Shown piece by piece: positions 1 to 64,000 of a stretch of DNA of 64,000 nt. Under the pieces are notes generated by a model. It made no database searches and had not been told where the DNA came from. It saw only the letters and a program-made list of their open reading frames with translations. This DNA is from Oscillospiraceae bacterium (GTDB lineage: Bacteria; Bacillota; Clostridia; Oscillospirales; Oscillospiraceae), in the NCBI GenBank assembly GCA_017540645.1, contig JAFYAQ010000004.1, positions 62,001 through 126,000 on the forward strand. The letters are read 5' to 3'. A program made the translations under genes and the position numbers. Numbering within the stretch: position 1 is the first letter of the stretch; the number at the start of each line of letters is the position of its first letter.

Positions 1-1
1 G

Positions 2-661
2 GGCAAATATCTGAAGCCCACCACTCTGGGGGAGACGGTGGACCAGCTGATGGAGGACCGCTTCCCGGACATCGTGGATCTGAAATTCACCGCACATATG
101 GAGGACCGTCTGGACGAGATCGAAAGCGGCAAGGCCAACTGGAAGGCCGTGCTGCGGGACTTCTACGGCGATTTTGACAAAGAACTCAGCCAGGCGGAGA
201 GCGCCCTGGACGGCGTGAGGATCAAGGTCCCCGACGAGCTGAGCGACGAATACTGCGAAAAATGCGGCCGCCAGATGGTGGTCAAGTCCGGGCGCTTCGG
301 CCGTTTCCTGGCCTGCCCCGGTTTCCCGGAATGCGATTTCACCAAGCCCCTGGTGGTGGAGATGCCCGGACGCTGCCCCAAGTGCGGCGGCCGGATCCTG
401 AAGCGCACCTCCAAGAAGGGCTATACCTATTACGCCTGTGAAAAGGGCGCCGCCTGCGGTTTCATGACCTGGGACGTACCGGTGAAGGAGAACTGCCCTG
501 TGTGCGGCAAGACCCTCTTCAAGCTCTCCGGCCGCGGCGCGCGCAAGAGCTTCTGCGTCAATCCCGAGTGCGAGGCCTTTGTGCCGGAGGACAAGCGGGG
601 CTACCGGAAAAAGAAGACCGATACGGAAAAGAAGGCCCCGGCGCCGAAGGAGAAGGCATGA
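2..661 (+). CDS. topA: DNA topoisomerase I, C-terminal part (5' truncated by window)
   Basis: This is the tail of type IA topoisomerase, which relaxes negative supercoils. The reading frame is already open at base 2, so the start and catalytic core lie outside the window. The visible part begins with the end of the core (motif LGETVDQLMEDRFPDIVD) and continues into zinc-ribbon modules with CxxC pairs (CEKCGR, CPKCGG, CPVCGK) that bind DNA. The end is Lys/Glu-rich, as is common for the family. The stop overlaps the trmFO start (ATGA), so the two are probably co-translated. topA followed by trmFO is a standard Firmicute arrangement, which supports the call. Confidence 0.96.
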   Translation, partial: GKYLKPTTLGETVDQLMEDRFPDIVDLKFTAHMEDRLDEIESGKANWKAVLRDFYGDFDKELSQAESALDGVRIKVPDELSDEYCEKCGRQMVVKSGRFGRFLACPGFPECDFTKPLVVEMPGRCPKCGGRILKRTSKKGYTYYACEKGAACGFMTWDVPVKENCPVCGKTLFKLSGRGARKSFCVNPECEAFVPEDKRGYRKKKTDTEKKAPAPKEKA

Positions 662-1977
662 ATCCGGTGACGGTGATCGGCGCCGGTCTGGCCGGCTCCG
701 AGGCGGCCTGGCAGCTGGCCATCCGGGGCATCCCGGTGAAGCTCATCGAGATGCGGCCCGGCCGGTCTACCCCCGCCCATGTCTCGCCCTGGTTTGCGGA
801 GCTGGTATGCTCCAACTCTCTGCGCAGCGATGAGCTGACCAACGCGGTGGGGCTTTTGAAGGAAGAACTGCGCCGGCTGGGCAGCCTGATCATGGCATGC
901 GCGGACGAGCACCGTGTGGCCGCCGGGGGCGCCCTGGCGGTGGACCGGGAGGGCTTTGCCAGGGCCGTCACCGAAAAGATCCGCAATCACCCCCTGATCC
1001 AGGTGCTGGAGCAGGAGGTCACGGACTTCCCGGAGGGGGAGGTGGTGGTAGCCACCGGCCCGCTGACCTCCGACGCCTTTGCCGAGACCATTTTGAAGCG
1101 TACCGGCCAGGAGGGACTGCACTTTTATGATGCGGTGGCCCCCATCGTTACGCTGGAGTCGGTGGACATGGACAGCGCCTTCCGGGCTTCCCGCTACGAC
1201 AAGGGCACGGCGGATTACATCAACTGCCCCATGACCGAGGAGGAGTATCTGGCCTTCTGGCAGGAGCTGTGCCAAGCCCGCCAGGCGGAGGTCCACGGCT
1301 TTGACGACGCCGGGGTTTTTGAAGGCTGCATGCCCGTGGAGGTCATGGCCCGCCGGGGGGTGGACACCCTGCGTTACGGCCCCTTAAAGCCGGTTGGCCT
1401 CCGGGACCCCCACACCGGAAAAGAGCCCTATGCCGTGGTCCAGCTCCGGCAGGACAACGCGGAAGGCACGCTCTTTAATCTGGTGGGCTTCCAGACCCAC
1501 CTGGCCTTCGGAGAGCAAAGGCGGGTGTTTTCCATGATCCCGGCTTTGAAAGAGGCGGAATTCGTGCGCTACGGCGTTATGCACCGGAACACCTATCTCC
1601 AGTCTCCGGGCTGTCTGGACCGGTATTACCGGTTGATGGCGGAGCCAAGGATCACCTTCGCCGGGCAGATCACCGGGGTGGAGGGCTATGTGGAGTCCTG
1701 CGCCAGCGGCATGCTGGCCTCCCTGGAACTGGCGGCCCGGCTGCTGGGACTGCCCCCGGTGGATTTCAGCCAGCAGACGGCCATCGGCGCCCTGGGACTG
1801 TACGTCTCTCACGGCAGCGTGGGGGATTTCCAGCCCATGAACGTGAATTTCGGCATCATAGCCCCGCTGGACCAGCGCGTCCGGGGGAAGAGAAATAAAA
1901 ATCTCGCCATTTCCCAGCGCTCTCTGCGGGAGATCGACGAGCGCAGGAAAGGAGAGCTGTGGCAATGCGTATCCTGA
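658..1977 (+). CDS. trmFO: Methylenetetrahydrofolate-tRNA-(uracil-5-)-methyltransferase TrmFO
   Basis: This FAD- and folate-dependent enzyme makes ribothymidine at U54 in the T-loop of tRNA. The 439-residue product has the usual family length. An N-terminal dinucleotide-binding motif (GAGLAGSEAA, residues 8-17) binds FAD, and the ELVCSNSLRS segment carries Cys51, at the place of a conserved family cysteine. A CASGMLASLELAA segment near the C-terminus is also typical. The ATG is inside the stop of topA, and the end overlaps the start of plsX, so the gene sits in a tightly coupled operon. I see nothing unusual in the sequence. Confidence 0.96.
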   Translation: MNPVTVIGAGLAGSEAAWQLAIRGIPVKLIEMRPGRSTPAHVSPWFAELVCSNSLRSDELTNAVGLLKEELRRLGSLIMACADEHRVAAGGALAVDREGFARAVTEKIRNHPLIQVLEQEVTDFPEGEVVVATGPLTSDAFAETILKRTGQEGLHFYDAVAPIVTLESVDMDSAFRASRYDKGTADYINCPMTEEEYLAFWQELCQARQAEVHGFDDAGVFEGCMPVEVMARRGVDTLRYGPLKPVGLRDPHTGKEPYAVVQLRQDNAEGTLFNLVGFQTHLAFGEQRRVFSMIPALKEAEFVRYGVMHRNTYLQSPGCLDRYYRLMAEPRITFAGQITGVEGYVESCASGMLASLELAARLLGLPPVDFSQQTAIGALGLYVSHGSVGDFQPMNVNFGIIAPLDQRVRGKRNKNLAISQRSLREIDERRKGELWQCVS

Positions 1978-2996
1978 TCGACGCCATGGGCGGCGACAAC
2001 GCCCCCGGGGAGATCGTCCGGGGCGGGGTGGACGCGGCCCGGGAGTTTGCCGTGGACGTGTGTCTGGTGGGACAGGAGGAGAAACTCCTTCCCATTTTGA
2101 AGGAATACGGCGTCAGCCTCCCGGACGAGCATATCAGCGTGGTCAACGCCTCCCAGATCGTGGAGATGGAAGACGACCCGACCAGCATTACCCGGAAAAA
2201 GCCGGACGCCTCCATGATCGTGGCGCTGCGCATGCTCCATGAGGGCAAGGGCGACGCGGTGATCTCCGCCGGCAGCACCGGCGCTCTGCTCAGTGCCGCC
2301 ACGCTCCTGGTCCGCCGGGTCCGGGGCATCCGCCGGGCCTGCTTTGGGCCCACGCTGCCCAACGGCGGCAAGGGCACCCTTCTGCTGGACTGCGGCGCCA
2401 ACGCGGAGTGCACGCCGGAATATCTGCTGCAGTTTGCCTATATGGGCAGCTTTTACGCCAAAGAGCTGATGGGGATCGCCGATCCCCGGGTGGGCCTTCT
2501 GAATATCGGTGTGGAAGAGACCAAGGGCACGGAGCTTCAGAAGGAAGCCTACCGCCTGCTCAGCGACGCCCAAGCCCAGGGACGGCTCCGTTTTGTGGGC
2601 AACGTGGAGGCCCGGGAGGCGCTCTCCGGCGATGTGGACGTTCTGGTGACGGACGGCTTTTCCGGCAATGTGCTGCTCAAGGGCATCGAGGGCAGTGCGA
2701 AAATGCTTATGAAGGAATTAAAGGCCGTTTTCTATAAAAACACGAAGAACAAGCTGGCGGCACTGGCGCTGAAAAAGGACATGAACGGTCTCAAGGCGCT
2801 TTTTGACACCAGCGAGGTGGGCGGCACCGCCCTTCTGGGCATTTCCAAAACCGTTGTCAAGGCCCACGGCAACGCCAACGCGCGGGCGATCCGCAGCGCG
2901 GTCAAACAGGCGATATCCTTCACCAATGCCAATGTAATCGACAGCATTGAGAAGAATATTCAATACATGAGAATTACAGCCAATGGAGGAGAATAA
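1965..2996 (+). CDS. plsX: Phosphate acyltransferase PlsX
   Basis: PlsX converts acyl-ACP to acyl-phosphate, the acyl donor for PlsY in phospholipid synthesis, at the inner face of the membrane. The protein opens with the family signature [14 protein letters not shown] and contains [29 protein letters not shown] and [11 protein letters not shown], all typical. ATG at 1965 fits the family N-terminus and has AAGGAG ten bases upstream. An in-frame GTG at 1959 is a possible alternative, but only four bases from the Shine-Dalgarno. acpP follows directly. The fabD and fabG genes that usually lie between plsX and acpP in Firmicutes are absent here. Confidence 0.96.
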
Positions 2997-2998
2997 TC

Positions 2999-3238
2999 AT
3001 GGTTAAGGAAAAAGTGATCAAGATGGTCGCAGAGCAGTTCATGGTGGAAGAGGACACCGTCACCGGCGATACCTCCTTTACCGATGATCTGGGCGCGGAC
3101 TCTCTGGACGTGGTGGAGCTGACCATGGCTCTGGAGGAGGAGTTCTCTCTTCCCGACACCCCGGACGACGAGCTGCTGAAGATCCGCACTGTGGGCGATC
3201 TGGCGGACTATATCTCCCGCGTCACCGGCCAGGACTGA
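2999..3238 (+). CDS. acpP: Acyl carrier protein
   Basis: This 79-residue acidic protein carries growing acyl chains on a 4'-phosphopantetheine arm in fatty acid synthesis. The attachment serine is Ser35 in the motif [11 protein letters not shown], followed by the expected helix ([10 protein letters not shown]). The Shine-Dalgarno GGAGGA lies just upstream of the ATG. It sits two bases after plsX and four bases before rnc. The plsX-acpP-rnc order is common in Gram-positive bacteria and links lipid synthesis with ribosomal RNA processing in one transcript. The length and motif leave little doubt. Confidence 0.97.
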
Positions 3239-3242
3239 GCCC

Positions 3243-3914
3243 GTGACCGTACTGGAAGAGCGTCTTGGCCACCATTTTCGGGACCGGACGCTGCTGGAGA
3301 CGGCTCTGACCCACAGCTCCTATGCCAACGAGAGCCGGGAGGCGTGCCTGTGCAACGAGCGTCTGGAGTTTCTGGGCGATTCCGTTCTGGGCGTCACGGT
3401 GGCGGAGCATCTTTACCGCAGCTATCCGGATATGCCGGAGGGCCGGATGACGCGCCTGCGCGCCGAGCTGGTGTGCGAGCAGTCTCTCTATCTGGTGGCA
3501 AAAAAACTGGATCTGGGCCGCTATCTCCGCCTGGGCAAGGGGGAGGAGCGCAGCGGCGGCAGTTCCCGCCCGTCCATCCTCTCCGACGCGGTGGAGGCGC
3601 TGATCGCCGCCATGTACCTGGACGCGGGTATGGATACAGCACGCAGCTTCATCCACCGCTGTATTCTCTCGGAACTGGGAGCCAGCGAACCGGGCTTCAG
3701 CACCGATTACAAGACCGCCCTCCAGGAGACCGTTCAGCGCCATAACGGGCAGGTGCTCAGTTATGAGCTGATCGGCGAATCCGGCCCGGATCACAACAAG
3801 ACCTTTGAGGTCCAGGTGCTGCTCAACGGTCGTCCCCTGGGAAAGGGGAAGGGCCGGACCAAAAAGGAGGCCGAACAGCTGGCCGCCGAGAACGCGCTGG
3901 GGGCTCTCCAGTGA
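3243..3914 (+). CDS. rnc: Ribonuclease III
   Basis: This is the double-strand-specific endoribonuclease that processes rRNA precursors and structured mRNAs. The 223-residue protein has the RNase III signature NERLEFLGDSVLG (residues 38-50), which includes catalytic acidic residues. A second acidic cluster (SDAVEALIAAMYLDAG) follows, and the C-terminal double-stranded RNA binding domain starts near DYKTALQETVQ (about residue 157) and ends with the KKEAEQLAAENAL helix. Translation starts at GTG 3243, just after the acpP stop. The stop overlaps the GTG of the next gene. Confidence 0.96.
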   Translation: MTVLEERLGHHFRDRTLLETALTHSSYANESREACLCNERLEFLGDSVLGVTVAEHLYRSYPDMPEGRMTRLRAELVCEQSLYLVAKKLDLGRYLRLGKGEERSGGSSRPSILSDAVEALIAAMYLDAGMDTARSFIHRCILSELGASEPGFSTDYKTALQETVQRHNGQVLSYELIGESGPDHNKTFEVQVLLNGRPLGKGKGRTKKEAEQLAAENALGALQ

Positions 3915-4924
3915 AGACGCCCCGGCGGCGGGTATTCCCTGTTTTCATCCCCCATCTGGGCTGCCCGCAGCAGTGCGTCTTCTGTGACCAGCACGAGATC
4001 ACCGGCTGCCGCGCACCGGTAGACCCGGAGGCGGTGGCCCGGGCCCTGTCCGCCCTGCCGGACCGGGCGGGCCTTGAGCTGGCTTTTTACGGCGGCAGCT
4101 TTACGGCTCTGCCGGCGGACTACCAGAAGGAACTCCTGTGCGCAGCGCTTCCTGCCAGAGAGCGGGAAGCGGTGTCCTTTTTGCGTCTTTCCACCCGGCC
4201 CGACGCCGTCAGCCCGGGCGAACTGGACCTTCTGCGGCGCTTTGATGTCCGCACCATAGAGCTGGGGGTCCAGTCCATGGATGAGGAGGTGCTGCGCCTT
4301 TCCCGCCGGGGACACAGCGCCCGGGATACCCGTGATGCCGCCCACATGGTGAAGGAATACGGATTTCAGCTGATACTGCAGATGATGACCGGCCTTCCCG
4401 GCAGCAGCGAGGACTCGGACCTTCGTACGGCGGAGGAATTGATCGCCCTCGGACCGGACGGCGTTCGGATCTATCCCGCGGTGATCCTCCGGGGCACAGA
4501 GCTGGAACGGCAGTGGCGGCAGGGGCTCTATCGGGAGCATACGGTGGAGGACGCGGTGCGCCTGTGCGCCCGGATCGTTCCCCGGTTTGAGGCAAATGCC
4601 ATCCCGGTGATCCGTCTGGGTCTGAATCCCACGGAGGAGCTGTCCGGGGGTCAGGCGGTCGGGGGCGCCTATCACCCGGCCCTGGGAGAACTTGTCCGGA
4701 GCCGGATCCTGCGGCAAAAAGCGGAGGAGCTCCTTTCCGGCGTGTCGGCGGGCAGCGCTGTGACTCTGGGCGTTTCACCGCGGCGGATCTCCGCCATGAC
4801 CGGGCAGCACCGCTGCAATATAGACTATTTACAGCAGACATTCCGCCTTTCCTGCGTCAAGGTCGCGGCGGCGAATACGGCGGGGGAGGGCGTGGTCCTT
4901 CTTGCCTCCGGAGAGAAAGGATAA
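3911..4924 (+). CDS. Radical SAM protein of the Elp3/YhcC-like group
   Basis: The N-terminus has the radical SAM cluster motif CPQQCVFC (CX3CX2C, residues 18-25), followed by FYGGSFTALP, a glycine-rich SAM-binding segment typical of Elp3- and YhcC-like proteins. ELGVQSMDEEVL and LILQMMTGLPG are further family motifs. The 337-residue protein lacks the C-terminal acetyltransferase domain of true Elp3. A gene of this type commonly lies between rnc and smc in clostridia, but its substrate is not established from sequence; tRNA or protein modification is a guess. It starts at GTG 3911, overlapping the rnc stop, so it is probably translationally coupled. Confidence 0.88.
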   Translation: MKTPRRRVFPVFIPHLGCPQQCVFCDQHEITGCRAPVDPEAVARALSALPDRAGLELAFYGGSFTALPADYQKELLCAALPAREREAVSFLRLSTRPDAVSPGELDLLRRFDVRTIELGVQSMDEEVLRLSRRGHSARDTRDAAHMVKEYGFQLILQMMTGLPGSSEDSDLRTAEELIALGPDGVRIYPAVILRGTELERQWRQGLYREHTVEDAVRLCARIVPRFEANAIPVIRLGLNPTEELSGGQAVGGAYHPALGELVRSRILRQKAEELLSGVSAGSAVTLGVSPRRISAMTGQHRCNIDYLQQTFRLSCVKVAAANTAGEGVVLLASGEKG

Positions 4925-4934
4925 AAAAGAGACT

Positions 4935-6131
4935 ATGGAATCTATCGTTTTCGACTATATCAGAAGAGAGGAACAGCGCCAGCGGGAGAACATCGAGCTG
5001 ATCGCCAGTGAAAACTTTGCCAGTGAGAACGTCCGGCGGGCGATGAGCTCCTGCCTGACCAACAAATACTGCGAGGGCTACGCCGCCAAGCGCTCCGACG
5101 GTGTGGGGCGAAAGGGCCGCTATTACGGCGGCTGCCAGGTGATCGACGACCTGGAGGAATACTGCTGTCAGAAATGGCGGGAGGTATACAAAACCGATTA
5201 CCATGTGAACGTCCAGCCCCACAGCGGCTCCCAGGCTAACCAGGCGGCCTATTTCAGCGTCCTGCAGCCGGGGGACAGGGTCCTTGCCATGGACCTGCAG
5301 AACGGGGGCCATCTGACCCACGGATCCGCCGTGAATTTCAGCGGCCGTATCTATGATTTTCATTTTTACGGCGTGGACGCCCAGGGCTTCATCGACTATG
5401 AGGATCTGGAGGAAAAGGCCAGAAGCTTCCGCCCGCAGCTGATCCTGGCCGGGGCAAGCGCCTACAGCCGTATCATCGACTTTGAGCGCATCGCCGCAGT
5501 GGCCCGGGAGGTGGGCGCCTACTTCATGGTGGATATCGCCCATATTGCCGGCCTGATCGCCGCGGGAGAACATCCCAGCCCCTTCGGCCTGGCGGATATC
5601 ATCACCTCCACCACCCATAAAACCCTTCGCGGTCCCCGGGGCGGCCTGATCTTCTGCCGGCCGGAGCTGGCCGGGAAGATCGACGGCGGGGTGTTCCCCG
5701 GCACCCAGGGCGGTCCTTTGGAGCATGTGATCGCCGCCAAGGCCATCGCCGCGGAAGAGGCGCTCACGCCCGAGTATAAGGCCTATGCCCATGCGATCGT
5801 GGTCAACACCGCCGCCATGTGCCGGGAATTCCAGCGCCTGGGCTACGATATCGTCACCGGCGGCACGGACAACCACCTGTTTTTGATCGATCTCAGCCGC
5901 AGCCATCCGGACATCACGGGAAAAGACGTGCAGGAGTGGCTGGACAAGCATCATATCACCGTGAACAAAAACTGCGTCCCCGGCGACCGGCGCAGCACTT
6001 CTCTGACCAGCGGCATCCGCATCGGCACCGCGGCGGAGACCACCCGCGGCAGGACCGCAGAGGACTTCGTGGCCATTGCCGACCGGATCGACGCCCTGAT
6101 CCGCGAACTGCGGGACAGCAAAGCCGAATAA
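4935..6131 (+). CDS. glyA: Serine hydroxymethyltransferase
   Basis: This PLP enzyme interconverts serine and glycine and charges tetrahydrofolate with a one-carbon unit in the cytoplasm. The protein (398 residues) opens with ENIELIASENF, the substrate-binding signature. The PLP lysine is Lys229 in the motif STTHKTLRGPRGG. The ATG at 4935 was chosen because the family starts shortly before the RENIELIASEN block; an in-frame ATG at 4902 would overlap the previous gene and add residues that look like read-through. It ends just before a strong terminator and is the last gene of the topA-side transcript. Confidence 0.96.
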   Translation: MESIVFDYIRREEQRQRENIELIASENFASENVRRAMSSCLTNKYCEGYAAKRSDGVGRKGRYYGGCQVIDDLEEYCCQKWREVYKTDYHVNVQPHSGSQANQAAYFSVLQPGDRVLAMDLQNGGHLTHGSAVNFSGRIYDFHFYGVDAQGFIDYEDLEEKARSFRPQLILAGASAYSRIIDFERIAAVAREVGAYFMVDIAHIAGLIAAGEHPSPFGLADIITSTTHKTLRGPRGGLIFCRPELAGKIDGGVFPGTQGGPLEHVIAAKAIAAEEALTPEYKAYAHAIVVNTAAMCREFQRLGYDIVTGGTDNHLFLIDLSRSHPDITGKDVQEWLDKHHITVNKNCVPGDRRSTSLTSGIRIGTAAETTRGRTAEDFVAIADRIDALIRELRDSKAE

Positions 6132-6134
6132 ACG

Positions 6135-6174
6135 AAAAAAGAGACCTCAAACGATCTATTTTGAGGTCTCTTTT
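6135..6174 (+). terminator. Rho-independent terminator after glyA
   Basis: A near-perfect inverted repeat (AAAAGAGACCTCAAA / TTTGAGGTCTCTTTT) with an eight-base loop directly follows the glyA stop. The A-rich left arm and T-rich right arm make it likely to act in both directions. It separates the glyA transcript from the glycosidase gene. Confidence 0.85.
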
Positions 6175-6191
6175 CAACAGGAGGGTATACA

Positions 6192-8612
6192 ATGGAAAAC
6201 TATGAACAGGAACATGCCCGCTTTCTGCGCAGCGCCGGCGCCGAATGTGCCGTGCTGCTCAAGCAAAACGGCGCCTTTCCCCTGAGCGGGACCGGGGATC
6301 TGGCGCTCTACGGCAGCGGTGCCCGCCGCACCGTCAAGGGAGGCACCGGCTCCGGGGAGGTCAACTCCCGCTATGCCGTCACCATCGAGGAGGGCCTGGA
6401 GGCCGCGGGCTTCACCATCACCACCACCGCCTGGATGGACGAGTATGAAAGAGTGTATCAGGCGGCCAGACGGGACTTTGCCCGCAAGCTCAGAGAGGAG
6501 GCCAGAGGGAAACTCGGGATCGCCGCTCTGGACAGCATGGGCGCCGTCATGCCGGAGCCGGAGTTCAACATCCGTCTGCGCGGGGCGGGGGACACCGCGG
6601 TGTATGTCCTCTCCCGGATCTCCGGGGAGGGCTCTGATCGGCAGGCCGTGCCCGGCGACATCCTGCTCACCGAGACGGAAGTGCGGGATATCCTCCTGTT
6701 CAATGAAAAGTACAAAAACTTCCTCCTGGTGCTGAACGTGGGCGGCGTGGTGGACCTGTCTCCGGTGATGGAGGTGGGCAACATCCTGCTGCTCAGCCAG
6801 CTGGGAGTGGAGACGGGCAGCATCCTGGCGGACATCCTGCTGGGGAAGAGCGCGCCCTCCGGCCGACTGACCACCACCTGGACCTCCTGGGAGGACTATC
6901 CCGCCGTGGGCCAGTTCGGGAAAAAAGAGGACACCCGATATATCGACGGTGTTTATGTGGGCTACCGCTATTTTGACAGCGTAGGCAAAAAACCCCTGTT
7001 TCCCTTCGGCTTCGGCCTGGACTATACCGATTTCGCCCTGACGGCGCCGGAAACAAAGGAAGAGGCCGGGATCGTAAGTCTGCGGTGTGGGGTAAAGAAT
7101 ACCGGGACCCGCGCCGGCAAGGAAGTGGTCCAGCTCTATGTCTCTCCGCCGGAGGGGGCGCTGGACAAGCCCTTCCAGAGCCTGGCGGCCTTTGCCAAAA
7201 CCGCCGAGCTGCAGCCGGGGGAGACGGAGGAGCTGAGCCTCTCCTTCGATCTCCGGGACCTGGCCTCCTACGATCCGGAGCGCTCCGCCTGGGTTTTGGA
7301 GGCGGGGGACTATGTTCTGTACCTTGGCCGCTCCAGCGCGGACACCACAGCTGCGGCCGTCCTCCGTCTGGACGGGGAGGCCCTGGTGCGCCGGTGCAGG
7401 CGCTGCCTGGGAGAGGCAGGCTTTGCCGACTGGAGGCCGGATGCCCGCCCCCGGAGGGTCCCGGAGGGGCTGCCGGTGCTGCGCCTGGACGCCGCTCGCT
7501 TTGAGACGGAACAGGTGGAGTATGCGCTGTCGGAGGACGTGGATCCCCGGATGGAAAAGCTCAGCGACGAAGAGCTCTGCTATATGAACATCGGCGCCTT
7601 TGACCCGAAAAAGAGCGCCCTGAGCCTGGTGGGCGACGCGGGAAAAACCGTGGCCGGTGCCGCCGGAGAGACGGCCGGCTGCCTGAGGGAAAAGGGCATC
7701 CCGTCCCTGGTCATGGCCGACGGTCCCGCCGGTCTGCGCCTCGCCCGCCGGTACACCGTGGATAAAAATGGCGGCGCCCATTCCTTGAGCGCCGGCATCC
7801 CGGAGAGCGTATTGGAACTGCTTCCCGCTCCCGCCGCCTTTGTGATGCGGCATGTGAGCGGCAAAGGCAAGGTCAAAGGGGAGGTCCGGGAGCAGAACTG
7901 CACCGCCATTCCCATCGGCACCGCCCTGGCCCAGAGCTGGAATCTTGCCTTTGCCGAGCGCTGCGGCGATCTGGTGGGGGAGGAGATGGAGCGCTTCGGC
8001 GTGCATCTCTGGCTGGCCCCGGCGCTGAACATCCACCGGGACATCCGCTGCGGCCGCAACTTTGAGTATTTTTCCGAAGACCCTCTGATCGCCGGGAAAT
8101 TCGCCGCCGCCATCACCCGGGGCGTGCAGAAGCACTCCGGCTGCGGCACCACCGTCAAGCACTTTGCCGCCAACAACCAGGAGCTGAACCGCTACAACAA
8201 TAACAGCGCCGTCAGCGAGCGGGCCCTGCGGGAGATCTACCTCCGGGGCTTCGGCATCGCCGTAAAGGAGAGCCAGCCCCGGGCGCTGATGACCTCCTAT
8301 AACCTGATCAATGGCGTTCACAGCTCGGAGCGTCGGGATCTTCTGCAGGACATCCTCCGGGCCGAGTTCGGCTACCGGGGCATCGTGATGACCGACTGGA
8401 TCATGCCCATCATGAACCGCCGGGACAGCAAATACCCCGCGCCCGACCCGGCCAAAATCGCCGCGGCGGGCAACGACCTTACCATGCCCGGAGGACCGGG
8501 GGATCTGAAAAAGATGCTTCGGGGCCTGCAGAACGGCCTGGTGACCCGCCGCCAGCTCCAGATCAACGCCACCCGCGTCTACCGTCTGGCCAGGGAACTG
8601 ACCGGACGCTGA
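6192..8612 (+). CDS. Glycoside hydrolase family 3, domain-permuted beta-glucosidase-like protein
   Basis: This 806-residue protein contains the three parts of a GH3 enzyme in swapped order. The alpha/beta sandwich domain usually found second comes first (roughly residues 10-270, with GSGARRTVKGGTGSGEVN and PFGFGLDYTDF). A fibronectin III-like domain follows (about 290-400), and the catalytic TIM-like domain is C-terminal (about 450-800). There, MADGPAGLR, KHFAANNQE and the nucleophile Asp735 in GIVMTDW can be read. No signal peptide is seen, so it is probably cytoplasmic and acts on imported beta-glycosides. AGGAGGG precedes the ATG. The exact sugar specificity cannot be read from sequence. 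Confidence 0.9.
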   Translation: MENYEQEHARFLRSAGAECAVLLKQNGAFPLSGTGDLALYGSGARRTVKGGTGSGEVNSRYAVTIEEGLEAAGFTITTTAWMDEYERVYQAARRDFARKLREEARGKLGIAALDSMGAVMPEPEFNIRLRGAGDTAVYVLSRISGEGSDRQAVPGDILLTETEVRDILLFNEKYKNFLLVLNVGGVVDLSPVMEVGNILLLSQLGVETGSILADILLGKSAPSGRLTTTWTSWEDYPAVGQFGKKEDTRYIDGVYVGYRYFDSVGKKPLFPFGFGLDYTDFALTAPETKEEAGIVSLRCGVKNTGTRAGKEVVQLYVSPPEGALDKPFQSLAAFAKTAELQPGETEELSLSFDLRDLASYDPERSAWVLEAGDYVLYLGRSSADTTAAAVLRLDGEALVRRCRRCLGEAGFADWRPDARPRRVPEGLPVLRLDAARFETEQVEYALSEDVDPRMEKLSDEELCYMNIGAFDPKKSALSLVGDAGKTVAGAAGETAGCLREKGIPSLVMADGPAGLRLARRYTVDKNGGAHSLSAGIPESVLELLPAPAAFVMRHVSGKGKVKGEVREQNCTAIPIGTALAQSWNLAFAERCGDLVGEEMERFGVHLWLAPALNIHRDIRCGRNFEYFSEDPLIAGKFAAAITRGVQKHSGCGTTVKHFAANNQELNRYNNNSAVSERALREIYLRGFGIAVKESQPRALMTSYNLINGVHSSERRDLLQDILRAEFGYRGIVMTDWIMPIMNRRDSKYPAPDPAKIAAAGNDLTMPGGPGDLKKMLRGLQNGLVTRRQLQINATRVYRLARELTGR

Positions 8613-8613
8613 C

Positions 8614-9432
8614 TCAAAGCTTCAGAAAGTTTTCAAAGTTTTCCGCCAGGACCATCTCCAGCAGCCGGTCCGGCAGACCCAGCGCCAGCAGCCGCTGCAG
8701 CTCGATCCCCGGATCCCACATGGGGTAGTCGCTGCCGAAGAAAATGTGGCTCTCATCGAAGGCCGCAAAGCCTTTCATGGCGGCGTCCTGTCCGCAAAAT
8801 CCCAGGGTGCTGCTGGTGTCCACATACACATTGGGCAGCACCAGGCACTCCCGGGCCTCCGCCCACTGGCTCCATCCGCCGAAGTGGGCCGCGATGATGC
8901 GAAGATCCGGGAACAGCCGGGCCACGCGGGCCATGCGCAGAGGCGTGGAGAAATCATAACGGTAATCGCCGGTGTGGGCGATCAGGAACAGCCCCTCGCC
9001 GCTCATCAGTTCATAGAGGGGCAGCAGCATGGGATCGTCCAGGGCGAAGCGCTGGATGTCCGGATGGAGCTTGATGCCCAGCAGTCCCAGCTCCTTGATC
9101 CGGGCCACCTCCGATGCAAAATCCGGGTAGTCCTTGTGCATGGTCCCCACCCCGATCAGAGAGGGATGCTCCCGGCAGCTGTCCGCGATGAAGCTGTTGA
9201 TGCTCTCCACCTGGCGGGGCGCGGTGGCGGTGGAAAACACCACGGAGCGCCCGATCCCCGCCGCCGCGGAGCGCTCGACCAGATCCCGGGCGGTGCCCGG
9301 AAAGGCGGAAAACTCCTCCGGGGCGCGGACCTGGTCCGACGCAGCGCCGGAATAAAAACGATTGGTGGCCGCCACGGCGGCAGAGGCGATCTTCTCGGGA
9401 AATATATGCGCGTGGGCGTCGATGATCTTCAT
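8614..9432 (-). CDS. Metal-dependent hydrolase, amidohydrolase-2 family
   Basis: The 272-residue product starts MKIIDAHAHIF, giving the HxH metal-binding pair (His7, His9) of the amidohydrolase superfamily. LGIKLHPD, LIAHTGDY, IIAAHFGGW and FFGSDYPMWDP supply the remaining metal and catalytic positions of the decarboxylase-like amidohydrolase-2 group. Start 9432 was chosen because AGGAG lies seven bases upstream; an earlier in-frame ATG at 9522 would add a non-homologous-looking extension. Its stop is one base from the stop of the glycosidase, and no terminator separates the two converging genes. The substrate is unknown. Confidence 0.85.
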   Translation of the reverse strand: MKIIDAHAHIFPEKIASAAVAATNRFYSGAASDQVRAPEEFSAFPGTARDLVERSAAAGIGRSVVFSTATAPRQVESINSFIADSCREHPSLIGVGTMHKDYPDFASEVARIKELGLLGIKLHPDIQRFALDDPMLLPLYELMSGEGLFLIAHTGDYRYDFSTPLRMARVARLFPDLRIIAAHFGGWSQWAEARECLVLPNVYVDTSSTLGFCGQDAAMKGFAAFDESHIFFGSDYPMWDPGIELQRLLALGLPDRLLEMVLAENFENFLKL

Positions 9433-9524
9433 AAGCCTGCTCCTTTTCCGGATACTGGGTAGTTTAGCGATGTAAAGTATAAATGTCAAGCCGTTCGGAC
9501 GTGAAAATCTGTGGAAAAACACGA

Positions 9525-9554
9525 TTGACGAACGGCCCCGATCTGTGCTACCAT
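9525..9554 (+). promoter_or_regulatory. Promoter of the first T-box operon
   Basis: A -35 TTGACG (9525-9530) and a -10 TACCAT (9549-9554) are separated by 18 bases. Transcription would begin just before the T-box leader. It is divergent from the amidohydrolase gene. Confidence 0.65.
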
Positions 9555-9564
9555 GCAGAAAAAT

Positions 9565-9830
9565 GAAAAAGCGATGACGGAAAATCGTCTCCGCACCGGA
9601 AGGTACAGAGAACCGGCGGTTGGTGTGAGCCGGGCCTTTGGTGGGAGAACGTCTGGTTCCCGAGCAGGATCTGCCAAAGCCTCCGGCAAGTAGTGGATCA
9701 CGGGTGGTCCCGTTACAGGCCGAGGATCTGTTTGGATCTGACAGAGCCCGCGTTAAGCGGGGAATCAGGGTGGTACCACGATAGTTTACTGTTGTCCCTG
9801 AGGTCGTTCGACCTCAGGGATTTTTAATTT
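9565..9830 (+). promoter_or_regulatory. T-box riboswitch leader 1 (probable Leu or Val specifier)
   Basis: This is a tRNA-sensing leader. Stem I elements are visible: an AGAGA motif (9606-9611) followed by CCGGCGG, TTGGTGTGAGCCGG, and a helix formed by CTCC/CACC with GGTGGGAG. The antiterminator carries the T-box AGGGTGGTACCACG (9767-9780); its TGGT would pair with an NCCA end having discriminator A. A terminator follows. Aligning the end of Stem I with leader 2 puts the specifier at CTG (9653-9655, Leu); GTC (9651-9653, Val) is the main alternative. Ser (TCT) is unlikely because bacterial tRNA-Ser normally has discriminator G. Confidence 0.9.
9795..9825 (+). terminator. Conditional terminator of T-box leader 1
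   Basis: TCCCTGAGGT pairs with ACCTCAGGGA around a short CGTTCG tip, followed by TTTTT. It forms when uncharged tRNA does not stabilise the antiterminator. Confidence 0.88.
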
Positions 9831-9847
9831 TCTGGGAGATGATGAGA

Positions 9848-11266
9848 ATGGAACTGGTTCGGATCAGCGACAGCACCATGAGACTTCTGGCACTCCGGGG
9901 GGACAGCCCCCTGACCTTCAAGGGCAAGCTGGAGATCGCCAAATACCTGGATAAACTGGGCGTTTCCGTCATTGAGCTGGAGGGCCTGAACGGGAGCCGA
10001 GCGGACGCGCTGCGCGTCAAATCCATCTGCTCCGCCGTAAAGGGCAGCGTGATCGCCGTCCCGGTGGAGCTGACGGAGGAGAGCGTGGACGCGGTGTGGG
10101 AGGCCCTCAAGGGCGCCGCCCATCCCCGGCTCCAGGTCATCGCTCCCGTCAGCACCGTGCAGATGGAATATATCTCCCGGAAGAAGCCGGACGCCATGCT
10201 CGAGTGCATCCGCGGCGTGGTGAGCGCCTGCGCCGCGAAGACCGGGGACGTGGAATTCCTGGCCGCGGACGCCACCCGGAGCGAGCCCGCCTTTCTCCGC
10301 ACCGCCCTGAAGACGGCCATTGCCGCCGGGGCGAAAACGGTGACCGTTTGCGACGCCGCCGGCACCATGCTGCCGGACGAATTCGCCGCTTTCATCCGGG
10401 CGCTCTTTGCGGATATACCCGCTTTGCGGGATGTGACCGTGGGGGCGTCCTGCGTGAACACCCTCTCCATGGCCGACGCCTGTGCGGTGGCCGCCATCCA
10501 CGCCGGTGTGCGGGAGGTAAAGGTCTCTGCCGCCTGTCCGGACACCGCCTCCCTCCAGACCGTGGCCGGGATCCTCGCCGTCCGGGACGACCTGCTTCAG
10601 GTCAGAAGCTCTCTCCACACGGTGGAGCTGCGCCGGATTGTGCGGCAGATCGTATGGCTGTGCCAGACGAAGCGCAGCAAGAACTCTCCCTTTGACGACG
10701 GCGTCCAGGACAAGGCCCCGGAGCTGTCCCTGGCCCTGGGGGACGATGTGGAGGCCGTTCTCAAGTGCGCCGGCAAGCTGGGCTACGATCTCAGCCAGGA
10801 GGACGCCCAGACTGTCTGGGAGGCCGTCCAGGAGGTGCTGCGTCACAAGGAACAGGTGGACGCCAGAGAGCTGGACGCCGTCATCGCCTCGGTGGCCATG
10901 CAGGTGCCCCCCACCTACCAGGTGGAGAGCTATCTGATCAACAGCGGCAACAACATCTCTGCTCTGGCCCATCTGAAACTCAGCCGCGGCGGCCAGACCA
11001 CGGAGGGCGTGGCCCTGGGCGACGGCCCCATCGACGCCGCCTTTATGGCCATCGAGCAGATCATCCACCACCACTATGAGCTGGACGATTTCCAGATCCG
11101 GGCGGTCACGGAGGGCCACGAGGCCATGGGCGAGACGGTGGTCCGGCTGGTGTCCAACGGAAAGCTCTATTCCGGCCGGGGCATCTCCACGGATATCGTG
11201 GGCTCCAGCATCCAGGCCTATGTGAACGCCCTGAACAAGATCGCCTATGAGGAGGCAGAGCAATGA
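9848..11266 (+). CDS. LeuA-like protein with degenerate catalytic domain and intact regulatory domain
   Basis: The 472-residue protein has the layout of 2-isopropylmalate synthase: a DRE-TIM metallolyase barrel (about 1-270), a linker, and a C-terminal LeuA allosteric domain (VESYLINSGNNISALAHLKL to SSIQAYVNALNKI, about 350-470). The catalytic signatures are lost. The usual D-x-T-x-RDGEQ block reads DSTMRLLALRGD, and the HxH metal pair of the HCHND motif is absent (VGASCVNTLSMADA). It is therefore probably not a normal synthase and could be a leucine-binding regulator or an enzyme with a changed activity. Of three ATGs, 9848 fits GGGAG nine bases upstream. It overlaps the next gene by four bases. 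Confidence 0.75.
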   Translation: MELVRISDSTMRLLALRGDSPLTFKGKLEIAKYLDKLGVSVIELEGLNGSRADALRVKSICSAVKGSVIAVPVELTEESVDAVWEALKGAAHPRLQVIAPVSTVQMEYISRKKPDAMLECIRGVVSACAAKTGDVEFLAADATRSEPAFLRTALKTAIAAGAKTVTVCDAAGTMLPDEFAAFIRALFADIPALRDVTVGASCVNTLSMADACAVAAIHAGVREVKVSAACPDTASLQTVAGILAVRDDLLQVRSSLHTVELRRIVRQIVWLCQTKRSKNSPFDDGVQDKAPELSLALGDDVEAVLKCAGKLGYDLSQEDAQTVWEAVQEVLRHKEQVDARELDAVIASVAMQVPPTYQVESYLINSGNNISALAHLKLSRGGQTTEGVALGDGPIDAAFMAIEQIIHHHYELDDFQIRAVTEGHEAMGETVVRLVSNGKLYSGRGISTDIVGSSIQAYVNALNKIAYEEAEQ

Positions 11267-13749
11267 AGCTTTCCTTTTCCACCAGAGGCTGGCAGCAGCT
11301 TTCCTGGGAAGAGCTGCTGGAAACCGCCCGGGAGAGCGGGCTGGACGGCGTGGAGATCTATGACCTGCCCAAGCGCCGGGATCTGACGGAGCGGGGCGCC
11401 CCCTTTGATCGCTACAACGCCTCCGCCACGGCCCGGGAATTGAACGACCTGGGCCTCCGGATCCCCTGCCTGGACACCCCCCTGGATCTGAGCGATCCCG
11501 GAGAGGATATGAAGGCGCTCCGGGTGCTGTTTGAAACGGCCCGGGCGCTGCGCGTCCCCTATGTCTCCGCCGTAGCCCTGAGGGAAGAGGAGCCCCTTGT
11601 GATCCAAAGGCTCAAAGACCTTCTCCCGGAGGCGGAGGGCGCCAATGTGGTCTTTCTGATCAAAACCACCGGCATCTACTCCGATACCCGCCGTCTGCGC
11701 TCTCTCATGGACAGCTTTGCCAGCGATAATCTGGCCGCGCTGTGGGATATCCACCATCCCTACCGGGACAAGGGGGAGAACGCCGACACGACCATCACCA
11801 ACCTTGGCGCCTATGTAAAGCATGTCCATCTCCGGGACTCCGACGATCAGGGCTCCTATACCATCCTGGGAGAGGGCTCGCTGCCGATCGACGAGATGAT
11901 GGGCGCCCTGGCCTCCATCGACTATGACGGCTTCATCTCCCTGGAGTGGAAGCCAATCTGGATGGCGGATATGGACGACAAGGATGTGATCTTCCCACAT
12001 TATGTAAACTATATGAGCCAGTTCGAGAGCACCCGGGGAAAGAAAAAGCGCCTCTACCCCAACCATGACGGCACGGGCGAATACGTATGGAAAAAGGATG
12101 AACTGCTGGATCTGACGTTCTCCCAGGTGCTGGACCGGATGGTGGAGGAATTCCCCGATCAGTACGCCTTCAAGTACACGACACTGGACTACACCCGGAC
12201 CTATGAGGAATTCCGGGAGGACGTGGACGCCTTTGCCCGGGCCCTGGTCTCCCTGGGGGTGGGACCGGGGAAGAAGGTGGCCATCTGGGCCACCAACATC
12301 CCCGCCTGGTATATCACCTTCTGGGCCACGGTCAAGCTGGGCGCGGTGCTGGTGACGGTCAACACCGCCTACAAGGTCCACGAGGCGGAGTATCTGCTCC
12401 GTCAGTCGGACACCCATACCCTGGTGATGATCGAATCCTGTCTGGATTCCGATTACCGGGCCATCATCAACCAGCTGTGCCCGGAGCTGCAGGGGCACGA
12501 CAAGGAAACGCCCCTCCACTGCCGCCGGCTCCCGTTTTTGCGGAATATCATCACCGTGGGCTTTCGGCAGCCGGGCAGCCTGACCTTCGAGGAGGCCATG
12601 GCCCGCTCGGACATGGTATCCCAGGACACCATCCGCGCCATGGCCCAGCGGGTAAAGCCGGACGACGTGTGCAACATGCAGTATACCTCCGGCACCACCG
12701 GCTTCCCCAAGGGCGTGATGCTCACCCACTACAACGTGGTGAACAACGGCAAGTGCATCGGCGATCGGATGGGCCTGTCCACCGCCGACCGAATGATGAT
12801 CCAGGTCCCCATGTTCCACTGCTTCGGCATGGTTTTGTCCATGACTTCCTCCATGACCCACGGCGCCACGCTCTGTCCCATGCCCTATTTTTCCGCCAAA
12901 TCCTCTCTGGCCTGCATCCAGCAGGAGAAGATCACCTGCTTCAACGGGGTCCCCACCATGTTCATCGCTATGTTCAATCACCCCGATTACCGGAAAACGG
13001 ACTTTTCCCACATGCGCACCGGGATCATGGCCGGGTCCGGCTGTCCGCCGGAGCTGATGCGCCGGGCGGCCATGCCGGAGGAGATGAACATGCGGGGCAT
13101 CGTCAGCGTGTACGGCCAGACGGAGTCCGCCCCCGGCAGCACTATGTCGGCCTGGGAGGACCCGCTGGATCTGCGCTGCGACACGGTGGGCTATGACTTC
13201 CCCCATGTGGAGTGCAAGATCATCGACCCCGAGACCGGGCGGAGAGTGCCCGACGGGGTCCAGGGCGAGTTCTGTTCCCGGGGCTACAACACCATGAAAG
13301 GCTACTATAAAATGCCCGTAGCCACCGCCCAGACCGTGGACGCGGAGGGCTGGCTCCACTCCGGGGATCTGGCGGTCCGGGACGCGGAGGGCTGCTACCG
13401 CATTACGGGCCGGCTGAAGGACATGATCATCCGGGGCGGGGAGAACATCTACCCCCGGGAGATCGAGGAGTTCATCTACACCCATCCCAAGGTCCAGGAT
13501 GTCCAGGTGATCGGCGTCCCGGACAAGCAGTACGGGGAAGAGGCCTGCGCCTGCATCATTCTGAAGAAAGGGGAGAGCATCAGCGCCGAGGAGATGCGGG
13601 CCTATATCTCCGCCCATCTGGCCCGGCACAAGGTCCCCCGCTATATTGAATTCACGGACAGCTTCCCCATGAACGCTGCCGGCAAGATCCTCAAATACAA
13701 GATGCGGGAGGACGCTGCCCGGAGGCTCGGCCTGAGCTCGGCCGAGTAA
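11263..13749 (+). CDS. Fusion of xylose-isomerase-like TIM barrel and AMP-forming acyl-CoA synthetase
   Basis: This 828-residue protein joins two enzymes. Residues 1 to about 255 look like a sugar-phosphate isomerase/AP endonuclease-2 barrel (GLDGVEIYDLP, LAALWDIHHPYRD, YVKHVHLRDSD, YDGFISLEWKP). Residues about 275-828 form an acyl-CoA synthetase: the P-loop YTSGTTGFPKG (near 474-484), YGQTESAPG, GRLKDMIIRGGENIYPREIEE and catalytic Lys808 in NAAGKILK. The ligase part resembles medium- or short-chain fatty acyl-CoA ligases. The gene is in the T-box 1 transcript and overlaps the LeuA-like gene. The link between barrel and ligase is unexplained; activation of a branched-chain or hydroxy acid is an inference. 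Confidence 0.85.
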   Translation: MKLSFSTRGWQQLSWEELLETARESGLDGVEIYDLPKRRDLTERGAPFDRYNASATARELNDLGLRIPCLDTPLDLSDPGEDMKALRVLFETARALRVPYVSAVALREEEPLVIQRLKDLLPEAEGANVVFLIKTTGIYSDTRRLRSLMDSFASDNLAALWDIHHPYRDKGENADTTITNLGAYVKHVHLRDSDDQGSYTILGEGSLPIDEMMGALASIDYDGFISLEWKPIWMADMDDKDVIFPHYVNYMSQFESTRGKKKRLYPNHDGTGEYVWKKDELLDLTFSQVLDRMVEEFPDQYAFKYTTLDYTRTYEEFREDVDAFARALVSLGVGPGKKVAIWATNIPAWYITFWATVKLGAVLVTVNTAYKVHEAEYLLRQSDTHTLVMIESCLDSDYRAIINQLCPELQGHDKETPLHCRRLPFLRNIITVGFRQPGSLTFEEAMARSDMVSQDTIRAMAQRVKPDDVCNMQYTSGTTGFPKGVMLTHYNVVNNGKCIGDRMGLSTADRMMIQVPMFHCFGMVLSMTSSMTHGATLCPMPYFSAKSSLACIQQEKITCFNGVPTMFIAMFNHPDYRKTDFSHMRTGIMAGSGCPPELMRRAAMPEEMNMRGIVSVYGQTESAPGSTMSAWEDPLDLRCDTVGYDFPHVECKIIDPETGRRVPDGVQGEFCSRGYNTMKGYYKMPVATAQTVDAEGWLHSGDLAVRDAEGCYRITGRLKDMIIRGGENIYPREIEEFIYTHPKVQDVQVIGVPDKQYGEEACACIILKKGESISAEEMRAYISAHLARHKVPRYIEFTDSFPMNAAGKILKYKMREDAARRLGLSSAE

Positions 13750-13776
13750 AAAAACCCGATTCCCAAGATTTTTCCC

Positions 13777-13805
13777 TTGACATTTTCATAAAACTGCGGT
13801 AATAA
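13777..13805 (+). promoter_or_regulatory. Promoter of the second T-box operon
   Basis: Consensus -35 TTGACA (13777-13782), 17-base spacer and -10 TAATAA (13800-13805). It lies about 25 bases after the stop of the previous gene and feeds T-box leader 2. Confidence 0.78.
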
Positions 13806-13827
13806 TTGAGGCAATTCAAATAAACAA

Positions 13828-14078
13828 AGGCTTTGACGAAGACGGTCGAAGGAAAACGTCTGCAGAGAGCCGGCGGTTGATGCGAGCCGGTGACAATTTC
13901 TTTCAAAGACCCATCACTTCCGAGCCGGGGACCCGAGAGTCATTTGTAGGCATCCCCCGTCTGCCCGCGTTAAGGGACAGGGTCTGTTGGGACCTGGAGC
14001 GGCAGTCTTTGACTGCAATTTGAGTGGTACCGCGGGTTAATAAGCTCGCCTCAAGAAAACTTGAGGCGAGCTTTTTTG
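13828..14078 (+). promoter_or_regulatory. T-box riboswitch leader 2 (probable Ile specifier)
   Basis: Stem I carries GCAGAGAGCCGG and GGTTGATGCGAGCCGG (13862-13890). A GTCT/AGAC helix closes above the specifier loop, whose 3' side reads CCATCAC; the codon ATC (13913-13915) followed by A fits the usual specifier context, giving isoleucine. The antiterminator has GAGTGGTACCGCGG (14022-14035), whose TGGT matches tRNA with discriminator A, as in tRNA-Ile. A terminator follows. The leader would raise expression of the downstream ligase, oxidoreductase and ilvE genes when charged tRNA-Ile is scarce. Confidence 0.9.
14042..14077 (+). terminator. Conditional terminator of T-box leader 2
   Basis: A 14-bp perfect stem (AAGCTCGCCTCAAG with its complement) with an AAAA loop and a six-T tail, directly after the T-box sequence. 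Confidence 0.9.
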
Positions 14079-14100
14079 ATGAAAGAAAAGGAGAGGGAAA

Positions 14101-16371
14101 ATGACAGTTACAACTACCTCCAACCAACTGATGGAAGTCGCCCTGCGTATCCGCGAGCTGCGGGAGATCATGGGCTACTCCACGGAGGAAATGGCAAAAC
14201 GTACCGGCGTCAGCGAGGAGCAGTACCTTGCCTACGAGATGGGAGCGGAGGATTTTCCCTTCACCTTCCTCCACAAGTGCGCCCTTGCCCTGGGCGTTGA
14301 GCTGATCCAGCTGCTGGAGGGCCACAGCGCAAAGCTCTCCAGCTACACGGTCACCCGCCGGGGAATGGGCCTTGTCACCGCCATCGAGGACGGCATCATG
14401 ATCCAGGACATGGCGGCCATGTTCCGGCAGAAGCTGGCCACGCCCTACTGGGTCACCTATCAATACTCCGACGAGCTGCAGGACCAGCCCATCCACACCA
14501 CCACCCACGGCGGCCAGGAATTCGACCTGGTGGTAAAGGGCACGCTGAAGGTCCAGGTGGGCGACCACACGGAGATCCTCCATGTGGGGGACAGCATTTT
14601 CTATGACAGCGCCACGCCCCACGGCATGATCGCGGTGGACGGGGAGGACTGTGTCTTCCTGGCCATGATCATGGCGGCGGACGAGGCGGAGAAAAAGACC
14701 GCCGCCGAGATCCCCCTGCCCGCGCCGGAGGAGGAGCAGCTCCTGTGCCGGAAGTTCATCCAGACCCAGGAGGACGAGAACCACTGCCTCACCGGGATCG
14801 AATTTGTCAACACGGATCAGTTCAACTTCGCCTTTGATATCGTGGACGAGGTCGCCCGCAAGACCCCGGATAAGCTGGCCATGGTCCATGTCGCCAACGA
14901 CCTGACTGAGCGCCGCTTTACCTTCAAGGACATCAAGGACGCCTCCTCCCAGGCGGCCAACTATTTCACCTCTCTCGGCATCCGCCGGGGGGATCGGGTG
15001 ATGCTGGTCCTGAAGCGCCACTTCCAGTTCTGGCCCGCCATCCTGGCCCTGCACAAGATCGGCGCTGTGGCTATCCCGGCCACCAACCAGCTGCTGGCCC
15101 ATGATTTTGCCTATCGATTCAAAACCGGCAAGGTGAACGCCATCGTCTGCACGGCCGACGGAGACACGGCCCATCAGGCGGAGGTGGGCGCTGCCGCCAT
15201 CGACGCGGAGCTGCTGAAGATCATGGTGGGAGGCCGGCGGGAGGGCTGGCACGATTTCGACGCGGAATACGGCCTGTTCAGCCGCCGGTACAGACGGAGG
15301 GATAACTCCCCCGCGGGGGACGATCCCATGCTCATGTTCTTCTCCTCCGGCACCACCGGCTATCCCAAGATCGTGACCCACAGCTACAAATACGCCCTGG
15401 GCCACTATGTGACCGCCAAATACTGGCATCTGGTGCAGCGGGACGGCCTGCACTTCACCATCTCCGAGACGGGCTGGGGCAAGGCGCTCTGGGGCAAGCT
15501 CTATGGACAGTGGATGTGCGAGGGCGCAGTGTTCGTTTACGACTTTGACCGCTTCGACGCCGAGAAGATCCTGCCCATGTTTGCCAAATACAATATCACC
15601 ACCTTCTGCGCGCCTCCCACCATGTACCGCATGCTGATCCGGCAGGACATCTCCCACTACGATCTCAGCTCGGTCCAGCACGCCACCACGGCGGGGGAGG
15701 CCCTGAACCCGGAGGTGTTCTACCGCTTCGAGCAGGCCACCGGGCTCAAGGTGGCGGAAGGCTTCGGTCAGACGGAGACCACCCTCTCCATCGGCAATCT
15801 GGCCGGCCAGCCCATCAAGCCGGGCTCCATGGGCAAGCCCATCCCCGGCTACGGCGTGGAGCTTCTGGACGAGAACGGCCGCTCCGTGGACGTGGGCGAA
15901 AACGGCGAGATCTGCATCCGGGCGGCGGACGGGGAGACCAAATGCGGCCTGTTCCTGGGCTATTACGAGGACCCGGAGAAGACGAAGGCCGTCTGGCACG
16001 ACGGATATTACCACACGGGCGACGTGGCCTGGCGGGACGAGGACGGCTACTACTGGTATGTGGGCCGGGCCGACGACGTGATCAAGTCCTCCGGCTATCG
16101 GATCGGGCCCTTTGAGATCGAAAACGTCATCATGGAGCTGCCCTACGTGCTGGAGTGCGGCGTCTCTCCGGCGCCGGACGAGCTCCGGGGTCAGGTGGTC
16201 AAGGCCAGCATCGTGCTGGTGCCGGGCGTGGAGGGCACCGAGGAGCTGAAGAAAGAGATCCAGGCCTACGTCAAGAGCCACACCGCCCCGTATAAGTATC
16301 CCCGGATCATCGTCTTCCGGGATTCCCTCCCCAAGACCATCAGCGGAAAGATCATGCGCAACAAGCTTTGA
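14101..16371 (+). CDS. HTH (XRE)-cupin-acyl-CoA synthetase fusion
   Basis: Three domains lie in one 756-residue chain. Residues about 13-65 form an XRE-type helix-turn-helix (RIRELREIMGYSTEEMAKRTGVS). About 110-185 form a cupin (GGQEFDLVVKGTLKVQVGD, HVGDSIFYDSATPHGM). The rest is an AMP-forming acyl-CoA synthetase, with SSGTTGYPK (near 413-423), GFGQTETTLS, YVGRADDVIKSSGYRIGPFE and catalytic Lys750 in SGKIMRN. HTH-cupin pairs normally occur in small regulators, so the protein may sense a ligand and act both as enzyme and DNA-binding protein; this is inference. The start follows AGGAGAGGG. It is the first gene after T-box leader 2. Confidence 0.87.
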   Translation: MTVTTTSNQLMEVALRIRELREIMGYSTEEMAKRTGVSEEQYLAYEMGAEDFPFTFLHKCALALGVELIQLLEGHSAKLSSYTVTRRGMGLVTAIEDGIMIQDMAAMFRQKLATPYWVTYQYSDELQDQPIHTTTHGGQEFDLVVKGTLKVQVGDHTEILHVGDSIFYDSATPHGMIAVDGEDCVFLAMIMAADEAEKKTAAEIPLPAPEEEQLLCRKFIQTQEDENHCLTGIEFVNTDQFNFAFDIVDEVARKTPDKLAMVHVANDLTERRFTFKDIKDASSQAANYFTSLGIRRGDRVMLVLKRHFQFWPAILALHKIGAVAIPATNQLLAHDFAYRFKTGKVNAIVCTADGDTAHQAEVGAAAIDAELLKIMVGGRREGWHDFDAEYGLFSRRYRRRDNSPAGDDPMLMFFSSGTTGYPKIVTHSYKYALGHYVTAKYWHLVQRDGLHFTISETGWGKALWGKLYGQWMCEGAVFVYDFDRFDAEKILPMFAKYNITTFCAPPTMYRMLIRQDISHYDLSSVQHATTAGEALNPEVFYRFEQATGLKVAEGFGQTETTLSIGNLAGQPIKPGSMGKPIPGYGVELLDENGRSVDVGENGEICIRAADGETKCGLFLGYYEDPEKTKAVWHDGYYHTGDVAWRDEDGYYWYVGRADDVIKSSGYRIGPFEIENVIMELPYVLECGVSPAPDELRGQVVKASIVLVPGVEGTEELKKEIQAYVKSHTAPYKYPRIIVFRDSLPKTISGKIMRNKL

Positions 16372-16376
16372 GGACC

Positions 16377-17078
16377 ATGAAGTACAAACGAATGACGCTC
16401 TTTGCCGGGCATTACGGCAGCGGCAAGACCAATATCGCCCTGAACTACGCCCTCTGGCTGCGTCGGCAGGGCCTGGCGGTGACGGTGGCGGATCTGGATA
16501 TCGTGAATCCCTACTTCCGCACCAAGGACGGGGCGGACATCCTGGCCCGGCAGGGGATCGGACTGATCGCCTCCCCCTTTGCCAACTCCAATGTGGACCT
16601 TCCGGCCCTGCCCGGAGAGGTCTACGCCCTGGTGGAGGACCGGAGCATTCACGGCGTGATCGACGTGGGGGGAGACGACCGGGGCGCCCTCGCCCTGGGC
16701 CGGTATGTGCCCGCCCTTCGGGAGGAAAACGACTACGATATGCTCTTCGTGGTCAACAAGGCCCGGCCGCTGACCCGCCGCGTGGACGACGCCCTGGAGG
16801 TGTTCCGGGAGATCGAGAGCGCCTGCGCCCTGCCCTTTACCGGCATTGTGAACAATACGAACCTGGGCCCCGCCACTACGGCGGAGCTGGTGATCGACTC
16901 TGTGGCCTATGCCGAGGAGATCGGAGAGCGGACCGGGCTGCCGGTGAAGATGACCTGCGCCATGGAGAGCCTGATCCCGCAGCTACAAAACAAAGTGAGC
17001 GATTTATTTCCCATATCCGTTATGCAGCTTTATTACATGGAGAAAGAAGGGACGAGTATTGGCAAAATTAACCTTTAA
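16377..17078 (+). CDS. P-loop ATPase of the CobQ/CobB/MinD/ParA type
   Basis: A deviant Walker A motif, GHYGSGKTN (residues 11-19), and VTVADLDIVNPYFRTKDG place this 233-residue protein in the MinD/ParA-like SIMIBI class. VIDVGGDDRGA matches the second nucleotide-binding motif. No CxxC pair or transmembrane segment is seen, so an Mrp-type Fe-S carrier role is not supported directly. It sits between the ligase fusion and the oxidoreductase subunits with no gap, so it could help assemble or regulate that complex. ATG 16377 is used; a TTG at 16368 overlapping the previous stop is possible. The function is unknown. Confidence 0.75.
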   Translation: MKYKRMTLFAGHYGSGKTNIALNYALWLRRQGLAVTVADLDIVNPYFRTKDGADILARQGIGLIASPFANSNVDLPALPGEVYALVEDRSIHGVIDVGGDDRGALALGRYVPALREENDYDMLFVVNKARPLTRRVDDALEVFREIESACALPFTGIVNNTNLGPATTAELVIDSVAYAEEIGERTGLPVKMTCAMESLIPQLQNKVSDLFPISVMQLYYMEKEGTSIGKINL

Positions 17079-17265
17079 AGAGGAGCTTTGCAAGGGCTGC
17101 GGCCTGTGCGTAGACGCGTGCCCGAAGCATATCCTGCGCCTTTCCAAAACCAAACTGAATCAGAAGGGCTATTCCCCCGTGGAGCAGACGGAACCGGAAA
17201 AATGCATCGGCTGTGCCTTTTGCGCCATCATGTGCCCCGACTGCGTTATCACCGTGGAGAAATAA
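17059..17265 (+). CDS. 2-oxoacid:ferredoxin oxidoreductase, delta (ferredoxin) subunit
   Basis: This 68-residue protein has two classical 4Fe-4S motifs, CKGCGLCVDACP and CIGCAFCAIMCP, and passes electrons between the TPP centre and free ferredoxin. It is too short for anything else and directly precedes the alpha subunit. Translation begins at TTG 17059, supported by GAAGGGA at a good distance; the start lies inside the end of the ATPase gene. Together with the next three genes it forms a four-subunit enzyme of the kind that handles branched-chain 2-oxoacids. Confidence 0.92.
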   Translation: MAKLTFKEELCKGCGLCVDACPKHILRLSKTKLNQKGYSPVEQTEPEKCIGCAFCAIMCPDCVITVEK

Positions 17266-17279
17266 GAAAGGAACGAGGC

Positions 17280-18347
17280 ATGAAAGAGACAGTTCTCATG
17301 AAGGGAAACGAAGCCATCGCCGAGGCCGCCATTCTGGCCGGCTGCCGCCATTACTTCGGTTATCCCATTACCCCGCAGACAGAGGTCGCCGCCTACATGG
17401 CCAAGAAAATGCCCAAGATCGGCGGAACCTTCCTCCAGGCGGAGAGCGAGATCGCGGCCATCAACATGGTCTACGGCGCCGCCTCCACCGGCAAGCCCGC
17501 CATGACCTCCTCCTCCAGCCCCGGCATCGCCCTGAAATGTGAGGGGATCTCCTATCTGGCCGGCGCCGATCTGCCCGCGCTGATCGTGAACGTCCAGCGG
17601 GGCGGCCCGGGCCTGGGCGGCATCCAGCCCTCACAGGCGGATTACTTCTTGGTCACCCGGGGACCCGGACACGGGGATTTCCACGTTCTGGTCTTCGCCC
17701 CCGCCTCCGTGCAGGAGATGGCGGATCTCACGGGCCGGGCGCTGCATCTGGCCTGGAAGTACCGCATGCCCGCCATGCTCCTGGCCGACGGCACCATGGG
17801 CCAGATGATGGAGCCGGTGCAGCTCCCGGAGCCCCACAACGCCTTCGGCACAGACAACCCCTGGGCGACCACGGGCACGGAGCTGAAGCGTCCCCACAAC
17901 ATCATCAACTCTCTGGAGCTGTCCCCGGAAAAGCTGGAGCAGAACAACTTCAGCCGCTATGAGCGCTATCGCCAGGTGGAGGAGAACGAGACTCTGTGGG
18001 AGGAGTATCTGATGGACGACGCGCGCATCTGCATCGTCGCCTGCGGCATCACGGCCCGCATCTCCCGCAACGCCATCGCCGAGGCGCGAAAGGAGGGCAT
18101 CAAGGTGGGCATGATCCGGCCCATCACACTCTGGCCCTTCCCCAAGGCGCCCTTGGCCCGCGCCGCGGAGCAGGTGGATTCACTCCTGTGCGTGGAAATG
18201 AACATGGGCCAGATGAAAGAGGACGTGGTGCTGGCGATCCGCTGCCAGAAGCCCGTGGATCTCTGCGCCAGAGTGGGCGGCATGATCCCCACCCCGGACG
18301 AAGTGCTGGCCCATATCCGTACCCTTGCGAAAGGAGGAAATGCGTAA
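17280..18347 (+). CDS. vorB: 2-oxoacid:ferredoxin oxidoreductase alpha subunit (VorB type)
   Basis: The enzyme interconverts a 2-oxoacid plus CoA with acyl-CoA, CO2 and reduced ferredoxin. The 355-residue subunit opens with [29 protein letters not shown], of which GYPITPQTE is the hallmark of the pyrimidine-binding domain; [15 protein letters not shown] and [14 protein letters not shown] follow. The sequence resembles proteins annotated as 3-methyl-2-oxobutanoate dehydrogenase VorB, so branched-chain 2-oxoacids are the likely substrates, though phenylpyruvate-like acids cannot be excluded. GAAAGGA precedes the ATG. The stop TAA shares one base with the ATG of the beta subunit. Confidence 0.9.
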
Positions 18348-19087
18348 TGGTCGTTTTTGAAAAGCCCCATGCCCTCACCGACGCGGTGCTTCATTACTGC
18401 CCGGGCTGCACCCACGGCATCGTGCACCGCCTGGTGGCCGAGTCCATCGACGAGCTGGGAATCGAGGGAAAGACCATCGGCATCGCTCCGGTGGGCTGCA
18501 GCGTGCTGGCGTATAACTATTTCAACTGCGATATGATCGAGGCCGCCCACGGCCGGGCCCCCGCCGTAGCCACCGGCGTAAAGCGGGCTCTCCCGGACAA
18601 CATCGTCTTCGCCTACCAGGGCGACGGCGATCTGGCCTCCATCGGCCTGTGCGAGACGGTCAGCACCGCCTGCCGGGGGGAGAACGTCACCATCATCTTC
18701 ATCAACAACGCCATTTACGGCATGACCGGCGGCCAGATGGCCCCCACGTCCCTGCTGGGCCAGGTGACCCAGACCTCCCCTTACGGCCGGGACCCCAAGA
18801 CCCAGGGCTATCCCATCCGCATCTGCGAGCTGCTGGCCACGCTGGACGCTCCGGCCTATCTGGAGCGGGTCACCGTCAACAGCGTGAAGAACGTGAACCG
18901 GGCCAAGAAGGCCATCAAAAAGGCCTTCCAGAACCAGATCGACGGCAAAGGCTTCTCCCTGGTGGAGGTCCTCTCCGCCTGCCCCACCAACTGGGGCATG
19001 ACGCCGCAGAAGGCCCTCCAGTGGATCGACGAGGCCATGATCCCCGCGTATCCGCTGGGCGTATTTCGGGATAAGGGGGCGGAATAA
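18347..19087 (+). CDS. 2-oxoacid:ferredoxin oxidoreductase beta subunit (TPP-binding)
   Basis: This 246-residue subunit binds thiamine diphosphate. The motif [11 protein letters not shown] with [11 protein letters not shown] is the GDG...NN metal/TPP signature. The N-terminus has YCPGCTHG, whose cysteines are typical of the family's iron-sulfur ligands, and [19 protein letters not shown] precedes the ATG, which overlaps the vorB stop by one base. The gamma subunit gene follows the stop codon immediately. It must act with the neighbouring subunits; by itself it has no known role. Confidence 0.92.
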
Positions 19088-19624
19088 ATGGCAGAGCATG
19101 AGATCGTGATCGCCGGCTTCGGCGGGCAGGGACTGCTGTTCACCGGCAAAGTCCTGGCCTACGCCGGACTGCTGGAAAAGCGCCAGCTCAGCTGGCTGCC
19201 CTCCTACGGCCCCGAGATGCGGGGCGGCACCGCCAACTGCAACGTGATCCTCAGCGACAAGACCGTGGGCTCGCCCATCGTGCAGAACCCCAACGTCCTG
19301 ATCGTGATGAACAACCCCTCCCTGGACAAGTACGAAAACGCCGTGGTGCCCGGGGGAAAGATCTTCCTGGATTCCACCCTGATCACCCGGAAGGTGGAGC
19401 GCACGGATGTGGATGTGTTCTATATCCCCGCTACCCAGATGGCCACGGATATGGGCATCCACGGCCTGGCCAACATGATCCTGCTGGGCGCCGTGATCCG
19501 GGAGACGGCCTGCATCAGGGAGGAGACCCTGCCCGAGGCATTGCACCATGTGATCCCCGCCCGGAAGGCCGATCTCTTCGATTACAACATGAAAGCGATC
19601 CAGGCCGGGAAGGATTACCGCTGA
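19088..19624 (+). CDS. 2-oxoacid:ferredoxin oxidoreductase gamma subunit
   Basis: The 178-residue protein begins HEIVIAGFGGQGLLFTGKVLA, the characteristic GxGGQG motif of the gamma (CoA-binding/pyruvate oxidoreductase gamma) domain, and contains SYGPEMRGGTANCNV, also diagnostic. It completes the delta-alpha-beta-gamma set. The ATG directly follows the stop of the beta subunit. After it there is a short gap of 40 bases with a fresh Shine-Dalgarno for ilvE, and no terminator, so transcription most likely continues into the aminotransferase gene. Confidence 0.93.
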   Translation: MAEHEIVIAGFGGQGLLFTGKVLAYAGLLEKRQLSWLPSYGPEMRGGTANCNVILSDKTVGSPIVQNPNVLIVMNNPSLDKYENAVVPGGKIFLDSTLITRKVERTDVDVFYIPATQMATDMGIHGLANMILLGAVIRETACIREETLPEALHHVIPARKADLFDYNMKAIQAGKDYR

Positions 19625-19664
19625 AAAACCAAACGACATCAACATAAAAAAGGAGAATAAAACG

Positions 19665-20750
19665 ATGGAGTATACCTTTCCTGTGACCCGCACCACCAAC
19701 CCCAAGCCCCGTCCTGCGGACGAGACCAAGCTGGGCTTCGCCAACTACTTTACCGATCATATGTTCGTCATGGACTATGACGAGGGCCAGGGCTGGCATG
19801 ACGGCCGGGTCGTACCCCACGCTCCCTTCCTGATCGAGCCCGCCTGCATGGTGCTGCACTATGCCCAGATGATGTTCGAGGGCATGAAGGCCTACCGCAC
19901 CCCCGACGGTCATATCCAGATCTTCCGCCCCGACATGAACATCGCCCGCATGAAGCGCACCAACGAGCGTATGTGCATGCCCGAGCTGCCCGGCGATCTG
20001 TTTATGGCGGCGCTGAAGGCTGTCATCAAGGAGGACATGGACTGGGTGCCCTCCGCCCCCGGAACTGCGCTCTACATCCGGCCCTTCATCTTCGGCGATG
20101 AGGTGTCCTTCTCCGTGCTTCCCGCCAAGCACTACAAGTTCATGATCATCCTCAGCCCCGTGGGCTCCTACTACGCCTCCAACGACGGCGGACTGAACAC
20201 CGCCCGCATCTATGTCTCCGACAACTACATCCGGGCTGCCCGGGGCGGCACCGGCTACGCCAAGGTAGGCGGCAACTACGGCAACGCCATGCGCGCTTCC
20301 GAGGACGCCATGAAGGTCCACTGCAAGGACGTGCTCTGGCTGGACGCCCATGACAACAAGTATGTGGAGGAGATCGGCACCTCCAACGCCTTCTTCCGTA
20401 TCAACGACGAGATTATCACCGCCTCTCTGGAATCCGGCACCATTCTCCCCGGCATCACCCGGGACAGCGTGATCCAGCTGTGCAAGAAGTGGGGACTGAA
20501 GGTCACCGAGGGCAAGCTCTCCATCGACGAGATCACCGAGGCCTCCAAGAACGGCACCCTCCAGGAGATCTTTGCCAGCGGCACCGCCGCCGTGATCTCT
20601 CCCATCGGCTGCCTGCACTACAAGGGCGTGGATTACCCCGTGGGCGACGAGAAGGTCGGCCCCGTGGCCCAGAAGCTCTACGATACCCTCTACGGCATCC
20701 AGACCGGCACCGTGCCCGACGATATGGGCTGGACCGTCCGGCTCTTCTGA
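19665..20750 (+). CDS. ilvE: Branched-chain amino acid aminotransferase
   Basis: This fold-type IV PLP enzyme exchanges amino groups between glutamate and the 2-oxoacids of Val, Leu and Ile. The 361-residue protein has MMFEGMKAYR, the PLP lysine at Lys200 in GTGYAKVGGNYG, and EIGTSNAFF, plus a FASGTAAVISPIG segment near the end, as in the large (BCAT) form of the family. AAAGGAG precedes the ATG. Placed last in the T-box 2 transcript after the oxidoreductase, it would turn the product 2-oxoacids into amino acids, or do the reverse during amino-acid fermentation. Confidence 0.96.
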   Translation: MEYTFPVTRTTNPKPRPADETKLGFANYFTDHMFVMDYDEGQGWHDGRVVPHAPFLIEPACMVLHYAQMMFEGMKAYRTPDGHIQIFRPDMNIARMKRTNERMCMPELPGDLFMAALKAVIKEDMDWVPSAPGTALYIRPFIFGDEVSFSVLPAKHYKFMIILSPVGSYYASNDGGLNTARIYVSDNYIRAARGGTGYAKVGGNYGNAMRASEDAMKVHCKDVLWLDAHDNKYVEEIGTSNAFFRINDEIITASLESGTILPGITRDSVIQLCKKWGLKVTEGKLSIDEITEASKNGTLQEIFASGTAAVISPIGCLHYKGVDYPVGDEKVGPVAQKLYDTLYGIQTGTVPDDMGWTVRLF

Positions 20751-20790
20751 CACGCTTTCGCCGCCGATGATGCGGTGTGCGGCAAACCAT

Positions 20791-20829
20791 GGAAACCCGC
20801 TTTTGACGGTTCGTCATAAGCGGGTTTCC
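20791..20829 (+). terminator. Long hairpin after ilvE, possible terminator
   Basis: GGAAACCCGCTT pairs with AAGCGGGTTTCC, and an inner GACG/CGTC stem extends it. No T-run follows, so it may be a weak terminator or a transcript-stabilising hairpin between ilvE and smc. Confidence 0.5.
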
Positions 20830-20859
20830 CGCGCATGGAAGGAAAACGATTTCTTGTAC

Positions 20860-20889
20860 TTGAAACATGGGAGCAAGGTGTGGTAAAAT
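20860..20889 (+). promoter_or_regulatory. Promoter of the smc-ftsY operon
   Basis: A -35 TTGAAA (20860-20865), an 18-base spacer and a -10 TAAAAT (20884-20889). The smc start lies about 50 bases downstream. Confidence 0.6.
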
Positions 20890-20938
20890 AATCTGTCTGA
20901 TTGCAAAAACAAGAAATCAAAGATGATATGAGGCGTTT

Positions 20939-23900
20939 ATGTACCTAAAGGCACTGGAGATACAGGGCTTCAAGTCGTTTCCGGAGAAAACGATCCTGAG
21001 CTTTGAAAAGGACATCACGGTGATCGTGGGTCCCAACGGCAGCGGAAAATCGAATATCTCGGACGCTCTGCTGTGGGTCATGGGCGAGCAGAAGACCCGC
21101 ATGCTCCGGGGCGGCAAGATGGAGGACGTGATCTTCGGCGGCACGGAGAAGCGGGGCGCCATGGGCTTTGCCCAGGTGACCCTGGTATTGGACAACAGCA
21201 CCCGCATGCTCTCCATCGACACGGACGAGGTGAGCATTGCCCGCCGCTATTATCGCAGCGGGAACAGCGAGTACTATATCAACCGGAAGGAGGTCCGCCT
21301 CCGGGATGTGACGGAGCTGCTGATGGACACGGGCCTGGGCGCCGACGGCTATTCCATCATCGGCCAGGGCCGCATCAGCGAGATCGTCTCCGCCAAATCC
21401 ACGGACCGTCGGGAGATCTTTGAGGAGGCGGCGGGCATCTCCCGTTTCCGCAGCCGCAAGGACGAGTCCGAGCGGAAGCTGGCCCGCACGGAGGAGAACC
21501 TCCTCCGGGTGGGAGACAAGATCGCGGAGCTGGAGATGCAGGTCGGCCCTCTGAAGCAGCAGAGCGAGACGGCCAAAAAGTATCTGGCCCTCCGGGACGA
21601 GCTCCGAGCGGAGGAGGTCAGTCTGTGGATGGCGAATCTGGACCGCCTCCAGGAGCAGGCCGGGGCTCTGCGCGCGGAGTATGAGCAGTCTGTGACCGAT
21701 TGTACCGCCGCCCGCAGCGAGCAGGACCGGCTGTACGCCGAGAGCGAGCGGCTCCGGGAAAAGATGCTGCAGAACGATCTGGCCGCCGAGGAAAAGCGCC
21801 AGCAGCTCCACACCACGGAGGAGACCGCGGCGGAGGCGGAAAACGAGTCCGCCGTGCTGCGGACCAAACTTCAGCACAATGAGGACACCCTTCGCCGCCT
21901 CCAGCAGGAGATCGGCGAGCAGAACGACCGGGCCGAGGGGCTTCTGAGCCAGGTGGAGGAACACCGGCAGCGCATCGCCGCCATCGGAGCGGAGCGGAAA
22001 GCGCTGGAGCAGGACGCCGCGGCGTCCCGGGCCCAGGCGGCCGGAAACGCCGCCGCCATGGAAGCGCAGGAGCAGAAGCTGCAGTCGCTGACCGATCGGC
22101 AGAGTGAACTGGAGCGCACGCTGGCCCAGAGCCGCACGGCGCTGGCCATGCTCTCTGAGACAGAGCAGCAGGCGGAGGAGCGGGCGGCCCGTACCCGGGA
22201 GGAGCGCCGCGCCGCGGAGGAAAAGAGTCAACAGGCTGCCGACGCGCTGCAAAGCGCCCGGGAGAAGCTCGCCGCTGTGCAGGAAAAGTCCCGGGAAGTG
22301 CAGAATGTCATCGCCGGCTACGGTATGCGCATCACATCCCGGGAGCAAAAGGCCGTCGAGTGCACCCAGCGCGAGACCCAGCTGACCGTGGAGCTTCGCT
22401 CCGCGGAGAGCCGGATCCGCATGCTCCAGGAGATGGAGAGGGAAATGCAGGGGCTGGCCAACGCCTCCAAAATGGTGGCGCGGGAGGCTGAGCGGGGCAC
22501 TCTCCGGGGAGTTCACGATCCCATCGCCCGGCTGATCCGGGTGGAGGATCGCTATGCCCTGGCGGTGGAGACCGCTCTGGGCGCCCACATGGGGGACATC
22601 GTGGTGGACAACCAGGACGACGGCAAGGCGGTCCTGGGCTTTCTCAAGAGCCGGAACGGCGGCCGTCTGACGGTGCAGCCCATCGACGTGATCCAATCCT
22701 CCCGCCTGCGGGATGAACCCAAAGGGGAGAGCGGCTATATCGGCATCTGCTCCGATCTGGTGGAGACACAGCCCCAGTACCGGAACATCATTGAAAATCT
22801 GGCGGGCCGCATCGCCGTGGCGGAGAGCCTGAGCGACGCCATCCGCATCGCCCGCCGCCATAAAAACGCCTTTCGCATCGTCACCCTGGACGGGCAGCTG
22901 GTGAACGCCGGCGGCTCCCTCACCGGCGGCAGCGCGGCAAAAAACACGGGCATTCTGTCCCGGGCCAATGAGCTGACACGGCTGCAGCGCGACAGGGAGA
23001 AGCTGGAAAAGGAACTGCGCCGCGCTTCGGAGGAGAAACGGGAGGCGGAGCGGGAGCTGAGCAAGGCCCGCCTCGCCCTGGAGGATGCCAGGCAGCAGCA
23101 GTCCGAGCTTGCCCAGGAGATCGCCCGGACCGAAGGCCTTACGGCCCAGGCGGAGCTGATGCGCGATACAGCCCAGGCGGCTCTTACCGCCATGGACGAG
23201 GAGGAGCGCAGCGCCGCCCGGTACCGGGAGGAGAGCGCGGAGCGGCGGGATGTCCTGTGCCATGCCGCGGACAGCGCCGACCAGGAGCTGAAAGACCTGA
23301 CCGAGCAGCTGGAACAGGAGATGTCCGCCCAGGCCGGACTGGAAAAACGCCGGACAGAGCTGGAGGACGATCTGAGCGCCATCCGTGCCCGCGGGGCGGC
23401 GCTGGACGCGGAGGAGGCCACCGCCCGGCTGGCCATCGGCCAACTGGAGGAGCTGCACCGGGAGCTGATGGGCGACGGACAGCAGCGCCGGGACATGGTG
23501 GAGACGGTCCGGAAAGCCAGCGCGGAGATCCGGGAGAGCCAGGAGATCTACGCCCAGCGCCTGACGGTTCTCCGGGACCAGATCGACACCCAGAAGCAGG
23601 AGCTCTCCCATCTCACCGCCCAAAAGCTGGAGATGGAGGGCCGCCGGAGCGCCGCGGACAAGGCTGCCCAGGAGAAAAACCGGCAGCTGCTGGATCTGGA
23701 GCGCTGGAGCGCCCAGCTGGAGCAGAAAAAGCTGGCCGCCGATCTGGAGGAAAAGCAGATCGTGGACAAGCTGTGGGACAGCTACGAGCTTTCCCGCACC
23801 GAAGCCCAGAAGGTCCGCCAGGAGATCGAGAGCATTCCCAAATCCACCCGCCATGTCAGCGAGCTGAAGCGCAGCATGTCCGCCCTGGGCAATCCCAACC

Positions 23901-24499
23901 TGGGGGCCATTGAGGAATACAAGCGGGTCAGCGAACGCTATGAGTTCCTGACCGGGCAGCGGGACGATGTGGAAAAGTCCCGGCAGGAGATACTGAATAT
24001 CATCCGCGAGATCACCGTCCAGATGGAGGATATCTTCCGCCGGGAGGTGGAAAAGATCAACGCCGCCTTCGGACAGATCTTTGTGGAGCTGTTCGGCGGG
24101 GGCAAGGCCGCCCTCTCCCTGGAGGATGAAAACGATGTGCTGAACTGCGGCATCGATATCCGCATCCAGCCCCCGGGAAAGGCGGTGTCCAACATCAGCC
24201 TCCTGTCCGGCGGCGAGAAGGCCTTCGTGGCCATCGCCCTGTATTTTGCCATCATCCGTGTACGGCCCACGCCCTTCTGCGTCATGGACGAGATCGAGTC
24301 CGCCCTGGACGAAGAGAACGTGACCCGTTTTGCCCAATACATGCGGCGTATGTGCGCCAAGACCCAGTTCATCGCCATCACCCATCGGCGGGGCACCATG
24401 GATGAGGCCGATCAGCTCTACGGCGTCACCATGCAGGAGAAGGGCGTCAGCTCTGTCCTGACCATGGATATGGACGAGGCGCTGAAAACCATACGCTGA
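20939..24499 (+). CDS. smc: Chromosome segregation protein SMC
   Basis: SMC is the ATPase of the bacterial condensin that organises and separates sister chromosomes. The 1186-residue protein has the full layout: Walker A GPNGSGKSN (residues 31-39), a long coiled coil, a hinge domain (about 520-660), a second coiled coil, then the ABC signature LLSGGEKAFVAIAL and Walker B FCVMDEIESALD in the C-terminal head. The length is normal for the family. It is followed after 13 bases by ftsY, a frequent partner in Firmicutes, where rnc, smc and ftsY are often adjacent; here rnc lies 17 kb upstream, so the T-box block separates them. Confidence 0.97.
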   Translation: MYLKALEIQGFKSFPEKTILSFEKDITVIVGPNGSGKSNISDALLWVMGEQKTRMLRGGKMEDVIFGGTEKRGAMGFAQVTLVLDNSTRMLSIDTDEVSIARRYYRSGNSEYYINRKEVRLRDVTELLMDTGLGADGYSIIGQGRISEIVSAKSTDRREIFEEAAGISRFRSRKDESERKLARTEENLLRVGDKIAELEMQVGPLKQQSETAKKYLALRDELRAEEVSLWMANLDRLQEQAGALRAEYEQSVTDCTAARSEQDRLYAESERLREKMLQNDLAAEEKRQQLHTTEETAAEAENESAVLRTKLQHNEDTLRRLQQEIGEQNDRAEGLLSQVEEHRQRIAAIGAERKALEQDAAASRAQAAGNAAAMEAQEQKLQSLTDRQSELERTLAQSRTALAMLSETEQQAEERAARTREERRAAEEKSQQAADALQSAREKLAAVQEKSREVQNVIAGYGMRITSREQKAVECTQRETQLTVELRSAESRIRMLQEMEREMQGLANASKMVAREAERGTLRGVHDPIARLIRVEDRYALAVETALGAHMGDIVVDNQDDGKAVLGFLKSRNGGRLTVQPIDVIQSSRLRDEPKGESGYIGICSDLVETQPQYRNIIENLAGRIAVAESLSDAIRIARRHKNAFRIVTLDGQLVNAGGSLTGGSAAKNTGILSRANELTRLQRDREKLEKELRRASEEKREAERELSKARLALEDARQQQSELAQEIARTEGLTAQAELMRDTAQAALTAMDEEERSAARYREESAERRDVLCHAADSADQELKDLTEQLEQEMSAQAGLEKRRTELEDDLSAIRARGAALDAEEATARLAIGQLEELHRELMGDGQQRRDMVETVRKASAEIRESQEIYAQRLTVLRDQIDTQKQELSHLTAQKLEMEGRRSAADKAAQEKNRQLLDLERWSAQLEQKKLAADLEEKQIVDKLWDSYELSRTEAQKVRQEIESIPKSTRHVSELKRSMSALGNPNLGAIEEYKRVSERYEFLTGQRDDVEKSRQEILNIIREITVQMEDIFRREVEKINAAFGQIFVELFGGGKAALSLEDENDVLNCGIDIRIQPPGKAVSNISLLSGGEKAFVAIALYFAIIRVRPTPFCVMDEIESALDEENVTRFAQYMRRMCAKTQFIAITHRRGTMDEADQLYGVTMQEKGVSSVLTMDMDEALKTIR

Positions 24500-24512
24500 G
24501 GAGGAATATCCT

Positions 24513-25421
24513 ATGGGTTTATTTGACAAACTGAAAGAGGGTCTTGCCAAGACCCGAAACAACATGAGCGCGGCGTTCAACAACGCCATCGCCGATTTCA
24601 CCGGCGAGAATGAAGAGGTTTTCGACGATCTCCAGGATATGCTGATCATGGCCGACGCGGGGGTGGAGACCTCCGGGGAGATCATCCGCAAGCTGCAGGC
24701 CTGGGTCTGGGAGCGGGGCAGCCGGGGCGAAAAGCAGCTCCGGGAGGTCCTGGTACAGCTCCTGGCGGACTATGTGAACGTGGGAGATACAGCTTTGAAG
24801 CTGGACACCAAGCCCTCTGTGATCCTGGTGGTCGGCGTGAACGGGGTGGGGAAGACCACCACCATCGGCAAGCTGGCCTCCCGCCTGAAAGCCGAGGGAA
24901 AGTCGGTGCTGCTCTGTGCCGCGGACACCTTCCGGGCTGCCGCCGCCGAGCAGCTCACCGTCTGGTCGGAGCGGGCGGGCTGCGACATCGTGGCCCACGG
25001 GGAAGGCAGCGATCCCGCCGCCGTGGTCTATGACTCCATCTCCGCCGCCAAGGCCCGGGGACGGGACGTGATCATCGTGGACACCGCCGGCCGGCTCCAC
25101 AACAAGGCCAATCTCATGAACGAGCTGAACAAGATCCGCCGGGTCATCGACCGGGAGCTGCCGGAGAGCAGCGTGGAGTGCCTGATGGTGCTGGACGCCA
25201 CCACCGGCCAGAACGGACTGACCCAGGCAAAGCTCTTTGCCCAGACCGCGGGGCTGACCGGCATCGTTCTGACCAAGCTGGACGGCACCGCCAAGGGCGG
25301 CATCGTCTTTGCCATCACCCGGGAGCTGCAGCTGCCGGTGAAGTTTATCGGCGTAGGAGAGGGCGTGGACGATCTGATGCCCTTTGACGGACTTGCATTT
25401 GCGGAGGCGCTGCTGTCATGA
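24513..25421 (+). CDS. ftsY: Signal recognition particle receptor FtsY
   Basis: FtsY is the membrane-associated GTPase that receives ribosomes carrying SRP. The 302-residue protein has a short N-terminal region without the long acidic A-domain of E. coli, an N-domain four-helix bundle, and the GTPase (G) domain with VGVNGVGKTTTIGKLA (about 107-122), ADTFRAAAAEQL, DTAGR and TKLDGTAKGG. The C-terminal GVGEGVDDLMPF is also diagnostic. AGGAGG precedes the ATG. Its stop overlaps the rdgB start, so the two genes are coupled. Confidence 0.97.
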   Translation: MGLFDKLKEGLAKTRNNMSAAFNNAIADFTGENEEVFDDLQDMLIMADAGVETSGEIIRKLQAWVWERGSRGEKQLREVLVQLLADYVNVGDTALKLDTKPSVILVVGVNGVGKTTTIGKLASRLKAEGKSVLLCAADTFRAAAAEQLTVWSERAGCDIVAHGEGSDPAAVVYDSISAAKARGRDVIIVDTAGRLHNKANLMNELNKIRRVIDRELPESSVECLMVLDATTGQNGLTQAKLFAQTAGLTGIVLTKLDGTAKGGIVFAITRELQLPVKFIGVGEGVDDLMPFDGLAFAEALLS

Positions 25422-26014
25422 AACTGATTTTGGCTTCCAATAACGCCCATAAGCTCCGGGAATTCCGGGAGCTGTTCCGCACTCTGAATGTGGAGCTTTT
25501 GAGCCAGGGCGAGGCGGGCATCCACGTGGACCCGGAGGAGACCGGGGAGACCTTTGCGGAGAACGCTTTCATCAAGGCCGAGGCGGTGATGAAGGCCAGC
25601 GGCCTGCCCGCCATCGCGGACGACTCCGGTCTTTGCGTGGACGCGCTGGGCGGCGCCCCGGGGGTCCATTCGGCCCGCTATACGGGCAATCACAATGATT
25701 CGGATGTGGACCGGTATGAAAAGGTCCTCCGGGAAATGCGGGGCGTGACGGACCGGAGCGCCCGCTTCGTCTGCTCGCTCTGCTGCGTTTTCCCCAACGG
25801 GGACACCCTGCGCACGGAGGCGGCCATGGAAGGGGTCATCCTGGACGGCCCGCGGGGGGAGAACGGCTTCGGCTACGATCCCATTTTCCAGGCTCTGGGC
25901 TATGACCGCTCCAACTCCGAACTGAGCATGGAGGAAAAAAATGCCATCTCCCACCGGGGAAAGGCTTTGCAAAAAATGAAGGAAGAGTGGGAAAAATATC
26001 ATGCTGACAAGTAA
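25418..26014 (+). CDS. rdgB: XTP/dITP diphosphatase (RdgB/Ham1)
   Basis: This house-cleaning pyrophosphatase removes non-canonical purine nucleotides (XTP, dITP) from the pool. The 198-residue product has LILASNNAHKLREF, ADDSGLCVDALGG and GFGYDPIF, which hold the substrate and metal sites, and ends with the SHRGKALQKM block. The start codon overlaps the ftsY stop (ATGA), and its own end overlaps yhbY by 14 bases. The length is typical and nothing is odd. Confidence 0.96.
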   Translation: MKLILASNNAHKLREFRELFRTLNVELLSQGEAGIHVDPEETGETFAENAFIKAEAVMKASGLPAIADDSGLCVDALGGAPGVHSARYTGNHNDSDVDRYEKVLREMRGVTDRSARFVCSLCCVFPNGDTLRTEAAMEGVILDGPRGENGFGYDPIFQALGYDRSNSELSMEEKNAISHRGKALQKMKEEWEKYHADK

Positions 26015-26306
26015 GCAGCGCGCTCAGCTCCGCGGCCTGGCGGCCGAACTGGATACGGTGCTGCAGATCGGCAAGGGCGGCATCACGGAAAACGTGATCA
26101 CCCAGGCCCGGGAGGCCCTGCGCGCCCGGGAGCTGATCAAGGGCCGGGTGCTGGAAAACTCCATGCTGACGGCCCGGGAAGCCTGCGACGCCCTGGCGGA
26201 GAGCTGTCAGGCGGAGGCCGTGCAGGTGATCGGCAGCAAATTTGTTCTGTTTCGCCAGAACCCGGAAAAGCCGACAATCGTCCTGGTAAAGGACCGGAAG
26301 CGGTAA
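26001..26306 (+). CDS. yhbY: YhbY/YqeI family RNA-binding protein (CRM domain)
   Basis: This is a small (101-residue) CRM-domain protein that binds the large ribosomal subunit precursor in other bacteria. LTSKQRAQLRGLA begins the fold, IGKGGITENV is the GxxG-type RNA-binding loop, and EAVQVIGSKFVLFR closes it. The neighbourhood (rdgB upstream, nadD and rsfS downstream) is the usual Firmicute context for ribosome-assembly genes. It overlaps rdgB, pointing to coupled translation. Confidence 0.94.
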   Translation: MLTSKQRAQLRGLAAELDTVLQIGKGGITENVITQAREALRARELIKGRVLENSMLTAREACDALAESCQAEAVQVIGSKFVLFRQNPEKPTIVLVKDRKR

Positions 26307-26308
26307 GC

Positions 26309-27508
26309 ATGCGGATCCTCCTCTACGGCGGGAGCTTCAACCCGCCCCATCTGGGCCATGAGGACGCTCTTCGTGCCGCCCGGGAGGCCCTGCACCCGGA
26401 CAAGACCCTGGTGATCCCCGCGGGCATACCGCCCCACAAGGCCCTGGCCGAGGACAGCCCTTCGGCGGAGGACCGCCTGCGGATGACGGAACTGGCCTTC
26501 GCCGACGCACCGGGCGCCCAGGTCACGGATCTGGAGCTGCGGCGTCAGGGCAAGAGCTACACGGTGGACACTCTCCGCCAGTTCCGTTCCCTGTGGCCGG
26601 GGGCGGAGCTCTGTTTCCTGGTGGGCACGGACATGCTGCTCTACATGGAGCAGTGGATGTCCTTCCGGGAGATCTTTTCTCTCTGCACCCTGGCGGCGAT
26701 GCCCCGGGAGGAGGGGGAGCTCCCCCAGCTGGAGAGCTTTGCGGACTACCTCCGCCGGACCTACGGAGCCGGGATCATCGTGATCCCCAAAACGCCCCTG
26801 CCCATGAGCTCCACCCAGCTGCGCGCCGCGCTGCCGGAGCGCCGGGGAAGAGAATGCCTTTCTCCGGAGGTATACGCCTATATCATCCGCCGCCGGCTTT
26901 ATGGGGCCAGACCGGAGCTCTCCTGGCTCCGGGAGCAGGCGGACCCCTATATGAAGCCCAAGCGCATCCCCCATGTCCGGGGCGTGGAGCAGGAGTGTCT
27001 GCGCCTGGCCCGGATCTGGGGCGTGGACGAGGGAGAGGCCGCGGAGGCGGGCATCCTCCACGACCTGACGAAAAAATGCGGCGAGGAAGAGCAGTTGCGC
27101 ATGTGCGCCCGATATGGTATCATGCTGGATGATTTGGAGCGGGCGGAGCCGAAGCTCCTCCATGCCCGCACCGGCGCGCATCTGGCCCGGGAACTGTTCG
27201 GCTGCTCGGACGCGGTCTGCGACGCCATCGAGTGGCACACCACCGGCCGCCCGGGCATGAGCACGCTGGAGATGATCGTGTACCTGGCGGATATCAGCGA
27301 GGTGAACCGCTCCTTCCCCGGCGTGGAGGATATCCGGGCCATGACCGGCAAGAATCTTTATCAGGCCATGGTGATCGCGCTGGAGGGCAGCCTGCGCAGC
27401 ATCCGCGTCCAGGGCGGCGTGGTACATCCCCGGTCGGAGGAGACCCTCCGCTGGGCAAAAGAACAGATAAGAGAATCAAAAAATGAGCAATCATACCCCC
27501 GGGGATAA
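26309..27508 (+). CDS. nadD: Fusion of nicotinate-nucleotide adenylyltransferase (NadD) and HD-domain hydrolase (YqeK)
   Basis: Residues 1 to about 195 are NadD, which joins ATP to nicotinate mononucleotide in NAD synthesis; YGGSFNPPHLGHE and MSSTQLR are its nucleotide-binding motifs. Residues about 205-395 form a YqeK-type HD domain, with ILHDLTKK (HD pair), HARTGAHLA and EWHTTG as metal ligands; YqeK proteins hydrolyse Ap4A. In many Firmicutes nadD and yqeK are separate adjacent genes, so this is a gene fusion. The 3' end overlaps the next gene by 26 bases. rsfS, the usual next partner, follows after the LCP gene. Confidence 0.93.
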   Translation: MRILLYGGSFNPPHLGHEDALRAAREALHPDKTLVIPAGIPPHKALAEDSPSAEDRLRMTELAFADAPGAQVTDLELRRQGKSYTVDTLRQFRSLWPGAELCFLVGTDMLLYMEQWMSFREIFSLCTLAAMPREEGELPQLESFADYLRRTYGAGIIVIPKTPLPMSSTQLRAALPERRGRECLSPEVYAYIIRRRLYGARPELSWLREQADPYMKPKRIPHVRGVEQECLRLARIWGVDEGEAAEAGILHDLTKKCGEEEQLRMCARYGIMLDDLERAEPKLLHARTGAHLARELFGCSDAVCDAIEWHTTGRPGMSTLEMIVYLADISEVNRSFPGVEDIRAMTGKNLYQAMVIALEGSLRSIRVQGGVVHPRSEETLRWAKEQIRESKNEQSYPRG

Positions 27509-28670
27509 AAAAACCCAGCATTCAGCAAAAAAGAAAAAATTCCCTGCGCCTGCCGCCGGGAGACGGAAAAAGAAATCGACAAAGGTCCTTCGCATCCTGT
27601 TTGTCCTTCTCTTTACCCTTGCCGTCCTTCTTGCGCTGGCTCTTCTTGCACTCAGCCTTTGGAAAGAGCCTCCCACGGTGGCAAGCGAAGGACCGAAGCT
27701 GCAGGAGAAACCCGCACAGGCGGAATCCGTTCCTGTGACGCCTTCACCATCCGCCGTGATCGACACGGAAAAGGATCCTTTCAAGCCCACTCCGGCGCCC
27801 ACGCCGGAGGTCCAGAACCGGAACGGGACCGTCCGCCGGGAGGGGACCTATCTCCTGCTGGTGGTGGGCCGGGACAGGGTAGGCCTGAACACGGATACCA
27901 TCATGGTAGTGATGATGGACACCAAGGCCCGCTGCATCAACGTAGTCAGCATCCCCCGGGATACCCTGGTGAACGTTCCCTGGGCGGTGAAAAAGGTCAA
28001 CTCCATTTACGCGAATTACGGCCTGGAAGGCCTTGTGGACGGGGTGGAGGATCTGATCGGCCTTCCCATCGACAGCTATGTGGTGGTGAATACCCAGGTT
28101 TTCCAGCAGGCGGTGGATACCATCGGCGGCGTTTGGTTTGAAGTCCCCATTAATATGTACTATGACGACCCGGGGCAGGATCTCCACATCCACCTGAACG
28201 CCGGCTACCAGCTCCTGAACGGGTACCAGGCGGAGGGAGTGGTCCGCTTCCGCCAGAACAACGACGGCAGCGGCTACTTCATGGGCGATCTGGACCGCAT
28301 CGAGACCCAGCATGCCTTCCTCCGGGAACTGGCTGAGCAGCTCCTGTCTCTGGGCAACATCTCCAATCTGCCGGCGCTGGTCGATCTGGTGATCAAAAAC
28401 ACCGACACGAACCTCACCAGCGGCAACATCGCCTTCTATGCCCGGGAGTTTTTCAAAATGAGCAGCGGCGCCGTCCGGTTCTACACCATGCCCAACGAGA
28501 CCGTGAATATCTACGGCGGGTCCTATGTGAATATCCAGATCAATCCCTGGCTGGAGATGATCAACGACTATCTCAACCCCTTCAATGTGGATGTGACGGC
28601 GGAGAATCTGGATGTGCTGACCTTTTATAACGGGACGTATTATTCCACTACCGGCCGCATCGCCGGCTAA
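27483..28670 (+). CDS. LytR-CpsA-Psr (LCP) family cell-wall ligase
   Basis: LCP enzymes attach teichoic acids or capsule polymers to peptidoglycan on the outer face of the membrane. The 395-residue protein has a Lys/Arg-rich cytoplasmic end, one membrane anchor (about residues 36-59), a Pro/Thr-rich linker (about 60-115), and the LCP domain: NTDTIMVVMMDT, VVSIPRDTLVNVP and RFRQNNDGSGYFMGDLDRIETQ, which supply the arginines and aspartates for the polyprenyl phosphate substrate. It lies inside the nadD-yqeK-rsfS cluster, a position seen in other clostridia. The acceptor polymer is not known. Confidence 0.92.
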   Translation: MSNHTPGDKKTQHSAKKKKFPAPAAGRRKKKSTKVLRILFVLLFTLAVLLALALLALSLWKEPPTVASEGPKLQEKPAQAESVPVTPSPSAVIDTEKDPFKPTPAPTPEVQNRNGTVRREGTYLLLVVGRDRVGLNTDTIMVVMMDTKARCINVVSIPRDTLVNVPWAVKKVNSIYANYGLEGLVDGVEDLIGLPIDSYVVVNTQVFQQAVDTIGGVWFEVPINMYYDDPGQDLHIHLNAGYQLLNGYQAEGVVRFRQNNDGSGYFMGDLDRIETQHAFLRELAEQLLSLGNISNLPALVDLVIKNTDTNLTSGNIAFYAREFFKMSSGAVRFYTMPNETVNIYGGSYVNIQINPWLEMINDYLNPFNVDVTAENLDVLTFYNGTYYSTTGRIAG

Positions 28671-28735
28671 GGCTGCTTCTATTACGAGAATCAATGACGG
28701 AATGAACCGTTAAAAGAAAGAAAGGACGGAAAACA

Positions 28736-29092
28736 ATGCTGAATTCCCACGAGATCGCCTCTCTGGCGGTAAAAGCCCTGGACGACAAGCACGCCCGGGA
28801 TATCCAGATCCTGAAAACGGACAAGGTGACGGTCCTGGCGGACTACTTTATTCTCTGCACCGCCGGCAGCAGCACCCACGGAAAGACGCTGGCGGACGAG
28901 GTGGACAAGGTCCTCTCCGAAGCGGGAGAGCCCCCGATCCGTCGGGAGGGGTATCGCTCCGGCGGCTGGACGCTGCTGGATTTCGGCTGCGTGATCGTCC
29001 ATATCTTTTCCGAGGAAATGCGGGAGTTCTACTCTCTGGACCGCCTGTGGTCCGACGCGGAGAAGCTGAGCGCAGAGGAAATGCTGAAATAA
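28736..29092 (+). CDS. rsfS: Ribosomal silencing factor RsfS
   Basis: RsfS binds ribosomal protein uL14 and prevents subunit joining when nutrients are short. The 118-residue protein has DIQILKTDKVTVLADYFILCTA, GWTLLDFGCVIVHIFSEEMREFYSLDRLW, the core pattern of the family. AAAGGACGG precedes the ATG. Placed between the LCP gene and leuS, it shares a transcript with nadD-yqeK in most related genomes. No odd features. Confidence 0.96.
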   Translation: MLNSHEIASLAVKALDDKHARDIQILKTDKVTVLADYFILCTAGSSTHGKTLADEVDKVLSEAGEPPIRREGYRSGGWTLLDFGCVIVHIFSEEMREFYSLDRLWSDAEKLSAEEMLK

Positions 29093-29113
29093 TAGCAGGG
29101 GGAGAAACAAGCT

Positions 29114-31528
29114 ATGGAATATGATTTCAGTGCCATTGAAAAAAAGTGGCAGGAGTACTGGGTAGAACATAAGACCTTTGCCGCCGTGACCGGCGGCGAC
29201 AAGCCCAAATTTTACGGTCTGGTGGAGTTTCCCTATCCCTCCGGACAGGGCCTTCATGTGGGCCACGCCCGGCCCTACACGGCCATGGACGTGATTGCCC
29301 GGAAAAAGCGCATGGACGGGTATAACGTGCTCTTCCCCATCGGGTATGACGCCTTCGGTCTGCCCACGGAGAACTACGCCATCAAAAACCACATCCATCC
29401 CGCGGTGGTCACTCGGGACAACATTGCCAACTTCAGCCGTCAGCTCCACATGCTGGGCTACAGCTTCGACTGGGACCGGGTGGTGGACACCACGGACCCG
29501 GCCTATTACAAGTGGACCCAGTGGATCTTCCTGCAGATGTACAAGAAGGGCCTGGCCTACAAGACCACCATGCCCGTGAACTGGTGCACCAGCTGCAAGT
29601 GCGTCCTGGCCAACGAGGAAGTGGTGGACGGGGTGTGCGAGCGCTGCGGCAGCCCGGTCATCCGCCGGGAGAAGAGCCAGTGGATGCTGGCCATCACCAA
29701 GTACGCCGACCGGCTGTGCGACGATCTGGACGATGTGGACTTTATCCCCCGGGTAAAGATCCAGCAGCGCAACTGGATCGGCCGCAGCGAAGGCATGGAG
29801 ATGAACTTCGCCGTCACCACCGGCGATACCCTGACAGTCTACACCACCCGCTGCGACACCCTCTTCGGCGTCACCTACATGGTGCTCTCTCCGGAGCACC
29901 CCATCCTCAGCGGCTGGAAGGACAAGATCCAGAACTGGGACGAGCTGCAGGCTTACAAGGACGAAGCCGCCCGGAAGTCGGACTTTGAGCGCAGCGAGCT
30001 CAATAAGGACAAGACCGGCGTGCGGCTGGAGGGCGTGCGGGCCATCAACCCCGCCACCAAAGAAGAGATCCCAATCTATGTCTCCGACTACGTGCTGATG
30101 GGCTACGGCACCGGCGCCGTCATGGGCGTGCCCGGCCACGACCAGCGCGACTGGGAGTTTGCCCGGAAGTTCGGCCTGCCCGTCATCGAGGTGGTGGCCG
30201 GCGGCGACATTGAAAAGGAGGCCTTCACTCTCAAGGACGACACCGGCACCATGGTCAACTCCGGTTTCCTGAACGGCATGACGGTGAAGGACGCCATCCC
30301 CGCCATGAAGCAGTGGGTGGAGGACCAGGGCATCGGCCGGCGGAAGACCAATTACAAGCTCCGGGACTGGGTGTTCAGCCGCCAGCGTTACTGGGGCGAG
30401 CCCATCCCCATGGTCAAGTGCCCCTGCTGCGGCTGGGTGCCGCTGAGCGAGGATCAGCTGCCTCTGCTGCTGCCGGAGGTGGAGAGCTATGAGCCCACCG
30501 ATACCGGCGAATCCCCCCTGAGCAAGATGACCGACTGGGTGAACACCACCTGCCCCCAGTGCGGCGGCCCTGCCCAGCGGGAGACGGACACCATGCCCCA
30601 GTGGGCCGGTTCCTCCTGGTATTTCCTCCGGTACATGGATCCCCACTGCACGGACGGCATCGCCTCCAGGGAGGCCATGGATTACTGGTCCCCGGTGGAC
30701 TGGTACAACGGCGGCATGGAGCACACCACGCTCCACCTGCTGTACTCCCGCTTCTGGCATAAATTCCTCTACGATCTGGGTGTGGTCCCCACCAAGGAGC
30801 CCTACCGGAAGCGCACCAGCCACGGCATGATCCTGGGCGAGGGCGGCGAAAAAATGTCCAAGTCCCGGGGCAACGTGGTGAACCCCAACGATATCGTGGC
30901 TCAGTACGGCGCCGATACCCTGCGGGTATACGTCATGTTCATCGGCGACTTCACCAAGGCGGCGGAGTGGTCCGCCAAGGCGGTGGCCGGCTGCAAGCGC
31001 TTCCTGGACCGGGTGTGGAATCTCTGCTCTGTGCCCCGCACGGATGACGCGCTCAGCCGCGCCAACGAGAAGGAGATCCACCGCACCATCCAGAAGGTGG
31101 GCTCCGACATCGACGAGATGAAGTTCAACACGGCTCTTGCCCAGCTCATGTCCCTGGTGAACAAGATGAACGCCGATCAGCCCAGCCGGGGCGATGTGAA
31201 GATCCTTCTGCAGCTTTTGGACCCCTTTGCCCCCCACATGTGCGAGGAACTGTGGCAGATCCAGGGCTTTGAGGGCCTGTGCTGCGAGAGCGCCTGGCCG
31301 GCCTATGACGAGAGCAAGATGGTGGACGAGGAGAAGACCATCGCCGTCCAGATCAACGGCAAGCTCCGGGACACCGTGGTCGTCCCCGCCGGCAGCGACA
31401 AGGATGCCGTCCTGGCGGCGGCGCTTCAGAGCCGGAAGATCGCGGGCTATGCCGAGGGCATGGACATCGTCAAGGTGATCCATGTGCCGGATAAGCTGAT
31501 CAATCTGATCCTGAAGCCCAAAAAGTAA
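29114..31528 (+). CDS. leuS: Leucyl-tRNA synthetase
   Basis: This class I synthetase charges tRNA-Leu. The 804-residue protein has the HIGH-type motif in [15 protein letters not shown] (near residue 40-54), a CP1 editing domain with [16 protein letters not shown], a zinc-type CPCCGW segment and the KMSKS loop ([11 protein letters not shown]). AGGGGGAG lies before the ATG. No T-box leader precedes it, unlike many synthetase genes of Firmicutes. A strong bidirectional terminator follows. Confidence 0.97.
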
Positions 31529-31535
31529 ATGATCC

Positions 31536-31577
31536 AAAAAAGAGCGATGCGGCCGGAAAACCGCATCGCTCTTTTTT
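31536..31577. terminator. Bidirectional terminator between leuS and capA-like gene
   Basis: AAAAAAGAGCGATGCGG pairs perfectly with CCGCATCGCTCTTTTTT around an eight-base loop. A- and T-runs on both sides let it end both converging transcripts. Confidence 0.92.
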
Positions 31578-31591
31578 ATCGGGTCAGCAGA

Positions 31592-32815
31592 TCAACTCTC
31601 ATGGGTGTGCATGAAGGAGTAGTCAATATTGCTGTTGGCCCCGTTCCAGGACCCGTCCACCTTGGACATGGCCCGGTCATACTCCTTGCTGCCCTGCTCC
31701 CAGAGCGTGGGGCAGTAATCGTTCAGGGGGGTCTGGCTGCTGATGCTGGCGGGAAGCGCACTTGCGCCGGACAGATGCAGCGTGCCGTCCAGCTCCCGGG
31801 TGATCTGCACCTGGGCGATCACCGTGTCCATGTCCTCGGGCTGGGTATTGCCGCCGAAGACAAAGTTGCTCAGGGAGTAGAAGATCACCCCGTCCCCGTA
31901 TTCCTCATAAGGCTGGAGCCGGTGAGGTCCGTGTCCGGCCACGATGGTGGCCCCGGCGTCGATGGCCGCGTGGGCCGCCGCCGTCTGGTTGGCATTGGTG
32001 TAATAGCTGGCCTCGTCGCCCCAGTGAGCATAGACGATGACGATCTCCGCGCCCCGGTTCTTCAGATCGGTGACGCCGGCGGCCACGCTCTCCGCCGAGG
32101 GATAGTGCCCGCTGTAGGCGGTGTAGATGCCCACGGTCAGGCCGCTTTCCGTAGTCACCAGCACGCCCTCTCCGTCGCCGCCGTGGGCGATGCCCGCGGC
32201 GTCCAGGTTGGCGGCGGTGTCGTCATAGATGGCCTGCCCGAAATCCATGGCGTGGTTGTTGGCCATGCCGGCGTACTCCACGCCGCCCTCGGTCAGGATG
32301 TTCACCGCGTCGGAGGGAGCCAGGAAGGAGAAGGTGGAGGCGGACCAGGCCTGCTGGTCGGAGATGCTGCACTCCAGATTCGCCAGCGTCAGATCGTCCT
32401 GCCGGAAAAGCTCCGCCGTGTGGGAGAAGGGATAGGCCCAGTTCCCATTGACCACGTTTTCAATGGAGGTCTCCCAGTTGCGGATTTTGGGATAACTTGC
32501 CAGAGTGCAGTCGCCCACCAGGGAGATGGTATAAACGATGGGCGTGGGCTCCGGCTCCGGCGTAGCTGTGGGCTCGGGGGTCGGCGCGGGCGTGGGTGCG
32601 GGCGTCGGCTCCGGGACAGCCGCAGCCGGGAGGGCCGTCTCGGCGGGCGCCTCCGCGGTCGGCGCAGCGACGGGAGTGGGCAGAGGCGTGGGAGCTGCCA
32701 CCCGCACATCCTCAGGGCGGGCCGCCCAGCGGGGGGAGAAGATCAGGACGGGGACCAGGACAAACAGCCCCAAAACAGCCAAAAGCTTACAAAAGCCGAT
32801 CAAAAACCGGTTCAT
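31592..32815 (-). CDS. CapA family (poly-gamma-glutamate synthesis-type) extracellular protein
   Basis: The 407-residue protein has an N-terminal membrane anchor (about residues 6-27), a long Pro/Thr/Ala-rich spacer (about 35-95) that probably spans the wall, and a metallophosphatase-like CapA domain: SLVGDCTLAS, NLECSIS, ANNHAMDFG, VIVYAHWGDE and VAGHGPHRLQP. CapA proteins take part in poly-gamma-glutamate export or as surface hydrolases, but no capB/capC genes are near, so a different substrate is likely. It lies 12 bases after pepT and may share its promoter. Confidence 0.87.
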   Translation of the reverse strand: MNRFLIGFCKLLAVLGLFVLVPVLIFSPRWAARPEDVRVAAPTPLPTPVAAPTAEAPAETALPAAAVPEPTPAPTPAPTPEPTATPEPEPTPIVYTISLVGDCTLASYPKIRNWETSIENVVNGNWAYPFSHTAELFRQDDLTLANLECSISDQQAWSASTFSFLAPSDAVNILTEGGVEYAGMANNHAMDFGQAIYDDTAANLDAAGIAHGGDGEGVLVTTESGLTVGIYTAYSGHYPSAESVAAGVTDLKNRGAEIVIVYAHWGDEASYYTNANQTAAAHAAIDAGATIVAGHGPHRLQPYEEYGDGVIFYSLSNFVFGGNTQPEDMDTVIAQVQITRELDGTLHLSGASALPASISSQTPLNDYCPTLWEQGSKEYDRAMSKVDGSWNGANSNIDYSFMHTHES

Positions 32816-32827
32816 ATCCTTTCCCCC

Positions 32828-34036
32828 TTACGCAATAAAGCTCTGTACGAGTCGGATGAGCATCTCCGGCATGAGATCCAGCGCCTTTACGGGGATGAAC
32901 TCATGGACCCCGTGGCAGTTATATCCGCCGGTGGACAGGTTGGGGCAGGGGAGACCCATCCAGGTCAGCATAGCCCCGTCCGTGCCGCCTCGGATGGCGT
33001 TGGCCACCGGCTCCACACCCACTGCCCGGAAGGCGTCCTCCGCCCGACGGAGGAGATGGGGGTGCTGCGACACGATCTCTTTCATGTTGTAGTAGGTGTC
33101 GGAAAGCTCCACTTCAACGGTTTGGGGGCCGTAGCGGCGGTTGATGGCGGCTGCGGCCTCGGTCATGCGGGCTTTCTTTTCCTCCAGAAGACTCCGGTCA
33201 TGGTCGCGGAGGATGTAGCGCAGCTCCGCGCTGACCACATCGCCCTTCATCTCGGTCAGATGGATAAAGCCCTCGTAGCCCTCGGTCTTCTCCGGGACCT
33301 GATCCGCGGGCAGGAGCCCATGGAACTCCATGGCGATGGTCGCCGCATTTTTCATGATATCCTTGGCGCTGCCGGGGTGGATGCCCACGCCCCGGAAGCG
33401 GACGACGGCAGAGGCGGCGTTGAAATTCTCATACTCGTACTCGCCCAGCGGGCCGCCGTCCACGGTGTAGCCCCACCGGCAGCGGAGGGACGCCACGTCC
33501 AGACCCTCGGTGCCGCGGCCTACCTCCTCGTCGGTGGTGAAAACCACCCGGATCTCCCCGTGGGGAATATCCTCCCGCAGCAGCTTTTCCGCCATGGTCA
33601 TGATCTCCGCCACGCCGGCCTTGTCGTCGGCGCCCAGCAGGGTGCTGCCGTCGGTCACCAGCAGTCTCTGGCCGTGGAGCTTTGCCATGGCGGGGAACTG
33701 CTGTTCCGAGAGCGTCTCCCCATGTCCCAGGGGAATGTCCTCCCCGGTGAACAGGACCTCTCTGGCCCGGACATTGGCCCCGCTGGCGGCGGGAGAGGTG
33801 TCCACATGGGCGATCAGGGCGATCGCCGGGGCCTCCGTGCCCGGACTTGCCGGAAGCGTTCCGATCACATTGCCGCACTCGTCGATATATACGTCCCGCA
33901 GACCGAGGACCGTCATCTCCTCCCGGAGCATCCGGCTCAGCGCCAGCTCCCGCTGGGCGGAGGGACTGGCGGAGCTGTCCTCATCGGAGGTGGTCTCCAC
34001 CGCTATATATCGCAAAAACCGTTCCTTTGCTGTCAT
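32828..34036 (-). CDS. pepT: Peptidase T (tripeptidase)
   Basis: PepT is a zinc aminopeptidase of the M20 family that removes the N-terminal residue of tripeptides in the cytoplasm. The 402-residue protein contains the metal motifs ALIAHVDTSP (with the catalytic Asp two residues later in the family pattern), LLGADDKAGVAEIM, VFTTDEEVGRGTEG and GGTDGAMLTWMGLPCPNL. The ATG at 34036 was chosen over an upstream in-frame ATG because GGAGG lies six bases before it. It probably feeds amino acids from imported peptides. The transcript starts at the extended -10 promoter just upstream. Confidence 0.94.
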   Translation of the reverse strand: MTAKERFLRYIAVETTSDEDSSASPSAQRELALSRMLREEMTVLGLRDVYIDECGNVIGTLPASPGTEAPAIALIAHVDTSPAASGANVRAREVLFTGEDIPLGHGETLSEQQFPAMAKLHGQRLLVTDGSTLLGADDKAGVAEIMTMAEKLLREDIPHGEIRVVFTTDEEVGRGTEGLDVASLRCRWGYTVDGGPLGEYEYENFNAASAVVRFRGVGIHPGSAKDIMKNAATIAMEFHGLLPADQVPEKTEGYEGFIHLTEMKGDVVSAELRYILRDHDRSLLEEKKARMTEAAAAINRRYGPQTVEVELSDTYYNMKEIVSQHPHLLRRAEDAFRAVGVEPVANAIRGGTDGAMLTWMGLPCPNLSTGGYNCHGVHEFIPVKALDLMPEMLIRLVQSFIA

Positions 34037-34068
34037 GATAAACCTCCGGTCAAACATTCTAAATAATA

Positions 34069-34077
34069 ATTATAGCA
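34069..34077 (-). promoter_or_regulatory. Extended -10 promoter of pepT
   Basis: On the minus strand TGC precedes a consensus TATAAT, about 35 bases upstream of the pepT start. The -35 region is poor. Confidence 0.6.
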
Positions 34078-34196
34078 TGCTCTGCCGGAAAAGGCCAGAA
34101 ATACTTTTTCAGCTGCAAAAACGACGGGAGAGAACTTTTTTCCTTTTTTTTCGTCTATTGATCAGAGGCGAAAACGGAAAAAGGAGGAAGTATGCA

Positions 34197-35147
34197 GTGT
34201 ACTACATTCTGAAAGACATGCCCCAGGCGGGGGCGGTGGTGATCCTGGTGATCCTGGCGCTGTTTGTTTGCGCCCTTGTCACCATGTTCACCCTCTGCGG
34301 CCGCTATCGGCGGATGAGCCGGACCCTGGAGGTCGGGGACTGGGAGGCCGATGCCTTCCTCAGCCGGGTGGAAGAGAGCTTTGCCGCCGCCTACAAGGAA
34401 AACGGCGCCCAGACCAACACCCCCGGCATCATCTCCTGCGCCATGGGCAGCGGACTTTCGCGGCTGCTGCTGTTGGAGCGCTTTTTGAACAATGCGGTCT
34501 CGCTTTTTGTGACCCTGGGCCTTTTCGGCACCTTCCTGGGTCTCAGCCTTTCCGTGTCCTCCCTGACCAAGCTGATCGGCTTCAGCAACACCAGCGAGTG
34601 GCTGAGCGTGCTGGACAGCGTGGGCGGGGGACTGATGAGCGCCCTCTCCGGCATGGGCGTGGCGTTCTATACCTCTCTGGCGGGCGCCGGCTGCTCCATC
34701 ATCCTGACGCTGCTGCGTACCATCTTCAATCCCCAGAGCCAGAGGGAAAGGCTCGCCACGGAGCTGGAGTTGTGGCTGGACCACGACATGGCCCCCACGC
34801 TCCCCGGACCGGAGAAAAAGGATGACGCCGCCCTTGTCCATGAGATGATCGGGGGCCTGAATCAGGCCTCGGACAGCATGGAAAAGACCCTGAACAACAG
34901 TTCCCGAGCCTTTCAAAAGACCTTGGATGAGGGCTCCGCGGCGCTCCAGAAGACCCTGGACGGGAGCCGGCCCTATCTGGTGGCCTTCCATCAGACGGTG
35001 GACAAGTTCAATACCGGCGTCCGTGACTTCGGGGAGATCGACTACAATCTCCGGGGCACCATCGAACGGCTGGATGTGGCGGCCCGGGATCTGGTCAGCG
35101 CCGTGCGCCAGACCGCCCGGAACACGGAGAAAGGAGCGGGCGGATGA
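34197..35147 (+). CDS. MotA/TolQ/ExbB-like membrane protein (ZorA-like)
   Basis: The 316-residue protein has three hydrophobic segments (about residues 10-31, 100-125 and 140-170; FVTLGLFGTFLGLSLSVSSL and LMSALSGMGVAFYTSLAGAG resemble MotA/TolQ helices), followed by a long polar, alpha-helical tail with repeats of SxxxxKTLDxGSxALQKTL (about 210-260). Such proteins form ion-driven stator pentamers with a MotB-like partner, encoded here directly downstream with a four-base overlap. Start GTG 34197 follows AAGGAGGAAG. No flagellar genes are nearby, so motility is unlikely. ZorA of Zorya defence systems has this layout, but the other Zorya genes are absent. Confidence 0.7.
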   Translation: MYYILKDMPQAGAVVILVILALFVCALVTMFTLCGRYRRMSRTLEVGDWEADAFLSRVEESFAAAYKENGAQTNTPGIISCAMGSGLSRLLLLERFLNNAVSLFVTLGLFGTFLGLSLSVSSLTKLIGFSNTSEWLSVLDSVGGGLMSALSGMGVAFYTSLAGAGCSIILTLLRTIFNPQSQRERLATELELWLDHDMAPTLPGPEKKDDAALVHEMIGGLNQASDSMEKTLNNSSRAFQKTLDEGSAALQKTLDGSRPYLVAFHQTVDKFNTGVRDFGEIDYNLRGTIERLDVAARDLVSAVRQTARNTEKGAGG

Positions 35148-36235
35148 AGCGTGCAAGCTTTGTGCGCGGCGGCCAGGTCTCCGTGGCAGAGGGAGAACAG
35201 GGCTTCTGGCCGTCCTACGCGGATATGATGTCCGCCGTGGCGCTGATCCTTTTCTTTTTGATGCTGCTGTCCTATATCCAGAATCTGATCACCGGCAATG
35301 ACCTGCAGAATACCCAGGAGGCGCTGACCGAGACCCGGGCCAGCCTTCTCAGTACCCAGGACCAGCTCTCGCTCACCAAGGCCCAGGTGGACGCGGCGGA
35401 AAAAGAACTCTCCATCGTGTCCTCCAGTCTGGAGGAGGCAAAAATCACTCTCAATTCCCAGGAAGAGGAGATCAAGGGCTACACCGCCGCCATCTCCCAG
35501 TACATCCGGGATATGGAGACCTACGCCAAGGAGATCGCCGGGCAGGAACAGACCATCCAGCAGCAGCAGCAGCTGATCGACTGGCAGGAGGAATATCTGG
35601 CGGCGGCCAACTCGGAGCTTCGGGAGATGCGCAGTCAGATGCAGACCATCGCCGTGCTGCGCCTGTCCATTCTGGAGCAGATCCGGGAGAGCATCGTGGA
35701 GGTGATGGGGGACGCGTCCAAGGTCACCATCGGCGACAACGGCAGCATCATCCTCTCCGAAGGCGTGTTCTTCGACCTGGGCTCCTCCGACATCAAGCCG
35801 GAGAGTCGCCCGGTCCTGGACCAGCTGATCAAGGTGTTCACCCGCTTCCTCTCGGACAGTGAAAACGCCAAGTATGTGGACAGCGTGGTAATCTCCGGCC
35901 ACACGGACATCACCGGCGACGCCGCCCGGAACCGTACGCTCTCCACCGACCGGGCCAACTCCGTTTTGAACTATCTCCTGAGCGGCGACAACAAGGCGCT
36001 GGACCGGTACGCCCAGTTTTTCTGCGCCGCCGGCTATGGAGCCACCCGCCCGGTGCAGAGCAATGACACCGTGGAGGGCCGCGCCGCCAACCGCCGGATC
36101 GAGATATCCATGATCCTGAAGGATGAGACCGTGCTGGAGATCGTGGAGCAGTATCTGGCTTTGGAGATGCCGGAGACGGCGAGCAGCCCCGCGCCGACGC
36201 CTACACCCGTCCCTAGCGCCAGACCCAGAATCTGA
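35144..36235 (+). CDS. MotB/OmpA-like peptidoglycan-binding membrane protein (ZorB-like)
   Basis: The N-terminus WPSYADMMSAVALILFFLMLL has the MotB pattern: a proton-binding aspartate (Asp27) at the start of a single membrane helix. A long coiled coil (about residues 60-180) follows, then an OmpA-type domain (about 200-340) with FFDLGSSDIKPESRPVLDQL, ISGHTDITGDAARNRTLS and EGRAANRRIEISM, which bind peptidoglycan. The end is Pro/Ala-rich. Together with the preceding three-helix protein it makes a stator-like pair. The coiled coil is much longer than in flagellar MotB. A terminator follows. The role is not known. Confidence 0.75.
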   Translation: MKRASFVRGGQVSVAEGEQGFWPSYADMMSAVALILFFLMLLSYIQNLITGNDLQNTQEALTETRASLLSTQDQLSLTKAQVDAAEKELSIVSSSLEEAKITLNSQEEEIKGYTAAISQYIRDMETYAKEIAGQEQTIQQQQQLIDWQEEYLAAANSELREMRSQMQTIAVLRLSILEQIRESIVEVMGDASKVTIGDNGSIILSEGVFFDLGSSDIKPESRPVLDQLIKVFTRFLSDSENAKYVDSVVISGHTDITGDAARNRTLSTDRANSVLNYLLSGDNKALDRYAQFFCAAGYGATRPVQSNDTVEGRAANRRIEISMILKDETVLEIVEQYLALEMPETASSPAPTPTPVPSARPRI

Positions 36236-36244
36236 AAACAACGG

Positions 36245-36289
36245 TATAAAGCATACAGCTGCCCCTTGTGGGCAGCTGTATGCTTTATA
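36245..36289. terminator. Bidirectional terminator between MotB-like gene and response regulator
   Basis: A 19-bp perfect inverted repeat (arms TATAAAGCATACAGCTGCC and its complement) with a seven-base loop lies between two converging genes. Confidence 0.85.
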
Positions 36290-36297
36290 TATTATTT

Positions 36298-37005
36298 CTA
36301 CAAGCGGCGGGACGCAAAAAAAAGCTCCCGCACTTTTTTACGGTAAGTTCGGCTGATCGGGATCCGGTCTCCGTTCACCATGACGAGGTCGTTCCGATCC
36401 AAAGCGTAGACTTTGGCAGTGTTGACCCAGTACCCCTGGTGACAGCGAACCAGGTGGCCTTTCCATAAAGGATCCGAAAAATCAGATGCCAGGTTAACGC
36501 TGCCATAATCTGCCGCCTGTCCAACGACCCGGTATTTCCGCCCCACCCGCTCAACGTAGAGCAACTCGTTAAGGGCGACCCGATAAATCTTTCGGTTTGA
36601 GCGGAAAAGGAACGCCGGCAGGAATTGGCGTTCTGAAAGATTGTTCATGGCTTTTTCCAGAGCGGCCGGAAGATACTCGTTCAGCTGGTCTTTCAGAACA
36701 AACCAGATGTGGTCGGCAACATATGCCTCCGAGGCGTAATCCGAGTAACCGGTGAGGAAAATGACCTGGCAATCCGGCAGGAGGTGGTTGATTTCTCCCG
36801 CAATCCGAATCCCGTTCAGTTTCCCGAGCTTGATATCAAGTATCACAATATCCGGCGCGGACTCGCCGGCTTCGATCTCACGGAGAAGGGAGATTCCGTC
36901 GGAGCAGGTCCTGACGTCATAGCTCGGATCGACGGCAGCACGTACCAGAGCCAGCGCCCGGTCCAGATGAAGCGGGTTGTCGTCACAAATCATGATCTGA
37001 GCCAA
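36298..37005 (-). CDS. LytTR-family response regulator
   Basis: The receiver domain has the acidic pair CDD (residues 7-9), the phosphoacceptor Asp57 in IVILDIKLG and a Thr/Lys pattern (FLTGYSD, FVLKDQ). The C-terminal half (about 130-235) is a LytTR DNA-binding domain (YVERVGRKYRVVG, FSDPLWKGHLVRCHQGYWVNTAKV, ISRTYRKKV), as in AgrA. The 235-residue protein starts at TTG 37005 after GGGGG; ATG 36993 is an alternative. It is last in the kinase operon. Likely targets are nearby genes, since a pair of 21-bp-spaced direct repeats lies at 38900-38935; that link is an inference. Confidence 0.9.
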   Translation of the reverse strand: MAQIMICDDNPLHLDRALALVRAAVDPSYDVRTCSDGISLLREIEAGESAPDIVILDIKLGKLNGIRIAGEINHLLPDCQVIFLTGYSDYASEAYVADHIWFVLKDQLNEYLPAALEKAMNNLSERQFLPAFLFRSNRKIYRVALNELLYVERVGRKYRVVGQAADYGSVNLASDFSDPLWKGHLVRCHQGYWVNTAKVYALDRNDLVMVNGDRIPISRTYRKKVRELFFASRRL

Positions 37006-37008
37006 CGC

Positions 37009-38298
37009 TTAGAAACCCCCTTTCAGTAGAATCGAAACAGAAAAGAATTTATCCCCGGCGGAAGTCGAGAGGTCCCCGTCGTATTTATTTGCCAGATGCT
37101 GCAGGATTGATAGTCCCAGCCCCCGGTCTAGGCCAGAGATACGGCGCGTCTTCACGGTTGAAAACCTGTCATAGCTGTTCTCTGACATGACGCGCAGATA
37201 AGGCGCCAGATAATCGGCACGGAGGCGGAAAACCGGGTCCGATACGCCAGCACAGGCCTCCTCCGCATTGTCCAGAAGGTTGCCGAACAGACAGATGAGA
37301 TCCGGGTCGGAGACCGCGGAGAACTCTGGCAGGGAAACGGTGAATTCCGTACGGACTCCCACGGCTTCCAGAAGCTCTTTCCGGCGGGAGAGAAAACCTG
37401 CCACCACGCGGTTGCCGCATTCCGGCAGGGAACGCGTCGTGATCAGCGCCTTTTGAAACTCCTCGGCGCGCCGGAGCAAATCGCCGGCATTTTTTTGAGA
37501 CGCCAGAAAGAGCATCTCATCCCAGCATCCCGCGATATCCGCCTCCATCGTCTCCATGCGGCGACGTTCGGAAAGGAGCGATTCGATTTGGTGCTGCAGG
37601 CTGCGCTGTTCTTCGTCGCGGCAGCGGACATCCGTCTCAAGAGCCACCATCTCCGCGGTAGAGCGTATTAGCAGGAATAAGGCAGCATCAGCTGCCAGAT
37701 ATGGAACGAAGAGAAGGAGAAGCTGTGAAACAGAGACGATGCGCTCCCCCAGCCAGAAGACGTTGAACCAGCGGAAGAGCAGTGCCAGTTGACTGATGGG
37801 GAAAAGGGAAAATAAAAACATCTGCGGCGCGCTCATTTCCCAGGGATAATTTCGGCGGAGGCGCCACACGACCAGTACCAGCAGACTGAGCAAGGCTGCG
37901 TTGGTTAAGAAATTAAACAGGTACTGAGAGAAGGTGAAATCATACTGAAGCGTCTGCTCTTGGGACATTGTTCCCGCAATGGCATAATAGACAAAGATAT
38001 CCGCAACCAGGGCGACAAGAAGAAAGCCGCAGACGACGGCAATTCGGGTATACCATCGCCCGCGATGCATCAGGCAGAAGAACAATATGATAAACGAGCC
38101 GCCGATCAGGAAGCGGACAAAAGGTGACGCTCCCGCAGACAAAAGCAACTCCGTGAGCCCGTGGTGGACGGAAAAGAAGGCCAGCTCAACGATCCAGGTC
38201 AGGACTACGGAAACCCTACGGGGGAGAAGAATGTTGAGCACTGTGACCCAGAGGCACCACTGCAGGAAATTGAAAACGACGGCAACAACGGGGATCAT
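37009..38298 (-). CDS. GHKL sensor kinase without a visible phosphoacceptor histidine
   Basis: The 429-residue protein has an AgrC-like build: six or so hydrophobic segments (to about residue 210), a coiled linker, and a C-terminal ATPase with the N-box NLLDNAEEACAG and the G-box LDRGLGLSILQHLANKYDGDL. Where AgrC-type kinases have an H-D-x-x-x-H phosphoacceptor block, this reads ADIAGCWDEMLFLASQ, with no histidine. It could therefore phosphorylate another protein in trans, and the neighbouring upstream gene has exactly the missing block. The ATG at 38298 follows GGAGG and overlaps the upstream stop (ATGA). Confidence 0.85.
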   Translation of the reverse strand: MIPVVAVVFNFLQWCLWVTVLNILLPRRVSVVLTWIVELAFFSVHHGLTELLLSAGASPFVRFLIGGSFIILFFCLMHRGRWYTRIAVVCGFLLVALVADIFVYYAIAGTMSQEQTLQYDFTFSQYLFNFLTNAALLSLLVLVVWRLRRNYPWEMSAPQMFLFSLFPISQLALLFRWFNVFWLGERIVSVSQLLLLFVPYLAADAALFLLIRSTAEMVALETDVRCRDEEQRSLQHQIESLLSERRRMETMEADIAGCWDEMLFLASQKNAGDLLRRAEEFQKALITTRSLPECGNRVVAGFLSRRKELLEAVGVRTEFTVSLPEFSAVSDPDLICLFGNLLDNAEEACAGVSDPVFRLRADYLAPYLRVMSENSYDRFSTVKTRRISGLDRGLGLSILQHLANKYDGDLSTSAGDKFFSVSILLKGGF

Positions 38299-38759
38299 AT
38301 TTCGCCTCCATCTCCCGAACACGCAGTCTGAGCGGCATAGCTCTCCGGCAACTCAAAAGAGCGGCGCAGCTCTTCAATATATCGCCGGGCCTCGTCAGTC
38401 CTCTCTTCCTCCGCCAGGATCTTAACGGTATACAGGTGGTTGGAAAGGTCGTGGCGGAGAGTGCTCATCCGGGCGTAGTGTTCTGCCAGAGATCGACAGT
38501 ATTCTTCCTGCTGCCGGATCTGCCGAAGCAGAGACTCCTTTTCGGCCTGCAGCGCCGCTGTTTTCCGAAGGGACCGGGTGGCAACGGCAAGAAGGCTATC
38601 TGCGGCGACGCACATAATTAGAAGCAAGACAGTTACGAGCGTTCCTCCCGAATTGGGCGAATCACTGGCCCCGTAAAACCGTGGGAACAACAGAAACAGT
38701 TGGCTAATGGGAAATACAAGAAAAATAAGGGGGAACAGCGGTCTTGATCTTTTCTCCAT
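38295..38759 (-). CDS. Short kinase-like protein with phosphoacceptor block and no ATPase domain
   Basis: This 154-residue protein has two membrane segments (about residues 8-28 and 40-63), a coiled linker and the block RHDLSNHLYTVKILAEE, in which the first histidine (His103) matches the phosphoacceptor of AgrC-type kinases. It then stops after about 45 residues, with no GHKL ATPase. Its hydrophobic part and linker resemble the matching part of the next protein, so the two arose by duplication. ATG 38759 is nine bases after AGGAG; an ATG at 38765 is also in frame. It is the first gene of a three-gene operon. Confidence 0.78.
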   Translation of the reverse strand: MEKRSRPLFPLIFLVFPISQLFLLFPRFYGASDSPNSGGTLVTVLLLIMCVAADSLLAVATRSLRKTAALQAEKESLLRQIRQQEEYCRSLAEHYARMSTLRHDLSNHLYTVKILAEEERTDEARRYIEELRRSFELPESYAAQTACSGDGGEI

Positions 38760-38802
38760 AAGCATAGTCTCCTAAGTGCGTACAATATAAGCATGCTTTT
38801 TT

Positions 38803-38830
38803 ATTATAGCATAGTAATAAGGCATGTCAA
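38803..38830 (-). promoter_or_regulatory. Promoter of the kinase/regulator operon
   Basis: On the minus strand, consensus TTGACA (38825-38830) and TATAAT (38803-38808) are separated by 16 bases. The first gene starts about 40 bases downstream. Confidence 0.75.
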
Positions 38831-38899
38831 TTAGAGAGGCAGCGTAAGAAAGTACAAACTATTATATCAAAGTCTAGATCTTCAAGAAACGAAGAAGGC

Positions 38900-38935
38900 G
38901 TGCGGATTCGACACAAAAACATGCAGATTTGACAT
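38900..38935. promoter_or_regulatory. Pair of 15-bp direct repeats, 21 bp apart: candidate LytTR operator
   Basis: GTGCGGATTCGACAC (38900-38914) and ATGCAGATTTGACAT (38921-38935) match at 11 of 15 positions, all differences being transitions. Centres are exactly 21 bp (two helical turns) apart, the spacing used by LytTR regulators. A LytTR regulator gene is close by. Confidence 0.45.
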
Positions 38936-39195
38936 GTCCGGAACACACAAGAAAGAAAAAATGGTAAGCTTTTTTTGCAAAAAAGAGCGTCATCGAGAGG
39001 GCGTATACAGCAAATCGTCTACTATCTTGTTCCTTGTCTGCCGTCCGCACAGCAAGTTTCTGACATGTTGATGGAAGGAGCATATCAGGGAAGAATGGAA
39101 GATGAACTGCCTCTACAGTCTAACCCACCGGAGAAAAATGACGGAGACAAAGCGGGATCCACCATAAAACAGTTCGATTAACAAGGATGATAAAA

Positions 39196-40077
39196 ATGAA
39201 GAAATATCTGCCAATACTATGCCTGATAATCCTAATAGGGCTTCTTTGTGCCTGCGGAAACCAGCCGGAGAAAGCTGCCGCCTTTAAAAAAGATAATGAG
39301 AACGAGGAAATCGTTTCTTCCGGCTCCTGTGGTGATAATGCTGTCTGGGAGCTGAGCAAGGACGGTACTGTAACGATCTCTGGTTCTGGAGAAATGTGGG
39401 ATTATGATGCCCATGAAGAATCAAACCGTTCACCATGGTCCTGGGATGATTCCATCAAAAAAGTGGTTGTGAAAGAAGGAATACAAAGTATCGGGGTGGA
39501 TGCATTCTTTGGTTGTTCCGAATTGAAGACAGTTTCCTTGCCAAAGAGTCTTTTGCGGGTGAGCGGTGGTGCATTTGCAGGGTGTTTTTCGCTCGGTGAC
39601 GTTACGATTCCTCAAAATGTTGAGGTTATAGAGACTGGAGTTTTTTTGGATTGTATTTCCATGGAGAATATTTATGTGGAAGATGGCAACCAAGCATTTG
39701 TGTCAGACAATGGAGTCTTATACGATCATGATTTTGAAACCTTGCTTGTTTGTCCAGCGGGAAAAACAGGTTCCTTTAATATACCGGATGGAATAACATC
39801 AATTGAATTCCACGCTTTTTATGGAAGCTTATTAAACGAAATAACAATCCCAGAAAGCATCACTTGCCTGGGAGAATTTGCATTTTGCAAATGTGACGGG
39901 TTGACCACGATTACGATCCCAAGCAGTGTTACAAAAATTGAATATGGTGTATTTATCTGGTGTGATAGTTTGGCCAATGTTTATTTTCTGGGTTCGGAAG
40001 AACAGTGGAACAATATTGCAATCGATTCCAGAAATGATAGACTTGAGCAAGCGGATATATATTACGATATGGACTAG
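39196..40077 (+). CDS. Lipoprotein with BspA-type leucine-rich repeats
   Basis: A signal sequence ends in the lipobox LCAC, so the protein is exported and anchored by Cys19 or so. After a short polar spacer the rest is built from BspA-type (LRR_5) repeats of the form IxSIGxxAFxGCxxLxxVxIPxxV (for example AFFGCSELKTVSLPKSL, AFAGCFSLGDVTIPQNV, AFCKCDGLTTITIPSSV). Such proteins are common on the surface of gut Firmicutes and bind host or bacterial partners. The gene is AT-richer than the housekeeping part of the window. ATG 39196 follows AAGG at nine bases. Confidence 0.87.
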   Translation: MKKYLPILCLIILIGLLCACGNQPEKAAAFKKDNENEEIVSSGSCGDNAVWELSKDGTVTISGSGEMWDYDAHEESNRSPWSWDDSIKKVVVKEGIQSIGVDAFFGCSELKTVSLPKSLLRVSGGAFAGCFSLGDVTIPQNVEVIETGVFLDCISMENIYVEDGNQAFVSDNGVLYDHDFETLLVCPAGKTGSFNIPDGITSIEFHAFYGSLLNEITIPESITCLGEFAFCKCDGLTTITIPSSVTKIEYGVFIWCDSLANVYFLGSEEQWNNIAIDSRNDRLEQADIYYDMD

Positions 40078-40221
40078 GCACCTACGGAAGAATAGAATGA
40101 AGAAGAGACCGTTGATTCTGGAGAAGATAGAACTAAAGCAGAAGCAACGGCTTTCATGAACGACTGACTGGGATCATAGTAGAAACTATTATTTAAAATA
40201 AAAGTAAAGGGGAATACACTG

Positions 40222-40965
40222 ATGAAAAAGAGAGATACACCCTATAGGATACTAGTTGAGATTGTATGTATCTGTATCTGCCTGTTTTTTGGCCTCTGCT
40301 TCGCAGGGTGCACAACAATTGACGGCGGCGGAGGAGGACTGATTCCTAGAAACAAGCAATCCCGATATGAGGTACCGGACGAAAGGATCAGAATCGAATT
40401 GGAAGATAATATGGAGGCCGCTTACCCGAACTGCAATGAGTATTCTTTCTACTCCGTCCATACACCGGACAAAAAATTACACACAGACTCCGTCAATCTT
40501 TTTGTCACGGTCGATTATGATTTTGGAGCCTACACGTTCAGCACTCAAATGACGTTTCAGTACAATAAATCCAGCGATTTGTGGGAACGGATATCCGGAG
40601 GAAAGTGGGAAAATACCCGGATAGAATGGAAAGAGAATTTGTTTATGCGAGTCTGGGAGGGAGTAATCCCGGACTGGTCGTATGATGGAGCAACGTATAC
40701 CGTTAACGTCAGAAGCACGAACCTAGCCGAGCGATATATGGAGGCGTGGGTGGACTTTGAATACCACACTATGGGATTTGTTAATAGTTTTACCCCGGAA
40801 GAAGTCCTTGAAAGTATCCCATACTACGGGGAGCTCGATTTTGAAGAGCAAATGGATGGAGAAATGGTATGGCGATATATCCCTTCTCGCATTTATTCAA
40901 TCTGGTTGACCCCAAAGGACGGTATCACGATTACAGATTGGGGTTATCCCGAACCCTTGCGCTGA
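40222..40965 (+). CDS. Putative lipoprotein of unknown function
   Basis: A 247-residue protein with a signal peptide (about residues 10-28) ending in the lipobox CFAGC. The mature part begins with Thr-Thr and a run of glycines and contains many aromatic and acidic residues, probably a beta-rich fold. I do not recognise a family. It follows the BspA-type lipoprotein in the same orientation with a 140-base gap and precedes a secreted peptidase, so it belongs to a cluster of exported proteins of lower GC content. AAAGGGG precedes the ATG. Confidence 0.7.
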   Translation: MKKRDTPYRILVEIVCICICLFFGLCFAGCTTIDGGGGGLIPRNKQSRYEVPDERIRIELEDNMEAAYPNCNEYSFYSVHTPDKKLHTDSVNLFVTVDYDFGAYTFSTQMTFQYNKSSDLWERISGGKWENTRIEWKENLFMRVWEGVIPDWSYDGATYTVNVRSTNLAERYMEAWVDFEYHTMGFVNSFTPEEVLESIPYYGELDFEEQMDGEMVWRYIPSRIYSIWLTPKDGITITDWGYPEPLR

Positions 40966-41032
40966 CTCTGAATACGCAATCCCGATTTAGTAGTTAATTC
41001 GTTGAAAAATAAGGCAATAGAGGTGACTAAAC

Positions 41033-42430
41033 ATGAAGTTCAAAAAAGTTATCAATGCTCTTTTGGCACTTGTTTTATGCTTCTCCCTGCTGCCAGGGAT
41101 TCCCGTCGAAGCCGCAGGAGCAAGTACCGCAAAAGTTTATAAATGGAAACAGACAGACAGTCGCTGGAACACAATCTACCCTGCAAAATGGAGCAAAGGA
41201 TGCGCTGTGACTGCGATAGCGATTCAAATCGCCCGCACAGATCTTGTCCGCGTAGACGTATCTTCCGCCTCGTTCAATAAGAAAAATGGGGAAGGTTTTA
41301 ACCCCGGTTCTTTTGCCAAAGCCATGAAACTCGGGGACAACTTGGCCGTCAACTGGGACGTAAGCAAAACGGTATCAGGGTTTAAGGTCGCAACGGATTC
41401 ACATTTTCGCAAGGCTTCCGACAGCAAATGGAATTATTACCCCGCGGATAGCAAACAGGCTATCGTTGACGCAATGGCGTACTTTTTGGAAAAGGGGTAT
41501 TATCCTATTATCGAAGGCCCCGGTAGCCGCTGGGGAAGCGATAAAAAAAGCGTTCATTACGTTGCGGTGATTAAAACGACGGATGACGACGTAAGAGTAG
41601 TTGACCCGGCGGACGGAAAGGAAAAGAGCCTTTTTTCCATCTCTCTTAACGGAAATAAGTGGTCCCCTGCCAATATTGACAAATGTGGAAAACCGAAGGG
41701 GTACGGTTGTTGCCGCCTCTACAAAGTGGACGAATCCAAACTCCTTGAAACTGATGATGCCGCAACAGCGGACGGATCCAATTCCACTTCGGACAACGTT
41801 TCTGAATTAGATGCTTCCGCCTATCTGAAACGCTGTGAGTCGATACCGACGTATTGCATTTTGAAAGCAAATCTGAGCAAAAGTGAATATATAAAATCAC
41901 TGCCCTGCTCCCAGGAAACAAACAAGAACTCGGAAACGATTCGGCAAATGGAGAAAGACGAGTCTTTCACCGCCGTTGCACTGATAAAAAATACGGCGGG
42001 CAACTATTGGTATGCGGTGGATTTAGGCAACGGCAAAACAGGCTATATGTATGCTGGCGCGACGTTATTTGTAAAACCCATCGAAGAAGACCCGACGTTT
42101 AATGACGCCGTTTTTTCCAAGACCACCTATGGGAAAAGCCTTAGCATGAAGGGACATATCACATCCCAATACACGCTAATAACAGAGGTCTCAACTGTAT
42201 TAACGGACTCTGACGGGAAAAAACAAGAAGTATCAACCTCTACAAAAACCAAGGATTTTGTCATATATAAGAGCAAGATCGATTCCGGTCTAAAGTTCGG
42301 TAAGCTGAGCAAAGGTGATGCAACTATTACTTTTTCTGTTGAACTGACTGTTTATTATAGCAACGATGGGAAAACAATTTCTTCAAGCAGTTATACCAAG
42401 ACCCATTCCTGGGACTTTAATGTCGTTTGA
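41033..42430 (+). CDS. Secreted C39-like cysteine peptidase with C-terminal SH3-like and beta-rich domains
   Basis: The 465-residue protein has a signal peptide (residues 1-28, cleavage near VEAAGA) and no lipobox. A papain-like C39_2 domain follows: YKWKQTDSRWNTIYP with SKGCAVTAIA gives the catalytic Cys57, SVHYVAVI the histidine and VVDPADG the aspartate. About residues 255-335 resemble a bacterial SH3-type wall-binding unit (YLKRCESIPTYCILKANLSKS to GKTGYMYAG). The last 110 residues are a beta-rich segment. It probably cuts a peptide outside the cell or in the wall; the substrate is unknown. Confidence 0.78.
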   Translation: MKFKKVINALLALVLCFSLLPGIPVEAAGASTAKVYKWKQTDSRWNTIYPAKWSKGCAVTAIAIQIARTDLVRVDVSSASFNKKNGEGFNPGSFAKAMKLGDNLAVNWDVSKTVSGFKVATDSHFRKASDSKWNYYPADSKQAIVDAMAYFLEKGYYPIIEGPGSRWGSDKKSVHYVAVIKTTDDDVRVVDPADGKEKSLFSISLNGNKWSPANIDKCGKPKGYGCCRLYKVDESKLLETDDAATADGSNSTSDNVSELDASAYLKRCESIPTYCILKANLSKSEYIKSLPCSQETNKNSETIRQMEKDESFTAVALIKNTAGNYWYAVDLGNGKTGYMYAGATLFVKPIEEDPTFNDAVFSKTTYGKSLSMKGHITSQYTLITEVSTVLTDSDGKKQEVSTSTKTKDFVIYKSKIDSGLKFGKLSKGDATITFSVELTVYYSNDGKTISSSSYTKTHSWDFNVV

Positions 42431-42482
42431 TTTTACATAAAAAATAATAAAGCCGATTTATACTTTTGAAAGGAGCTTTTCA

Positions 42483-42695
42483 ATGAAGAAGAACATGCGG
42501 ATTTCAGCGGTTATATTGCTGATAGTTCTCCTTGTTTCACTTTTTGTTGGCTGTGGAAAGTCATATGAATGCAGTGAATGCGGCAAGACGTTCCAAGGAA
42601 AGGCATACAAGGGATGGTCACCGGACGATGTTCTGTGCGAGGATTGCGCGACTGAATTCTGGTGGCCTCTCCCGATTGATCAGTTTGAAAAATAA
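42483..42695 (+). CDS. Small zinc-ribbon lipoprotein
   Basis: A 70-residue protein with a signal peptide and a lipobox (FVGCGK, Cys24). The mature part has two cysteine pairs, CSEC and CEDC, spaced like a zinc ribbon, and a short tail (FWWPLPIDQFEK). AAGGAGC precedes the ATG. It lies between the secreted peptidase and the frameshifted lipoprotein. A metal-binding surface protein is an inference from the cysteines; no family is recognised. Confidence 0.7.
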   Translation: MKKNMRISAVILLIVLLVSLFVGCGKSYECSECGKTFQGKAYKGWSPDDVLCEDCATEFWWPLPIDQFEK

Positions 42696-42779
42696 GACCG
42701 TTTGTAAGAACCGATACAATAACAAGAGACAATAATCTATTAATTCAGAGTAAAACTATTCATTTTGGAGACTTAAAAA

Positions 42780-43312
42780 ATGAAGAAAGTAGCACAAACC
42801 TTGAGTATCATCTCTGTTATTGCTTTATGTGCATTTCTGACATCAAGTTGTGGGCCGAGCAGATCGAGTACTTCCGGTGATGTAAAAGAGCCTTATTCTA
42901 ATTCTTCTGGCGAGCAGAAATCTTCTTCTGAAACAAAAGATGGGTCAGAGGAAACAACTATTGAAGAGAAGGTTGTTTTTAATCAGGATGGAGTCAAGAT
43001 ATTGAAATCGTTATTAAAGACGTCATTGATAGTGAGGATGGGCCGCAAGTTGTAGTTTATATTTACAATTCAGGCAATCGCAATGTCCAAGTACATGCAC
43101 AAAATGCTTTAATAAACGGGTATAAGATTCGTCCTCATTTCGCACGTGACGTGATGGGAGGTAAGCATATGGTCGATACCGTTCTGTTTTTGCGTAGTGA
43201 CTTAGAGGCAAAATATATTGACAAAATAGATGTTATTGAACTCTCTTTCAAAATTCTTGATCTGGATTATGAAACCATTGCTGAAACAAATCTAGTTTCC
43301 ATTAAGAATTGA
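42780..43312 (+). pseudogene. Lipoprotein gene with a frameshift
   Basis: The gene starts with a signal peptide and lipobox (TSSCGP, Cys24), a Ser-rich spacer, then VVFNQDGVKI. Near base 43001 the frame breaks: the original frame gives an unnatural tail and ends at 43055. In the frame one base back the protein goes on with IVIKDVIDSEDGPQVVVYIYN, then a beta-rich segment (VHAQNALINGYKI, IDVIELSFKILD), and stops at 43312. No slippery heptamer or pause structure is seen, so a single-base deletion (or a base-call error) is the simplest explanation. The intact protein would be near 177 residues. Confidence 0.75.
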
Positions 43313-43577
43313 TAAGACCAACAGAAAAGAATAAATGACAAACCCTGCCTGTCTTTATATGTTTTTCATGTTCAGTAAAACTGGGTAAAGAAATACTTGG
43401 GTGACAATGAAATAGTTTTTGGTCCCAGCAGCATACATATCAGCTAGTAAACGCACATTTGCCCTTCTTATATGGACAAATATGCATTGCAGCTGACTGC
43501 AGCTTTTTCGTTGGCAATGTCTCCGACTTTGTCGAAGATTTGAGTAAGCCGCCCTTTACGGGTGGCTGCCTGCGTTT
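43313..43577. other. AT-rich intergenic stretch with no gene seen
   Basis: Between the frameshifted lipoprotein and the tRNA-linked repeats no coding region could be supported. A short AGCTG-ACTG-CAGCT hairpin followed by TTTT (about 43491-43508) could be a weak terminator. Confidence 0.55.
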
Positions 43578-43730
43578 TGGTACGCCCGAGGGGACTCGAC
43601 CTGCGCTGCGGCGCAGGCCGCCTCGGGTTGCAAGGCGCCCCCGGCGCCTTGCCAAGTGCCCTCGGGTTCGAGTCCCCAACGATGGAATTCCAAATCAAAA
43701 AGCCAGTCCAAGAGGGCTGGCTTTCTGATT
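43578..43730 (-). repeat. Tandem tRNA-3'-end-linked repeat, copy 1 (153 bp)
   Basis: The unit begins (plus strand) with 22 bases identical to the 3' end of the tRNA-Leu gene (CCA end to T-loop), then a 7-bp hairpin (CCTGCGC/GCGCAGG), an 8-bp hairpin (AAGGCGCC/GGCGCCTT), a segment TCGAGTCCCC complementary to GGGGACTCGA at its start, and a terminator-like hairpin (about 43697-43726). The whole may fold into a branched structure. Copy 2 follows at 153 bp with about a dozen differences. Confidence 0.85.
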
Positions 43731-43884
43731 TGGTACGCCCGAGGGGACTCGACCTGCGCAGCGGCGCAGGCCACCTCGGGTTACAAGGCGCCCCCGGCGC
43801 CTTGCCAAGAGCCCTCGGGTTCGAGCCCCCAACGATGGAAATTCCAAATAAAAAAGCCAGTCCAGGAGGACTGGCTTTTTAATT
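43731..43884 (-). repeat. Tandem tRNA-3'-end-linked repeat, copy 2 (154 bp)
   Basis: It starts with the same 22-base tRNA 3' end (43731-43752) and has the same two hairpins, TCGAG-C-CCCC segment and closing hairpin. The real tRNA 3' end starts at 43885, exactly one unit later, so the three tRNA ends are evenly spaced. Confidence 0.85.
43851..43880 (-). terminator. Terminator of the tRNA-Leu gene
   Basis: AAAAAGCCAGTCC pairs with GGACTGGCTTTTT around AGGA; on the minus strand it lies five bases after the CCA end of the tRNA and ends in a T-run. It forms the last part of repeat copy 2. Confidence 0.85.
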
Positions 43885-43967
43885 TGGTACGCCCGAGGGG
43901 ACTCGAACCCCTACCCTCGCGGAATGGAACCTAAATCCATCGTGTATACCAATTTCACCACGGGCGC
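43885..43967 (-). tRNA. tRNA-Leu (anticodon TAG)
   Basis: The minus strand gives a 7-bp acceptor stem (GCGCCCG/CGGGCGT), a D-arm with GGTGAAATTGGTATACAC, an anticodon stem ATGGA/TCCAT with the loop TTTAGGT (anticodon TAG), an extended variable arm typical of class II tRNA, a T-arm with GGTTCGAGTCC and an encoded ACCA end (discriminator A). The anticodon and long variable arm identify leucine. A promoter (TTGACA-17-TAGTAT) lies upstream and a terminator follows directly. Confidence 0.96.
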
Positions 43968-43984
43968 GTTTTTATGGCTTTGAA

Positions 43985-44013
43985 ATACTATCATATTCCG
44001 TCCGGACTGTCAA
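43985..44013 (-). promoter_or_regulatory. Promoter of the tRNA-Leu gene
   Basis: On the minus strand TTGACA (44008-44013), 17 bases, TAGTAT (43985-43990), with the tRNA 5' end 18 bases downstream of the -10 element. Confidence 0.75.
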
Positions 44014-44025
44014 TCTCGCCGGGTC

Positions 44026-44055
44026 TTGACAATTTCCCGCGGGGATGTATAGAAT
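44026..44055 (+). promoter_or_regulatory. Promoter of the DUF554 gene
   Basis: TTGACA (44026-44031) with TAGAAT (44050-44055) at 18 bases, or TATAGA (44048-44053) at 16 bases. It is divergent from, and 12 bases away from, the tRNA-Leu promoter. Confidence 0.65.
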
Positions 44056-44088
44056 GGGAAAAATTTCTTGCGGAAGGGAAAGAGGTCT

Positions 44089-44793
44089 ATGATCGCGGCG
44101 ATAGTGAATACGATCACAGTGCTGATCGGCAGCTCCCTGGGCCTGCTGCTCCGCAGCCGCTTTCGGGAGAGCCTCCAGGACGCGGTGATGAAGGCTCTGG
44201 CCCTCTGCACGGTCCTCATCGGGATGAGCAGCGCGCTGAAAACGGAGGATACCCTCTGCGTCATCCTCTGCATGGCCCTGGGGACCATTTTGGGAGAAGC
44301 GATTCGGATCGAGGACGGCATCAACTCTCTGGGGGACCGGCTGAAACGGCGCTTTGCCGTAGGCGGGGGAGACCGCTTCACCGAGGGTTTTGTCACCGCC
44401 TGTATCCTCTTTTGCATCGGCTCCATGACCATCATCGGCTGTCTGGAGGCGGGCCTGCAGGGCGATTACAGCACTCTCTTTGCCAAAAGTACCCTGGACC
44501 TTTTTTCCTCCTTTGCCCTGGCCTCGGCCATGGGCGTGGGCGTGGTGTTTTCCGCGGCCTTCGTGCTGGTATTCCAGGGGGGACTGATCCTTCTGGCTGG
44601 CTGGATCGGTCCGGTGCTCAGCGCCGTGGTGGTCACGGAGATGTCCGCCGTGGGCGGTGTGATCCTGCTGGGATTGGGGGTCAATCTGATGGGTCTGGGA
44701 GCGAAGCCCATCCGCGTGGCCAATATGCTCCCGGCCATTTTCCTTCCGGTGGCGTATCTGCCCCTGGCGGAGCTGCTGACAAAACTGTTTTGA
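44089..44793 (+). CDS. DUF554 family membrane protein (YqgA-like)
   Basis: The 234-residue protein has about six hydrophobic segments with no signal peptide, for example IAAIVNTITVLIGSSLGLLL at the start, which is the DUF554 signature (GxxLGxxL), LGTILGEAIRIEDGI and FVTACILFCIGSMTIIGCLEAG. The family is widespread, of unknown function and probably a transporter. ATG 44089 matches the family start; an in-frame start at 44068 would only add a charged leader. A strong bidirectional terminator follows the stop. Confidence 0.88.
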   Translation: MIAAIVNTITVLIGSSLGLLLRSRFRESLQDAVMKALALCTVLIGMSSALKTEDTLCVILCMALGTILGEAIRIEDGINSLGDRLKRRFAVGGGDRFTEGFVTACILFCIGSMTIIGCLEAGLQGDYSTLFAKSTLDLFSSFALASAMGVGVVFSAAFVLVFQGGLILLAGWIGPVLSAVVVTEMSAVGGVILLGLGVNLMGLGAKPIRVANMLPAIFLPVAYLPLAELLTKLF

Positions 44794-44795
44794 TA

Positions 44796-44830
44796 AAAAA
44801 GACGCTGTGAGTGTTTCACAGCGTCTTTTT
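44796..44830. terminator. Bidirectional terminator between DUF554 gene and ABC exporter
   Basis: AAAAAGACGCTGTGA pairs with TCACAGCGTCTTTTT around a five-base loop; A- and T-runs on the outer sides let it serve both converging genes. Confidence 0.88.
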
Positions 44831-44842
44831 CCATGCCGTCGT

Positions 44843-46774
44843 TCAATCCAACACGCTCTGGCCGGTGTACAGGTCGTAGTATCGGCCCTTCAAAGCCAGC
44901 AGCTCCGCGTGATCGCCCTTTTCCATGATCTCTCCGTGCTCGATGACCACGATGCAGTTGGCGTTGCGCACCGTGGAGAGCCGGTGGGCGATGACGAACA
45001 CCGTCCGTCCCTCCATCAGCCGGTCCAGACCCTTTTCGATCAGACGCTCGGTCCGGGTGTCGATGGAACTGGTGGCCTCGTCCAGGATCAGCACCGGGGG
45101 ATCGGCCACTGCGGCCCTGGCGATGGCCAGCAGCTGGCGCTGGCCCTGGCTCAGATTGGCGCCGTTGGCGGTCACCATGGTGTTGTAGCCGTCCGGCAGA
45201 CGGCGGATAAAGCTGTGGGCGCTGGCCAGCTTGGCGGCGGCGACGCACTCCTCGTCCGTGGCGTCCAGCCGTCCGTAGCGGATGTTGTCCATGACCGTAC
45301 CGGTAAACAGATTGGTCTCCTGCAGCACCATGGCGGTGGCCCGGCGCAGATCGTCCTTGGCGATCAGCCGGATGTCGATGCCGTCGTAGGTGATGCTGCC
45401 CTCCTGGATCTCATAAAAGCGGTTGAACAGATTGGTGATGGTGGTTTTGCCGGCGCCGGTGGAGCCCACAAAGGCGATCTTCTGTCCGGGCTTGGCGTAG
45501 AAGGTGATGTTTTTCAGCACCTTCTTCTCCGGCACATAGGAAAAGTCCACGTTGTGGAGCCGCACGTCGCCCTCCACCTGCTGCAGGATCGCGCTGCCGT
45601 CCTCCTGCACCAGCTTCCAGGCCCATTTTTCCGTCCGCTCCGTGGTCTCGGAAAGGGTGCCGTCCTCGGTCTCCCGCACCCGCACCAGATGAACGTTTCC
45701 CTCGTCCACTTCCGGCGGCATATCCATGATCTCAAAGATACGCTCCGCGCCGGCCAGGGCGGAGAGGATGGCGTTGATCTGCTGGGATACCTGGTTGATG
45801 GGCTGGGTGACCTGGCGGCAGTACTGCAGGAAGGTGGCCAGACCGCCGATGTCAAAGCCCATGACAAAGGTCAGCACGCCGCCCACGATGGCGGTGGCCG
45901 CGTAACCCACGTTGGAGATGTTGCCGGCCAGGGGCATGATGGAGGTGGCGTAAAAGTTGGCGTCCCGGGCCACGGAGTAGAATTTTTCGTTCAGCTCGCC
46001 GAACTCCGCCTCGGCCGCCTCCTCATGGGTGAAGGCCTTGACCACCTTCAGCCCTTCGATCATCTCCTGGATATTGCCGTTGAGCTGGCCGAGGGCCTGC
46101 TGCTGGGAGCGATACAGCTCCCGGCTTTTTTTGCCCCGGAGCACGAAAACCCCCATGGTGGCGCCCAGCATCAAAAGTGTCACCAGGAACAGAGGCCAGC
46201 TGGTGTAGAGCATCATGGCGACAATGCCCACAAAGGTGATGACGCTGGAGATCAGGGAGACGATGCTCTGTTCCAGACACTGCTGCACATAGTCCGCGTC
46301 GTTGGAAAAGCGGCTCATCAGCTCTCCGTGGGTGTGGGCGTCGAAGAACTGGAGGGGCAGCTCCTGGAGCTTGTCGAACAGCTCGGACCGCAGCCGGGCC
46401 ACGCCCCGGTGGGCCAGCTGGGCCATGATGGCGGACTGCCCGTAGGTACAGGAGGCGCCCACCAGGAACAGCCCCAGCATTTTCAGCAGGGTCCGGCCCA
46501 GCATGGCGACCTTCTCCGCCGCGGTCATGGAGGAGACCAGATCGTTCAGCAGCGGCCGGAGCAGGTAGGTGTTGGCAACGCCGGTGACAGCGCTCAATAT
46601 CACGCACAGGGCCGCCAGCAGCAGGGGCAGCTTCCGGCGAGTGATATAGCCCATCAGACGGCGCAGGGTCTTGCCCGCGTTTTTGGGCTTCTGATAGCCG
46701 CCTCTGGCGCCGGGACCATGCCCGCCGCCGGGGCCGCCGCCCTTGGGACCGGAGGCATATTTCTTTTCAGCCAT
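44843..46774 (-). CDS. ABC exporter half, canonical nucleotide-binding site
   Basis: A 643-residue ABC exporter half: a Gly-rich N-terminal tail (residues 1-30), six membrane helices (about 45-340) and a nucleotide-binding domain with Walker A GSTGAGKTT (near 435), the signature LSQGQRQ and Walker B LILDEATSS. An insertion of about 60 residues (EDGTLSETTERTEKWAWKL) sits between the membrane and ATPase parts. It overlaps the upstream half by eight bases, and the two probably make one heterodimeric exporter. The cargo (drug, lipid or peptide) cannot be read from sequence. Confidence 0.92.
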   Translation of the reverse strand: MAEKKYASGPKGGGPGGGHGPGARGGYQKPKNAGKTLRRLMGYITRRKLPLLLAALCVILSAVTGVANTYLLRPLLNDLVSSMTAAEKVAMLGRTLLKMLGLFLVGASCTYGQSAIMAQLAHRGVARLRSELFDKLQELPLQFFDAHTHGELMSRFSNDADYVQQCLEQSIVSLISSVITFVGIVAMMLYTSWPLFLVTLLMLGATMGVFVLRGKKSRELYRSQQQALGQLNGNIQEMIEGLKVVKAFTHEEAAEAEFGELNEKFYSVARDANFYATSIMPLAGNISNVGYAATAIVGGVLTFVMGFDIGGLATFLQYCRQVTQPINQVSQQINAILSALAGAERIFEIMDMPPEVDEGNVHLVRVRETEDGTLSETTERTEKWAWKLVQEDGSAILQQVEGDVRLHNVDFSYVPEKKVLKNITFYAKPGQKIAFVGSTGAGKTTITNLFNRFYEIQEGSITYDGIDIRLIAKDDLRRATAMVLQETNLFTGTVMDNIRYGRLDATDEECVAAAKLASAHSFIRRLPDGYNTMVTANGANLSQGQRQLLAIARAAVADPPVLILDEATSSIDTRTERLIEKGLDRLMEGRTVFVIAHRLSTVRNANCIVVIEHGEIMEKGDHAELLALKGRYYDLYTGQSVLD

Positions 46775-48509
46775 TGGAGATCACCCCTTCCTGCTGGGAC
46801 TGATAGATTTCCTGATAAATAGAGCAGCGTTCCATCAGTTCCTCGTGGGTGCCCGCGTCGGCGATGTGGTCGTCGTCCAGCACCAGGATCTTGTCCGCAT
46901 GCCGGACCGAGCTGATGCGCTGGGCGATGATGATCACGGTTGTGCCCTTCAGATTTTCGCGGAAGGAGCGGCGGATCTCCGCCTCGGTGGTGGAATCCAC
47001 GGCGCTGGTGGAGTCGTCCAGGATCAGAATGGCGGGATGGCGCAGCATGGCCCGGGCGATGCACAGCCGCTGCTTCTGCCCGCCGGACACGTTCACGCCG
47101 CCCTGGTCCAGCATGGTGTCATAGCCGTCGGGGTGGGCCATGATGAACTCGTGAGCCTGGGCGTTTTTCGCGGCCTGGATTATCTCCTCCTCGGTGGCGT
47201 CCTTGTTGCCCCAGAGCAGGTTTTCCCGGATGGTACCGGTGAACAGCACGTTTTTCTGCAGCACCATGCCGATCCGCTCCCGCAGGGCCCGGATGGGGTA
47301 TTTTCGGATATCCAGTCCGTCCACATCGATCTCACCCTCGGTCACGTCGTAAAACCGGGGGATCAGATTGACCAGCGTGGATTTGCCGGTGCCCGTGGCG
47401 CCCACCAGACCTACAAACTGGCCCGGCTCCAGGGTGAAGGAGATGTCCTTCAAAACATCGTCTCCGGTCCCGGCCTTATAGCGGAAGGAGACATGCTTGA
47501 ATTCCACCCGGCCCCGGGAGGCGGGCAGCTCCGCCTCGGGAGTCTCCCCGTCCCGGATATCCGGCTCGGCTTCCAGCACCTCCAGGATCCGCTGGGCGCA
47601 GGCGCTGGCCCGGGTGAGCTGGAGTAGACAGAAGGCCACCATCAGCGTGCTGAACAGCACCTGGGACAGGTAGAGATAGAAGGAGTACAGCTCGCCGGTG
47701 AGCATGGTCCCGGCGATGACCTGCCGCCCGCCGAACCAGAAGACCGCCAGCATGGCGGCGTTGAGGATGATCATCATCATGGGCGACATCATGATGACGC
47801 GCATCACCGCGTTCAATCCGGCCCGCCGCAGCTCGGTGTTGGCCTTGTCGAACTTCTCCTCCTCGTGGTCGGCCCGGACAAAGGCTTTTACCACCCTTAC
47901 GGCCACCAGGTTCTCCTGCACCGCGGCGTTCAACCCGTCGATCTTCTCCTGGAAGGTATGGAACAGGGGACGGACCTTTTTCATGATGCTCACGGCGGAG
48001 AACACCAGCACCGGGATCGCCACAGCCAGGATGAGCGTCAGAGAGGCGTTCATGAAAAGACACACCACCAGGGCGGTCAGCAGCTGCATGGGCGCCCGGA
48101 CCAGAATGCGCAGGCTCATGGCCACGGTATTCTGGAGCATGCTCACATCGTTGGTGATCCGGGTGATGAGAGACGCGGTGGAAAACCGATCGATCCCGGC
48201 GAAAGAAAACTGCTGCACCTGGTGAAAGAGCCCCGTGCGCAGATTTCGTCCGAAGCCCTGGCTGGCATAGGCCGCGTGCTTGGAGGCCATCACGCCGGCG
48301 TACATGGACAGGAAGGACAACGCCAGCATCGCCGCGCCCGCCTTCGCGATATAGGGCATCCCGCCTCCGCCGTTGATGCCTACATCTATGATCCGCTCCA
48401 TCAGCAGTGGGAGCAGCAGCTCACAGATGACCTCTACCACGATCAGCAGCGGGGAGAGAATGGCGTCCCGCCGAAATTCGCGGAGATAAACGATCAGCTT
48501 TTTGATCAA
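46767..48509 (-). CDS. ABC exporter half, degenerate catalytic site
   Basis: A 580-residue exporter half with six membrane helices and an ATPase domain: Walker A GATGTGKST, signature VSGGQKQRL. Walker B reads LILDDSTSAVD, in which the catalytic glutamate seen in the partner (LDEATS) is replaced by aspartate. This matches the degenerate member of heterodimeric exporters. The start is TTG 48509, seven bases after GAGGAGG; an ATG at 48536 has no Shine-Dalgarno. It is the first gene of the operon and is followed at once by the canonical half. Confidence 0.9.
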   Translation of the reverse strand: MIKKLIVYLREFRRDAILSPLLIVVEVICELLLPLLMERIIDVGINGGGGMPYIAKAGAAMLALSFLSMYAGVMASKHAAYASQGFGRNLRTGLFHQVQQFSFAGIDRFSTASLITRITNDVSMLQNTVAMSLRILVRAPMQLLTALVVCLFMNASLTLILAVAIPVLVFSAVSIMKKVRPLFHTFQEKIDGLNAAVQENLVAVRVVKAFVRADHEEEKFDKANTELRRAGLNAVMRVIMMSPMMMIILNAAMLAVFWFGGRQVIAGTMLTGELYSFYLYLSQVLFSTLMVAFCLLQLTRASACAQRILEVLEAEPDIRDGETPEAELPASRGRVEFKHVSFRYKAGTGDDVLKDISFTLEPGQFVGLVGATGTGKSTLVNLIPRFYDVTEGEIDVDGLDIRKYPIRALRERIGMVLQKNVLFTGTIRENLLWGNKDATEEEIIQAAKNAQAHEFIMAHPDGYDTMLDQGGVNVSGGQKQRLCIARAMLRHPAILILDDSTSAVDSTTEAEIRRSFRENLKGTTVIIIAQRISSVRHADKILVLDDDHIADAGTHEELMERCSIYQEIYQSQQEGVISNG

Positions 48510-48547
48510 CGTATGTCCTCCTCTTCTTTGGTACATTTTATCATTAT

Positions 48548-48577
48548 ACTATACCTTAGGTCCGGGACCGGTGTCAA
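48548..48577 (-). promoter_or_regulatory. Promoter of the ABC exporter operon
   Basis: On the minus strand TTGACA (48572-48577) and TATAGT (48548-48553) are 18 bases apart, about 40 bases upstream of the TTG start. Confidence 0.65.
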
Positions 48578-48652
48578 CGTGGAAGTGATCGGCTCCGGAC
48601 AAATACCGCGCGCCCAAAATGCAGATTCGGTGCTGAATGGCCTCCCGCGGCT

Positions 48653-48660
48653 CATACACT
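48653..48660 (+). promoter_or_regulatory. Possible sigma-E type -10 element before spoIIIAA
   Basis: CATACACT matches the sigma-E -10 consensus CATACAnT, as expected for the spoIIIA operon. No clear -35 element is seen, and the implied start point is very near the ATG, so this is tentative. Confidence 0.3.
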
Positions 48661-48675
48661 TGATCGGGTGATACG

Positions 48676-49542
48676 ATGCAGGGATTTGATCGGGCGGCGG
48701 AGCTTCTCCCGGGCGAGCTGCGCGATACATTTTTGCATTTGCCGGGAGAGGAGCTTCGCCATGCCGAGGAGATACGTCTCCGCCTGGGGGAGCGGCCCAC
48801 CGTGCAGCTTTTCGGGGAGGAACGGGAGCTTCCCGGCGGCGCGGCGGTAACCAAACGGGATCTGCTCCGGCTGCTGGAACTCGCCACCGGGGCCTCTCCC
48901 TATGCCGCGGAAGAGGCGGTCCGCCAGGGCTATGTGTGCGCTCCCGGGGGCGTGCGCGTGGGACTGTGCGGACAGGTCCGCCCGGGCAGCGGGGGAGCCT
49001 GGGCGCTCTCCGGCCTCAGCTCCGCTGCGGTCCGCATTCCCCGGGAAATAATGGGCTGCGCCGGGGCGCTGTGCGACGCGCCCTTTGTCTCCACGCTGAT
49101 CCTCTCGCCTCCCGGCGGAGGGAAGACCACCCTTCTCCGGGACATGGTGCGCCTCCTCTCGGATCGGGGAACACGGATCGGATTGTGCGACGAGCGGGGG
49201 GAGGTGGCGGCGCTGACGGCCGAGGGCCCGGGCTTTGATGTGGGACGGCAAACGGATGTGCTGTCCTCTCTCCCGAAGGCCCGGGCCGCCATGCAGCTGA
49301 TCCGCACCATGGCCCCCCAGATCGTCGCCATGGACGAGATCAGCGCGTCTGAGGACCGGGAGGCCTGCCGCGCGGCTTTCGGCTGCGGAGTGCGTCTGCT
49401 GGCCACGGCCCACGGGGAGAGCCGGGAGGAGCTGCTGAAGCGCCCGGGATGGGAGGAACTGCTGCGCCAGGGGCTGTTCTCCCGCCTGATCCGGATCTCC
49501 TGCCGACGGGGGCGGCGGCAGTATCGGGAGGAATGGCTGTGA
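48676..49542 (+). CDS. spoIIIAA: Stage III sporulation protein AA (ATPase)
   Basis: SpoIIIAA is the secretion-type ATPase thought to power the channel between mother cell and forespore. The 288-residue protein has Walker A LSPPGGGKTTLL (near residue 143) and Walker B IVAMDEI, plus the family's GLCDERGEVAAL. It starts a complete eight-gene spoIIIA operon; the ABC exporter operon points the other way. The stop overlaps the spoIIIAB start. The presence of the whole operon shows that the organism, or its recent ancestor, forms endospores. Confidence 0.94.
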   Translation: MQGFDRAAELLPGELRDTFLHLPGEELRHAEEIRLRLGERPTVQLFGEERELPGGAAVTKRDLLRLLELATGASPYAAEEAVRQGYVCAPGGVRVGLCGQVRPGSGGAWALSGLSSAAVRIPREIMGCAGALCDAPFVSTLILSPPGGGKTTLLRDMVRLLSDRGTRIGLCDERGEVAALTAEGPGFDVGRQTDVLSSLPKARAAMQLIRTMAPQIVAMDEISASEDREACRAAFGCGVRLLATAHGESREELLKRPGWEELLRQGLFSRLIRISCRRGRRQYREEWL

Positions 49543-50024
49543 AATGGTGGGGCGCGCTGCTGGTCCTGCTTGCCGGCGGATTGACGGGTTTCTCCGTGGC
49601 GGAGTCGGCCCGCCGTACGGTCTGTCTTGCGGAGGAAAGCGAACGGATGACGCGGTTTTTCCACAGCCTGGTGTGCTGTCGGCGCCTCCCCCTTCCGGAG
49701 GCCGTCGCCGGACTGAAGGAGGCCTTTCCGCTCCGGTTTCCCGAGCCGGAGGAGCTGCACCGGAGCCTCCAGGACAGGAGCTTTGCCGAGATCTGGGCGG
49801 ACACGGTGCGGGAGATGGGGCTTCCCGCCCGTGCGGAGGAAATCCTCATCCTCCTGGGTACCGAGCTCTCCGCCGGAGAGGAGCCGGAGCGCTGCTTTGC
49901 GCCGGCATTCTCCGAATTGGACGGCTTCAAAAAAGCCTGTGCTGCCAGAGAAAAGGAGCTGGTAAGGCTCTCGCCCATGCTGGGCCTCAGCGCCGGGGCG
50001 CTGCTGGCGGTCGTTTTTCTTTGA
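49539..50024 (+). CDS. spoIIIAB: Stage III sporulation protein AB
   Basis: A 161-residue membrane-anchored protein with an N-terminal helix (about residues 3-20, WWGALLVLLAGGLTGFSVAE) and a soluble helical part, ending in a second hydrophobic stretch (GLSAGALLAVVFL). The pattern RFFHSLVCCRRLPLPEAV and LGTELSAGEEPE fits SpoIIIAB. GTG 49539 is preferred because GGAGG lies seven bases upstream; ATG 49533 is only one base from it. It overlaps spoIIIAA by four bases. Confidence 0.9.
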   Translation: MKWWGALLVLLAGGLTGFSVAESARRTVCLAEESERMTRFFHSLVCCRRLPLPEAVAGLKEAFPLRFPEPEELHRSLQDRSFAEIWADTVREMGLPARAEEILILLGTELSAGEEPERCFAPAFSELDGFKKACAAREKELVRLSPMLGLSAGALLAVVFL

Positions 50025-50098
50025 TCGGCCGACCCCGTCATACCAGGCCCTCGATGGGCATAGGATGCCCTGGGACAACCATACGGGGAGAGAATGGC

Positions 50099-50293
50099 AT
50101 GGACGTGGACCTGATTTTTAAGATCGCCGCCGTGGGGATCCTGGTGGCGGTGCTGAATATCCTGCTATCCCGTTCAGGGAGGGAGGACCAAGCGCTGCTG
50201 ACCAGCATTGCGGGGCTGCTGGTGGTGCTGATGGTCGTAGTGCGGAAAATCAGCGAGCTTTTCGACCTGATCCGGGATCTGTTCGGGTTTTGA
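50099..50293 (+). CDS. spoIIIAC: Stage III sporulation protein AC
   Basis: A 64-residue membrane protein with two hydrophobic helices (about residues 5-22 and 33-48), the size and layout of SpoIIIAC. LIFKIAAVGILVAVLNILLS and IAGLLVVLMVV are typical. GGGGAGAG precedes the ATG. The gap from spoIIIAB is about 75 bases, wider than the other gaps in the operon, and contains a small GGGCAT/ATGCCC hairpin (about 50056-50070). It is followed at once by spoIIIAD. Confidence 0.88.
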   Translation: MDVDLIFKIAAVGILVAVLNILLSRSGREDQALLTSIAGLLVVLMVVVRKISELFDLIRDLFGF

Positions 50294-50296
50294 AGC

Positions 50297-50683
50297 ATGG
50301 AGATCGTTACCCGGGCTGCGGCCTGCGCGGTGGTGGGGAGTCTTCTGGCTCTGCTGCTGCGAAAGTATACGCCGGAGTTGTCCCTGCTGGCGGCGCTTGT
50401 CACGGGCGGCGCGGTGGTCTGGCTCTGCGCCGGCGTTTGCGGCCGGATCGTGGAGACCCTGGGGACAATCGCCGAGCGCAGCGGCGTGGAGGCGGTGTAT
50501 CTCTCTCCGGTACTGAAATGCGTGGCCATCGGCGCCGTGACCCAGATGGCCTCCCAGCTCTGCCGGGACGCCCAGCAGGGGGGCGTGGGCGCGGCGGTGG
50601 AGCTGTGCGGCGCGGCCTGCGCGCTGTATGTGTCCCTGCCCTTGGTCGAGTCGCTGCTGTCGGTGGTAGAGCGGCTGCTGTAG
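50297..50683 (+). CDS. spoIIIAD: Stage III sporulation protein AD
   Basis: A 128-residue membrane protein with several hydrophobic helices (AAACAVVGSLLALLL, LLAALVTGGAVVWLCAGV, AVELCGAACALYVSLP). The motif KYTPELSLLAAL fits SpoIIIAD, whose homologues follow spoIIIAC. The ATG is three bases after the spoIIIAC stop. The downstream gene overlaps its 3' end. AC and AD probably form part of the membrane channel base. Confidence 0.9.
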   Translation: MEIVTRAAACAVVGSLLALLLRKYTPELSLLAALVTGGAVVWLCAGVCGRIVETLGTIAERSGVEAVYLSPVLKCVAIGAVTQMASQLCRDAQQGGVGAAVELCGAACALYVSLPLVESLLSVVERLL

Positions 50684-51750
50684 CCCTTCTGCTGCTGCTT
50701 TTGGTCCTTTCGGCCCCCTCTGCCCAGGCCGCGGTCGCTGTCGGGGGACTGGATACCGACGCTCTTCGTTCGGCACTGCCGGAGGAGGCGGAGGAATGGC
50801 TGGGGGAGCTGTCCCCCACGGAACTGCCCGGGAGGGATTTCTTTTCCCGGATCCCGGAGAAACTGACGGAGCGGGTGGAGACGGCGGCAAAACCGGTGCT
50901 GAAAACGGCCGGGATTGTTTTGCTGGTGTGCGTGTTCGTCTCCCTCAGCCGCGCCCTGGAGATAAACGGCTATGGTCCGGAATACATCCTCTTTGCCGGC
51001 GTGGCGGCCATCGGGGCCGCGGCCATGGGGGACGTGGGCTCCTATATGGCCCGGGGCGCGGACCTGCTCCAGTCCATGTGCGATTATGCCAGAGTGGTGC
51101 TGCCGGTGCTGTCCGGGGCGGCGGCCGCCTCCGGCTCCGTCTCCGGCGCGGCGGCAAAGTACGGCGCGGCGGCGCTGGCCATGGACATCCTGCTCTCCGC
51201 GGCGCGGAGCGTGGCGGTGCCCTGCGTGGGGGGCTATGCCGCCCTCTCCCTGGCCGACGCGGCGGTGGGGAACGATGTGCTGCGAGCGGCAAAGCGTCTT
51301 CTGCGTACCATGTGCACTACGCTGACCACCGCCATCGCCATGGGCTTTACCGCGGCGCTGTCCCTGACCCATGTGGTCAGCGCCGCGTCCGATACGCTCT
51401 CGGCACGCCTGGCCAAAACCGCGGTGTCCACGGCCCTTCCGGTGGTCGGGGGCATCCTGGCCGACGCCGCAGGCAGTCTCACCGCCGCGGCGGGGCTTCT
51501 CCGGGGCAGCGTCGGGGTCTTCGGGATCCTGGCCGTTGCCGGGATCTGCCTCTCCGGGGTGATCCCGCTGCTGCTGCGCTATGCGGTATACAAGCTGGCG
51601 GCGGCCCTATGCTCCTGCGTGGCGGATAAGCGCATGGGAGAGCTGGTGGGGGATCTGGGGGTCTGCTTCGGCTTGATGCTGGCGCTGAACGGAGCGGGGG
51701 CGCTGATGCTGTTCGTGTCGTTCTATTCTCTCATGAGGACGGTGCTGTGA
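50605..51750 (+). CDS. spoIIIAE: Stage III sporulation protein AE
   Basis: A long polytopic membrane protein with an N-terminal signal-like segment (AVALLLLLLVLSAPSAQA) and about eight further helices, as in SpoIIIAE (for example AGIVLLVCVFVSLSRALEI, GVFGILAVAGICLSGVIPLLL). The start is uncertain. No ATG lies in frame near the expected N-terminus; GTG 50605 gives an Arg-rich n-region and is used here, while TTG 50701 would give a shorter, leaderless version. A GTG start would overlap spoIIIAD by about 79 bases. The stop shares a base with the spoIIIAF start. Confidence 0.88.
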   Translation: MRRGLRAVCVPALGRVAAVGGRAAAVALLLLLLVLSAPSAQAAVAVGGLDTDALRSALPEEAEEWLGELSPTELPGRDFFSRIPEKLTERVETAAKPVLKTAGIVLLVCVFVSLSRALEINGYGPEYILFAGVAAIGAAAMGDVGSYMARGADLLQSMCDYARVVLPVLSGAAAASGSVSGAAAKYGAAALAMDILLSAARSVAVPCVGGYAALSLADAAVGNDVLRAAKRLLRTMCTTLTTAIAMGFTAALSLTHVVSAASDTLSARLAKTAVSTALPVVGGILADAAGSLTAAAGLLRGSVGVFGILAVAGICLSGVIPLLLRYAVYKLAAALCSCVADKRMGELVGDLGVCFGLMLALNGAGALMLFVSFYSLMRTVL

Positions 51751-52232
51751 TGCGCTTTTTCCACTCCTGGATTTTGAGCCTGACCGGAGCCTCTCTGATT
51801 GTGGCGATAGCCGAGAGGCTGACGCCCCCGGGGGCGGTGAAGCGGGTAACCAAATGCGTCTGCGGCGTGATGCTCTGCGCGGTGATGCTCCGGCCCGCCA
51901 TCGCTTTGGATCGGGACAGCTTCGCCCGGGCCCTGGCGGAATACCGCAGCGCGGAGACAGAACTGCTGGAGGGCCTGGAGGCCCGGGAGAAAGAGCTGCT
52001 GCGCCCATACATAGAGGAACGGACGCGGACATATATTCTGGATGAGGCACAGAGACTGGGCATACGGGAACTGCGCTGCGCCGTCACCGTGAAATGGAGG
52101 GAAGGGAGCTGGGTGCCGTATGAAGTGGAACTGAGCGGCCCGGCCACCGCGGAGCAGCGCCGGGAGCTGGGGAACAAAATCGACGCGGAGCTGGGTGTTC
52201 CGGCGGAGAGGCAGCGGTGGAATGCGGCATGA
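51750..52232 (+). CDS. spoIIIAF: Stage III sporulation protein AF
   Basis: A 160-residue protein with two N-terminal membrane helices (about residues 5-24 and 35-52) and a soluble domain with ERTRTYILDEAQRLGI and WVPYEVELSG, as in SpoIIIAF, whose soluble domain has a ring-building fold. The ATG overlaps the spoIIIAE stop by one base. The end overlaps the spoIIIAG start. It stands in its normal place in the operon. Confidence 0.9.
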   Translation: MRFFHSWILSLTGASLIVAIAERLTPPGAVKRVTKCVCGVMLCAVMLRPAIALDRDSFARALAEYRSAETELLEGLEAREKELLRPYIEERTRTYILDEAQRLGIRELRCAVTVKWREGSWVPYEVELSGPATAEQRRELGNKIDAELGVPAERQRWNAA

Positions 52233-52584
52233 CGGTCCCTCCTTGACGGAGCTTCTGAAAAAGAAACCGTGGATCCCGGCGCTGCTGGTGCTGGGGCTCG
52301 CGCTGCTGCTCTGGCCCGGCGTAGAGGAGAAAAAGACCGGGGAGGAGATCGCCACGGAGACGGAGCAGCGCCTGTGCCGGACCCTGGAGCAGATGGAGGG
52401 CGTGGGCGAGGTCCGGGTGCTGCTGGCCCAGGGGGAGGGGCGCTCCGGCGGATATACCGGCGCCGTCATCGTGTGCCGGGGCGCCGGGAGCAGCGCGGTG
52501 CGGCTTCGGCTGACCCGGGCGGTGGCCGCCTTTACCGGGCTGGGCACAGACAAGATCTTGGTGGAAAAATGGAAATCATCATAA
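52222..52584 (+). CDS. spoIIIAG: Stage III sporulation protein AG
   Basis: A 120-residue protein: one membrane helix (IPALLVLGLALLLWPGV), an acidic stretch and a soluble domain with CRTLEQMEGVGEVRVLL, typical of SpoIIIAG, which forms the large ring of the forespore channel. ATG 52222 is used; GTG 52195 upstream is possible but overlaps spoIIIAF further. Its length is short for the family, because the linker and the extra beta-barrel insertion are small here. Confidence 0.88.
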   Translation: MRHDGPSLTELLKKKPWIPALLVLGLALLLWPGVEEKKTGEEIATETEQRLCRTLEQMEGVGEVRVLLAQGEGRSGGYTGAVIVCRGAGSSAVRLRLTRAVAAFTGLGTDKILVEKWKSS

Positions 52585-52597
52585 CAGGAGGCAGAAC

Positions 52598-53179
52598 ATG
52601 AAGGAATGGAGAATCCGGCCCCGGACCAAAAGGGGCATCCTGATCGCGGCGGTGCTGGTGTTCGTGGGGGCATCGGCCTGGCTGAACTGGTCGTACAATC
52701 AGCGCTGGGGCGAGGGCAGTACCGCCATGACCCAGGCGGAGGACGATCTCACCGCCACCGTAAACGCCATGCTGGGCACCCAGACGGAGAGTGGGAACAG
52801 CGCTCTGACCGCCCAGGTATCCGACTACTTTGCCAAGGCGCGCCTGACGCGGCAGCAGTCCCGGGACCAGGCTTTGTCCCTGCTGGAGACCGCGGCCAGC
52901 GCCGGCTCCGCCTCTCAGGAGGTGATCGACAGCGCCATGAACGATATCTCCGTCATGGCCAACTGGAGCCTGCTGGAGAGCAAGATCGAAAGCGAGCTGC
53001 TGGCAAAGAACTTTGCCGACTGCGTGGTGTATCTCACCGAAAACGCCTGCACCGTGGCGATCCCCGCCCCGATGGAGGGCCAGGAGGAGGCCTGCATCGC
53101 CCAGGTGACCGACGCGGTGCTGTCCAATACGGACTATACCGCCGCACAGATCAACGTGATCGAAGTCATGAACGGCTGA
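52598..53179 (+). CDS. spoIIIAH: Stage III sporulation protein AH (SpoIIIAH-like)
   Basis: A 193-residue protein with an N-terminal membrane helix (GILIAAVLVFVGASAWLNW) and an extracellular helical and beta domain of the SpoIIIAH/YscJ type, with FAKARLTRQQSRDQALSLLE and CVVYLTENACTVAIPAP. It binds SpoIIQ from the forespore side in other species; no spoIIQ gene lies in the window. AGGAGG precedes the ATG. A terminator follows, closing the spoIIIA operon. Confidence 0.92.
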   Translation: MKEWRIRPRTKRGILIAAVLVFVGASAWLNWSYNQRWGEGSTAMTQAEDDLTATVNAMLGTQTESGNSALTAQVSDYFAKARLTRQQSRDQALSLLETAASAGSASQEVIDSAMNDISVMANWSLLESKIESELLAKNFADCVVYLTENACTVAIPAPMEGQEEACIAQVTDAVLSNTDYTAAQINVIEVMNG

Positions 53180-53188
53180 TTTGACCTG

Positions 53189-53226
53189 CCGGGACCCGTC
53201 TGGGTCCCGGTTTCCTTATTTTTCGT
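53189..53226 (+). terminator. Terminator of the spoIIIA operon
   Basis: CCGGGACCC pairs with GGGTCCCGG around GTCT, followed by a T-rich tail. It separates sporulation genes from the vegetative block. Confidence 0.85.
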
Positions 53227-53268
53227 TAGAAAATCTTTTGTAATCCTCTTTATTTTTCTGATGGAATG

Positions 53269-53277
53269 TGATACGAT
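53269..53277 (+). promoter_or_regulatory. Possible extended -10 promoter of the asp23-nusB operon
   Basis: TG-A-TACGAT (TG at 53269-53270, hexamer 53272-53277) lies about 28 bases before the asp23-like start; the -35 region is T-rich but poor. Confidence 0.4.
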
Positions 53278-53304
53278 AAGCAAAGTATTTTGGGAGGTAT
53301 CGCT

Positions 53305-53682
53305 ATGCCTGAGAATTATTTGACCAGTGAAACAGAAAAAGGGAATATCAGCATCTCGGAGGACGTGATCATGGTCATGGTGACCGCGGCCGTGTCCGAG
53401 ATCGAGGGTGTGGCCAGCCTTTCCAGCGCCACCGGCACGGATATCGCCGAGTTTCTGGGTCTCAAGAATAATGCCACCAAGGGGATCAAGATCTCTACGG
53501 ATAACGGGGAAGCCGTCATCGATGTGCTGATCATGGTCCGCTACGGCTACGGCGTCACCGTGGTTGCCAAAAAGCTCCAGGAGAGAGTGGCTGCCAGTGT
53601 GGAGGCCATGACCGGCATGAAGACCCGCGTGAATGTCCATGTGACCGGCATTTCCTTTGATAAAACCGACATGAAAGGGTAA
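53305..53682 (+). CDS. Asp23/Gls24 family envelope stress protein
   Basis: A 125-residue protein with NISISEDVIMVMVTAAVSEIEGVASL and VIDVLIMVRYGYGVTVVAKKLQERV, the Asp23 pattern. Family members are abundant membrane-associated proteins linked to cell-wall stress. ATG 53305 has GGGAGGT six bases upstream; an earlier in-frame ATG at 53290 lacks this. In Firmicutes a gene of this kind often stands before nusB, as here. Confidence 0.92.
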   Translation: MPENYLTSETEKGNISISEDVIMVMVTAAVSEIEGVASLSSATGTDIAEFLGLKNNATKGIKISTDNGEAVIDVLIMVRYGYGVTVVAKKLQERVAASVEAMTGMKTRVNVHVTGISFDKTDMKG

Positions 53683-53691
53683 TATTGCCTT

Positions 53692-54132
53692 ATGACAAGA
53701 ACCAGCGCCCGCCAATTGGCTGTACAGCTGTGCTTTGCCGCCAGCGCCGGAAGCGATCTTGACCCGGAGGAGTTCCTGTCTGAGGAGTATTTTTCCGCTC
53801 TGCCCTCGGAGGAGCCCCTGTATCGGGAACTGCCGGAGGAAGAACAGAAAAGCTATATTTGCTCCATTGTAAACGGCGTCCGGGACCATATGCAGGAATT
53901 GGACGAGATCATCGCCCGCTACTCCCAGGGCTGGAAGCTCTCCCGCATTTCACACACGGCCCTGGCGGTGCTGCGCTGCGCCCTGTATGAGCTGTGCTAT
54001 ATGCCGGATGTGCCGCCGGCGGCGGCCATCAACGAGGCGGTGGAGCTTTCCAAGAGCTACGACGAGCCGGAGACCGTCAGCTTCATCAACGGGATCCTCG
54101 GCAGCTTCATGCGCGAGCGTGACGCCCGGTGA
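53692..54132 (+). CDS. nusB: Transcription antitermination factor NusB
   Basis: NusB binds the boxA element with NusE (S10) and supports rRNA antitermination. The 146-residue helical protein has SARQLAVQLCFA at the start and the family block LSRISHTALAVLRCALYEL followed by AAAINEAVELSKSYDEPETVSFINGILG. The length is typical. Its stop overlaps the xseA start. Confidence 0.95.
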   Translation: MTRTSARQLAVQLCFAASAGSDLDPEEFLSEEYFSALPSEEPLYRELPEEEQKSYICSIVNGVRDHMQELDEIIARYSQGWKLSRISHTALAVLRCALYELCYMPDVPPAAAINEAVELSKSYDEPETVSFINGILGSFMRERDAR

Positions 54133-55343
54133 TGGACAGGCCCATTCTCTCTGTCGCCGAGCTGACCGCGCATATCAAATCCCTGCTGGACACCGATCCC
54201 GCTCTGGGTCGCGTGCTGGTCCAGGGAGAGCTTTCCAATTATAAGATCTACCCCTCGGGTCATCACTATTTTACGCTCAAGGACGCGGGCGCGTCTCTCA
54301 AGTGTGTGATGTTCCGTTCCGATGCCCAGAAGCTGCGCTTTCGCCCGGAAAACGGCCTGAGCGTGGTGTGCTCCGGCCGGGTGACGGTCTATCCCCGGGA
54401 CGGGGCCTATCAGCTCTATGTCTCCGTCCTGCAGCCTGCGGGCGTGGGGGAGCTGTATCTGGCCTATGAGCAGCTGAAAAAGCGCCTGTCCGCAGAGGGA
54501 CTTTTTGACCAGGCCCATAAGAAACCACTACCCCGTATGCCGGAGCGGATCGCCGTGATCACCTCCGGGGCCGGGGCCGCGGTGAGAGATATCATCCGCA
54601 TCCTGGGCAGCCGCTGGCCTTTGAGCCGGGTGCTGGTCCTTCCGGTGCGCGTCCAGGGAAAAGAGGCGCCCGGGGAGATCGTCAACGCCATCCGCTATGC
54701 CAATCAGTGGCAGGTGGCGGATCTGATCATCACCGGCCGGGGCGGCGGCTCTATGGAAGACCTGTGGGCTTTTAACGATGAGTCGGTGGTCCGCGCGATC
54801 TATGACTCCCAGATCCCGGTGATCTCCGCCGTGGGGCATGAGCCGGACGTGACGCTCTCGGACTTTGCCGCGGACCGCCGGGCCTCCACCCCCTCCAACG
54901 GGGCGGAGATCGCCGTGCCGGACCAGCAGGAGATCCGCGCCGCGCTGCTGGAGACGGAGCTTCGGCTGCAGAAACGCTGGGAAAAGCTGCTGCAGACCCA
55001 GCGCCAGCGGCTGACGGACCTGGCCGAACGCCGTGTCATGGAGAGCCCGGAGGGCTTCATCGACCAGCGCCGGGAGGATCTGGACCGGCTCAGCCACCGC
55101 CTGATCACGGCGGAACGGGCCCTCCACACCGGGAAGGTCCAGGAACTGGGACGGCTGAGCGCCGCCCTGGAGGCTATGAGCCCCCTGAAGGTATTGGGCC
55201 GCGGCTTTTCCGTGGTAACGGATGAGCGGGGCACCGTCTTGAAAGACGCAAACTCGGTGGAACCCGGGGATATGGTAAAGATTCGAATGGAACACGGCTC
55301 CCTTCGCTGCCGTGTGGAAGATAGAACGGGGGAAGAACCATGA
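54132..55343 (+). CDS. xseA: Exodeoxyribonuclease VII large subunit
   Basis: The large subunit of exonuclease VII, which degrades single-stranded DNA. The 403-residue protein has an N-terminal OB fold (LVQGELSNYKIYPSGHHYFTLKD), the catalytic core with RGGGSMEDLWAFNDE and VGHEPDVTLSDFAADRRASTPSNGAE, and a C-terminal helical region (LGRGFSVVTDE). ATG 54132 overlaps the nusB stop. The small subunit gene follows, but after an inserted lipoprotein gene, so the two subunits are not adjacent. Confidence 0.96.
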   Translation: MDRPILSVAELTAHIKSLLDTDPALGRVLVQGELSNYKIYPSGHHYFTLKDAGASLKCVMFRSDAQKLRFRPENGLSVVCSGRVTVYPRDGAYQLYVSVLQPAGVGELYLAYEQLKKRLSAEGLFDQAHKKPLPRMPERIAVITSGAGAAVRDIIRILGSRWPLSRVLVLPVRVQGKEAPGEIVNAIRYANQWQVADLIITGRGGGSMEDLWAFNDESVVRAIYDSQIPVISAVGHEPDVTLSDFAADRRASTPSNGAEIAVPDQQEIRAALLETELRLQKRWEKLLQTQRQRLTDLAERRVMESPEGFIDQRREDLDRLSHRLITAERALHTGKVQELGRLSAALEAMSPLKVLGRGFSVVTDERGTVLKDANSVEPGDMVKIRMEHGSLRCRVEDRTGEEP

Positions 55344-56392
55344 AGAAAAACACTCTCCGCATGACCGCCTGCGTTTTGTCCGCGGTGATCTGTCTGGGAC
55401 TCTGTGCCTGCAGCGCAGAGAATTCCGGCGCTGAGGAGGCCACAGCGCCGCCGGTCAGCGTCACACCCGTGCCGACGCTGAACGCCAATCCCGGCGTGAC
55501 CGCGGAGGCGACGCCCGCCCCGGGGACGGAAGAAGACCCGGCCACGGCGACGAGCGAGCCCATCACCATCACGCTGCAGTATAACGGGACGGCCGTGGAA
55601 GCGCTGAATTTCCAGACCTCCACCGTCTTTCAGCTGACAGCGGTCACCAGCGACGGCTCCAAGGGCGGCTCCTGGACCTCCAGCGATGCCAGCGCGGCCA
55701 GCGTGGATGAAAACGGCGTCGTGACCTGCTGGAAGGTGGGTACGCCCAAGATCACCTATACCCAGGGGGATGTGAGCAAATCCGTTGCCCTGACCATTAC
55801 CGAGCCCCGGATCCGCATCCTCTTTGCCGGCGCGGTAAAATCGGATATCACGCTCAACAGCATCTGGGGCTTTGAAATCGACCTGGTGGCCGACGTGGAT
55901 CCTGTGGGCAGCACGGTCACCTGGACCTCGGATGATATCTCCGTGGCAAAGGTTTCGGAGACCGGCCACGTCACCGGGCTGAGGATGGGAACCACCACCG
56001 TTCATGCCAAGTGCGGCACCGCCGACGCCTCCTGCATCATCCGGATCACGGACAATCCCCCCAACTATGTGGCCCCCACGCCGGAGGTGGACGCCAACAC
56101 GCCCAGGATCGTGATCGTATACTGGGGCGTGCCCAATACGGATTTCACCATCTCCGTCGGCGACAAGGTACAGATGAACTATATCCGCTATAATATCGAC
56201 GAGAGCATCCCCGTCACCTGGTCCATTGCCGACACGGACTACGCCACAGTGGACGCCAACGGGGTCGTCACCGGCGTGAAGGCCACCAAGCTGAAAGACC
56301 CCTATCACCCCTATACCATCCTGACCGCCACCTGCGGCGAGTATAAATGCGAGTGCGTCGTCCGTGTGAAGGAAGCGGAAAACGCCGGGTAA
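55340..56392 (+). CDS. Lipoprotein with Ig-like (BIG2) domains
   Basis: A 350-residue protein with a signal peptide and lipobox (LCAC, Cys24), a Pro/Thr/Ala-rich spacer (about 30-75), then three Ig-like BIG2 domains (about 78-155, 158-235 and 255-345) recognisable from repeats of ASVDENGVVT, AKVSETGHVTGL and ATVDANGVVTGV. It is a surface protein of unknown role. It overlaps xseA by four bases and sits between xseA and xseB, so it shares their transcript, which is unexpected for an export protein. AT content is not raised, so transfer is not clear. Confidence 0.85.
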   Translation: MKKNTLRMTACVLSAVICLGLCACSAENSGAEEATAPPVSVTPVPTLNANPGVTAEATPAPGTEEDPATATSEPITITLQYNGTAVEALNFQTSTVFQLTAVTSDGSKGGSWTSSDASAASVDENGVVTCWKVGTPKITYTQGDVSKSVALTITEPRIRILFAGAVKSDITLNSIWGFEIDLVADVDPVGSTVTWTSDDISVAKVSETGHVTGLRMGTTTVHAKCGTADASCIIRITDNPPNYVAPTPEVDANTPRIVIVYWGVPNTDFTISVGDKVQMNYIRYNIDESIPVTWSIADTDYATVDANGVVTGVKATKLKDPYHPYTILTATCGEYKCECVVRVKEAENAG

Positions 56393-56421
56393 TTCTTTTT
56401 GATCACACTGGAGGAAATATC

Positions 56422-56697
56422 ATGGCCGAAAAGAAACTGGAATCCATGAGTTTTGAAAAAAAGCTGGCCCGTCTGGAGGAGATCGTCCGTCTGATGGAGC
56501 AGGGCGATGCCCCGCTGAACGCCTCCCTGGCCCTGTATACCGAAGGGGCTGAACTGATCCGGGAGTGCGCCCGGGAGCTGGATGAGGCGGAGCAGAGCGT
56601 GAAGCTGCTGCGCAAGGGACCAAACGGCCCGCTGCTCAAACCCATGGAGGACGATCTGGACGATGACGAATACTATGGACTTTGCTCAGGAATATGA
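56422..56697 (+). CDS. xseB: Exodeoxyribonuclease VII small subunit
   Basis: A 91-residue protein with MSFEKKLARLEEIVRLMEQGDAPL and the helical repeat typical of XseB, which makes the active enzyme with XseA. AAATATC and GGAGG precede the ATG. The C-terminal tail is acidic (MEDDLDDDEYY). The end overlaps ispA by 35 bases. Confidence 0.94.
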   Translation: MAEKKLESMSFEKKLARLEEIVRLMEQGDAPLNASLALYTEGAELIRECARELDEAEQSVKLLRKGPNGPLLKPMEDDLDDDEYYGLCSGI

Positions 56698-57550
56698 GCG
56701 CTGCCGTCTGGCGGTGAATGCGGCGCTGGAGCGCTGCTTCACCGCCGATTGCGCGCAAAGAGAACTGCTGGACGCCATGCGCTATTCTCTGCTGGCCGGC
56801 GGGAAGCGCATCCGCCCGGTGCTGCTGCTCCGCTTTGCCGCCCTGTGCGGCCTGGAGGAGACGGCGGCCATGGAGGCAGCCTGCGGCATTGAAATGCTGC
56901 ATACCTATTCCCTGATCCATGACGATCTGCCCTGTATGGACGATGACGACCTTCGCCGCGGCCGCCCCACCTGTCACAAGGTTTTCGGGGAGACCAACGC
57001 CGTTCTGGCCGGCGACGCGCTCCAGGCGGCGGCCTTTGCCCATGTGCTCTCCGCATCGGTCCCCGGGGAACGCCGGGCCGCCATGGCTCTGACGCTGGCA
57101 AAGGCTGTGGGGGAGATGGGCATGTGCGGCGGACAGTATCTGGACACCTGCCGGGAGGGCGAGCTCCGCACCGAGGAGGATCTGCTGCTTGTGCACTCCC
57201 TGAAAACCAGCGCCCTGCTTCAGGCCGCCTGCGTCATGGGTGTACAGGCCGGAAACGGCACGCCGGAGCAGCAGGCCGCTGCCGAGAGCTTTGCCCGGCA
57301 CCTGGGACTTGCCTTCCAGATCCGGGACGATATGCTGGACTGCATCTCCACCGCCGAGGAGCTGGGCAAGCCCATCGGCTCTGACGCGGAAGAGGGCAAG
57401 TTCACCTTCGCCTCTCTGTTCGGCATGGAGAAATGCGAGGAGCTGGTGCTGGATCATACGCAAAAAGCCAAGGAAGCGCTCCGCTCCGCCTTTGACGACA
57501 CCGGCTTTATGGACTGGCTGGCGGACTGGCTGGCTGTCCGACGGCATTGA
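56663..57550 (+). CDS. ispA: Polyprenyl synthetase (geranylgeranyl/farnesyl diphosphate synthase type)
   Basis: This enzyme adds isopentenyl diphosphate units to build C15 or C20 prenyl chains. The 295-residue protein has the two aspartate-rich motifs DDLPCMDDDDLRRG (first) and FQIRDDMLD (second), plus LLAGGKRIRPVLLL for substrate binding. It lies in the normal place before dxs. ATG 56663 overlaps xseB; the chain length cannot be read with certainty, but the position favours IspA. Confidence 0.93.
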   Translation: MTNTMDFAQEYERCRLAVNAALERCFTADCAQRELLDAMRYSLLAGGKRIRPVLLLRFAALCGLEETAAMEAACGIEMLHTYSLIHDDLPCMDDDDLRRGRPTCHKVFGETNAVLAGDALQAAAFAHVLSASVPGERRAAMALTLAKAVGEMGMCGGQYLDTCREGELRTEEDLLLVHSLKTSALLQAACVMGVQAGNGTPEQQAAAESFARHLGLAFQIRDDMLDCISTAEELGKPIGSDAEEGKFTFASLFGMEKCEELVLDHTQKAKEALRSAFDDTGFMDWLADWLAVRRH

Positions 57551-57583
57551 ATATTTTCACTCCTGTTTTTGAATAAATGCAAA

Positions 57584-57616
57584 AAAACCGACCTTTGCTC
57601 TTGTAAAGGTCGGTTT
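57584..57616 (+). terminator. Terminator after ispA
   Basis: AAAACCGACCTTT pairs with AAAGGTCGGTTTT around an eight-base loop, followed by CTTTG. It closes the asp23-ispA transcript. Confidence 0.8.
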
Positions 57617-57625
57617 TCTTTGTTA

Positions 57626-57634
57626 TGATATAAT
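57626..57634 (+). promoter_or_regulatory. Extended -10 promoter of dxs
   Basis: TG-A-TATAAT (TATAAT at 57629-57634) lies just after the terminator and about 30 bases before the dxs start. Confidence 0.65.
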
Positions 57635-57665
57635 AGTGAACATATAAGCGAGGTAGAGATAACCT

Positions 57666-59504
57666 TTGAGTATTTTAGAAAACATAGAGAACAATTCGGA
57701 TCTTCGTGCGGTTCCCGGCGAACAGATCCCCCCGCTGTGTGAGGAGATCCGCCAGTTTCTGGTGGAAAAGGTATCCCGCACCGGCGGGCATATCGCCTCC
57801 AACCTGGGGATGGTGGAGCTGACCGTGGCCCTCCATCGGGTATATGATCCGGAAAAAGACAAGATCCTTTTTGACGTAGGGCACCAGTCCTACGTCCATA
57901 AGCTGCTGACCGGACGCCGTTCGGGATTCGATCATCTCCGGCAGCTGGACGGACTGGCCGGCTTTCCCAAGCCCTGCGAAAGCCCGGCGGATCCTTTCGT
58001 GGCGGGACACGCCTCCGATTCCGTGTCGCTGGCCATGGGCATGGCCCGGGCCCGGACACTCCAAAAGAAAGATTTTGACGTCGTTGCCGTGATCGGCGAC
58101 GGGGCCATGACCGGAGGCCTCAGCTTTGAGGGCCTTAATGACGCCGGCGCCAGCCATGAGCCTCTGCTGGTGATCCTGAACGACAACGGCATGTCCATCA
58201 ATGAGAGCGTGGGGGGCATCTCCAAACTCCTCCGACAGGCCAGAGTCCGCCCCGGATACCTCCATTTCAAGCGGGAATACCGGAAGCTGAAGGATCGGAT
58301 GCCCACCCTTTATAATACCACCCACTGGCTCAAGGAGAATCTGAAACGGTATCTGATGCCGCCGGGGATCTTTGAGGACATGGGCTTTTTGTATCTCGGC
58401 CCGGTGAACGGCCACGATGAGCTCGCCCTGGAGGAGGCCATCCGCTGGGCGCGGGAGCTGCGGGAGCCCGTGCTGCTCCACGTGGTCACGGTGAAGGGAA
58501 AGGGGTATTCCCCCGCGGAGGAAAACCCGGAGCTGTACCACGGGGTGGACGCCTTTGACGCCCGGCGGGGTGTGGAACCCAAGCCGGCCAGCGACTTTTC
58601 CTCCTGCTTCGGCCGGACCGTCATGGAACTGGCGGAAAAGGACGAAAAGGTCTGCGCCGTTACCGCCGCCATGGAGAGCGGAACGGGCCTGGAGGGCTTT
58701 GCCAACCGTTTCCGTGACCGCTTCTTCGAACTGGGTATTGCGGAGGAACATGCCTGCGCCATGTGCGGCGGCATGGCATCCCAGGGCATGAAGCCCATTT
58801 TTGCCGTGTACTCCACGTTTTTGCAGCGCGCCTATGACATGCTCATCGAGGACGTGGGCTTGATGAAGCTGCATGTGGTCTTTGCTGTGGATCGGGCCGG
58901 GCTCGTGGGCCGGGACGGCACCACCCACCAGGGCAGCTTTGATATCGCCTATCTCAGCAGCGTCCCCGGTATGAAAATCTATGCTCCCGCCAGTTTCGCG
59001 GAGCTGCGTTCCATGCTGAAACACGCCGTGGAGGAGGAGACCGGGCCTGTGGCCGTCCGCTATCCCCGGGGCGGCGAGGGGGCCTATACCGACGATTCCA
59101 GCGCGGAGGACGCGGTCGTACTGTCGGAGGGCCGGGACCTCACCCTGGTCTGCCACGGGATATTGACCAACGAGGCCATCTCCGCCGTCCGGGAACTGGA
59201 GAAAGCGGGGATCTCGGCGGAGCTGGTCAAGCTAAACCGCGTGTTCCCGCTGCCGGAGGAGACGGTGCTTGCCTCTCTTCGGAAGACCGGGCGCCTGCTC
59301 TCGGTGGACGAGGCCTGCCGCCAGGGAAGTGTGGGTGCGCAGATCCTGACCGCCGCGGCGGAAAACGGCATTGCGCTCCGGGGCGTTCGCCGTCTGGACC
59401 TGGGCACGGGGATCGTCACCCACGGCCAGGTGGAGGCGCTGCGCTCCCGTCTGGGGCTGGACGCCGCCGGCATTGTACGGGCGGCGAAGGAGCTGATGGG
59501 ATGA
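57666..59504 (+). CDS. dxs: 1-deoxy-D-xylulose-5-phosphate synthase
   Basis: DXS starts the MEP isoprenoid pathway from pyruvate and glyceraldehyde 3-phosphate, using thiamine diphosphate. The 612-residue protein has GHQSYVHKLLTGR, the TPP motif IGDGAMTGG...NDNGMSI, GIAEEHACAMCGGMA and DRAGLVGRDGTTHQG. The start is TTG 57666, with GAGGTAGAGA upstream at some distance. It shares the transcript with tlyA, nadK, argR and recN. The downstream stop overlaps tlyA. Confidence 0.96.
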   Translation: MSILENIENNSDLRAVPGEQIPPLCEEIRQFLVEKVSRTGGHIASNLGMVELTVALHRVYDPEKDKILFDVGHQSYVHKLLTGRRSGFDHLRQLDGLAGFPKPCESPADPFVAGHASDSVSLAMGMARARTLQKKDFDVVAVIGDGAMTGGLSFEGLNDAGASHEPLLVILNDNGMSINESVGGISKLLRQARVRPGYLHFKREYRKLKDRMPTLYNTTHWLKENLKRYLMPPGIFEDMGFLYLGPVNGHDELALEEAIRWARELREPVLLHVVTVKGKGYSPAEENPELYHGVDAFDARRGVEPKPASDFSSCFGRTVMELAEKDEKVCAVTAAMESGTGLEGFANRFRDRFFELGIAEEHACAMCGGMASQGMKPIFAVYSTFLQRAYDMLIEDVGLMKLHVVFAVDRAGLVGRDGTTHQGSFDIAYLSSVPGMKIYAPASFAELRSMLKHAVEEETGPVAVRYPRGGEGAYTDDSSAEDAVVLSEGRDLTLVCHGILTNEAISAVRELEKAGISAELVKLNRVFPLPEETVLASLRKTGRLLSVDEACRQGSVGAQILTAAAENGIALRGVRRLDLGTGIVTHGQVEALRSRLGLDAAGIVRAAKELMG

Positions 59505-60307
59505 AGAAGGTTCGTCTGGATCAGCTGCTCTGCGATCAGGGCCTTTCAGAGAGCCGGGAGCGCGCCAAACGGAGCATCATGGCCGGCCTTGTGTATGTCA
59601 ACGGCCAGAAGGAGACCAAGCCCGGCACCGCCTTTCCCCCGGAGGTCAAGCTGGAGGTCCGGGGCAATCCGCTTCCCTATGTCAGCCGCGGCGGCCTGAA
59701 GCTGGAAAAAGCCCTGCGGGTGTTTCCCATCAACCCCGGGGGGATGACCTGCCTGGACTGCGGGGCCTCCATCGGGGGCTTCACGGATGTCCTGCTGAAA
59801 AACGGAGCGGCCAAAGTGTATGCCGTGGATGTGGGCTACGGCCAGCTGGCCTGGACCCTGCGCCAGGACCCCCGGGTGGTGAACATGGAGCGGACCAACA
59901 TTCGCTACGTGACCCACGACCAGATCCCGGAGGAGATGGACCTGGCCGTGGCGGATCTGAGCTTTATCTCCCTGCGCCTGGTGCTGGGGGCTGTGTACGG
60001 CCTGCTGAAGGACCACGGACAGGCGGTATGCCTGGTAAAGCCCCAGTTTGAGGCGGGGAAGGAAAAGGTCGGCAAAAAGGGCGTCGTCCGGGACAGCGCC
60101 GTTCACCGTGAGGTTTTGGAGGACTTTCTGCTATTTTCCCGGGAGGCCGGATTCGGCCTTCGGGGTTTGGATTATTCCCCGATTCGCGGCCCGGAGGGTA
60201 ACATTGAATACCTGGCCTGGCTGGAGAAGGACGGGGAGAGCATCCCGACGCCGGATCTGACGGCGCTGGTGGAGGCCTCCCATCGGGAACATGGAAAGGA
60301 TGAATAA
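59501..60307 (+). CDS. tlyA: TlyA-family 2'-O-methyltransferase (rRNA)
   Basis: TlyA proteins methylate ribose positions of 16S/23S rRNA. The 268-residue protein has an S4 RNA-binding domain at the N-terminus (VRLDQLLCDQGLSESRERAKRSIMAG, about 5-60), a FtsJ-like methyltransferase domain with LDCGASIGGFTDVLL (SAM site) and DLAVADLSFISLR, and SAVHREVLEDF. The four-base overlap with dxs and the close nadK partner are the standard Firmicute context. The target site is not fixed by sequence alone. Confidence 0.95.
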   Translation: MKKVRLDQLLCDQGLSESRERAKRSIMAGLVYVNGQKETKPGTAFPPEVKLEVRGNPLPYVSRGGLKLEKALRVFPINPGGMTCLDCGASIGGFTDVLLKNGAAKVYAVDVGYGQLAWTLRQDPRVVNMERTNIRYVTHDQIPEEMDLAVADLSFISLRLVLGAVYGLLKDHGQAVCLVKPQFEAGKEKVGKKGVVRDSAVHREVLEDFLLFSREAGFGLRGLDYSPIRGPEGNIEYLAWLEKDGESIPTPDLTALVEASHREHGKDE

Positions 60308-60309
60308 AC

Positions 60310-61194
60310 GTGGAGAAAGCCATATTGCTTTGCCCCAACGCGCATCGTGACCTTGGCCTTGCCGCCACACGCTGCGCCATGGAGCTTCTTCGCTCCCGGG
60401 GACACCAGGTACTGATTTCTCCCTTTCTCAGCGACGGGCTGGAGGATACCTGGCCGGCGGACCTGCCCACCGTATCCCTGGAGGAGGGGATCGCCCGCTC
60501 CCGCCTTGCGGTAACGCTGGGCGGCGACGGCACCATCCTCCAGATCTCCCGCTACCTTGCGGGCACCGGCGTGCCGGTGCTGGGGGTCAATATGGGCCAC
60601 ATGGGCTTCCTGGCCGAGCTGGAACGTATGGAGATCGAGCGCCTTGCGGAGGTGGCGGACGGAGACTTTACGGTCCTGCCCCGCATGATGCTGGATGTGG
60701 AGCTGTGGCGGGACGGGAAGGTGGTCTATTCCGCCCGCCCGCTGAACGAGGCGGTGGTCCGCTCCCTGGTGAGCGTGGTCCGCTTCTGTGCCTTCGGGGA
60801 CGGCAGGGAGATCACGGCCTTCTCCGGCGACGGGATCATCATCTCCACCCCCACCGGTTCCACGGCCTATTCCATGGCCGCCGGCGGCCCCATCGTGGAG
60901 CCGGAGGCGGAGTGCATCATCCTCACGCCCATCTGCGCTTTCCGGCTGGCAGCCCGGTCCTTTGTGCTGACGGCGGACCGGCATGTTTCCATCCGCAGCG
61001 TAGACCAGGGTTCCAAGGAGGTCATGCTCTCCATTGACGGCGAGCCCGTCCCGTTCCTGGAGGGGGACGAGCTTCGGGTCAGACGTTCAAAGGAAACGCT
61101 GCTGATGGCGCGTGTCAGCGACAGCAGTTTTTATGATATCGTCTATGATAAGCTGAACGACAAAATGTACACAGGGGGGACCACGGCTCCATGA
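60310..61194 (+). CDS. nadK: NAD kinase
   Basis: NadK phosphorylates NAD to NADP. The 294-residue protein has VTLGGDGTILQISR (the GGDG catalytic motif), LGVNMGHMGFLAEL and STPTGSTAYSMAAGGPIVEPE, the NAD-binding hallmarks. Translation begins at GTG 60310, two bases after the tlyA stop. It overlaps the next gene, argR, by four bases. Confidence 0.95.
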   Translation: MEKAILLCPNAHRDLGLAATRCAMELLRSRGHQVLISPFLSDGLEDTWPADLPTVSLEEGIARSRLAVTLGGDGTILQISRYLAGTGVPVLGVNMGHMGFLAELERMEIERLAEVADGDFTVLPRMMLDVELWRDGKVVYSARPLNEAVVRSLVSVVRFCAFGDGREITAFSGDGIIISTPTGSTAYSMAAGGPIVEPEAECIILTPICAFRLAARSFVLTADRHVSIRSVDQGSKEVMLSIDGEPVPFLEGDELRVRRSKETLLMARVSDSSFYDIVYDKLNDKMYTGGTTAP

Positions 61195-61640
61195 AAAACG
61201 AACGGCAGGCACAGATCCTGGATCTGATCGCCCAGAAAGATATCGAGACACAAAACCAGATGATGGAGGCCCTGGCGGAGCGCGGCGTGCGCAGCACCCA
61301 GGCCACCATCTCCCGCGACATCAAGGAGCTGCGCCTGGTTAAGGAGGCGACTCCCAACGGCGGCTATCGCTACGCCGCCCCTCTCCGGGAGAACAGCCAG
61401 GCCCATCTGTCCCGGCTGCATAAAATCTTCCGGGAGAGCGTGGTCAGCTATGACACCGCCCAGAATTTGGTGGTCATCCGCACCCTGCCGGGCCTTGCCA
61501 GCGCGGCGGCCTCGGCCATGGACAGCACGGACATTCCCAACCTGGTGGGCACGCTGGCCGGAGACGACACGGTGTTTATCGCCATGCGCACCCAGGAGGA
61601 CGCGGCGGAGTTCTGCCGTGAGATCGGAGAAATGGTGTAA
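61191..61640 (+). CDS. argR: Arginine repressor ArgR
   Basis: A 149-residue hexameric regulator. The N-terminal winged helix contains RQAQILDLIAQKDIETQNQMMEAL and VRSTQATISRDIKELRLVK (the recognition helix region, about 33-52). The C-terminal half has VVIRTLPGLASAAASAMDS and VGTLAGDDTVFIAMR, the arginine-binding and oligomerisation domain. It controls arginine metabolism genes elsewhere; none lies in the window. It is translationally coupled to nadK, and recN follows after two bases. Confidence 0.96.
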   Translation: MKNERQAQILDLIAQKDIETQNQMMEALAERGVRSTQATISRDIKELRLVKEATPNGGYRYAAPLRENSQAHLSRLHKIFRESVVSYDTAQNLVVIRTLPGLASAAASAMDSTDIPNLVGTLAGDDTVFIAMRTQEDAAEFCREIGEMV

Positions 61641-61642
61641 GG

Positions 61643-63328
61643 ATGCTGAAAACCCTCCACATTGAGAATATCGCGGTCATCGAGCGCGCAGATGTGGAAT
61701 TCAACCATGGTCTCAGCGTTCTGACCGGCGAGACCGGCGCGGGCAAAAGCGTGATGATCGACGCGCTGAACGCCGTGCTGGGCAGCCGCACAAGCCGGGA
61801 ACTGGTGCGCTCCGGCGCGGAGAAGGCCGCGGTCACGGCGGTGTTTGACGCCCGCGGCGCTTTGGACTGGTGCCGGGACAACGACATCGACGCCGAGGAG
61901 GACGAGATCATCCTCCAGCGCCGCATCACCGCCGACGGGCGGTCCTCCGGCCGGGTCAACGGGGTGCCGGTCTCCCAGTCCCAGCTCCGGGAGCTGGGAA
62001 ACCTCCTGCTGGACATCCACGGGCAGAACGACGGCCGCCAGCTTCTGGACGAGCGGCGCCATCGGGACTATCTGGACCGCTACGGTGTAGACGAAAAGCT
62101 CCTGGCCGCCTACGCCGCCGCCTATGCCTCCTACCGGGACCTGCTCCGCCAGGCGGAGTCCTTCCGCATGGACGAGGAGGAAAAGGCCCGCCGGGAGGAG
62201 AGCCTTCGCCACCGGATCGAGGAGCTGGAGAAGGCGGAGCTCCGCCCGGGAGAGGAAACGGAGCTGAGCGAGCGCCGGGACCTGCTGCGCAACGCGGAAA
62301 AGCTGACCGAGGGGCTGGATGCGGCCTTCGCCGCTCTCTACGACATTCCGGACAGCGCCGTGTCCCTCTGCGGCGACGCGGAGGAGGCGGTACGCCGGGC
62401 GAGCGCCTGGAGCTCTGACCTGAAGGAGACCGTCCAGCTGATCCGCGACGCCCGCCTGTCTCTGGAAGACGCGGCGGAGCGCCTGCGGGAAAAGCGCGCG
62501 TCGCTGGACTTCTCCCCGGAGGAGTACGACCGGCTGGAAGAACGGCTTGCCCTGCTTCGCCGCCTGGAGCGCAGATACTCCGCAGCGGATGGGGACGCCC
62601 TAATCGCCCTGCTGGAGGAGAGCCGCCAGGCCATGGAAGAGTTGAGCTACGCCGGAGACCGGCTCCGGAAGCTGGAGCGGGAGGCCGCCGAGGCGGAGAA
62701 GAAAGCCCGGGCGGCGGCCCAGGCGCTGAGCCTTGGCCGGCAGGCTGCCGGAGAGCGGCTGGAAGCCCAGGTGGAGCGGGAACTCCGGGAGCTGAACATG
62801 CCCTCGGTCCGCTTTCGCGTGTTTGTTGAGCCCCGGGCCGGCAGGACGATGGATGCCTCCGGCGCGGACGAGGTCCGCTTCCTCATGTCCGCCAACATCG
62901 GCGAGGCCCTGGGGCCCATCAGCCGCATCGCCTCCGGCGGCGAGCTGTCCCGGATCATGCTGGCGCTGAAAAACGTGTTTGCCGAGAAGGACGGGGTGGA
63001 CGCTCTGATCTTTGACGAGATCGACACCGGCGTTTCCGGCGTGGCGGCCCAGCGGGTGGCGGAAAAACTGGCAAAACTGGCCAAAAACAAACAGGTCCTC
63101 TGCGTTACCCATCTTCCCCAGATCGCGGCCATGGCCGAATTCCAGTATCTGGTGGAGAAGCGGGAGAGGGACGGACGTACCTATACCTCCATCCGGCTCC
63201 TGGACAGGGCGGGACGCCGCCGGGAGATCGCCCGCATCAACGGGGGAGAGGATATCAGCCCTACCATGCTCTCCGGCGCGGAGGAAATGCTCCAGAACGC
63301 GGACGCCTTTCGTGCGGCATTAAAATGA
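61643..63328 (+). CDS. recN: DNA repair protein RecN
   Basis: RecN is an SMC-like ATPase that acts early in double-strand break repair. The 561-residue protein has Walker [15 protein letters not shown] (near residue 30), a coiled-coil middle (about 150-390), and the head motifs [14 protein letters not shown] and [34 protein letters not shown] is the family start. It closes the dxs-recN transcript; the spo0A/spoIVB genes that usually follow recN in clostridia are not next here. Confidence 0.95.
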
Positions 63329-63356
63329 AAAGACAACATTAAAGAAGGATGGAATC

Positions 63357-64000
63357 ATGGGAATATACGAGGAACTGCAGGCCCGTGGCCTGATCGCCCA
63401 GGTGACGGACGAGGAGGAGATCCGCAATGTCATCAACAACGGAAAGGCCGTTTTCTACATCGGTTTTGACTGCACAGCGGACAGTCTGACCGCGGGGCAC
63501 TTCATGGCGCTGACGCTGATGAAGCGTCTGCAGATGGCGGGCAACCAGCCCATCGCCCTGATCGGCGGCGGCACCACCATGATCGGCGACCCCTCCGGCC
63601 GTACCGACATGCGCAAAATGCTGACCCGGGAGGACATCGACCACAATGCCCAGTGCTTCAAGCGCCAGATGGAGCGCTTCATTGAGTTCGGGCCGGGCAA
63701 GGCCATCATGGTCAATAACGCCGACTGGCTGCTGGATCTGAACTATGTGGATCTGCTGCGGGAGGTGGGCACCTGCTTCAGCGTGAACAACATGCTCCGG
63801 GCCGAGTGCTACAAGCAGCGGATGGAGCGGGGACTCAGCTTCTTTGAGTTCAACTACATGATCATGCAGAGCTATGATTTCTACTACCTCTACCAGCATT
63901 ACGGCTGCAACATGCAGTTCGGCGGCGACGACCAGTGGAGCAACATGCTGGGCGGCCGGGAGCTGATCCGCCGGAAGCTGGACAAGCCCTCCTACGCCAT
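63357..64000 (+). CDS. tyrS: Tyrosyl-tRNA synthetase, N-terminal part (3' truncated by window)
   Basis: The first 214 residues of TyrRS, which charges tRNA-Tyr. [19 protein letters not shown] carries the HIGH-type motif (TAGHF), [17 protein letters not shown] and [26 protein letters not shown] the tyrosine-binding region. AAAGAAGGA precedes the ATG. The gene runs past the right edge, so the KMSKS loop and S4 domain are not seen. No T-box leader is present before it; the gap after recN is only about 28 bases. Confidence 0.95.

Follow-up and report, generated by a model that had tools for sequence, protein, structure and literature searches.

Two adjacent genes of an Oscillospiraceae bacterium, located in the window (the whole 64,000-nucleotide stretch of DNA that was analysed), probably encode one AgrC-type histidine kinase that is divided over two membrane proteins: a long subunit with the ATP-binding GHKL domain, and a short subunit that would be phosphorylated in trans and would transfer the phosphoryl group to a LytTR response regulator. 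The genes lie in one minus-strand operon, 38830 to 36245, composed of a promoter, the gene for the 156-residue short subunit, the gene for the 429-residue long subunit, the regulator gene, and a terminator (Table 1). This layout, the complementary losses in the two kinase proteins, their common origin, the intact regulator, and the recurrence of the arrangement in other genomes are read from the sequence. The promoter agrees with its consensus at 12 of 12 positions and is the top-scoring candidate within the region. The short and long reading frames overlap in an ATGA, with a GGAGG 6 nt upstream, and look translationally coupled. The long gene has an ATG start with a Shine-Dalgarno sequence; an alternative GTG start at 38322 would lengthen the protein by eight residues, to 437. 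In the regulator, the predicted phosphoacceptor is Asp57 in VILDIKLG. Direct repeats upstream of the promoter were considered as a LytTR site and rejected, as they are just short two-copy repeats that could have arisen by chance.

Table 1. Features of the proposed split-kinase operon, with positions in the window
Feature	Position	Strand	Basis
Promoter, TTGACA-16-TATAAT with TG before the -10 box	38803..38830	-	Predicted; sigma-70 consensus match only
Short subunit, 156 aa	38295..38765	-	ORF and Pfam
His105 codon CAC, predicted phosphoacceptor	38451..38453	-	Aligned with the invariant His of relatives
Long subunit, 429 aa from ATG	37009..38298	-	ORF and Pfam
Ala253 codon GCG, at the phosphoacceptor His position	37540..37542	-	Alignment
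N box GNLLDNAEEAC of the GHKL domain, intact	37252..37284	-	Alignment; N340 and N344 invariant
G2 box RGLGLSI, intact	37105..37125	-	Alignment
Response regulator, 235 aa, receiver and LytTR DNA-binding domain	36298..37005	-	Pfam Response_reg 9.4e-14, LytTR 2.4e-13
Terminator, 20-bp stem, could act on both strands, operon end	36245..36289	.	Predicted; consensus match only

The short protein is composed of two transmembrane (TM) helices, which match TM5-6 of the long protein, a coiled coil, and a DHp hairpin that contains the motif RHDLSNH. Pfam calls SPOB_a (E = 3.6e-7) and no GHKL domain, and the C terminus of the protein falls where the GHKL domain would start. The long protein comprises a full membrane sensor, a degenerate DHp region, which is not called by Pfam, and an intact AgrC-like GHKL domain (HATPase_c_5, E = 3.3e-12). 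Across the histidine box, the alignment of the two proteins is free of gaps (RMSTLRHDLSNHLYT / RMETMEADIAGCWDE), which places His105 of the short protein opposite Ala253 of the long protein and the asparagine at position H+4 of the short protein opposite a glycine. Because the histidine column is His in 44 of 44 full-length family relatives (the set behind the DHp profile), the loss of His from the long protein is not ordinary variation. The initial annotation had described the short protein as RHDLSNH without a GHKL domain, the long protein as a GHKL domain without an acceptor histidine, and the two as complementary halves encoded in one operon, a description that these results bear out; a histidine of the long protein in register with the acceptor had been named as counterevidence, and none of its histidines aligns there.

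The AlphaFold model of the long protein has a mean pLDDT of 86. Its best structural matches are the AgrC kinase module (6e95, Z = 16.7) and the AgrC ATP-binding domain (4bxi, Z = 16.1, with an rmsd of 2.8 Å over 132 residues), and the nearest sequence in the PDB, though a weak match, is also AgrC. The long subunit has the polytopic membrane sensor and the HATPase_c_5-type GHKL domain of an AgrC-type (HPK10) kinase; the acceptor His and the GHKL domain, which such a kinase carries in a single chain, are found on separate chains in this pair.

A genome-wide search with the long protein gave a single further match, which is the short protein (E = 3.1e-6, 26% over 125 aa). As judged by this homology, the pair is derived from tandem duplication of an AgrC-type (HPK10) kinase, as had first been proposed from the hydrophobic segments that the two proteins share. 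The competing proposal of a single gene broken by a frameshift in the assembly is ruled out by the presence of the same domain in both proteins and by the ATGA overlap with its GGAGG. Nor does the locus have the appearance of a duplication remnant or pseudogene, in that the frames are open and the promoter, coupling, and terminator are present.

No AgrC-type GHKL kinase apart from the long protein is encoded in the genome. The three other PF14501 matches are classical HELxTP/HEIxTP kinases, and thus there is no third AgrC-type partner to supply a missing part. The label "agr-type" used in the initial annotation holds for the kinase, which is adjoined by a LytTR response regulator, but not for the wider system: AgrB (PF04647) has no match in the genome at E 0.1, with a model of unproven sensitivity that passed the cut-off in 0 of 14 control genomes. 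With no AgrB found, there is no indication of an agr-like cyclic peptide. Convergent to the operon, at 33510-36235 of the window, are genes for a MotA/TolQ-like membrane protein and then an overlapping OmpA/MotB-like protein (35144-36235), both named by reading of their sequences, and this gene pair has the terminator in common with the kinase operon. Divergent from the operon is a gene for a lipoprotein with BspA-like-looking repeats (39187-40077), which is a possible target of the LytTR regulator.

Searches for complementary pairs covered 400 genomes of the family, 394 of the order, four genera, and GTDB contigs; a first GTDB scan with the short protein as the query gave no match. Conservation of both losses in relatives, which had been suggested as a check, was observed in part: none of the eight congeneric genomes that were examined has the exact pair, but complementary pairs recur in further genera, including members of a second phylum. 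In genome G251, a long protein with Glu at the His position is followed by an overlapping short protein with RHDINNQ. The LytTR regulator gene of G251 (L103:5012-5728) is broken up into two reading frames as a result of either mutation or an assembly error. In G321, which belongs to the same genus, both halves are fused in-frame in a single 611-residue chain, in the order sensor, His-less DHp, GHKL, two TM helices, and DHp with His; the halves were compared by multiple alignment, pairwise alignment being out of register. At the sequence level, this fusion is a Rosetta-stone link between the halves.

The other pairs display considerable variability in architecture. The G142 operon encodes two His-bearing short proteins with RHDYNNH and then a long protein with RQDYNRH (His to Gln) and an intact GHKL domain. 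In G246, the regulator gene is located between the kinase genes, preceded by that of a long protein with QSEYDAL (His to Ser) and followed by that of a short protein with RHDYRNL. Both partners of G402 are full length: partner A has RQSYRRT (His to Gln) and an intact GHKL domain, and partner B has RHDYSNV and a decayed GHKL domain, with SHLVDLA as its N box and the G2 glycines gone. Two Merdimonas genomes encode a short protein with a full sensor and RHDFQNY or RHDYQNY, together with a long protein that has just two TM helices, RSDFEKR (His to Ser), and an intact GHKL domain. In Olsenella uli (Actinomycetota), the short protein contains RHDVRNH, and the long protein contains RERAASL (His to Glu) and an intact GHKL domain. 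Because these layouts differ, the sensor can stay with either half or with both. The H+4 Asn is lost in every His-less paired partner and present in every His-bearing partner, and the GHKL N and G2 boxes are intact in all of the His-less partners. Pfam finds a GHKL domain in 5 of 5 separate long proteins scanned and in no short protein; SPOB_a is called in the short proteins of G251 and G142 and in the C-terminal half of the G321 fusion, and not in the Merdimonas or Olsenella short proteins. Two further candidates were rejected: an open reading frame of G203, considered as a short protein, has sensor helices but has lost the DHp region and looks truncated, and L067, flagged as His-less by a crude motif search, has an ordinary RHDLRH box.

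Loci with only one type of loss were also observed. A tandem copy in G306, 82% identical to a first copy that is still complete, lacks only the GHKL domain and may represent an early stage of splitting. The G550 locus (L263:3531-6086) contains two tandem ATPase-less acceptor proteins and a receiver-only truncated regulator, with no ATPase partner nearby, and looks like a dying split operon. An orphan His-less AgrC-type kinase, in which RQDMKDR replaces RHD..N and the GHKL domain is intact, is found in G467 (L121:1501-2769) and G368 (L046:261-1529); no partner or regulator was seen adjoining either copy, the G368 copy being at a contig end. The copies are 95% identical in two species, so the orphan is apparently maintained, and its existence indicates that His loss can happen without a split. 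Together with G251 and G550, the orphan shows either that split systems too are subject to decay or that the histidine can be lost for other reasons. A paralogue of the orphan in the same two genomes (L135:1501-2742 in G467, L092:2812-4053 in G368) has an intact RHDMKNH and a degenerate N box (SLLDHA) and could be its unlinked complementary partner.

The AgrC-type kinase genes of all loci retrieved were grouped into 224 operons, of which 8 have both losses (the G321 fusion not among them), 2 have His loss only, 4 have ATPase loss only, and 210 have neither. The association of the two losses (Fisher p = 1.6e-10) is overstated, because split proteins were among the queries; the imbalance toward paired losses is very large despite this query bias. 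Every copy is intact in nine other multi-kinase operons, which argues that tandem arrays are not decaying by default.

In the GHKL tree, the long protein nests inside a fully supported (100) group of intact AgrC-type kinases from the same bacterial family, G171, G006, G376, and G160, each of which is one complete kinase rather than two halves; three of these (G006, G171, and G160) adjoin a regulator similar to that of the operon. The G251/G321 pair and the G142/G246/G402 group fall elsewhere in the tree. For the tested His-less partners, a single origin is rejected: constraining the six in the tree to be monophyletic costs 54 log units (AU p = 8e-5). Five changes of His state are needed on the tree, one of them for the orphan kinase. 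The tree, which does not include the later-found Merdimonas and Olsenella pairs, supports roughly three independent origins for the paired architecture. By taxonomy, the Merdimonas and Olsenella pairs are likely further separate cases, and origins beyond about three are likely.

The recurrence bears on whether the locus is simply dying, a tandem duplicate losing parts at random. Absence of the pair from the eight congeneric genomes and the damaged look of the G550 and G251 loci are compatible with such decay, which we nonetheless regard as very unlikely given the open frames, perfect promoter match, ATGA coupling, intact regulator, and terminator of the operon, and the same complementary pattern in independent lineages. 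Recurrence in gut-type bacteria suggests instead a working two-part switch. We lean, by a modest measure, toward the broader proposal that tandem AgrC-type duplicates repeatedly divide in Clostridia and Coriobacteriia, yielding recurrent and undescribed obligate two-subunit membrane kinases, each with an ATPase subunit and at least one phosphoacceptor subunit. Such kinases would furnish natural proof of trans-phosphorylation and act as an AND gate, with one ATPase able to serve several partners. The two acceptors of the G142 operon suggest this sharing of one ATPase among several sensor/acceptor partners.

For the pair in the window, the heterodimer with trans-phosphorylation that the initial annotation had proposed is the best-supported of the mechanisms that we infer. 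The long subunit would supply the sensor helices and the ATP-binding GHKL domain, and the short subunit would supply TM5-6 and a DHp hairpin in which the pair's sole usable histidine and sole H+4 asparagine are located. The subunits would pair via the DHp/coiled-coil region, a plausible contact surface because homology in DHp and TM5-6 is retained in both. The GHKL domain of the long subunit would then phosphorylate His105 of the short subunit in trans, presumably under the control of a signal. The phosphoryl group would next be transferred from the short subunit to Asp57 in the receiver of the LytTR regulator, for which the short subunit probably serves as phosphatase as well. Because the GHKL domain has no His in its own chain and the His has no GHKL domain, kinase activity would be possible only with both proteins present. 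Because the H+4 Asn is kept on the acceptor subunit in every pair, phosphotransfer and any phosphatase activity are expected there. In an AlphaFold model of the fused G321 chain (pTM 0.37), the packing of the DHp hairpins is too uncertain for a heterodimer interface to be read from it.

An arrangement of this kind is known from Rhodobacter sphaeroides, in which neither CheA3 nor CheA4 autophosphorylates alone, a mixture of the two phosphorylates the acceptor, and CheA3, the acceptor protein, keeps a phosphatase role (PMC3591291). Similar to CheA3/CheA4, in which the ATPase protein works on a separate acceptor protein (PMC3591291), the long and short subunits could form separate homodimers that meet transiently, the ATPase subunit still acting on the acceptor subunit. 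The DHp/coiled-coil region kept in both proteins (for the long protein, in the AlphaFold model) would allow for homodimers, but we consider this arrangement unlikely, since the two proteins, unlike CheA3/CheA4, share homologous TM5-6 and DHp segments, through which such kinases usually dimerise, and the G321 fusion links the halves 1:1. Alternatively, the pair could have no kinase activity, with the short protein acting on the regulator as a free-standing phosphatase or a decoy, the long protein controlling it as an ATP-sensing pseudokinase, and the regulator being charged by another kinase or by acetyl phosphate. The phosphatase motif (HD..N) is kept in all short proteins, as this alternative would have it, and a Caulobacter kinase repurposed in the reverse direction is reported (PMC4211667). 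It is nevertheless improbable, in that the N and G2 boxes are intact in all His-less partners and degenerate in the His-keeping partner B of G402, a pattern consistent with ATP use being selected for in one partner and not the other, and the genome has no other AgrC-type kinase.

CheA3/CheA4 are an established precedent for the placing of phosphoacceptor and ATPase on separate polypeptides, as in the present pair, and the split-kinase principle is not new. The differences are that CheA3/CheA4 belong to the CheA class, are part of a cytoplasmic cluster, and are missing whole domains, whereas the present proteins are AgrC-class membrane sensors and tandem paralogues in which the acceptor was lost by substitution in a retained DHp region. 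The CheA family domains P1 (HPt), P3, P4, and P5 (CheW-like) are not found by Pfam in either subunit. The study of the CheA pair proposed other split kinases, with 3.66% of HisKA proteins having no HATPase domain (PMC3591291). In Synechocystis, Hik36/Hik43 have been proposed to form a split histidine kinase that feeds a single regulator; this system differs from the present pair in that it involves a CheA homologue with an HPt domain and genes that are far apart (PMC7656254). In AgrC of Staphylococcus aureus, a single chain contains His239 as well as the G box (PMC6755735). The AgrC/AgrA system resembles the present one in having the nearest solved fold and a LytTR regulator, and differs in its one-protein kinase and in the lack of an AgrB match in the present genome. 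Two different kinases are joined via their DHp regions in the RetS-GacS complex of Pseudomonas, of which a co-complex (7n0e) is among the structural matches. GacS is a complete kinase, and the RetS-GacS contact is regulatory.

The open-access literature searched contained no membrane AgrC-type split kinase and no split kinase arising from complementary loss in tandem paralogues, and nothing relevant on heterodimeric histidine kinases or kinases without an ATPase domain. The initial annotation, which could not name a described agr-type system of this build, agrees with this search but missed the CheA3/CheA4 precedent. In the laboratory, cis and trans autophosphorylation are told apart by combining two mutants of the same kinase, one His-dead and the other ATP-dead. 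The operons are nature's version of this mixture, made more than once, and they would show that an AgrC-class kinase can function when each pair has a single ATPase and a single histidine. The study of the CheA pair argues that ultrasensitive or bistable switches can arise when a bifunctional kinase is split (PMC3591291), and the loci are candidates for testing such switching in membrane sensors, as well as ready-made parts for two-input synthetic circuits. Two arrays in G578 (L266:4247-8355 and L267:3576-9020) contain three and four tandem AgrC-type kinases, respectively, all with intact His and N box, and possibly represent sensor diversification or raw material for splitting.

Follow-up and report, generated by a model that had tools for sequence, protein, structure and literature searches.

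A two-copy array of a short non-coding repeat lies directly behind the gene for tRNA-Leu(TAG) in a 64,000-nucleotide stretch of DNA from an Oscillospiraceae gut bacterium, which was analysed as a whole and is called the window below. With a probability of about 0.6, the array is a non-autonomous element of the RtT kind that resides at tRNA 3' ends and whose cores spread as DNA. The anatomy of the element, its recurrence, its adaptation to the host gene, the exchange of cores between tRNAs and the parallel with RtT are established. RtT repeats, a curiosity of the Escherichia coli tyrT operon, have been on record since the 1970s-1990s, and their design is not new; what is new is an RtT-type repeat with another core in Oscillospirales. 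The element begins with a terminator hairpin, continues with a complement of the T-stem and a palindromic three-way-junction core, and closes with a repeat of the host 3' end (T55 to CCA). It follows the CCA of its host, a tRNA or tmRNA gene that stays intact, and precedes the sequence downstream of it.

The array behind tRNA-Leu(TAG)

The host is an intact tRNA-Leu(TAG) gene on the minus strand at 43885..43967 (ARAGORN; Rfam tRNA model, 55.5 bits), with T55-A76 at 43885-43906. On its 3' side, and on the same strand, the gene is followed by two units in tandem, each about 153 bp long. The initial annotation had described tandem units of 153-154 bp that each carry the tRNA-Leu 3' end, and this was confirmed: the 22-base 3' end occurs in exact copies at 43578, 43731 and 43885 (TGGTACGCCCGAGGGGACTCGA, the reverse complement of T55-A76), Tandem Repeats Finder gave a period of 153 with 2.2 copies and 93% matches, and a repeat search of the window gave spacings of 153 and 154 between the copies. 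As had been claimed for the units, the array contains terminator hairpins, a pair of GC-rich hairpins per unit and the outer pairing segments GGGGACTCGA/TCGAGTCCCC. On the tRNA strand, 5' to 3', a unit runs from the CCA through the terminator hairpin, a spacer, GGGG(A/G)CTCGA and the core to TCGAGTCCCC-TCGGGCG-TACCA, and the core of each unit holds the two GC-rich hairpins. The units also encode no protein, as had been stated; at about 150 bp they have no room for a gene.

The terminator hairpin of unit 1 lies at 43844..43887 and is an inverted repeat of 95% complementarity, the stem of which takes in the CCA and is flanked by an A-tract and a T-tract. The 5' strand of the closing helix P1 (GGGGGCTCGA, 43821..43830) is the complement of the T-stem 3' strand, as seen in the repeat search and the alignment. 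The P1-P2-P2b-P3 three-way-junction domain spans 43740..43833 and scored 103.3 bits with a covariance model, R1, that was built from 11 units of the source genome. Within this domain, hairpin P2b with the loop GGG lies at 43784..43805 (inverted repeat and alignment) and hairpin P3, CCTGCGC-CGCT-GCGCAGG, at 43753..43770 (sequence and alignment). The unit ends in an exact copy of tRNA-Leu T55-A76 at 43731..43752, the first 10 nt of which form the 3' strand of P1. Unit 2, on the same strand, has its terminator hairpin at 43690..43733 (inverted repeat and fold), the P1 5' strand GGGGACTCGA at 43668..43677 (sequence, repeat search and alignment), the P1-P2-P2b-P3 domain at 43587..43680 (R1, 106.0 bits), P2b at 43630..43651 (inverted repeat), P3 with the loop CGCA at 43600..43617 (sequence and alignment) and a tail, again an exact copy of the tRNA-Leu 3' end, at 43578..43599, with no terminator beyond its CCA. 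A gene for a DUF554 membrane protein (44068-44793) adjoins the tRNA gene on the opposite strand, and the window also contains two T-box leaders (Rfam RF00230) on the plus strand at 9565-9802 and 13824-14056.

Recurrence and distribution

Fourteen matches to R1 were obtained in the 2.34-Mb source genome, behind eight tRNA genes and tmRNA. The hosts are Leu-TAG (two units), Gln-CTG, Arg-ACG, Arg-CCG, Lys-TTT, Ser-CGA, Ser-GGA, Pro-TGG (two units) and tmRNA; a unit with an Ala-CGC tail sits 3.8 kb downstream of tRNA-Ala-CGC, and three further units are degenerate, truncated or displaced. These units normally bear the 3' end of their own neighbour together with a T-stem complement fitted to that neighbour. 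The search of the genome and its relatives that had been proposed at the outset thus found the unit next to tmRNA and many different tRNA genes, and in each case with the 3' end of the gene concerned, so that the tRNA-linked units are neither confined to the window nor unrelated to tRNAs in their position.

Within the order, R1 matched 18 of 60 relatives, and among 398 genomes of the phylum it gave, beyond the source genome, two weak cases; the element is typical of Oscillospirales. A pattern scan of GTDB genomes returned at least 117 stretches, and those that could be named come from Oscillospiraceae and other Clostridia MAGs, many of them ruminant-derived. A match in Vibrio from the same scan was taken as chance. 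The stretches are of two kinds, one linked to tRNA or tmRNA genes and the other made up of dispersed intergenic repeats with the same core. A MITE roughly 300 bp in length also contains the R1 core; its inverted ends are long (AAATTCCGATTTATCG..), and it occurs in several copies in the Clostridia MAG SIG473 (L179, L189, L214, L244). No Rfam family matched the window unit or the loci with dispersed repeats in an Rfam search, and the literature searched, which lay largely outside subscription journals, held no specific account of tRNA-3'-end repeats in Clostridia.

Tails matched to the host gene

Host specificity was assessed in the 68 units that lie no more than 450 bp downstream of a tRNA or tmRNA gene. 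The tail was identical to the 3' end of the neighbour at 20 or more of 22 positions in 44 units, a level reached in 0.85% of comparisons with the ends of other genes. When the last 13 nt were considered, at least 12 matched in 48 of the 68 units (control, 0.6%). The acceptor part of the tail was gone in nine units, six of which have kept a complete P1 7-mer, and this retention suggests some selection on P1.

Fold and covariation

The three-way junction is composed of P1 (T-stem complement and tail), P2, P2b and P3. P2 contains a tandem GA pair, in place of which the Arg-CCG unit has Watson-Crick pairs, and the loops are GG(G/T) in P2b and mostly CGCA in P3. Two subfamilies are set apart by the internal loop between P2 and P2b. 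Of the paired cells of the alignment 97.9% are indeed paired and 13 of 31 pairs show double changes, a result equalled by none of 500 shuffles, and slid versions of the alignment pair at just 35-49%. P1 pairing spans tRNA positions 57-63 with 93-98% Watson-Crick pairs, except for 87% at position 60; it falls to about half at positions 64-65 and to background in the acceptor. The branched fold put forward earlier is thereby borne out, and the array is far beyond chance, the same fold being present behind other tRNAs with compensatory changes.

Such covariation is also what speaks for a functional trailer RNA similar to the RtT small RNA. The RNA would be read past the terminator from the tRNA promoter, would fold into the three-way junction closed by P1, would be released at the CCA by tRNA 3' processing and would act in trans or on tRNA maturation. 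The conserved internal loops AGTGAATG/CAGAG and CTTGG/CAACC and the retention of P1 in units without an acceptor tail point the same way. According to the passage in PMC4986893 that cites Bosl and Kersten (1991), RtT is released or processed from the tyrT transcript, a precedent that favours an RNA role and counts against a reading as a DNA element. Taken as a whole, this explanation is possible and rather unlikely.

The stems of the tRNAs at the studied loci contain 143 GT and 16 AC combinations. The units' own terminator hairpins, with 36 GT and 6 AC in 745 cells, and the terminators of tRNAs without units, with 31 GT and 5 AC, show this normal RNA pattern, and this GT excess, which selection on the transcribed strand is expected to leave, indicates that the terminator functions as RNA on the strand of the tRNA. 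By contrast, the helices of the core in tRNA-linked units gave 3 GT against 10 AC (Fisher p = 2e-7 versus tRNA stems), the counts for P2 and P3 being noisy from misalignment. The cleanest helix is P2b, which across all units has 5 GT and 3 AC in 1179 cells despite 44 distinct arms. P1 leans towards GT, a point against the DNA reading, with 18 GT and 9 AC (p = 0.12), or 18 to 5 when counted on the covariance-model alignment. The near-absence of wobble pairs from the core argues for DNA palindromes that are copied or kept rather than for a selected trailer RNA, and we infer that the core arms have been rewritten or kept in that form. An RNA may still be made from the opposite strand by the tRNA-linked subset. 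The trailer RNA also has to contend with the position of the unit behind an intrinsic terminator and with core types that are independent of the tRNA. Of the branched RNA read after the tRNA that the initial annotation had offered as an alternative, the branched fold with its covariation has held, and the RNA part has been weakened because the wobble signature is present in the terminator hairpin only.

Exchange of cores and probable spread of the element

Within the genus, core identity was 0.70 between units at the same tRNA (24 pairs) and 0.69 between units at different tRNAs (493 pairs). Core identity is therefore independent of the tRNA, and cores move between tRNA genes. For 15 of 63 cores the nearest neighbour was a core of the same genome, as compared with 6.9 after shuffling and a maximum of 15 in 300 shuffles. 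With its core decoupled from the tRNA, the unit behaves as the non-autonomous element that had been suspected, and it seems to pass from one tRNA gene to another. In one relative (G004) the Ser-GGA and Ala-CGC units (L107/L103) are nearly identical including the terminator, and the tail of the Ala unit is Ser-like, not that of its own neighbour; this reflects either recombination between the units or an assembly error or chimera of the MAG.

On the reading as a DNA element, cores would spread within genomes as palindromes, through a recombinase supplied in trans or through template switching at hairpins. The 22-nt tail would be the duplication that insertion leaves on the T-loop side, later shifts in copy number would come from unequal exchange between tandem units, and the element's own terminator would maintain a proper ending of tRNA transcription. 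The tail duplication could equally stem from tandem duplication or template switching as from recombination at an att site, and no clean pair of occupied and empty sites was found in Oscillospirales. The recombinase that the initial annotation had suggested looking for was not encountered among the Y1 transposase and RVT_1 families, neither of which tracks the units. Mobilisation by RAYT/Y1 or by reverse transcriptase (RVT_1) was rejected, since both families show no association with the units and are absent from unit-bearing genomes; PF01797 was not found in G003, G006, G008, G050 and G054, which carry units and whose assemblies are partly incomplete.

A tail that starts in the T-loop, a classic sublocation of integration in tRNA genes (Williams 2002, as cited in PMC9897764), also fits scars of larger integrase-borne islands, in which the tRNA would be attL, the tail attR and the interior deleted. 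DNA is indeed found between the tRNA and the unit at Ala-CGC of the source genome (3.8 kb) and at tRNA-Met in L077 (1.1 kb), and two units whose tail is tmRNA-like adjoin the end of a phage contig (L296). The interior of the units is, however, constant at 115-130 bp with a conserved terminator, P1 and core, unlike random remnants of deletion; no ORF or integrase fits inside, and phage and plasmid collections held no match to the unit. Such scars are accordingly an improbable source of the array. The R1 core was met in nine viral-contig stretches, one of them beside a tmRNA-like tail. At L296 (11850-12175) the end of the contig, on which tape measure, tail and lysis-type ORFs are present, is bordered by two R1 units in tandem whose tmRNA-like tail ends in CACTCA; this is a prophage at ssrA next to units.

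Unrelated cores in the same place

Relatives of the source organism have cores unrelated to R1 behind tRNA-Ala (L163), Gln (L144), Thr (L152), Pro (L096, L112), Val (L160) and Met (L077). These are likewise flanked by a complement of the tRNA before and a tRNA tail after, which shows that the arrangement is more general than the R1 core. The same P1-plus-tail logic around unrelated cores (L096, L112, L144, L152, L160, L163), together with inner helices that are near-perfect palindromes, would be expected if mutation were the sole agent, strand switching at the terminator and T-arm hairpins (tandem inversion duplication) remaking the T-arm copies and tails with no element involved. The inverted copy is nevertheless limited to the T-stem. 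A direct-inverted-direct triplication of the tRNA 3' end was rejected, as the spacer agrees with the acceptor complement at 5.79 of 12 positions and the control at 5.81 of 12. The R1 core is moreover conserved across many genera and in dispersed repeats, and an origin by mutation only is unlikely.

At L077 (370-1600), tRNA-Met is followed by a unit with another core, a 213-aa ORF and an R1-type unit with a tRNA-Met tail, so that two unrelated units and a gene insertion are seen at one tRNA. The antisense part of the other-core unit extends to the anticodon arm.

Comparison with RtT repeats, genomic islands and REP/MITE sequences

RtT repeats and the Oscillospirales units share their design, a resemblance that the initial annotation did not mention. 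Both adjoin a tRNA gene on its 3' side, in many cases as tandem copies, and end in a copy of the host 3' end including CCA. Both have a closing helix formed by the T-stem strand of the tail and its complement inside the repeat, and both occur with a matching tail behind several tRNAs and tmRNA (Tyr, Pro, Gln, Ser and tmRNA for RtT, with host-specific tails of 18-19 nt). The RtT repeats of tyrTV in E. coli K-12 scored 133-138 bits with RF00391 and end in 19 nt of tRNA-Tyr, GGGGAAGGAT inside the repeat being complementary to ATCCTTCCCC. At proK the RtT units have the tail of tRNA-Pro, GAGGAT is the complement of ATCCTC, and each CCA is followed by a terminator; E. coli strains have zero, one or two full 168-bp units at this gene with the last unit truncated. 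Tandem arrays at the Oscillospirales loci L004 and L029 likewise end in a truncated unit. RtT matches were obtained in 50 of 274 gammaproteobacterial genomes. At 21 tRNA or tmRNA loci (Gln, Tyr, Ser, tmRNA) the tail comprises 15-19 nt of the host RNA and the complement is adapted at most of these loci, with no exact complement at four of the 21.

The same search with RF00391 found no match in the window units. The RtT core has the motifs GATGAGAACC..GGTTCGAC..GAGTAATCC and several hairpins, and these motifs were not met in the alignment of Oscillospirales units, whereas the Oscillospirales core is a three-way junction with the loops GG-K-AGTGAATG../..CAGAGCC or GGC-N-CTTGG../..CAACC. The window units are thus RtT-like and not RtT. 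The tail starts at T55 (22 nt) in the Oscillospirales units and at A58 (19 nt) in RtT, and the two belong to different phyla. Another Oscillospirales unit, L163, has GGATGAGAAG in common with RtT.

Genomic islands that are targeted to tRNA or tmRNA genes by a tyrosine integrase also duplicate the tRNA 3' end from the T-loop and leave the host tRNA whole. The Oscillospirales unit differs in its lack of an integrase, its size of about 150 bp and its palindromic interior with a T-stem complement. REP and MITE sequences are, like the units, short non-coding palindromes in multiple copies, and the R1 core is likewise present among dispersed intergenic repeats and within the MITE described above. 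The tRNA-linked units differ from them in the host-specific tail and P1, and no RAYT (Y1_Tnp) is needed.

That the same host-adapted design stands behind many tRNAs and tmRNA in an unrelated phylum, around cores that are unrelated and interchangeable, suggests that tRNA-end elements form a general class which has been neglected. This finding means that tRNA 3' ends can house very small non-autonomous elements, and the origin and spread of RtT-type repeats become directly testable by strain comparison. A bolder and quite unlikely proposal is that RtT and the Oscillospirales units are two of several independent lineages within one wide class of non-coding elements parasitic on tRNAs, the 5' strand of P1 serving as an insertion guide. 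As single-stranded DNA or RNA, the exchangeable T-stem complement would pair with its counterpart strand in the T-stem of a tRNA or tmRNA gene. This pairing would direct insertion at the gene and the copying of its 3' end.

Two other structured sequences were observed in the source genome. At L041 (C1:15800-17000) a single-copy structured sequence, GGGGACGTTTGCGAG..CAGCGGTCGAAATC, lies between tRNA-Ser(GCT) and tRNA-Ser(TGA). Part of the 5' end of tRNA-Ser(TGA) is copied ahead of this sequence, which has a relative in L077. At L044 (C10:40500-41500) a row of hairpins of the form AAAG..ACAGCAA...CTTG, two of them with tRNA-like modules, is found upstream of a protein with a weak match to DUF2828, and this row looks like an array of Y-RNA-like genes.
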